Positions 1 through 22,599 of a stretch of DNA of 22,599 nucleotides are shown here, in pieces. The position numbers and the translations under genes were made by a program. How positions within the stretch are numbered: position 1 is the first letter of the stretch; the number at the start of each line of letters is the position of its first letter. The stretch spans positions 1 through 22,599 of IMG/VR virus record IMGVR_UViG_3300048839_000706; one strand, given 5' to 3'. Below the pieces are notes generated by a model. It was given only the letters and a program-made list of their open reading frames with translations. It had not been told where the DNA came from and did not search any database. Source of the DNA: a virus.

Positions 1-1
1 C

Positions 2-160
2 GGGGATGCGGCGGTGCATCTGGCACTGCATGACGCGGCGGCGCTGGGTGTGGTGCTGGACGCGGTGACAGACCCCGAGGCGCGGGCTGCGCTGAAGGTG
101 CTGGCGGGGTTGATTGAGGACCTGCGGGCGCTGGTGCTTGGGGGACAATATGACGCCTGA
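2..160 (+). CDS. C-terminal end of an unidentified late protein (partial)
   Basis: An open frame enters from the left edge and ends at the TGA at 158-160, giving the last 52 residues of a protein. The visible part is Ala/Leu-rich and probably helical, ending ...LVLGGQYDA. Its stop overlaps the next gene's ATG (150) by 11 nt, the tight packing typical of a phage late operon. It lies upstream of tail genes, so a tail or tail-assembly role is plausible, but there is too little sequence to name a family. Confidence 0.6.
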   Translation, partial: GDAAVHLALHDAAALGVVLDAVTDPEARAALKVLAGLIEDLRALVLGGQYDA

Positions 161-362
161 AGAACGTAAGCTGGCATTTGCAAAAGCCGTCGATGCGCTG
201 AGCGTGCAAATGGGCGTGCGGGTGGCGCTTGATCTGGCGGTTGAGCAGGACGGCGAAAGCCTGCGGGTGAAGCCGGTGATTCGGCTGGAGATTGTTGAGC
301 CGCTAGAAGGCGGGTTATCGGAAGTGATAGCGCAGGCGGAGACCGATGCAAATCCGGGTTGA
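150..362 (+). CDS. Small hypothetical protein in tail operon (70 aa)
   Basis: The start is taken as ATG 150, starting MTPEERKLAF, because it sits a few bases after a GGGGGA Shine-Dalgarno run and overlaps the preceding stop. A frame start at 114 would bury 47 nt in the upstream gene. The product has an N-terminal helix followed by alternating hydrophobic residues (VRVALDLAVEQ, VKPVIRLEIVE) that suggest a small alpha/beta fold. No family recognised. Its end overlaps the tail protein start by 17 nt, so the two are translationally coupled. One exact copy of the recurrent 12-mer TTATCGGAAGTG (315-326) lies in its last part, encoding LSEV with a rare TTA Leu codon. Confidence 0.6.
   Translation: MTPEERKLAFAKAVDALSVQMGVRVALDLAVEQDGESLRVKPVIRLEIVEPLEGGLSEVIAQAETDANPG
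315..326 (+). repeat. Recurrent 12-mer TTATCGGAAGTG, copy 1
   Basis: Exact copy, in frame as Leu-Ser-Glu-Val inside the 70-aa gene and 19 nt upstream of the tail protein ATG. Other exact copies are at 7189, 15449 and 19317, with one-mismatch copies at 8704 and 10941, all on the + strand. Confidence 0.7.
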
Positions 363-2217
363 CGTATACGACGTGAACGGGGCGCGCGTGGGTGAGGGAC
401 CGATCACCACGGCGACGCGGGTGCAGGTGACGCGGGCGCTGGATGGCGCGGGGAGCGTGAGCATCACGACACCGGCACGGGACACCCGTGCGCGTGAGCT
501 GCTCATCAATGAAGCGCGCGTGCGGGTGTGGGTGGATGACCGCGGGGCGATGCGCGAGGTGGCGCGGGGAATCGTGCGGGAGGTGCAGTACAGCGCGACG
601 GCCAGCGGGTGGACCCTGACCGCGAGCGGCCCGGATATGCTGGACGAGCTGAAGCGGCGGAATGTCAAGTTCGGGCGGAGCTACGTGAATACCCCGCTGC
701 GCGAGATTGTGAATGATCTGGTGGCGCTGGTGCCCGGATGGCGGGCGGTGTGCAGCATCGACACACCATACACGGGGCGATTTGACGCCGCGACGGTGCT
801 GAAGGCGCTGCAATCGCTGGTGGCGTATCAGGGCGCGCACTTTCGGTACCGGCTGGGGGCGGACGCGCTGAACGTGCTGGAGGTGGGCGAGTTTGGGACG
901 GATGCCGGTGTGCGTTTGGTGAACCCGGAACGGTTCCCTGACTGGTCTTACGAAAACCGGCAGGTGGTGGCGGTCTCGGACTTTCGGGTTGAGACCACGA
1001 GCGCGGCGGTGGCTAACCGACTGTATGCACTGGGCGCAGGGCAGAACGTGGACGCGGCGCTTGATTTGGGCGGGACCACACGGGGCGAGCCGCCGGTGCA
1101 GAGTGAAACGGCGAACGGGCGGACTCTGTACTACATCGAAGATGCAGCCAGCATTGCGGAATATGGGCTGATCGAACACGTGGGGCAATTCAAAGAGATC
1201 GCGCCGCTGGACAACACCGAGGCGCTGCAACTGCTGGCTAAAAACGCGCTGCACGATGCGGCGGCGGAGTGGTTAAGACGCTATGCATGGGCGCAGGCGC
1301 ATTATGTGGCGACAGTTCCCGCGGCGGGACTGACGGTGTGGCAGGGTGACCGGCTGACGGTCGATTATGTGGACGTGGTGGACGATGGCGGGACGCTGAT
1401 CGACATCCAGCGGGTGAAGGCGGCGTGCTGGGTGATGCGGGCGACGGAATCGTTTGATGAGGACGGGTCACAGCTTTCGCTAGAGCTGAGCGACATAGAC
1501 CGCTATGAAGAGAGCACGGCTAAGGTGGTGGTGGGGGCGCTGGAACAAATCCGCTTGCAGAACGTGGTGGTGCAGCCTAGCTTCAACCATTACACCTACG
1601 GGCCGGAGCAGCTGGAGGTGGACAGCACTAACACGGGCACGGTGCAGCTCATCATCACCGATAAGACGTACAGGGTGGTGCAGGTGCTGATGCGCGTGCG
1701 GACTCAACCGTTCACCAGCACGGCGCGCGGGGCAGCCAGCGTGACGAGCAACGGGGGCGGGGACCACAATCACCGCGTGCTGGTCGAAACGACTATAGGC
1801 GGCTTTCCTTTCGTTTCGCGGCGGCCTTACTGGGGGCGCAACAGCAGCGGCGGGGCTTTCATCGGGGTGGCGATAGAGACGGCGGGCGGGGACATCTGGA
1901 CGGAGAGCAGCAGCGGGGCGCATACACATACGATCCCGGCGGCGGCGCTGCAATATGGCATCTACAAAGATACGCTGCGCCCGGGGAACATGAGCATTGT
2001 GTGCAACGGTCAGACGGTGACGAGCGGCGCGGGGCTGACGGGGAGCGATTATGATGCGACGTTTGACATCACAGAAATGATCTTATCGCGCGTTGGGGGA
2101 TGGCGCGGGGTGCATAATGTGGTTATCGCCCCGACTGCGGGGCAAGGTGAGGTGTTGGTGACGTTCGACGTGTACGAGTTGATCACACCAACTTTGAGCG
2201 CGGGGAGCGCGGGATAA
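346..2217 (+). CDS. Siphovirus Gp37-like tail / receptor-binding protein
   Basis: A 623-aa structural protein that probably sits at the tail tip. Residues 1 to about 380 look like the Gp37/ReqiPepy6 tail-protein family: an N-terminal beta-rich stretch, a GIVREVQYS segment, then GPDMLDELKRRNV, matching that family's pattern of a fold repeated around a central domain. The C-terminal part (about 470-600) has two His clusters, GGGDHNHR near residue 471 and SSGAHTHTI near 525, followed by LQYGIYKD and VCNGQTV. These resemble metal-binding HxH-type tail-fibre tips common in phages of Gram-positive bacteria, so host-receptor contact is inferred. ATG 346 follows a GGCGGAG ribosome site and overlaps the previous gene. 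TAA at 2215 is followed directly by the next ATG. Confidence 0.7.
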   Translation: MQIRVDVYDVNGARVGEGPITTATRVQVTRALDGAGSVSITTPARDTRARELLINEARVRVWVDDRGAMREVARGIVREVQYSATASGWTLTASGPDMLDELKRRNVKFGRSYVNTPLREIVNDLVALVPGWRAVCSIDTPYTGRFDAATVLKALQSLVAYQGAHFRYRLGADALNVLEVGEFGTDAGVRLVNPERFPDWSYENRQVVAVSDFRVETTSAAVANRLYALGAGQNVDAALDLGGTTRGEPPVQSETANGRTLYYIEDAASIAEYGLIEHVGQFKEIAPLDNTEALQLLAKNALHDAAAEWLRRYAWAQAHYVATVPAAGLTVWQGDRLTVDYVDVVDDGGTLIDIQRVKAACWVMRATESFDEDGSQLSLELSDIDRYEESTAKVVVGALEQIRLQNVVVQPSFNHYTYGPEQLEVDSTNTGTVQLIITDKTYRVVQVLMRVRTQPFTSTARGAASVTSNGGGDHNHRVLVETTIGGFPFVSRRPYWGRNSSGGAFIGVAIETAGGDIWTESSSGAHTHTIPAAALQYGIYKDTLRPGNMSIVCNGQTVTSGAGLTGSDYDATFDITEMILSRVGGWRGVHNVVIAPTAGQGEVLVTFDVYELITPTLSAGSAG

Positions 2218-3132
2218 ATGGAGCTTGGGCAGGTGTTGGAAGCGTATGGACTGATTGGCCTGCTAGTGGTTATAGCAGGTCAATTTGTGCTGACGCAATT
2301 GATGGCACAGCGGGCGCGCGTGAAGATGGAAGCGGCGGCGGAAGACCGGCTGGAATCGCGGCATCAGGCGCTGATGAAGCTGATGAATGAGCGACTGGCG
2401 GAATCTAAAACCGAACGCGACACACTGGCGGAGCAGATGCACGCGGCACGGGCGCGGATCACTTCGTTAGAGGAAGAGACCCGCGCGGCAGACAAACAGA
2501 TTGATGAGCTGAAGATTGCGCTGGAAGTGGCGCGGCGGGACCTTGCAGAGGCGCGCATACGGGCGGCGCAACTGCCGGAGATGACCACACAGCTCAACAC
2601 TCTACAGGAGCAGATGAAAGTTGTAAGAGCTGCGCTTGCAGAAGAAAAGAAGCTGCGCGATAGTGCTGAGAAGCGGGTGCAAAATCTAGAAATGTGGAAC
2701 ACCCGTGCTACGGCTGACAACGCGATGCTGCTGGAAAAGGTGGCGCATTTGAGCCAGCAGAACCAGCGGCAGGCGGAGCAGATCGTGGTGCTAGAACAGG
2801 CCCTCATTGAGCTAGGCCGGGCGCAGGAGCAGGCGCGTGTTTACGACGGACGAACTGACAATGCTATCGCTGCATCATCAGCTGATGGCGCGGTATCTGG
2901 CGCGGATGGCGGTGACGTGCCGCGAGAGCGAGACGCTGACGCCGATGGCAGAGTGGCTGACGGCGATCAGCAGCCAGCACGAGAAGATGTATCAAATTTA
3001 TCAGAACGTAGCCGACAGGGAGCAGGACAACATGAAACACATGAAAAACTGGGGCGTGATGCTGGTGGCGATGCTGCTGCTGGTGGGCGTGGTGGTGAGC
3101 CCGGTGATGGGCCAGACGGACGCGGGGGGTGA
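2218..3132 (+). CDS. Membrane-anchored coiled-coil protein with overlapping tail
   Basis: Residues 7-28 form one hydrophobic segment (LIGLLVVIAGQFVL). It is followed by a long heptad-rich coiled coil (about 30-205) dominated by Glu/Arg/Ala/Leu, the layout of an N-anchored rod. ATG 2218 directly follows the tail protein stop, with GGGGAG upstream. From about residue 206 the frame changes character: Gly/Asp/Arg-rich, low complexity, ending GPDGRGG. That is how an out-of-frame read of this GC-rich coding DNA looks, and the other frame from 2837 has the normal local codon use. So the last 98 residues may be a read-through tail caused by loss of the original stop or by an indel. Function unknown. 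The rod shape would fit an i-spanin or a late membrane protein, but no partner lipoprotein is seen. Confidence 0.6.
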   Translation: MELGQVLEAYGLIGLLVVIAGQFVLTQLMAQRARVKMEAAAEDRLESRHQALMKLMNERLAESKTERDTLAEQMHAARARITSLEEETRAADKQIDELKIALEVARRDLAEARIRAAQLPEMTTQLNTLQEQMKVVRAALAEEKKLRDSAEKRVQNLEMWNTRATADNAMLLEKVAHLSQQNQRQAEQIVVLEQALIELGRAQEQARVYDGRTDNAIAASSADGAVSGADGGDVPRERDADADGRVADGDQQPAREDVSNLSERSRQGAGQHETHEKLGRDAGGDAAAGGRGGEPGDGPDGRGG

Positions 3133-3580
3133 GGCTTCACCGTTTGCTACGGTGACAGCGGAGCCGGAGAGCACCGATGAGGTTATCATTGTGGTGCCGA
3201 CTGAGGGCGCGGCGGACCTTATCGTTGAGATCGGCGAGGTGGTGCGCGACGAGGCTGAAAAACAAATCGGCGGGGTGTGGAACAGCGTTCTTGTGGTGCT
3301 GCTGGTGGTGGTGGTGACGATTGTGCTGCCTGCGCTTTTTTTACTTTTCCAGAGCGCGCCGCCGTGGTTACAGAAGCCGCTGGCTGAGCTGATGAAATCG
3401 CTGGCGGATGGGCTGCAACTTCAGTATGATTTGCTGAAGCAGCGCGCCGCAGAAACCGCGACACCGATTGATGATGTGATGGTGGGAGCGGCTGGCCAGC
3501 CATTCGAAGAAGTGCTAAGACGCCTGCGCGAGATGGAATTGAAACTGGACGCGCTGAGCGCTGAACAGCCGAAGGGCTGA
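2837..3580 (+). CDS. Two-segment membrane protein, possible nested second start at 3032
   Basis: GTG 2837 lies 7 nt after AGGAG and inside the preceding gene in the +1 frame. The frame is closed upstream by TAG at 2813. Residues 1-65 form a soluble helical region. Residues 72-90 are hydrophobic (WGVMLVAML...VVSPVMGQ) and look like a signal peptide or membrane anchor. A Thr/Glu/Pro linker follows, then a strong membrane segment (150-171, VLVVLLVVVVTIVL), and the C-terminus is helical and charged. ATG 3032 (residue 66, MKHMKNWG) has its own AGGGAGCAGG site and would place a signal peptide at the true N-terminus, so two products from one frame are possible. Last gene of the late operon before a terminator. 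A lysis or superinfection role is conceivable but not shown. Confidence 0.6.
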   Translation: MFTTDELTMLSLHHQLMARYLARMAVTCRESETLTPMAEWLTAISSQHEKMYQIYQNVADREQDNMKHMKNWGVMLVAMLLLVGVVVSPVMGQTDAGGEASPFATVTAEPESTDEVIIVVPTEGAADLIVEIGEVVRDEAEKQIGGVWNSVLVVLLVVVVTIVLPALFLLFQSAPPWLQKPLAELMKSLADGLQLQYDLLKQRAAETATPIDDVMVGAAGQPFEEVLRRLREMELKLDALSAEQPKG

Positions 3581-3598
3581 ACTTTATACTGAAGCAAC

Positions 3599-3628
3599 AA
3601 AAAAGCCCCGTTCTGGGGCTTTTTGTTT
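3599..3628. terminator. Bidirectional intrinsic terminator between late operon and integrase 1
   Basis: Stem AAAAAGCCCC (3600-3609), loop GTTCT, GGGGCTTTTT (3615-3624), with T-rich flank on the + strand and A-run on the other side. It can end both the rightward late operon and the leftward integrase transcript. Confidence 0.85.
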
Positions 3629-3702
3629 TGGCGGGGGTGAGGGGGAATACTCGGGGATTATCCCCCGCCTTATGCCTGCATTGTGCCAGAAGCCCATGCC
3701 GG

Positions 3703-4872
3703 TTAACGCACAGCAGGGACCGCGAAGGCGACACGCTTGGAAAGCAGCGCACGCGATAGGTCCTGTTCTTTGCCCACGTACTTCTCGGTTGTGCCGATGC
3801 TGCGGTGGCGGAGCTGGGCGCGAATCTGGTCCCACTCGTAGCCGTTTGAGCGCATGAGGTGGGCGCAGGTGCGGCGCATGTCGTGGGCAGTGATGGGCTT
3901 ATTGAGGGCGGCACGGGTGCGGCGTTCGACAATCTGGAGAATGGCGCGGGGGGTGAGGCCGCGAGCGGGGGTGAAGCCACGCAGGCCGAGGGCGGGGATA
4001 TGATCACCCCGCAGCAGGGGCTGGAAGACAGGGACGCTGCCGGTGATTTGAGAAGCGGCATCCGCACGGCTGTTCCACGCATCGACGAAGGCGAAGATCA
4101 ACGCGTGGGCGGTGGCGTCGATGCCCACAGGATCGACGTTTGAACGCTTGCCACGCACGCGGACCTCAAAACAATCGCGGCCCGGGGTGATTGAGTCGGG
4201 CGTGATGCGGGCGATCTCGGCAGCGCGCAGGCCGGACGTGATGCCCAGATACATGAGGGCGAGATCACGCAGGCCGGTGAGGGTGTGCAGCTCGGCGGTG
4301 AACGATTCAAACACGTGGTTGACCTGCGCGAGCGTGAGGCGCTGGCCGTACTGCTCAAGCGCGGGGCGGTTTGAGGTCTTATCTGGCGCGGGGTTCTTCG
4401 TCGATGCGGCCAGACGGAACTGGCGCTGTGCTTCGATAATAAAGACGAAGTCGCCGCCGTTTTGCGGGATGACGGTTTGTTCATCCAGCGCGCGGATGAA
4501 GTGGCGGACGGCGGCCATGTGGCGGGTGATGGTCGAAGACGTTAAGCCTTCGCGCTTGGCGTGGGCGATATAGTCGGTGACACGGGCGCGGGTGGGCATG
4601 GCCATGGGGTCCCAATAAAAGGTATAGTCTTCATCTGAATGGCGGGCCACGTGGGCGCCCAGAAACGCGCAGAAGCCCGCGAGCGAACCGAGGTAAGCGC
4701 GCATGGTGTGGCGTTCGTGGCGGCTGCCGGGCAGGGCTTCGATATGGTTGATGACTGATTCCAGCGCGGCCTGCGGGTCAAAATAATCCTGCCAGTGGGG
4801 CGCATGGGCGCGGTGAGCATCGGATTGCGTTAAGGTCGGGTTGTGATGTACAATATCAGTGCGAGCCAACAT
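3703..4872 (-). CDS. Tyrosine recombinase / integrase 1 (389 aa)
   Basis: Phage-type tyrosine recombinase that breaks and rejoins DNA through a 3'-phosphotyrosine. The N-terminal core-binding domain is about 35-130 (HTMRAYLGSLAGFCAFLG), the catalytic domain about 175-375. The catalytic set is visible: R216 in TSGLRAAEI, K242 in RGKRSN, H330-x-x-R333 in AHDMRR, H356 in LRHRS and the nucleophile Y365 in TEKYVG. Length is normal for a phage integrase. ATG 4872 follows GGAG in a leader sharing 17 nt with the parA leader. Transcription probably comes from the leftward promoter at 4999-5027, with a terminator-like hairpin in between. It could be the integrase, or a resolvase of a plasmid-like prophage; a second recombinase lies 1.2 kb away. 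Confidence 0.9.
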   Translation of the reverse strand: MLARTDIVHHNPTLTQSDAHRAHAPHWQDYFDPQAALESVINHIEALPGSRHERHTMRAYLGSLAGFCAFLGAHVARHSDEDYTFYWDPMAMPTRARVTDYIAHAKREGLTSSTITRHMAAVRHFIRALDEQTVIPQNGGDFVFIIEAQRQFRLAASTKNPAPDKTSNRPALEQYGQRLTLAQVNHVFESFTAELHTLTGLRDLALMYLGITSGLRAAEIARITPDSITPGRDCFEVRVRGKRSNVDPVGIDATAHALIFAFVDAWNSRADAASQITGSVPVFQPLLRGDHIPALGLRGFTPARGLTPRAILQIVERRTRAALNKPITAHDMRRTCAHLMRSNGYEWDQIRAQLRHRSIGTTEKYVGKEQDLSRALLSKRVAFAVPAVR

Positions 4873-4936
4873 CTTGCTTTCTCCATTGTCCTAATCACTA
4901 CGGGTAATTGGTTTTCTGTGAACTGATTTTCCCGCG

Positions 4937-4969
4937 AAAAGGTCCACGTCGTGCAGCGTGGGCTTTTTT
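4937..4969 (+). terminator. Terminator-like hairpin in integrase 1 leader
   Basis: Stem GTCCACG (4942-4948) with CGTGGGC (4957-4963), one G-U pair, followed by six Ts. The flanking A-run (4937-4940) extends the pairing. On the + strand it would stop antisense transcription across integrase 1. On the - strand it lies between the leftward promoter and integrase 1 with a weaker U-run (CCTTTT), so it could attenuate integrase expression. Confidence 0.5.
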
Positions 4970-4984
4970 GTTGCGTGAATAAAA

Positions 4985-5040
4985 GTTCATTTAGATGAAT
5001 TATAGTTCACCTAGTTGACAAAGTCAAGCAGATGAACTAT
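4985..5040. promoter_or_regulatory. Operator region with four GTTCAT/ATGAAC half-sites
   Basis: Half-sites GTTCAT (4985-4990), ATGAAT (4995-5000), GTTCAC (5005-5010) and ATGAAC (5032-5037). The segment 5002-5040 is an inverted repeat centred on 5021: outer arms ATAGTTCA and TGAACTAT, inner arms TTGAC and GTCAA, 15 of 19 positions paired. The arms coincide with the -10 and -35 boxes of the two divergent promoters, so one bound regulator could control both. The adjacent HTH protein is the obvious candidate (inference). Confidence 0.65.
4999..5027 (-). promoter_or_regulatory. Leftward sigma70-like promoter (integrase 1)
   Basis: On the - strand, TTGACT (5027-5022), 17-bp spacer, TATAAT (5004-4999). 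It points at integrase 1. Its -35 box lies directly beside that of the rightward promoter. Confidence 0.6.
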
Positions 5041-5043
5041 TCT
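5015..5043 (+). promoter_or_regulatory. Rightward sigma70-like promoter (HTH regulator)
   Basis: TTGACA (5015-5020), 17-bp spacer, TATTCT (5038-5043). A near-consensus promoter 28 bp upstream of the HTH regulator start; it probably also serves the secreted protein gene. Confidence 0.7.
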
Positions 5044-5070
5044 TAAATCAAGGTTGCGAAAGGACCCCGA

Positions 5071-5289
5071 ATGAAGTTCAGAATCAAATTGAAGGACGCG
5101 CACAAAGAATCAGGCCTTTCGCCGTGGGCGGTCGCGAAGAAGGTGGGGCTGGCTCAAAACACTGTACGGAAGTACGTGGAGTCGGATTTCATAGACGCGG
5201 AAAAGATCGACGCGGACCTCATCGCCCTTATTGAGTTTTGTGGTCGAGACTGGCGGGATCCGTCGGTTATCGAAGTTTTACGAGACTAG
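5071..5289 (+). CDS. Small Xre/Cro-like HTH transcriptional regulator
   Basis: A 72-aa DNA-binding protein. Residues 14-38 give a helix-turn-helix of the Cro/CI type: SGLSPWAVAKKVGLAQNTVR, with the conserved Ala and Gly at the turn and TVRKYV as start of the recognition helix. The C-terminal part (ADLIALIEFCGRDW) resembles the end of short Xre proteins that act on DNA as dimers. ATG 5071 is 7 nt downstream of AAAGGA. It is transcribed from the near-consensus promoter at 5015-5043, which is covered by repeated half-sites, so autoregulation and control of the divergent integrase are likely. It could be either a Cro-like or a CI-like protein. No peptidase or oligomerisation domain is present, so it is too short for a full lambda-type CI. 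Confidence 0.75.
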   Translation: MKFRIKLKDAHKESGLSPWAVAKKVGLAQNTVRKYVESDFIDAEKIDADLIALIEFCGRDWRDPSVIEVLRD

Positions 5290-5307
5290 CTCATAAGGAT
5301 GGGTGAC

Positions 5308-5811
5308 ATGCGTAAATTCTTTGTGATGGGCCTGCTGGTATTGCTGGTGGCGGGCGTGGCGATGGGGCAGGATGTGGAGACACCCACAGAATGCCCGACA
5401 GGCGCGGCGGTGTTTGAGGCGCTGGCCAGCATGGCCGGTGAGCTGGACACCGAAGGCATGGAAACGCTGGCGGTGCTGGACCTGCTGCGGGCGGCGATCA
5501 GTGAATACACGGTGGCCTGCACGGGGCTGAACTTCAGCAGTGAGCAGGACGGGATGCAGCCGGTGATTGGGCCGGTGGAAATTCCCGAGGGTATTTACCG
5601 CGTAACGGCAACGACTGAGGGTGGAATTATCTCAAAGATTGACGTTTTGAGCGGTGAATGCGGTGGCTATGGTGGTTCGCTGGTTTCAGCACCTAAGGGA
5701 CAAGCCAATAACGGGGCGCAGGTGGTCTTTGAATCGGCAGGGTGTGAGGCGCTGGTAAGCATTACGCTTTCTACCGATGCATGGACATTGGCATTTGAGA
5801 AGCTGCGCTAA
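5308..5811 (+). CDS. Secreted hypothetical protein in the lysogeny module
   Basis: Start chosen at ATG 5308, eight bases after AAGGA; the earlier ATG at 5299 lies on top of that ribosome site. The 167-aa product begins MRKFFVMGLLVLLVAGVAMG followed by Q, a clear signal peptide with a likely cut after AMG. There is no lipobox Cys, so it is secreted rather than a lipoprotein. Four cysteines in the mature part (TECPTG, VACTG, GECGG, AGCEA) could form two disulfides. The C-terminal half (IPEGIYRVTATTEGG...FESAGCEALVSITL) is beta-rich and looks like a small sandwich fold. Family not recognised. It lies 18 nt after the HTH gene on the same strand, hence probably expressed with it in lysogeny: a candidate conversion gene. 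Confidence 0.65.
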   Translation: MRKFFVMGLLVLLVAGVAMGQDVETPTECPTGAAVFEALASMAGELDTEGMETLAVLDLLRAAISEYTVACTGLNFSSEQDGMQPVIGPVEIPEGIYRVTATTEGGIISKIDVLSGECGGYGGSLVSAPKGQANNGAQVVFESAGCEALVSITLSTDAWTLAFEKLR

Positions 5812-5817
5812 CGGATA

Positions 5818-5848
5818 AAAAAGCACCCCCCTACCCGTTGTGTGCTTG
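5818..5848 (-). terminator. Leftward terminator for integrase 2
   Basis: Stem AAGCAC (5821-5826) with GTGCTT (5842-5847). Read on the - strand the hairpin is followed by a run of six Ts (GTGCTTTTTTAT), so it would end transcripts coming leftward from integrase 2. There is no T-run on the + side. Confidence 0.55.
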
Positions 5849-5889
5849 GCTGCGACACGGATAGAGGGGCGAGGGATCAGGGCGCTGAC

Positions 5890-5930
5890 AGCAGCAGTGC
5901 CGCCTGATACAGACGAACACCCCTGCTGCT
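5890..5930. repeat. 8-bp inverted repeat near attP
   Basis: AGCAGCAG (5890-5897) and CTGCTGCT (5923-5930) form a perfect inverted repeat with a 25-nt loop in the non-coding stretch between the secreted protein and integrase 2. Role unknown; could be part of the integration region. Confidence 0.35.
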
Positions 5931-5952
5931 TTGCGCACCTTAACAACTGAAT

Positions 5953-5986
5953 AGGTCATAACCGTTTCAAAATGAGGTCATGACGG
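5953..5986 (+). repeat. Two 12-bp direct repeats, candidate integrase arm sites
   Basis: AGGTCATAACCG (5953-5964) and AGGTCATGACGG (5975-5986) match at 10 of 12 positions with 22-bp spacing, two helical turns, so they face the same side of the helix. They lie 22 bp from the tRNA-like core, as expected for arm-type sites of a tyrosine integrase. Confidence 0.55.
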
Positions 5987-6007
5987 CTCAATTGTTCGGT
6001 GAAACAG

Positions 6008-6042
6008 TCGGGGTACTGGGATTTGAACCCAGGGCCTCTTGC
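6008..6042 (-). other. attP: Candidate attP core: 3' end of a tRNA gene
   Basis: Read on the - strand, this holds the 3' half of a tRNA. It has the 3' arm of an anticodon stem (GCAAG), a variable loop AGGCC, a perfect T-arm (CTGGG, loop TTCAAAT, CCCAG), and the acceptor strand TACCCCG plus A. The 5' half (acceptor, D-arm, anticodon) is absent and no CCA is encoded, so it is not a working gene. Tyrosine integrases commonly use tRNA 3' ends as the attachment core, and this one lies 50 bp from the 3' end of integrase 2. The acceptor end CCCCGA is reminiscent of tRNA-Pro, but the anticodon is missing, so identity is uncertain. Confidence 0.75.
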
Positions 6043-6092
6043 ACTACATTCTTCTTTTGAACTCCTCCTCTGCCCTCATGTTTCAGTTGTTT

Positions 6093-6977
6093 TTACCCTT
6101 CCTTTTTGAACTCAATAATGCGCTGCGGTGCTGTCACTGTGGCTAGGTCTTGCAGTGCTTTTTCAGCGCTTTCGTAGTCTGCCGGGTAATAGTGTTCTAG
6201 GGTGATCGTCACGGACGAGTGACCCAGAGCGGCGGCGGCGATGGAAGGCGCGATGCGGGCATCTGCAAATTGGTGGCCCTTGCGGTGACGCAGGGAGTGA
6301 CTGCCGAGCGAGCGCACGTTTGCAGCGATGCAAGCGCGGCGGACCACCTGCCCGACTTGAGCCGATGAGAGGGGATTACGACGGCGAGAGAACACATACT
6401 CGCCGTGATAACGGCGGCGCAGCAGCCATTTACGCAGGGCGGCGGCGCATTCTTCACCAAAGGATACGGGGCGGGTCTTTTGACCCTTTTCAGTCACGAT
6501 AGCACGGCGGGCGGTGAAATCAATATCATTCACCTTGAGGCCCGCCGCCCCGCCAGCGCGACAACCGGTATCTGCAAGAAACATAATCAGCGCATAATCG
6601 CGCGGCTTGTGCCATGTGATTTTCAGGATCGCTTCTAGTTCACCGTCGGTCATCGCTTTTTCACGAGGGCGGGCGAGATGGGCTTTGCGGGTCTTGATGG
6701 CATGGGCCGGTGACTTCTCCAGCTCTTCGATCTCAATGAGCCAATTAAAAAAACATTTGATCGACTTGACATGCTTATTGCGCGTAGCGAGGGCATAGCC
6801 GCGCTTGTCTCTTAGGGTGGCGGCATAGTCGATCAGCATGGCGGGGCGGATGCTTTGCACGGGCGTTTCGCTGCCGAGGGCTTCGACGAAGGGGGTGAGC
6901 ACATCTTGATACGTTCGCCGCGTGGTGCGGTTATCGTAGCGGGATAGGAACAGGTTCACAGCGATTGCGAGCTTCAT
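6093..6977 (-). CDS. Tyrosine recombinase / integrase 2 (294 aa, XerC/D-like size)
   Basis: Site-specific recombinase, likely the one acting at the adjacent tRNA-derived attP. Residues 1-95 form the SAM-like core-binding domain (RTYQDVLTPFVEAL, RNKHVKSIKCFFNWLIE); the catalytic domain is about 105-275. Visible catalytic residues: R140 in DTGCRAGG, K164/K167 in TEKGQKTRP, H227-x-x-R230 in SHSLRH, H253 in ALGHSS and the nucleophile Y263 in LEHYYP. There is no separate arm-binding domain, so it is close in size to XerC/D and to short phage or integron-type recombinases. ATG 6977 is preceded by TGGAGAAG. It is leftward, with attP and a leftward terminator downstream. No clear promoter was seen in the 228 bp upstream. 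Confidence 0.9.
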   Translation of the reverse strand: MKLAIAVNLFLSRYDNRTTRRTYQDVLTPFVEALGSETPVQSIRPAMLIDYAATLRDKRGYALATRNKHVKSIKCFFNWLIEIEELEKSPAHAIKTRKAHLARPREKAMTDGELEAILKITWHKPRDYALIMFLADTGCRAGGAAGLKVNDIDFTARRAIVTEKGQKTRPVSFGEECAAALRKWLLRRRYHGEYVFSRRRNPLSSAQVGQVVRRACIAANVRSLGSHSLRHRKGHQFADARIAPSIAAAALGHSSVTITLEHYYPADYESAEKALQDLATVTAPQRIIEFKKEG

Positions 6978-7205
6978 CTATCTCTTCTCCAGAATCCAAG
7001 AACAACCGAGAAAGCAAAAAATGATCGCCTCCGTCGGGTGCGGGCTAATACAGATGTCTCTGTGACCTACAGGCTTTACGGGGTCGCTTTCGTCTGGGCG
7101 ACAACGGGCGGGGGTGCGTGCAGGGCGCCCCTGCCCTACTGACAGTGTACAACCCTGCGGGCTAAAAGATCAACCAAGAGAAACCATGTTATCGGAAGTG
7201 GTGAG
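6978..7205. other. Divergent intergenic region with a perfect hairpin
   Basis: The 228-bp gap between integrase 2 (leftward) and the early small-gene operon (rightward). It contains GCAGGG (7120-7125) and CCCTGC (7129-7134), a perfect stem with a 3-nt loop and no T-run, and the 12-mer TTATCGGAAGTG at 7189-7200. I could not place a convincing sigma70 promoter on either strand, although the early operon needs one here. Confidence 0.4.
7189..7200 (+). repeat. Recurrent 12-mer TTATCGGAAGTG, copy 2
   Basis: Exact copy in non-coding DNA, ending 5 nt before the ATG at 7206, so its GGAAGTG part overlaps the expected ribosome-binding position of the first early gene. Confidence 0.7.
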
Positions 7206-7430
7206 ATGGTGGTGAAACGGCGCTTTGACCCGCGGCAGCGGCTGCGGCCCGGGGTGGAGATTGCCTTTAGGAAACGGATGGTGCGGGTGATCGGTCTGGA
7301 GCACGACAGACACGGGAACCTGCTACGGATACGGGTGCAGTATGTGGGCGGCACAGGACGCTCTACAAACTGGATCAGCAGAGGCAAGACGTTAAACGAA
7401 TTGTTGGACTCGCTCAATAACCAAAACTAG
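7206..7430 (+). CDS. Small basic hypothetical protein (74 aa)
   Basis: First gene of the rightward early operon. It is rich in Arg, with a pattern of short strands (RPGVEIAFRKRMVRVIGLEHD, LLRIRVQYVGG) that looks like a small beta-barrel such as an SH3/Sm-like or KOW-like fold. That is a shape impression, not a family match. It ends with a helix (LNELLDSLNNQN). ATG 7206 is preceded by GGAAGTGGTGAG, the first part of which is the recurrent 12-mer. Twelve bases separate its stop from the next gene. Net positive charge would suit nucleic-acid binding. Confidence 0.55.
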   Translation: MVVKRRFDPRQRLRPGVEIAFRKRMVRVIGLEHDRHGNLLRIRVQYVGGTGRSTNWISRGKTLNELLDSLNNQN

Positions 7431-7442
7431 GACGGTGAAACG

Positions 7443-7793
7443 ATGGTTCAAAACGGCAATGGAGACGGCAGCAGAGAAGGAAAAGACATCCGCAGCGCCT
7501 ATACGACACGCACAATGTCGCCGCTGGACTGGGAGATCAGGATTGCGAACATGCGCGAGAGCCTGATGACGCAGGCCACGAAGATCGCGCAGCTTAAGAA
7601 GGAAGTGGACCGGCTGAGCGTGATCATCGACGAGAGCGACAGCGAGCACGGCATGACACTGGACATGCTGGCGAATGCTGAAGGTGTGCTGAAGGCGATC
7701 AAGAAGATTGCCCTGCTCAATGAGGACCGCGGGGAGATGCTGATGATCCTGCGGCTGGTGGATCGCTACTTTGCAGACCCTAAGCGCGAATGA
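7443..7793 (+). CDS. Small coiled-coil hypothetical protein (116 aa)
   Basis: ATG 7443 follows GACGGTGAAACG. The first 25 residues are polar and probably disordered (GNGDGSREGKD). Residues 27-70 form a likely coiled coil (WEIRIANMRESLM, KIAQLKKEVDRLSVII), and the C-terminal part is helical (LKAIKKIALL, LMILRLVDRYF). No catalytic motif or known family is visible. Its stop TGA shares bases with the ATGATG start of the next gene, so the two are translationally coupled. Confidence 0.55.
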   Translation: MVQNGNGDGSREGKDIRSAYTTRTMSPLDWEIRIANMRESLMTQATKIAQLKKEVDRLSVIIDESDSEHGMTLDMLANAEGVLKAIKKIALLNEDRGEMLMILRLVDRYFADPKRE

Positions 7794-8074
7794 TGGCAGT
7801 TTACATCCTAGAGTTCGAGCGCCCCCTTGGGAGTGATCGACATCAGGCACGGTACTACATCGGCTTTTGCGAGGACAGCCGCTTCAATGCACGGATGCGG
7901 CACCACGCAAAAGGGACGGGTGCGAGAATCACGGCGGCAGCCGCCGCGCAGGGCATCGGGTTCAGGGTGGTGGCGCTGTTTGAAGGCAAGGGGCGCGACT
8001 ATGAACGCTACTTGAAGCGGCAGAAAAACACGCCGCGACTGATTGCACAATGGCGAAAGCAAGGAGTGATTTAG
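7790..8074 (+). CDS. GIY-YIG nuclease-like protein
   Basis: A 94-aa protein matching the GIY-YIG fold of UvrC-N, YhbQ/Slx1-like proteins and homing endonucleases. VYILEFE (4-10) stands for the first GIY strand and YYIGFC (22-27) for YIG. The conserved R and H-x-x-G-x-G-A-x-x-T pattern (RMRHHAKGTGARIT, 35-48) follows, and E72 in RDYERYLKRQK sits where the metal-binding Glu is expected, with the usual Lys/Arg helix. It is a single stand-alone domain, about the family minimum. The first motif is VYI rather than GIY, as in many bacterial members. The start may be ATG 7790 or 7793; both overlap the preceding stop. A role in phage DNA processing is inferred only. Confidence 0.7.
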   Translation: MMAVYILEFERPLGSDRHQARYYIGFCEDSRFNARMRHHAKGTGARITAAAAAQGIGFRVVALFEGKGRDYERYLKRQKNTPRLIAQWRKQGVI

Positions 8075-8076
8075 CG

Positions 8077-8460
8077 ATGGCCGTGAAGACGGTGAATTTG
8101 CCGGTGGTATGGACGATGAATCGCGAGATGGCGATGATGGCGCAGCACAGCGGGCAGATGGAAGCCATACAGGCACGACGCGCGGAAGAAGCAAACGAGG
8201 CCGCAGCGGAGCTAAATGAGGCGCTGCAAACGGGCTTTGTGGTGATCGCGTCGAACGTGATCGAAGCGAGTGAACGGACTTTTGTGAGCTTCACGTTGTG
8301 GAAGCATGATGGTGATGATTGGGCCGAACAGGAGCTGGATAAGCTGGCCCGATGGGAAGCGGGCAACGCTGCACAGCGCGCTGAGGAGATCGCCCAGCAC
8401 AACGATCAATTCCCCGATGCCTCTACCCTGCCCAACCATTTAGGCCCCTTGGAAGACTGA
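8077..8460 (+). CDS. Hypothetical early protein (127 aa)
   Basis: Start set at ATG 8077, ten bases after AAGGAG (8061-8066) and two bases after the preceding stop; an ATG at 8050 lacks this site. The product has an Ala/Glu-rich helix (about 25-55, MEAIQARRAEEANEAAAEL), a beta hairpin (GFVVIASNVIEASERTFVSFTLWKH) and a second acidic helix (WAEQELDKLARWEAG). The middle segment, strand followed by TFVSFTLW, resembles small phage proteins that report expression of a cofactor-free beta core, but no family name can be given. Confidence 0.6.
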   Translation: MAVKTVNLPVVWTMNREMAMMAQHSGQMEAIQARRAEEANEAAAELNEALQTGFVVIASNVIEASERTFVSFTLWKHDGDDWAEQELDKLARWEAGNAAQRAEEIAQHNDQFPDASTLPNHLGPLED

Positions 8461-8487
8461 AGCGGGAAAGGACACGGGTGAAAGCTG

Positions 8488-8874
8488 ATGCCAGAAGAGA
8501 CGCAAAAAAAGACGATTGTCAACGTATGGACGGTTTACCGGATCGACGATGACGGTGAAGAAGCTGAAGAAGCGATCGCTGAATTTGGCCGCCCGCAGGA
8601 CTGGGGCGACAACGGGCGCTGGATGTATCGCAAGTATGTGTTTGAGGCCGAGATCAACGGCGTGAAGTGGCGCAATGAAGTTCACTGCTGGGGAGAAAGA
8701 CCCTTATCGGAAGCGGATCATATGGAACTCTTCGCCCCACTGGCGGCGCAGATGATGGAGCCGTGCCCGCCGGTGGAGCTGTGCAGCAACACGCACCTTG
8801 ACGAAGACGACTTCTGGTCTGAGGACTGGGGGCCGCAGCCGCCCGTATTTGAGGACGATGACGATGCGTACTAA
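8488..8874 (+). CDS. Acidic hypothetical protein (128 aa)
   Basis: Strongly acidic, with a C-terminus of Asp/Glu runs (LDEDDFWSEDWG, FEDDDDAY), and rich in Trp. The N-terminal half has alternating strands (IVNVWTVYRIDDDG, YRKYVFEAEING). Very acidic small phage proteins are often DNA mimics or inhibitors of host nucleic-acid enzymes, which is a suggestion only. It carries the one-mismatch 12-mer TTATCGGAAGCG at 8704-8715, in frame as LSEA. The ribosome site is poor (GGGTGAAAG). Its end overlaps the next gene by 11 nt. Confidence 0.55.
   Translation: MPEETQKKTIVNVWTVYRIDDDGEEAEEAIAEFGRPQDWGDNGRWMYRKYVFEAEINGVKWRNEVHCWGERPLSEADHMELFAPLAAQMMEPCPPVELCSNTHLDEDDFWSEDWGPQPPVFEDDDDAY
8704..8715 (+). 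repeat. Recurrent 12-mer, one-mismatch copy (TTATCGGAAGCG)
   Basis: Differs from the exact copies only at position 11 (C for T). In frame as Leu-Ser-Glu-Ala, again with TTA for Leu. Confidence 0.5.
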
Positions 8875-9133
8875 CCCTGACGACGCGACTCGGGAAATCC
8901 CCAAGGTGGACGGCAGCAGCAACGGCACGCGCAGCACGCCTGATGTGGCGTGGCCGCCGCGGAAGGTGAGCATCCGGATCATGGCGCACCCGGACCAGAT
9001 CGACGCGGTGATGGCGTCGATGGTGCGGGTGATGGGTGACGTGTTTGAGGTGCGGGAGATTTCGCGCACTTATGACAACAGCCACGACGGCGGCAAGCGG
9101 GTTTATGTGACCTGCCGCCTGCAACGCAAGTAG
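8864..9133 (+). CDS. Small hypothetical protein, DUF3970-like pattern (89 aa)
   Basis: ATG 8864 is chosen because GAGGA (8851-8855) lies 8 nt upstream; ATG 8858 is too close. After a disordered N-terminus (1-35), the core reads VSIRIMAHPDQIDAVMASM, then VFEVREISRTYDNS and RVYVTCRL. This strand-helix-strand-strand order, with a VxEVSRxY-like segment and a final VRVY strand, resembles the short conserved phage/Bacillus proteins grouped as DUF3970. The match is from memory of the pattern, so the family call is tentative. Last gene of the early small-gene run; its function in those families is unknown. Confidence 0.6.
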   Translation: MRTNPDDATREIPKVDGSSNGTRSTPDVAWPPRKVSIRIMAHPDQIDAVMASMVRVMGDVFEVREISRTYDNSHDGGKRVYVTCRLQRK

Positions 9134-9146
9134 AGCAACACCCCGG

Positions 9147-9172
9147 GCGCGGGGGCTGAGGGGACCCCGCGC
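9147..9172. promoter_or_regulatory. GC-rich hairpin upstream of parA
   Basis: GCGCGGGG (9147-9154) and CCCCGCGC (9165-9172) form a perfect 8-bp stem with a 10-nt loop and no T-run, 48 bp before parA. It may be an RNA structure or a binding site (ParA-type operons are often autoregulated through repeats here). Confidence 0.4.
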
Positions 9173-9220
9173 ACCGGACTGCACACCCCTCACCCTATTC
9201 AAAATGGAGAAAGCAAGATC

Positions 9221-10027
9221 ATGGCTAAGCCAATTGTTGTCAATATCACGAACGAAAAAGGCGGGACGGGCAAAACGACGCTGAGCGTCAACATGGCGTC
9301 AGGGCTGGCGGCACGCGGGCGGCGGGTGCTGGTGATTGACAGTGACCCGCAGGGACACGCGACGGTTCGACTAGGGATGAAAAAAGAGCCGTCGATTTAC
9401 AACCTGCTGGTGCGTGATGAGGAATGGGCGCGCTGTGTGCGGGCTGTGCCGCCGGAGCGGTTCGGGATCCCCGGTGAGACGCTGCCGACGGGTAAGCTGT
9501 GGGTGGTTCCGTCGAACGTCGAAACGCGCAATATTGCCCAGAGCTTAGGCGATGCGATGGTGGTGCGCGAGCGACTGGAAGAGCTAGACGGGACGGTGGA
9601 TGTGGTGATCATCGACACCAGCCCTACCCCGAGCTTGCTGCACGGCGCTTTCTACAGCGCGACGGACTACATTGTTTACCCGACTGAGCTGGCGTACACG
9701 TCGTTTGATGGGCTGGTGGAGAGCATCCGCCACCGGATGGCGGCAGACAAGGCGCGCGAGGCGAAGTGGGGAATCCCGCCGATCACGGTGGCCGGTGTGG
9801 TGCCGACGAAGTATCGCAGCCAGACGAACGAACAGAAGAGCAATCTGGATACGCTGCACCAGCAGTTCGGATCACTGGTGTGGAACCCGATCCCGATGCG
9901 GACTTTGTGGCAGGAAAGCGAAAGCCGCGCGCTGCCGGTATATGCAATGGACCCGAACAGCGAAGCGGCGGGCGATGTGTGGGAACTGGTAGACAGATTG
10001 GAGAGTGTGATTTATGCGCGGGCGTAA
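9221..10027 (+). CDS. parA: ParA-type partition ATPase
   Basis: A 268-aa ParA/Soj-family ATPase that forms a dynamic gradient on the nucleoid to distribute DNA copies at division. The deviant Walker A motif is KGGTGKTT (13-20) with the signature Lys13. The A' motif is LVIDSDPQG (D40, D42) and Walker B is VVIIDTSPTP (D132). There is no N-terminal HTH extension, so it is like type Ib or chromosomal Soj proteins rather than P1 ParA; operon autoregulation would then come from another protein. ATG 9221 is preceded by GGAGAAAGCAAGATC. It overlaps the ParB-domain gene by 14 nt. In a phage this points to stable, plasmid-like maintenance or to segregation of the lysogen, although lone ParA homologues also occur. 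Confidence 0.93.
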   Translation: MAKPIVVNITNEKGGTGKTTLSVNMASGLAARGRRVLVIDSDPQGHATVRLGMKKEPSIYNLLVRDEEWARCVRAVPPERFGIPGETLPTGKLWVVPSNVETRNIAQSLGDAMVVRERLEELDGTVDVVIIDTSPTPSLLHGAFYSATDYIVYPTELAYTSFDGLVESIRHRMAADKAREAKWGIPPITVAGVVPTKYRSQTNEQKSNLDTLHQQFGSLVWNPIPMRTLWQESESRALPVYAMDPNSEAAGDVWELVDRLESVIYARA

Positions 10028-12218
10028 GGCTGACAAGGTCGATGTTTTTGGTGAACCCGATAAGACGGAGCTGGAACAGTTCACCGATGAGATTTACGGG
10101 GCGAGTGACCCGGGGTTGGAAACGGGGCGCGTGGTGGCGCGCCCCCTCTCGCTTGGCGATGTGTGGGCGGATGTGAAACAACCGCGGCGGGCGATCCCCG
10201 CGACTTTGCGCCTGCACTGGGACGGGAACCCGAACGACGTGGGCGCGCTGCTGGACGCTTGGGCGAAGGTGGCGGCGGTGGATGACCCCGCGGGCATCTT
10301 GACGAGCAGCGGGGACGGAGTGGACACAGACGGAATGCCGCCGGTGGCGGTGAACTATGTGGAACTGCTGCGGCTGGCGGGCGACATCCGACGGGTGGGA
10401 CTCACGAACCCGATCAGCGTGGTGCGACACCAGAACGGGCAGTACGTGATCCAGAGCGGCGAACGGCGCTTTCTGGCTTACCACATACTACAACGGCAGT
10501 TCGGGGAGAAGTTTGCACGCATCCCCGCGATTGTGGTGGATGGACGCCACAACGTGTGGCGGCAGGCCAGCGAAAACACAGCGCGCCGGAGCCTGAACGC
10601 GATCGGCATGGCGCGGCAGCTGGCGCTGTTGATCATGGACAGCCGCGAGGGCATCGACGGGGTGCGCTACGACGATTACGAAACGCTGGTGGTGCAGGGT
10701 GGGAGTGACCGACGCTACTATGCACAGGTGGCGAACGGGAACATTCACCGCATCCCGAAGGGCATGGGGGAACGCATTCAGGCGGCGATGGGACTGAGTG
10801 AGAAACGCATTGCGGAGTATCGACGCCTGCTGAAGCTGACGGACGATGACGCGGTGAATGATGCGCTGTGGACGCGCGCGGACATTGAAGACTGGGCTGA
10901 AGGCTTCATGCGTGATGTCAGTACCTTACCAATTGGTAAGGTATCGGAAGTGATTGAGCGCCCGAATTGGACGGCGGAAGACCTGCGTACATTGATCGAA
11001 CGCCCGGCGGCAGCGGCCCCGGCAGCGGCGCAGGGAACAGAAGTGGCGATTGTGGACCCCGAGGGGTGGACGATGGGCACGCCGGTCCAGCCGGTGACTC
11101 ATCGTGATGTCTATGCGTGGACGCGCTTGGGCTTTGGCCGCTATAAGCCGATGTACAAGGCGGTATACAAACCGGGTGACCGCTGGTTTTTTGAACGGGT
11201 GCTGCGGACGGGTGAAGGCGATGTGCTGGCGGAAGTTCGCAGCGCGAACGGCGCGGCGTTCTACATCACACGCGATCTGCTGGTGAAGGCGGCCCCGGCA
11301 TCACCAGCCCCTGCACGACGGGACAGCGCGCTGAGCGTGGGCCGGTATGTGTGGGTGGACGTGGACGGAGAAGCGAAATTCGGGGTGATCCGCTACGAGC
11401 GGGAGCAGAACGACGGGTCGAAACTCTACGGGGTGTTCAAATACGACGGCGGCAGCACGCATTATTATGCCGCCGGTGAGCTGACGCCGTTTGAAGGGTC
11501 GCTGCAAGATGTGGCGGCGGAAATCCACAAAGCGCGGGGAACGGTTCCGGCAGCGCCTGCACCGCCGAACGATGAAGCACCCGTGCCGATGCCCCCGCCG
11601 AACCTGCGGGACGAAAGCCAGACCGCGCACTACAACGACGAGCCGGACCCTGAGGGGTGGACCCCGCACATGCGGATGCGGACAAACCGCCGCGCGATGG
11701 TATGGGTGATGGGCAACAACGGTCTGTATGTGGCGACGGGTGAATATCTGGAGTTTGACTCGCAGGTGGCATACGTCAAATCGTTCAGCAGCGGCCAGAA
11801 TATTCTGGCGCTGGTGCGGGCGGATGACGGGCGGATGCGGACTCTACTGCGCGAACGGCTGGTTCCGATTAGAGATAATCGGGAAAAGCCACAAAGCCAA
11901 GTTGAGCAAATGCAGCGGGCCATGAGTTCTGATAATGCGCCTTCTGCGGGGTCAGATGATCGGGTGATTGACCCCAATGCACCGCTGGCGAAAGCGCTGA
12001 ATACTGCGGTGACGCTGGCGATGGTGTACGACAAGGGGGACTTTCAAACGCTGATCGCGGAGGCTGTGCGAATGACACAGGCGCAGGCTTCACAGATGAG
12101 CGAACGTGACGAGCTGGAGGGCTGGATGCAAGCGCTGGCCGAAGGCGTGGACGAACTGCTGGAAATTCTACGGGCAGACCTTGGCGAATACCTCAACTGG
12201 CTAGGCGATACGTACTAA
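10014..12218 (+). CDS. parB: Large ParB-domain protein with extra C-terminal beta modules
   Basis: A 734-aa partner of ParA, more than twice the usual ParB length (about 280-350). The N-terminal ParB/Srx-type domain (about 105-210) has IRRVGLTNPISV, the CTP-binding box SGERR (148-152) and the second box ENTARR (187-192). A helical region to about 300 would hold the centromere-binding HTH (LSEKRIAEYRRLL). Beyond 340 come segments unlike ParB: three beta-rich stretches (352-425, 440-492, 555-618), the first and third introduced by the same hexapeptide DPEGWT (348-353, 545-550). They are separated by Ala/Pro linkers and followed by a helical tail (655-734). The beta stretches look like SH3/KOW-type barrels. 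ATG 10014 follows GGAGAG and overlaps parA. The gene contains a 22-bp palindrome. Confidence 0.8.
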   Translation: MRGRKADKVDVFGEPDKTELEQFTDEIYGASDPGLETGRVVARPLSLGDVWADVKQPRRAIPATLRLHWDGNPNDVGALLDAWAKVAAVDDPAGILTSSGDGVDTDGMPPVAVNYVELLRLAGDIRRVGLTNPISVVRHQNGQYVIQSGERRFLAYHILQRQFGEKFARIPAIVVDGRHNVWRQASENTARRSLNAIGMARQLALLIMDSREGIDGVRYDDYETLVVQGGSDRRYYAQVANGNIHRIPKGMGERIQAAMGLSEKRIAEYRRLLKLTDDDAVNDALWTRADIEDWAEGFMRDVSTLPIGKVSEVIERPNWTAEDLRTLIERPAAAAPAAAQGTEVAIVDPEGWTMGTPVQPVTHRDVYAWTRLGFGRYKPMYKAVYKPGDRWFFERVLRTGEGDVLAEVRSANGAAFYITRDLLVKAAPASPAPARRDSALSVGRYVWVDVDGEAKFGVIRYEREQNDGSKLYGVFKYDGGSTHYYAAGELTPFEGSLQDVAAEIHKARGTVPAAPAPPNDEAPVPMPPPNLRDESQTAHYNDEPDPEGWTPHMRMRTNRRAMVWVMGNNGLYVATGEYLEFDSQVAYVKSFSSGQNILALVRADDGRMRTLLRERLVPIRDNREKPQSQVEQMQRAMSSDNAPSAGSDDRVIDPNAPLAKALNTAVTLAMVYDKGDFQTLIAEAVRMTQAQASQMSERDELEGWMQALAEGVDELLEILRADLGEYLNWLGDTY
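10922..10943. repeat. 22-bp perfect palindrome inside parB
   Basis: TACCTTACCAA is followed at once by its exact reverse complement, with no spacer. It encodes residues 303-310 of the ParB-like protein and ends at the one-mismatch 12-mer copy GTATCGGAAGTG (10941-10952). Candidate centromere (parS) or operator; not proven. Confidence 0.7.
10941..10952 (+). repeat. Recurrent 12-mer, one-mismatch copy (GTATCGGAAGTG)
   Basis: Differs from the exact copies only at the first base. In frame as Val-Ser-Glu-Val, and overlaps the right end of the 22-bp palindrome by 3 nt. Confidence 0.5.
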
Positions 12219-12226
12219 ACAGCCGT

Positions 12227-12252
12227 GGGGCTGGCTGACGCCGGCCAGCCCC
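12227..12252 (+). promoter_or_regulatory. Intercistronic hairpin between parB and the helicase-like gene
   Basis: GGGGCTGGC (12227-12235) and GCCAGCCCC (12244-12252), a perfect 9-bp GC-rich stem with an 8-nt loop and no T-run, in the 57-nt gap after parB. It could protect or process the mRNA, or partly attenuate transcription. Confidence 0.55.
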
Positions 12253-12275
12253 CAACTTTCAATGAGGGATACAAC

Positions 12276-13853
12276 ATGTTGGCAGACTCGGATGCTTATC
12301 AGCTTAGCCGCTGGTTTGCAGGATTAACTTTCGATGATGGCGTGCCGGTGACCCCGGCGACGCGCTTGGCGGTGACCACGCTGGACAGCAGCAGCCGCGA
12401 TGACATCCAGATTGCGCGGCGGCTTTTTGCGCCGGTGCTGGAACAAATTTTTAAGCAGGACCCGAAGACCCCGCCATATCGCAAGACGCTACAGGTGCGG
12501 CCTGAAGATGGCGCGTATATTCCCCCGCTACCGGCAGAAGCTCAACTGAGCGACAAGGCATTGAAGGCGGCGGAACAGGCCGCGCCGTGGTGGCACGAGA
12601 CGACGGACTGGCTGATGGCACGATCACCCATGACGCCGCCGGTGTTCCTGCGCGCGGGGGCGGTGTGGCTGCTGTCGCTGGCGATCGCGCGGCGGACGTG
12701 CATCGAATTTCATGACCGGATCACCCCACTGCTTTATATGGTGTGGGTGGCGGAAACCTCAAAGTATGCGAAGTCTACAGGGCTTCGGGCGCTTCAGGCG
12801 ATCATCAACCTGACGATGCCGCACATGCTGATCCCCGGGCAGACCAGCCCTGAGGGCATGATTGAGATGCTGAGCGGGCAGATGCCCACGAACTTCGAAA
12901 AATTGAGCCAGAGGGATCAGAAACTTGTAGTGGCGGGCCAACAGTTCGCCGGGCAGCGCGGAATCTTGCTGGACGAGTTCAGCAGCCTGCTGGGCAGTGC
13001 GAAAAAAGATTACATGCAGGGCTTTGTAGAACTGCTGATGCGGCTGTATGACGCGAACGACTTGGAACAGCACTACACCCGCAGCGGCGGCTTGGCGCTG
13101 ATCAAGTACCCGGGCATCTCAATACTGGGGGCCACGACACCGGCAGCGGTGGCGCGGAATGTGGGCCATGAAGCGTGGGAAAACGGGGCGATGGCCCGCT
13201 ACCTGATGATATTTCGGGATCGCCCCCAGCCGTATTCGACAGGCAACCTTGTGAGCGCGCCGCCTGAGCACATTATACACCCGATTCAAACGCTTCATCA
13301 AATGCTGCCAGTGATCAAAACGAATGACCCGCTGGACGATGAAGCCCGGTTTGACCCGCTGGTGGCCGCGGCGACAAAAGACGCGCGAGAGGCCTACATG
13401 CGATACACCCGCGCGGTGTATTACGACATGATTGAGGACGACCTCGACGAGCGGCTGCACGGGAACTACCGCCGCATGCACGTACAGGCGCTGAAGATGG
13501 CGCTGGCGCTGGCCACACTGGACTGGTCCTGCAACGGGGGCAAGGGTCAAATCACGATTGAGCTTGGGCATTTTGCGCTTGGGCAGATGATGGCAGAAGA
13601 AAGCCGCGCGAGCCTGCACCGGATGATGCCGGTGATCAGCCAGAGCACGGACAGCCGCACGCACCGCGATCTGATCAGCATTTTGCGCCACAGCCCGGGC
13701 GGGCTGACGGTGCGTGATCTGGTGCGGCGGACGGGACGCAATACCAACGAAATCCGCAGCGCTTTGGATGTGCTGGCGGATGCTGGTGAGGTGGACATTG
13801 TGGCGCATCAGCCTGCGAGCGGTCGCCCGACAAACCTCTATCGACTGCTTTAG
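12276..13853 (+). CDS. DUF3987-like helicase/ATPase-type replication protein
   Basis: Start at ATG 12276, after GAGGGAT; a GTG at 12225 would run through the hairpin. The 525-aa product fits the DUF3987 group found in phages and plasmids beside primases. A variant P-loop, VAETSKYAKST (158-168), replaces both canonical glycines with Ala but keeps Lys-Ser. A Walker-B-like ILLDEFSSLL (230-239) follows, then the conserved YPGISILGATTP stretch. The C-terminus (from about 461) is a winged helix: ISILRHSPGGLTVRDLVRR, SALDVLADAGEVDIV. It likely binds DNA and works with the downstream primase in phage replication, perhaps as the helicase or its loader. The missing P-loop glycines leave true ATPase activity open. 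Confidence 0.75.
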   Translation: MLADSDAYQLSRWFAGLTFDDGVPVTPATRLAVTTLDSSSRDDIQIARRLFAPVLEQIFKQDPKTPPYRKTLQVRPEDGAYIPPLPAEAQLSDKALKAAEQAAPWWHETTDWLMARSPMTPPVFLRAGAVWLLSLAIARRTCIEFHDRITPLLYMVWVAETSKYAKSTGLRALQAIINLTMPHMLIPGQTSPEGMIEMLSGQMPTNFEKLSQRDQKLVVAGQQFAGQRGILLDEFSSLLGSAKKDYMQGFVELLMRLYDANDLEQHYTRSGGLALIKYPGISILGATTPAAVARNVGHEAWENGAMARYLMIFRDRPQPYSTGNLVSAPPEHIIHPIQTLHQMLPVIKTNDPLDDEARFDPLVAAATKDAREAYMRYTRAVYYDMIEDDLDERLHGNYRRMHVQALKMALALATLDWSCNGGKGQITIELGHFALGQMMAEESRASLHRMMPVISQSTDSRTHRDLISILRHSPGGLTVRDLVRRTGRNTNEIRSALDVLADAGEVDIVAHQPASGRPTNLYRLL

Positions 13854-13919
13854 TTGTGTCGGTCTACTGACACAACCCTGTAGTTTCGTCTTTTGACTTG
13901 TGTCATTTTGTTGACGAAA
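13854..13919. repeat. Nested inverted repeats upstream of the primase gene
   Basis: TTGTGTC (13854-13860) pairs with GACACAA (13869-13875), and a further direct copy of TTGTGTC lies at 13898-13904. An overlapping pair TTTCGTC (13884-13890) and GACGAAA (13913-13919) encloses the third copy. All this lies in the 91-bp AT-richer gap before the primase. Candidate operator, or iteron-like origin element. Confidence 0.55.
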
Positions 13920-13944
13920 GTCTGTTAGTGGAAGGTCTTACAAG

Positions 13945-15039
13945 ATGTTGGACGTTGAAGCGATCAAGGCACGGGTGGACGTTCGGGACGTGGTGGAGCG
14001 CGATCTCGGACGGCCTCATCACCGAGGCCACACCTACGATACGTACCGCTGCCCGCTGCACGGCGAGCAGAAGGGGTATTCGCTAGTGGTGTATGCGGAT
14101 CACTGGCAATGCTACGGGAAATGCGGGAAGGCGGGGGATGCTATCGCATGGATGCGGGAGTATCACGGACTCGATTTTAAGCAGGCGGCGCTGGCGCTGG
14201 GCGCGGATGAGATGAAGGACGCGGCCCCCAAGCGGGTGAACGCCACAAAAAACGTCTGGAAAGAGGGGACCGAGCCGCCGCCGTGGGATTGGCAGTTTTT
14301 TGCGGATCAGGTGGTGGTGCGGGCGCAGAAGTATTTGTGGGGCAAAGGTGGGGCGGCAGCGCTTGAGTATTTGCACTGGCGCGGGCTGACGGACGAAATC
14401 ATTGAGATGGCGGGGCTGGGGTATGTGCCCGCGCAGACGGAAGAGGATGAGAAATTCGGGCGCGTTTTGTACCCGGACTGGCTGAAACCGGACGGCAAGC
14501 CGGTGCGGGTGGCCAGCGGAATCACGCTGCCGCACTATGCCGAGGGGCATTTGTGGGGGGTGCGAATCCGGCGGATGCGTGGACAGATCAAATACGTGTC
14601 GATTGCCGGCGGGAAGGCGGCGCTTTACTGGAGCGACTTCATCACGGAGCAGCTACCGGTGATGATCGTGGAAGGCGAGTTCGACGCGCTGGTGCTGCAT
14701 CAGGTGGTGGGTGACGTGATCAGCCCGGTGGCGCTGGCCAGCACGAGCAACGCGCGACTGGATAAGCGGTGGCTGGGGCGATTGATCACCGCGCCGGTGG
14801 TGCTGGCAAGGATGGACGCGGATGGGGCTGGCGCTAAGGCGCTGGAGAAGCTTCAAGCGCTGTCGCCGCGCATCCGAGCGGTGGGCGTGCCGCTGGAGAA
14901 AGATGTGAACGACTACTACCGGCTGTGCTTGCAGCACCCTGAGCCGCCTGCACGGGCGCGGATGCTGGCATGGGTGGCGCGGCTGCTGGAGGATGACGCG
15001 CTTATGCAGCAGGTGGTGGAAGATGCACACGGCGGTTAG
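13945..15039 (+). CDS. DnaG-type primase (CHC2 zinc finger plus TOPRIM)
   Basis: A 364-aa primase that makes RNA primers for phage DNA replication. The N-terminal CHC2-type zinc-binding domain has C36-P-L-H39 and C56-x3-C60 (CPLHGEQKGYS, WQCYGKCGKAGDAI). A central region (110-230, LEYLHWRGLTDEIIEMAGLGYV) resembles the RNA polymerase core of DnaG. The TOPRIM domain shows MIVEGEFDAL (E243) and ARMDADGAG (D291, D293), the catalytic acidic residues. It is shorter than bacterial DnaG (about 600 aa) because the C-terminal helicase-binding domain is absent, a usual trait of phage and plasmid primases. ATG 13945 follows GGAAGG. It is part of a replication pair with the helicase-like gene. Confidence 0.88.
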   Translation: MLDVEAIKARVDVRDVVERDLGRPHHRGHTYDTYRCPLHGEQKGYSLVVYADHWQCYGKCGKAGDAIAWMREYHGLDFKQAALALGADEMKDAAPKRVNATKNVWKEGTEPPPWDWQFFADQVVVRAQKYLWGKGGAAALEYLHWRGLTDEIIEMAGLGYVPAQTEEDEKFGRVLYPDWLKPDGKPVRVASGITLPHYAEGHLWGVRIRRMRGQIKYVSIAGGKAALYWSDFITEQLPVMIVEGEFDALVLHQVVGDVISPVALASTSNARLDKRWLGRLITAPVVLARMDADGAGAKALEKLQALSPRIRAVGVPLEKDVNDYYRLCLQHPEPPARARMLAWVARLLEDDALMQQVVEDAHGG

Positions 15040-15625
15040 GCCGCTGGTGACGATTGACCATGAACGGGGGGTGTATGTGGTGCGGTCTAAGGACCGCATC
15101 CAGACCGCTCCTTATAGCAGCCGCGAGACTGCGGCGCGGGTTGCCGAGTTTTATCGGTGGCGCGGGTGGGAAGTTCGCATTGTTGGAGAATCACAGAACC
15201 ATGGAGATAGCAAGGTGACCACAGACAAGGCACGCCAGATCGAAGAAAGTTTGGTTAAGACACTGTGGAGAATCGACGCTTTTGGCACGGAGAAAGCGGA
15301 CGGTCGCAGCCTGCGCGGGCTGCGTAAGCGCGGGTTGATCGACGAGCGGGGCGGCATCACCGCGGCGGGGCGAGAGCTGATGGCGGGGTATTCGCAGTTT
15401 GCTTTACAAACGCCTGATGAGTGGCTGAATGAGCCGCAAGAAGAAGAATTATCGGAAGTGAAAGTGACAGCGCCAGAGCCGGAGCCAGTGCGCCGTGACG
15501 TGGGGCGGGAGACACTGAAGGCGGTACGGGCGGGGCTGTTGAGATCGGTGAAGGGGTATTTGCCGAAGGACTTTCAGGGCGTGGTAGACGAGATCGAGCG
15601 CATCAATGACGTGCTGGAGGGGTGA
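15023..15625 (+). CDS. Hypothetical protein (200 aa)
   Basis: Start placed at ATG 15023, after GGTGGTGGAAG and overlapping the primase end by 17 nt; the ATG at 14993 lies deeper in the primase. The N-terminal 50 residues form strands typical of a small phage domain (VTIDHERGVYVVRSKD, ETAARVAEFYRWRGWEVRIV). A middle segment (KTLWRIDAFGTEKADGRSLRGLRKRGLID, TAAGRELM) looks like a winged-helix DNA-binding region. The C-terminal part is acidic linker plus helix. It contains an exact 12-mer copy at 15449-15460. No family recognised; coupling to the primase suggests a replication or early function. Confidence 0.55.
   Translation: MHTAVRPLVTIDHERGVYVVRSKDRIQTAPYSSRETAARVAEFYRWRGWEVRIVGESQNHGDSKVTTDKARQIEESLVKTLWRIDAFGTEKADGRSLRGLRKRGLIDERGGITAAGRELMAGYSQFALQTPDEWLNEPQEEELSEVKVTAPEPEPVRRDVGRETLKAVRAGLLRSVKGYLPKDFQGVVDEIERINDVLEG
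15449..15460 (+). repeat. Recurrent 12-mer TTATCGGAAGTG, copy 3
   Basis: Exact copy, in frame as Leu-Ser-Glu-Val within the acidic linker of the 200-aa protein, once more using the rare TTA codon. Confidence 0.7.
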
Positions 15626-15629
15626 GGCG

Positions 15630-15920
15630 ATGGCGAGCGATGAAACACGGACGGAACATTATCAGCGCAGAATTGCAGAGGCTAAAGAGACGCTTGAGCG
15701 GGCGCAGAAGCTTTACGAGGCGACGCAGGACGCGCTGCTGACGGCCCGGATGGACCCGAAGGTGTCGAACGGGGAGTGCTCGCGGCTTTCGATGGCGGCG
15801 GAATCAGCGTTCGGTGAGGTGAAGCGGTGCAAGGCGGCCTATGATCGCGTGTGGGATGAGTGGATCAAGAGCGGCGCGCTGCCCGCTGAAGATCGCAAGA
15901 AGAAGGGGATGGGCGGGTGA
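15630..15920 (+). CDS. Small coiled-coil hypothetical protein (96 aa)
   Basis: ATG 15630 follows GGAGGGGTGAGGCG, a strong ribosome site; the ATG at 15606 has none. The sequence is almost entirely helical (YQRRIAEAKETLERAQKLYE, AFGEVKRCKAAYDRVWDEW), a likely antiparallel coiled coil or dimer. It ends with a basic KKKGMGG tail. No motif identifies a function. It overlaps the next gene at the stop, so it is coupled in the accessory operon. Confidence 0.6.
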   Translation: MASDETRTEHYQRRIAEAKETLERAQKLYEATQDALLTARMDPKVSNGECSRLSMAAESAFGEVKRCKAAYDRVWDEWIKSGALPAEDRKKKGMGG

Positions 15921-16456
15921 TGGGGAAAATTAGCAAAAGCCTGAAATACGATGACCCGACAGCCTTTGGTAAACGGTGGCCACGCATCGAACGTATCAAA
16001 GAGCGCACCGGCTTGGCGCTGGTGAGTGCAGATGAAACAATGTGGAAGATGGGGCCGATCCGTGCCAGTGTCGTGCTCACTTCAAAAAACGGTTTTTTTA
16101 TGTCGATCCATGGGCGCGATCGGTATCCAACGTGGGATGAAATCGTGTGGTTACGCTACAACCTGCTGCCTGATGCGGCGCAGATGGTTTTGATCTTGCC
16201 CAACCTGAACCGGTACATCAATCTTGAGGACACACATCACAAATATGTGTTCACACTTGAACAGCAGGGATGGGCGCTTGATCCTGTGCCGATGTGTGCA
16301 CACTGTAAAGCGCCCGTTCCGCTCAAGTTGACCGAGATTGAGGGCATTCAGGGCACGTTCGTTTGCGGCGATTGTGGGTACACGCAGTCGATTTGGATGG
16401 ACTCTTGGAACGAGGATCACGGCAACGGTATGACGGCCAAAGGTGAGGGACGATGA
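15917..16456 (+). CDS. DUF7694-like protein with C-terminal zinc ribbon
   Basis: A 179-aa protein. The core FFMSIHGRDRYPTWDEIVWLRY, with LLPDAAQMVLILPNLNRYINL after it (60-103), matches the pattern of DUF7694, a small phage-enriched family of unknown function (RYPTWDEI...RY.L.P......LP....YVN). Behind it two pairs of cysteines, C127-x2-C130 and C150-x2-C153, make a zinc ribbon not typical of that domain. The start is GTG 15917 or ATG 15920, both overlapping the preceding stop, after AAGGGGATGGGCGGG. Codon use is somewhat more AT-rich than its neighbours (more ATC/ATT, AAA), so it may be a later acquisition. Confidence 0.7.
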   Translation: MMGKISKSLKYDDPTAFGKRWPRIERIKERTGLALVSADETMWKMGPIRASVVLTSKNGFFMSIHGRDRYPTWDEIVWLRYNLLPDAAQMVLILPNLNRYINLEDTHHKYVFTLEQQGWALDPVPMCAHCKAPVPLKLTEIEGIQGTFVCGDCGYTQSIWMDSWNEDHGNGMTAKGEGR

Positions 16457-16692
16457 GTGACGAGAGTGTGAACACGGCGATCACGTGCCCGCACTGCGGG
16501 GCGGCTGACCAGTGGAGCTGCTGGGACGAGCAGACGGAGATTTTTGAGGACCTTGAAACCGGCGAGGACTATGAAGCGCCGGTGGGGTATCTGAGGTGTA
16601 AAGCCTGCGGGAAGTCCTTCACGCATCACCACGAAAGCCCGAATAAGTGGCTGGGCACGTGGGACGAGGTTTATGGAGCCGAGGATGAGTGA
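16453..16692 (+). CDS. Zinc-ribbon protein (79 aa)
   Basis: C12-P-H-C15 and C49-K-A-C52 form a two-knuckle zinc ribbon spanning most of the protein, with an acidic insert between (FEDLETGEDYEAP) and a His-rich tail (TGEDY..., FTHHHE). ATG 16453 overlaps the preceding stop by 4 nt and lies after AGGTGAGGGA. Small zinc ribbons of this kind bind nucleic acid or proteins of the transcription machinery. No specific family can be given. Confidence 0.65.
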   Translation: MSDESVNTAITCPHCGAADQWSCWDEQTEIFEDLETGEDYEAPVGYLRCKACGKSFTHHHESPNKWLGTWDEVYGAEDE

Positions 16693-16909
16693 CTGCACTA
16701 AGCTGTTGTGCAAGTGCGGATGCGGGCGGGCGCTGCTGGCGGGACAGACGAACTGGGCGACTCCGGCGTGTGTGCTGCGGTCGATGATGACGGATGCGGC
16801 GCTGGTCGATGTGTTTGGCGGGGTGGAGGCGTTTGAAGCGGCGATTGCATCGCTTGAGGCGCGGACACTGGCGGAAATAGGAGAACCGCCGACAGAAGAC
16901 GGGACATAG
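16685..16909 (+). CDS. Small Cys-rich N-terminus protein (74 aa)
   Basis: ATG 16685 is chosen because GGAG-CCGAGG lies just upstream and the 8-nt overlap with the previous stop is typical here; ATG 16673 would need a longer overlap. The N-terminus CTKLLCKCGCG contains four cysteines and could hold one metal ion, like the truncated zinc knuckles seen in phage proteins that begin CxCGCG. The rest is helical (ALVDVFGGVEAFEAAIASLEA). Last gene of the accessory operon; a terminator follows 22 nt later. Confidence 0.6.
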   Translation: MSDCTKLLCKCGCGRALLAGQTNWATPACVLRSMMTDAALVDVFGGVEAFEAAIASLEARTLAEIGEPPTEDGT

Positions 16910-16930
16910 AACGGTTAAGAACGTAAAATT

Positions 16931-16972
16931 AAGAACACCCGTGTGATTGTGTTGCACGGGTGTTCTATTTTT
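16931..16972 (+). terminator. Strong intrinsic terminator closing the early/accessory operon
   Basis: GAACACCCGTG (16933-16943) and CACGGGTGTTC (16955-16965), a perfect 11-bp stem with an 11-nt loop, followed by TATTTTT. Confidence 0.88.
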
Positions 16973-16976
16973 AAGG

Positions 16977-16998
16977 TACAATCAATGTATTACATTGA
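16977..16998 (+). promoter_or_regulatory. Promoter -10 with abutting palindromic operator
   Basis: TCAATGTA-T-TACATTGA (16982-16998) is a perfect 17-bp palindrome. A -10-like TACAAT (16977-16982) abuts it, with a possible -35 TTGCAC (16952-16957) inside the terminator at a long 19-bp spacing. The ribosome site AGGGGG and ATG of the winged-helix gene follow, so autoregulation is likely. Confidence 0.55.
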
Positions 16999-17018
16999 GA
17001 GTACAGGGGGAAAATGCC

Positions 17019-17336
17019 ATGTTTAGCGAATACATGGCTATGGTCTATGATGAAATCTTAAAAGCGGTGGTGCAGGCGCAGCGCGATTTGCGGCGCGGGG
17101 TGCTGCCGCGTGATGTGCAGGCGCGGCTTCCTTATTCACGGGCTGAAGGGAGCCTGCGGCGGGATATGCTGGCGATGTATGAATGTGGGCTGCTGGTGCG
17201 CGTGGGCGGGTATGGCGCGCGGCGGGGGTATCGTGTGCCGACGCGCACGGAATCCTTGGCATGGCGGGCGAACGGTGGCATGTGGCCGCCTTTTGCAGAG
17301 CGTGCGGGCGCGGTGGCGATGGCACTGGCTGTTTAA
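17019..17336 (+). CDS. Winged-helix-like DNA-binding protein (105 aa)
   Basis: ATG 17019 lies 8 nt after AGGGGG; an ATG at 16947 falls inside the terminator and is rejected. The product begins MFSEYMAMVYDEIL, then QRDLRRGVLPRDVQARLPYSRAE. The segment SLRRDMLAMYECGLLVRVGG with ARRGYRVP has the order helix, recognition helix, beta wing of a winged-helix domain (LPRDVQ as second helix, GYGARRGYRVP as wing). No effector domain is present. It stands alone between a terminator and a lysin-like gene, behind its own palindromic operator. A late-gene or lysis regulator is the natural reading. Confidence 0.6.
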   Translation: MFSEYMAMVYDEILKAVVQAQRDLRRGVLPRDVQARLPYSRAEGSLRRDMLAMYECGLLVRVGGYGARRGYRVPTRTESLAWRANGGMWPPFAERAGAVAMALAV

Positions 17337-17364
17337 TAATGTGATGTGTTGATGCTAGGCTGTA

Positions 17365-17370
17365 TATAAT
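17365..17370 (+). promoter_or_regulatory. -10 element TATAAT upstream of the hydrolase gene
   Basis: Consensus TATAAT in an AT-rich gap; the matching -35 is poor (TGATGT, 17342-17347). Probable promoter for the glycoside-hydrolase gene. Confidence 0.45.
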
Positions 17371-17411
17371 TTCGCGTAGTGATAATAAAAATGGACGGGA
17401 GAGGGTCATTG

Positions 17412-17444
17412 ATGCACGGACTCTCAGAGTGTTTAGGCGGTTGA
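17412..17444 (+). CDS. Possible 10-codon leader peptide
   Basis: ATG 17412 follows the very strong site GGGAGAGGG and reads MHGLSECLGG before TGA at 17442-17444. An in-frame ATG lies further upstream at 17391. The stop sits beside the possible GTG start (17447) of the hydrolase, so translation could be coupled. Alternatively, an indel hides the true hydrolase start. Confidence 0.35.
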   Translation: MHGLSECLGG

Positions 17445-18712
17445 TTGTGGATAAATTGGGATACAACGTGCACGGCAACTATCTGCACGGTCGTGAAGCG
17501 GTGGTGGCGGCGCAGGTGAAAGCGACACAGCCGCGCACGGTGCTGGTGATGGACAACCTGAACGTGGCGGCCAGCGTGGGCGCGGCATCATCCGGGACGG
17601 AGATCGTGTTCCGTCACTATATGGATGATGAGATTTGGAAACGCATGACCCCGGCGGCGTGGATGGCGGAGCAGATGCGGTTTGCGCGCGATTACGGGTA
17701 TACGCTGTATGTGCTGAACGAGCCGCCGATGACGCGCGAGGTGGTGGGGTGGCTGCTGGCGGTGGCTAAACTGTGTGTGAAGCACGGGTATCGGGCGGTG
17801 ATCGGGAACTTTGGGGTTGGGCAGCCAGAGCCGCACGAGTGGGGCGCGATCGCCGCGCCGCTGCTGCGGTACATCGCGGAGAACTCCACGCTGCTGACAC
17901 TGGGGCTGCACGAATATGCGCCGCTGCTGATGCAGTATGAAGCGACACGGGACCCGAACAGCTTCCCCGATAGTGTGCCGAACGTGACATGGCTGGTGGG
18001 CCGGTGGCGCTTCCTTAAAAGTGCATGGCCGAATGTGCCTATCATGATCACGGAATTCGGTTGGGACCGGATCGACGCGGTGCGCGAATGGCAAGAGCCG
18101 AGAATCGGCGGGTGGCCGAAGCACGCGGGCTACTTCACGAGCAGGCCGTACTGGGCGGCGCAGCAGGTGGGCGATGTGGAAGAATACGCGGCGCGTCAGG
18201 TGCGGTGGGCCATGAAGCGGTATTATGATGACCCGCAGATAAAAGCGGTGCTGCTGTGGTGCTTGGGCGGTGAAGAGCCGCATTGGAGTGACAGCGATAT
18301 GACGCGCGTGCCGAAGTTCCTTGAGGCGCTGCGGGCTGGAAATACGGGCGGAACGGTTCCGAACCCGCCTGCACCGCTGTATAAAATTTTGAACATGGGC
18401 ACACAGCTGGTGACAGCGATCACCGGCGGGGTGTCGGTGAACGTGCGGGCTGAACCGCATACGAGCGGGGCGCGGCTGGGCACGATTACGGTGGGCAGCA
18501 CGATCCGGTATTACAGCGACTCGCTGGCGGAGGGTGGCATCTACACATGGAAGCGTTTGGAAAGTGGCGGATGGTTCGCTGATTACCCCGGGCTGACACT
18601 CTCGGAGGCATCGACGGACCCGATGCTGGCGCGGATCGCGGCGATGCGCCGTGAGCTGGACGCGCTGGAGAGTTTGGTGAGGTCACGACATGAGCAATTC
18701 GCGGCGGTTTGA
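17429..18712 (+). CDS. Glycoside-hydrolase-like protein with SH3b domain (lysin candidate)
   Basis: Up to 427 aa. Residues 10-300 look like a TIM-barrel glycosidase of the GH-A clan: VLNEPP (E98, candidate acid/base) after a strand, LGLHEYAP (160-165), and MITEFGWD (E209, candidate nucleophile), the usual Glu pair on strands 4 and 7. Residues 333-385 (VSVNVRAEPHTSGARLGTI) are an SH3b cell-wall-binding domain, and the C-terminus is a short coiled coil. Catalytic plus SH3b is the layout of an endolysin, and no other lysin is seen in the window; a depolymerase or tail-associated enzyme is the alternative. The start is uncertain: GTG 17429 lacks a good site, whereas GTG 17447 has AGGCGG and follows a leader ORF. 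No signal peptide. Confidence 0.7.
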   Translation: MFRRLIVDKLGYNVHGNYLHGREAVVAAQVKATQPRTVLVMDNLNVAASVGAASSGTEIVFRHYMDDEIWKRMTPAAWMAEQMRFARDYGYTLYVLNEPPMTREVVGWLLAVAKLCVKHGYRAVIGNFGVGQPEPHEWGAIAAPLLRYIAENSTLLTLGLHEYAPLLMQYEATRDPNSFPDSVPNVTWLVGRWRFLKSAWPNVPIMITEFGWDRIDAVREWQEPRIGGWPKHAGYFTSRPYWAAQQVGDVEEYAARQVRWAMKRYYDDPQIKAVLLWCLGGEEPHWSDSDMTRVPKFLEALRAGNTGGTVPNPPAPLYKILNMGTQLVTAITGGVSVNVRAEPHTSGARLGTITVGSTIRYYSDSLAEGGIYTWKRLESGGWFADYPGLTLSEASTDPMLARIAAMRRELDALESLVRSRHEQFAAV

Positions 18713-19313
18713 TTTAAGCCACGTGATCGACGTGGTGAAGCAGGTGGGCGCAAGCCCTGCTAAAATTGCGGCAGAGTTGGGCTGCTCTCGCGGGACAATC
18801 TACGGGTATTTGCGGCGCTACCCGGCGCTGCGCGAGGTGTTTGAAGCGGCACGTGGGGCTGCGGTCGATGATCGGGCGCAGTTTAGCAAAGAGGCGTTTG
18901 AGGCGGCGATTGCCGGTTCTCATGGCGTGAAGGCGGCGGTGGCGGCGGCGGTGGGGTGCAGCCGCGCGACGGTGGATAATGCGCTGAATCGGTGGCCAGA
19001 GCTGGCGGAGCAGCTGGAAGCATCGCGCGCGGGGTTGGTGTCGCTGGCGGTGAGCGCACTGGTGACGGACGTACAGACTCCGGCGAGCGAGGGGCATCAG
19101 CGCGCGTATATGTTTGTGCTGAAGACGATGGGCAAGGACGAGGGCTTTACCGAACGCAGCGAAGTGACCGGGGCGGACGGCGCGCCGCTGCTAGATTTGT
19201 CGCCGGAGACAATGCGCCTGCTTCAGCGGATGGGGTTGGACATGAGCCAAGTCAGCCGCCAATTTGAAGCGATGGTGCGGGCGGCGGCGGTGCAGAAAGG
19301 GCTTACAGAATGA
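18690..19313 (+). CDS. terS: Terminase small subunit-like protein with two HTH repeats
   Basis: A 207-aa DNA-recognition protein directly upstream of the large terminase. It contains two tandem helix-turn-helix units: residues 21-55 (ASPAKIAAELGCSRGTIYGYL) and 78-113 (VKAAVAAAVGCSRATVDNAL). They share GCSRxT at the turn and a W/YPxLxE-type follow-on helix, so the second is likely a duplicate. The C-terminal helices (LDLSPETMRLLQRMGLDMSQVSRQFEAM) would make the oligomer that contacts the large subunit. It overlaps the hydrolase end by 23 nt. The small-subunit call rests mainly on HTH content and position. Confidence 0.7.
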   Translation: MSNSRRFDLSHVIDVVKQVGASPAKIAAELGCSRGTIYGYLRRYPALREVFEAARGAAVDDRAQFSKEAFEAAIAGSHGVKAAVAAAVGCSRATVDNALNRWPELAEQLEASRAGLVSLAVSALVTDVQTPASEGHQRAYMFVLKTMGKDEGFTERSEVTGADGAPLLDLSPETMRLLQRMGLDMSQVSRQFEAMVRAAAVQKGLTE

Positions 19314-19316
19314 TGT

Positions 19317-19328
19317 TTATCGGAAGTG
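19317..19328 (+). repeat. Recurrent 12-mer TTATCGGAAGTG, copy 4
   Basis: Exact copy between the two terminase genes, one base before the large-terminase ATG, so it takes the place of the ribosome site (GGAAGTG). It also lies within a 9-codon ATG frame (19310-19339). Confidence 0.7.
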
Positions 19329-19329
19329 A

Positions 19330-20781
19330 ATGGGTGTGAACGAGAGTGAGTTTGCGGCGGGGTTGTTTCGGGGGGTGTTCGGGGTGGACCCCCCTAAGCG
19401 TCAACGGTGGATCGACTGGACGCTTGAGCCGCGCTTGAATGATGGCACGCTGCCGCTGTATGAGATCGACAAGGCAGCGGGGCGGGTGGTGCTTAATTTG
19501 CATGAAGGCCAGATGCGCGCATGGGAGAACCCGGCGCGCTTTGTGTTTATGATCGCGGGCAAGCAGAGCGGGAAGACGATCTTCGGGCCGGTGTGGCTGC
19601 TGCGGACGATCATGCTGCTGGGCGCGGGGGATTATCTGGCGATCAGCGCGACGTATGACCTGTTCAAGTTGAAGCTGCTGCCCGCGCTCAAACAGTTCTT
19701 TGTGCATGATCTGGGCATTGCGCGGTACTGGTCGGGCGATCGCATCCTTGAGCTGCGGGACCCGGACACGGGCGAGTTTGGCGCATCGTTCGGGCATGAG
19801 CATGAAAAGATGTGGGGGCGGATCATCCTACGGTCGGCTGACAGTGAAGAGGGGTTACAGAGCGCGAGCGCGCTGGCGGCGTGGCTGGATGAGCCGGGGT
19901 TGTATTCGTCGGGCGTGTGGAAGGACGTTCGCGGGCGTCTCTCACTAGCGCAGGGGCCTGCACTGGGGACCACGACGCCTTATGACATGGGGTGGTTGAA
20001 GCAGCAAATCTATGACCCGTGGCAGGCGGGAGACCCTGAGATTGCGGTGATTCAGTTCAGCTCGGCGCTGTCGCCGTTCTTCGCTGCCGGTGAGTATGAG
20101 AGCCTGCGGCGGACGATGCAGCCGCATCAGTTCAGGATGGACTATGATGCCGAATTCGGGCGGCCTCCGGCGGGCATCTACGAGGACTTTATAGAGAAGC
20201 TGCGGACCGAGGGCGGTCACCTTGTGGAGCGGTTTGTGATCCCTGAGGACTGGCCACGGCTGGTGGCGATTGACCCCGGGATTGTGAACCCCGGCAAGCT
20301 GTGGATTGCCCACGATGTGGCACGGGATGAATACTACATCTATCGGGCGGAGAAGGGCGGCCTGCGGCGGACGAGCAAAGAACACGCGGCCTATGACGTG
20401 GAACGGGCGAAAGAAGGCCGTGAGCGCGTTATCTGGTGGGCGGTGGGGGCAAAATCGGAGAAATACTGGCGCGAGGACTACAAAGCGGCGGGGGCGAACG
20501 GTGTACGCGAGCCGGGCATCAGCGATGTGTGGGAGGGAATTGACCGCGGGGTGCAGCTGGTGCGCGAGCATCGCGTGTTTGTGATGCGTGATCTGGTCGA
20601 TTTCATCGGTGAGATGCTGAGCTATGCGCGGGTGATCAAAAACGGCGAGCCGACGAACGAGATCAAAGACAAGAGCACGTATCACCTGATCGACGCTTAC
20701 CGCTATTTTGCGGTGCAGGTGGTCCAGAAAAACAAATTGAGGGCGCAGGCTACAGTAGGAGCAAAGAGCTATGTTGGATAA
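19330..20781 (+). CDS. terL: Terminase large subunit (ATPase and nuclease)
   Basis: A 483-aa motor that packages DNA through the portal and cuts the concatemer. ATPase domain: Walker A AGKQSGKT (76-83), Walker B AAWLDEP with D187 and E188, and coupling motif GTTTP (213-217). Nuclease domain: RLVAIDPG (D315), an acidic SDVWEGID segment (399-405) and YHLIDAYRY (D455), the three metal-binding acids of the RNase H-like fold. Length matches the family. ATG 19330 directly follows the 12-mer repeat. It overlaps the portal start by 11 nt. The family cannot be assigned to a packaging strategy (cos or pac) from sequence alone. Confidence 0.92.
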   Translation: MGVNESEFAAGLFRGVFGVDPPKRQRWIDWTLEPRLNDGTLPLYEIDKAAGRVVLNLHEGQMRAWENPARFVFMIAGKQSGKTIFGPVWLLRTIMLLGAGDYLAISATYDLFKLKLLPALKQFFVHDLGIARYWSGDRILELRDPDTGEFGASFGHEHEKMWGRIILRSADSEEGLQSASALAAWLDEPGLYSSGVWKDVRGRLSLAQGPALGTTTPYDMGWLKQQIYDPWQAGDPEIAVIQFSSALSPFFAAGEYESLRRTMQPHQFRMDYDAEFGRPPAGIYEDFIEKLRTEGGHLVERFVIPEDWPRLVAIDPGIVNPGKLWIAHDVARDEYYIYRAEKGGLRRTSKEHAAYDVERAKEGRERVIWWAVGAKSEKYWREDYKAAGANGVREPGISDVWEGIDRGVQLVREHRVFVMRDLVDFIGEMLSYARVIKNGEPTNEIKDKSTYHLIDAYRYFAVQVVQKNKLRAQATVGAKSYVG

Positions 20782-22180
20782 GTTGCAAAAACTCCTGTTA
20801 GACGGGGGATACGTGGGTTCTACGTGGGCGGCAGAGATGCGCGATCGCGGGGCGCTGGTGGCGCTGTTCCGCGATTATTATGGGGGCGCTCACCGGCTGA
20901 AGCTCACCCGTGAGATGAAGGCCATGATGCAGATCACGGATGCCCGGCTGGACCGCTACAACGACAACTATTGTGAGATGGTGGTTGATGTGATGGCGGA
21001 CCGGCTGGCGCTGGATACGATCCGCCCTGCGGGGTCTGATGACTTCGACGAGGCGCAGGCGTGGGCGGTGACTGTGTTGGAGCGTAACCGGATCGACGCG
21101 CTGCAAATCGCGGTACATGAAGCGGTGCTGCGGGATGGTGAGGCGTATGTGATGGTGCAGTACAGCGAGGACGGCATCACGCTGGCGCGCGAGCTGGCGT
21201 GGGACGGTAAAGCGGGCATCCTGCCGGTGTGGGACAAACGCGGCGAGAAGCTGGTGTGTGCGGTCAAAGTGTGGACGGAAGTGGACACACAGCGGGTGAA
21301 TATCTACTATGTGGACCGCGTGGAAAAATACGACGTGCTGAGCGATGGCAATCTACGGCAGATTGCCATTGAAGAGACGGTGCGCGATGGGATGACGCCG
21401 GGTGTGCCGCTGATCGCGTTTCGTAATCGCGGCGGGGGGCGCAGTGAGCTGACGAACGTGATCCCGCTGCAAGACTCTCTCAACCGGACTCTATCGTCGA
21501 TGGTGATGAGCGCCGAGCTGACCGCGTTCAGCATGTTGTTCGCGGTGGGGTTTGAGCCACCGGCCAGCATCACGCCGGGCATGGTGATCCATGCGGGGAT
21601 GCTGGAGAACGGCAAGCCGGTGAAGCCGGAGACGCTGGAAGAAGCGCAGGCGTATTCTGCGATGCAGTCTACTTATAAGCTCCAGCGGATTGAGGCGGGG
21701 GACCTGTCTCAATTGATCGGGCAGGCGGAGTTCTTGATTGACCAGATCGCCACGGTCTCTAATACGCCGATCCCTAGCCAGATGGGCGGCAGCACGCAGA
21801 GCGGCGAGGCGCTGAAGCAGCGGGACGCGCGGCTTTTGGGCAAGGCGCGGCGGGCGCAGGTGCAGCTAGGGAACGCATGGGAAGATGTTCTTTGGCAGGC
21901 GTGGAAACAACAGGTGGTGTTTGGTGTGGCGCTGCCGCCGCGTGTGGACGGGTGGACCGCCCGTTGGAAGAGCGCCGAGGTGCGGAGTGATAGCGACGTG
22001 CGTGAGACTGCGAAAATGCTGCATGAGTGGGGGTATGAGCGCGAGGCGCTGCGGATTCTATCGTCGCTGTCGATGGTCGATTATTCGGAAGAGGACATTG
22101 ACCGGCTGATGGCAGAAAAAACGGCGGAGAGCGCGGCGGCGCTGGGGGCGATCACCGGCGCGCTGCCCACATTCGGATAA
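20771..22180 (+). CDS. Portal protein, SPP1 gp6-like
   Basis: A 469-aa portal subunit forming the dodecameric channel for DNA at one capsid vertex. Features typical of the Phage_prot_Gp6 family are seen: an N-terminal helical stretch with NYCEMVVDVMADRL, a wing region (VHEAVLRDGEAYVMVQYSEDG), the stem/clip part, and the C-terminal FLIDQIATVSNTPIPSQMGG with SGEALKQRDARLLGKARRAQ. ATG 20771 overlaps the large terminase end. It is closed by a terminator 19 nt after the stop, which is unusual because capsid genes normally continue in the same operon. Confidence 0.9.
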   Translation: MLDKLQKLLLDGGYVGSTWAAEMRDRGALVALFRDYYGGAHRLKLTREMKAMMQITDARLDRYNDNYCEMVVDVMADRLALDTIRPAGSDDFDEAQAWAVTVLERNRIDALQIAVHEAVLRDGEAYVMVQYSEDGITLARELAWDGKAGILPVWDKRGEKLVCAVKVWTEVDTQRVNIYYVDRVEKYDVLSDGNLRQIAIEETVRDGMTPGVPLIAFRNRGGGRSELTNVIPLQDSLNRTLSSMVMSAELTAFSMLFAVGFEPPASITPGMVIHAGMLENGKPVKPETLEEAQAYSAMQSTYKLQRIEAGDLSQLIGQAEFLIDQIATVSNTPIPSQMGGSTQSGEALKQRDARLLGKARRAQVQLGNAWEDVLWQAWKQQVVFGVALPPRVDGWTARWKSAEVRSDSDVRETAKMLHEWGYEREALRILSSLSMVDYSEEDIDRLMAEKTAESAAALGAITGALPTFG

Positions 22181-22198
22181 GCGACATTCTGTGAAGTG

Positions 22199-22224
22199 AA
22201 AGCCCGCGAGACTGCGGGCTTTTT
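22199..22224 (+). terminator. Intrinsic terminator after the portal gene
   Basis: AGCCCGC (22201-22207), loop GAGACT-like, GCGGGCT (22214-22220) followed by four more Ts. It ends the terminase-portal operon. Confidence 0.8.
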
Positions 22225-22237
22225 GATTCTGCTAGAC

Positions 22238-22254
22238 CCCCTAATTATTAGGGG
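22238..22254. promoter_or_regulatory. 17-bp perfect palindrome
   Basis: CCCCTAAT-T-ATTAGGGG, odd-length perfect palindrome between the terminator and the two 14-mer operators. A binding site or a second small hairpin; role unknown. Confidence 0.55.
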
Positions 22255-22262
22255 TATGTGTT

Positions 22263-22307
22263 TAGCGATAACGCTATATAATAGGTATATTGATAGCGAT
22301 AACGCTA
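22263..22307 (+). promoter_or_regulatory. Two identical 14-bp operators flanking a TATAAT
   Basis: TAGCGATAACGCTA occurs at 22263-22276 and 22294-22307, each a TAGCG/CGCTA inverted repeat, 31 bp apart (three helical turns). A TATAAT (22277-22282) lies between them. The pair probably represses the promoter of the gene starting at 22322. Confidence 0.7.
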
Positions 22308-22321
22308 AGTATGAGGGCAAA

Positions 22322-22599
22322 ATGATTACAGTGACATGCAAGGAATCAGGCATTAATTTTGAAGCGGCGACCAAGCGCACCCAGCAGCATCCCGATGTCG
22401 CAGCGCTCAAAAACGCGGCAAACAAAAACGGTAACTATCGTGAGGTCAACGAGGCGCTGTCCGCCGTTCGGAAAGCCGGTGGCTACAGCACAATCGAAGA
22501 ATTCATGGCACTGGTTGAAAATCACATCAACGGTAAAAAAGAAGAACAAAATCGCCGCTCTATCGCCGCTGCACAGGCGCGCGAAAAAGAGAATGCCGA
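22322..22599 (+). CDS. Hypothetical protein, separately regulated (N-terminal part, runs off window)
   Basis: ATG 22322 follows GAGGGCAAA. At least 92 residues are visible with no stop before the edge. It starts MITVTCKESGINFEAATKRT, then HPDVAALKNAANKNG, and becomes helical and charged (EEFMALVENHINGKKEEQNRR). The N-terminal strand with one Cys and the FEA segment resemble short treble-clef-like starts of phage proteins, but a second Cys pair is missing. Codon use is more AT-rich (AAA, AAC, GAA) than in the portal gene. With its own terminator, palindrome and twin operators it is an independent unit inserted in the structural region, perhaps a moron. Function unknown. Confidence 0.65.
   Translation, partial: MITVTCKESGINFEAATKRTQQHPDVAALKNAANKNGNYREVNEALSAVRKAGGYSTIEEFMALVENHINGKKEEQNRRSIAAAQAREKENA

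Follow-up and report, generated by a model that had tools for sequence, protein, structure and literature searches.

The tRNA-like segment and its gene neighbourhood

The stretch of DNA analysed here, referred to as the window, comprises all 22,599 nucleotides of the IMG/VR virus record IMGVR_UViG_3300048839_000706. On its minus strand, a short segment resembling part of a tRNA gene lies directly behind the gene for a tyrosine integrase, int2. A 29-bp piece of this segment is also present in one other IMG/VR contig, IMGVR_UViG_3300002920_000033 (31,238 bp), which is referred to as G001 (att locus L001/L007). The features of the locus are the following:

3703..4872, minus strand: int1, a second tyrosine recombinase of 389 aa (PF00589, E=2.2e-11)
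5071..5289, plus strand: small helix-turn-helix-like protein (54% identity to G001)
5299..5811, plus strand: putative secreted protein beside the attP, on the far side from int2 (N-terminal signal-like sequence)
5817..5869, minus strand: terminator-like hairpin with a U-run (arms 5826-5837 and 5858-5869, tail 5817-5822)
5933..5946, minus strand: conserved 14-bp element TTGTTAAGGTGCGC, 60 bp beyond the core, a candidate for an accessory or arm site
6007..6042, minus strand: predicted attP core, made up of the 3' half of a probable tRNA-Pro (sequence, relatives, T-stem covariation)
6016..6032, minus strand: T-arm within the core, inverted repeats with a 7-bp spacer (sequence, symmetry)
6093..6977, minus strand: int2, tyrosine integrase of 294 aa with a core-binding and a catalytic domain and without an arm-binding domain (Pfam, structure match)
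9221..10027, plus strand: ParA partition ATPase (PF13614, E=9.4e-28)
10014..12218, plus strand: large ParB-like protein, encoded in overlap with the end of parA (ParB_N, E=6.4e-4, short of the curated cut-off)

Read directly from the window, positions 6042-6007 of the minus strand are GCAAGAGGCCCTGGGTTCAAATCCCAGTACCCCGAC. This sequence can be divided into GCAAG, the 3' strand of an anticodon stem; AGGCC, a variable loop of 5 nt; a T-arm in which CTGGG and CCCAG form five perfect pairs around TTCAAAT; the 3' acceptor strand TACCCCG; the discriminator A, at which the tRNA half ends; and a final C. The 35-mer 6008-6042 occurs once in the window, and with the adjoining C (of CCCCGAC) it makes up the 36-mer 6007-6042, which is the conserved unit. 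Neither ARAGORN nor Rfam identified a complete tRNA anywhere in the window, and the 5' half of the tRNA is therefore absent. A sequence-only reading of this DNA had proposed an attP derived from the 3' end of a tRNA next to int2. The T-arm, variable loop and acceptor strand that it named were all found, as was the lack of the 5' half, and the distance of 50 bp between the core and the int2 stop codon was confirmed.

The int2 product matches PF00589 (E=9.7e-29) and, from residue 17, the SAM-like domain PF02899; its nearest solved structure is that of XerA, aligned from profile position 5. As in the simple, Xer-like tyrosine integrases, core-binding and catalytic domains are present and an N-terminal arm-binding domain is lacking. 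Residues R140, K164, H227, R230, H253 and Y263/Y264 occupy invariant columns in four relatives, and we presume their catalytic roles from the known motifs of the family. Judged by its sequence, int2 is a simple, arm-less tyrosine recombinase in the terms of a survey which counted simple recombinases in 27 phages and an arm-binding domain in 410 (PMC8138268).

Beyond int2 and the core follow the gene for the secreted protein, the small helix-turn-helix-like gene and int1, in an order that matches G001; in the relative G002, int1 and the secreted protein are likewise found on the side of the core away from int2. The int1 product is 85% identical in G001 (where int2 is 66% identical) and 33% identical in G002. 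No match in Pfam or PHROG was obtained for the protein encoded at 5071..5289. The secreted-looking protein is 61% identical in G001 and 38% identical in G002, and at the equivalent place L032 carries a small Excalibur-like protein (7143-7487). It is possible that the secreted protein beside the attP represents lysogenic-conversion cargo.

ParA is 82%, 41% and 44% identical in G001, G002 and G003, respectively, and the ParB-like protein is conserved in G001 and G002. With respect to the partition genes by which a phage-plasmid is recognised, ParA is clear and the ParB-like match is weak. Integration functions (integrase and attP) and partition functions (ParA) thus coexist in this phage family.

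Conservation of the core and its probable assignment to int2

G001 is collinear with the window across most genes, including those for the portal, terminase, primase, ParB-like protein, ParA, int2, secreted protein, int1 and tail protein. The entire 36-mer is identical in G001 at the same location (36/36). Though non-coding, it exceeds every other exact word shared by the two sequences, the next, in a coding region, being 35. Two scans of IMG/VR with int2 yielded five relatives sharing 41-66% identity with it, the set of six integrases thus consisting of the window, L007, L008, L009, L031 and L032. In all six family members, the window included, a tRNA 3' half ending in CCCCGA is positioned closely behind the integrase gene. 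Across the family the T-stem is paired in 100% of cells, and two of the five pairs have changed on both sides; the covariation score, calculated from only five distinct sequences, was matched by one of 500 shuffles. The window, G001, G002, G003 and the L031 and L032 stretches all lack a recognisable complete tRNA, these contigs being fragmentary.

Decaying tRNA genes do occur in phages, and the segment might be the remains of such a gene, unconnected with integration. This is extremely unlikely, given that six divergent phages have the same 3' half close behind homologous integrases and none of them has the 5' half, and that a decaying gene would not hold a paired T-stem at so constant a place.

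A different possibility is that the core is a relic, left over in a phage which has given up integration and persists as a plasmid prophage stabilised by ParAB. Five of the six (window, G001, G002, G003 and L032) have ParA close to the integrase, and the contigs are assembled in unintegrated form; both observations would be consistent with such a history. However, the core shows no difference between the window and G001, whose flanking spacers are ~59% identical (147 of 251 alignment columns when gaps are counted), compensatory changes keep the T-stem paired, and the catalytic residues of int2 are intact. These are signs of ongoing selection, and we regard a relic as very unlikely.

The core might also be the target of int1, with int2 performing other work, for example dimer resolution. 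In the window, G001, G002 and G388, the genes of both recombinases are no more than ~3 kb away from the core, which would suit this arrangement, but the core is located directly behind int2 in six of six records. Furthermore, G003 and G387 have a recombinase of the int2 type only, and the core is nevertheless present; int1 was not detected in these two contigs, which are fragments and might be truncated. Int2 is therefore favoured, subject to the caveat of truncation. The evidence supports, although it does not prove, that the core belongs to int2 rather than int1, and we consider its use by int1 to be quite unlikely.

In an integrated prophage, host DNA is found on one side of each copy of the core, and an attR-like end would bear the same half of a tRNA as the window does. 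The window could in this case represent an attL or attR end. Nevertheless, the contig extends 6 kb to one side of the core and 16.6 kb to the other, through phage genes that are shared with G001 and arranged in the same order, and one copy of the core was found in every record searched. A single copy flanked in both directions by conserved phage genes argues for attP rather than attL or attR, and a prophage end is hardly credible. Exact terminal overlaps, which would indicate circularity, were found neither in the window nor in G001. The assembled molecule is the attP form, that is, packaged, circular or extrachromosomal and not integrated at the core. The earlier proposal that phage sequence on either side marks the unintegrated form is thus borne out by the synteny with G001 (L001/L007) and G002.

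The segment combines a tRNA 3' half that ends at the discriminator base and lacks the 5' half, an adjoining tyrosine integrase with intact catalytic residues, and a single copy with phage DNA on either side, as is characteristic of phage attP sites of the tRNA type. We consider it very likely that positions 6007-6042 are the attP core of a temperate tailed phage, used by the adjacent int2 on a tRNA-Pro attB. That this is an attP at a tRNA gene, a known kind of site here encountered in a new phage family, is well supported. A likely integration site and its cognate integrase can now be given for an uncultured family of temperate phages.

Proposed integration into a proline tRNA gene and the search for the host

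A core consisting of a tRNA 3' half is the usual route by which such phages integrate without breaking the tRNA. In mycobacteriophages, attP/attB cores are typically 30-45 bp long and include the 3' half of the tRNA (PMC10865867). In the window, int2 would recombine the core with attB, the corresponding 3' half of a proline-tRNA gene in the host. The phage core would supply the entire 3' half of the tRNA, and the 5' half of the host gene together with the phage copy would form a functional tRNA. The displaced host 3' half would come to lie beside int2, forming a direct repeat at the opposite prophage end. The inverted repeats of the T-arm are the putative core-binding sites of the integrase and the 7-bp spacer between them the putative overlap region. 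Because a proline anticodon loop 5' of the core is absent from five of the six relatives, in which the tRNA-like sequence stops at the anticodon stem, we infer that strand exchange would take place within the T-loop, the 7 bp enclosed by the T-stem inverted repeats.

The identity of the tRNA was approached through its 3' end. The 25-mer CTGGGTTCAAATCCCAGTACCCCGA occurs in four GTDB r220 genomes, one of Planctomycetota and three of Patescibacteria, and each time forms the 3' end of a tRNA-Pro(TGG) gene; all the tRNA-Pro genes of these four genomes have at least two mismatches to the 35-mer. The L008 core follows the letters TGGGGT, which can be read as a Pro(GGG) anticodon loop. Since the 25-mer is always found in tRNA-Pro and L008 has a Pro(GGG) loop, the source is most likely a proline tRNA.

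The sequence-only reading had held that the segment would name the host. Its tRNA target could be refined to a likely proline isotype, but the host itself was not found: the exact 35-mer has no match in GTDB r220 (84,980 species genomes, contigs of 3 kb or more), and the closest tRNAs seen (L004 and L006), rather than being identical over 6008-6042, differ from the segment at two positions. Among 380 sampled Patescibacteria, the phylum of L004, the best match had two mismatches and came from a genome already known, and the segment had no match in a Thermomicrobium plasmid record. Searches of IMG/VR with the 25-mer and shorter patterns recovered only the attP of G001, and the integrated prophages bounded by direct repeats of the segment that had been anticipated were not found in these pattern searches.

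Our suspicion as to the host phylum falls on Chloroflexota. The best-listed plasmid matches of ParA include one from a Leptolinea plasmid (31%), and L032 encodes a protein with Thr/Pro-rich linkers, a type which we take to be associated with Chloroflexota. The prediction for a host genome is a tRNA-Pro gene that starts with CGGGGTA and ends in the 36-mer.

The 14-bp element and comparison with known integration systems

On the side of the core away from int2, all six relatives have the 14-bp element TTGTTAAGSTGCGC at a distance of 60-73 bp from the core, in a spacer that has otherwise diverged. With the version shared by the window and L007 used as the query, the four other relatives, which lie outside the definition of the element, were scored; the chance of a match was 0.0002, 0.0002, 0.00125 and <0.00005. 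The element may serve as an accessory binding site or a promoter, or may belong to an RNA, and we take it to resemble Xer half-sites in part. An inverted repeat around the core, AACAACTGAA/TTCAGTTGTT, was considered as a pair of arm sites and rejected, its left copy being missing from L007.

The element is followed by hairpins, and at least five of the six relatives have a T-run with the last of these. Hairpins with T-runs are present at the equivalent place in L007, L008, L009 and L031 and are less clear in L032. The hairpin at 5817..5869, read from the sequence, would end transcripts crossing the core; it is not in the list produced by a simple terminator scan, in which the loop limit was 8.

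What is new here is the occurrence of an arm-less integrase together with a 14-bp element near the attP core. One may picture a phage lineage with an arm-less Xer-like integrase and a composite attP, in which the tRNA-Pro T-arm serves as the core and TTGTTAAGSTGCGC, spaced almost constantly from it, is bound by int2 or a partner to give direction, and which, having ParA and a ParB-like protein, could switch as a prophage between an integrated state and a partitioned plasmid. We put this forward tentatively, as a rather unlikely picture in its entirety. An arm-less integrase with a conserved element close to its attP provides a compact system in which to study direction control by simple tyrosine integrases.

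The attP of phage Brujita is, as we understand it, situated within the 5' end of the int gene, whereas that of the window is downstream of int and has a conserved element beyond it. As far as the account in PMC8138268 (citing Lunt and Hatfull 2016) describes them, the Brujita-type 'simple' integrases are, like int2, Xer-like enzymes of temperate phages with core-binding and catalytic domains only. The tRNA attP sites of mycobacteriophages (PMC10865867) are similar to that of the window in core length (36 bp here), in containing the tRNA 3' half, in adjoining the integrase gene and in the rebuilding of the tRNA; their integrases, however, are lambda-like and use arm-type sites, whereas int2 is without an arm-binding domain and has a probable tRNA-Pro target. 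In the case of Pseudomonas phage PaP3, the T-arm of a tRNA-Pro has been proposed as the att site, as in the window (PMC8540360). There, however, the segment is 21 bp long and has no adjacent recombinase, and the lifestyle of the phage is disputed, while the core of the window adjoins an integrase and is conserved in relatives.

Phages with tRNA-dependent lysogeny also use a tyrosine integrase to enter a tRNA gene (PMC10865867), but combine a core of ~10 bp with a whole phage-encoded tRNA of the same isotype. The core described here is 36 bp long and the contigs yielded no phage tRNA, the window itself being a fragment; a phage-encoded tRNA and tRNA-dependent lysogeny were rejected on these grounds.

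Two further phage contigs, L014 and L015, carry a tRNA-Pro(CGG)-like 3' half directly after longer integrases of another type. They share with the window a tRNA-Pro-like 3' half just behind a tyrosine integrase; in contrast to the window, their integrases were missed by the searches with int2, and the tRNA-like sequence extends into the anticodon loop. Because these integrases are of another kind, an attP made of a tRNA-Pro 3' half has probably arisen more than once.
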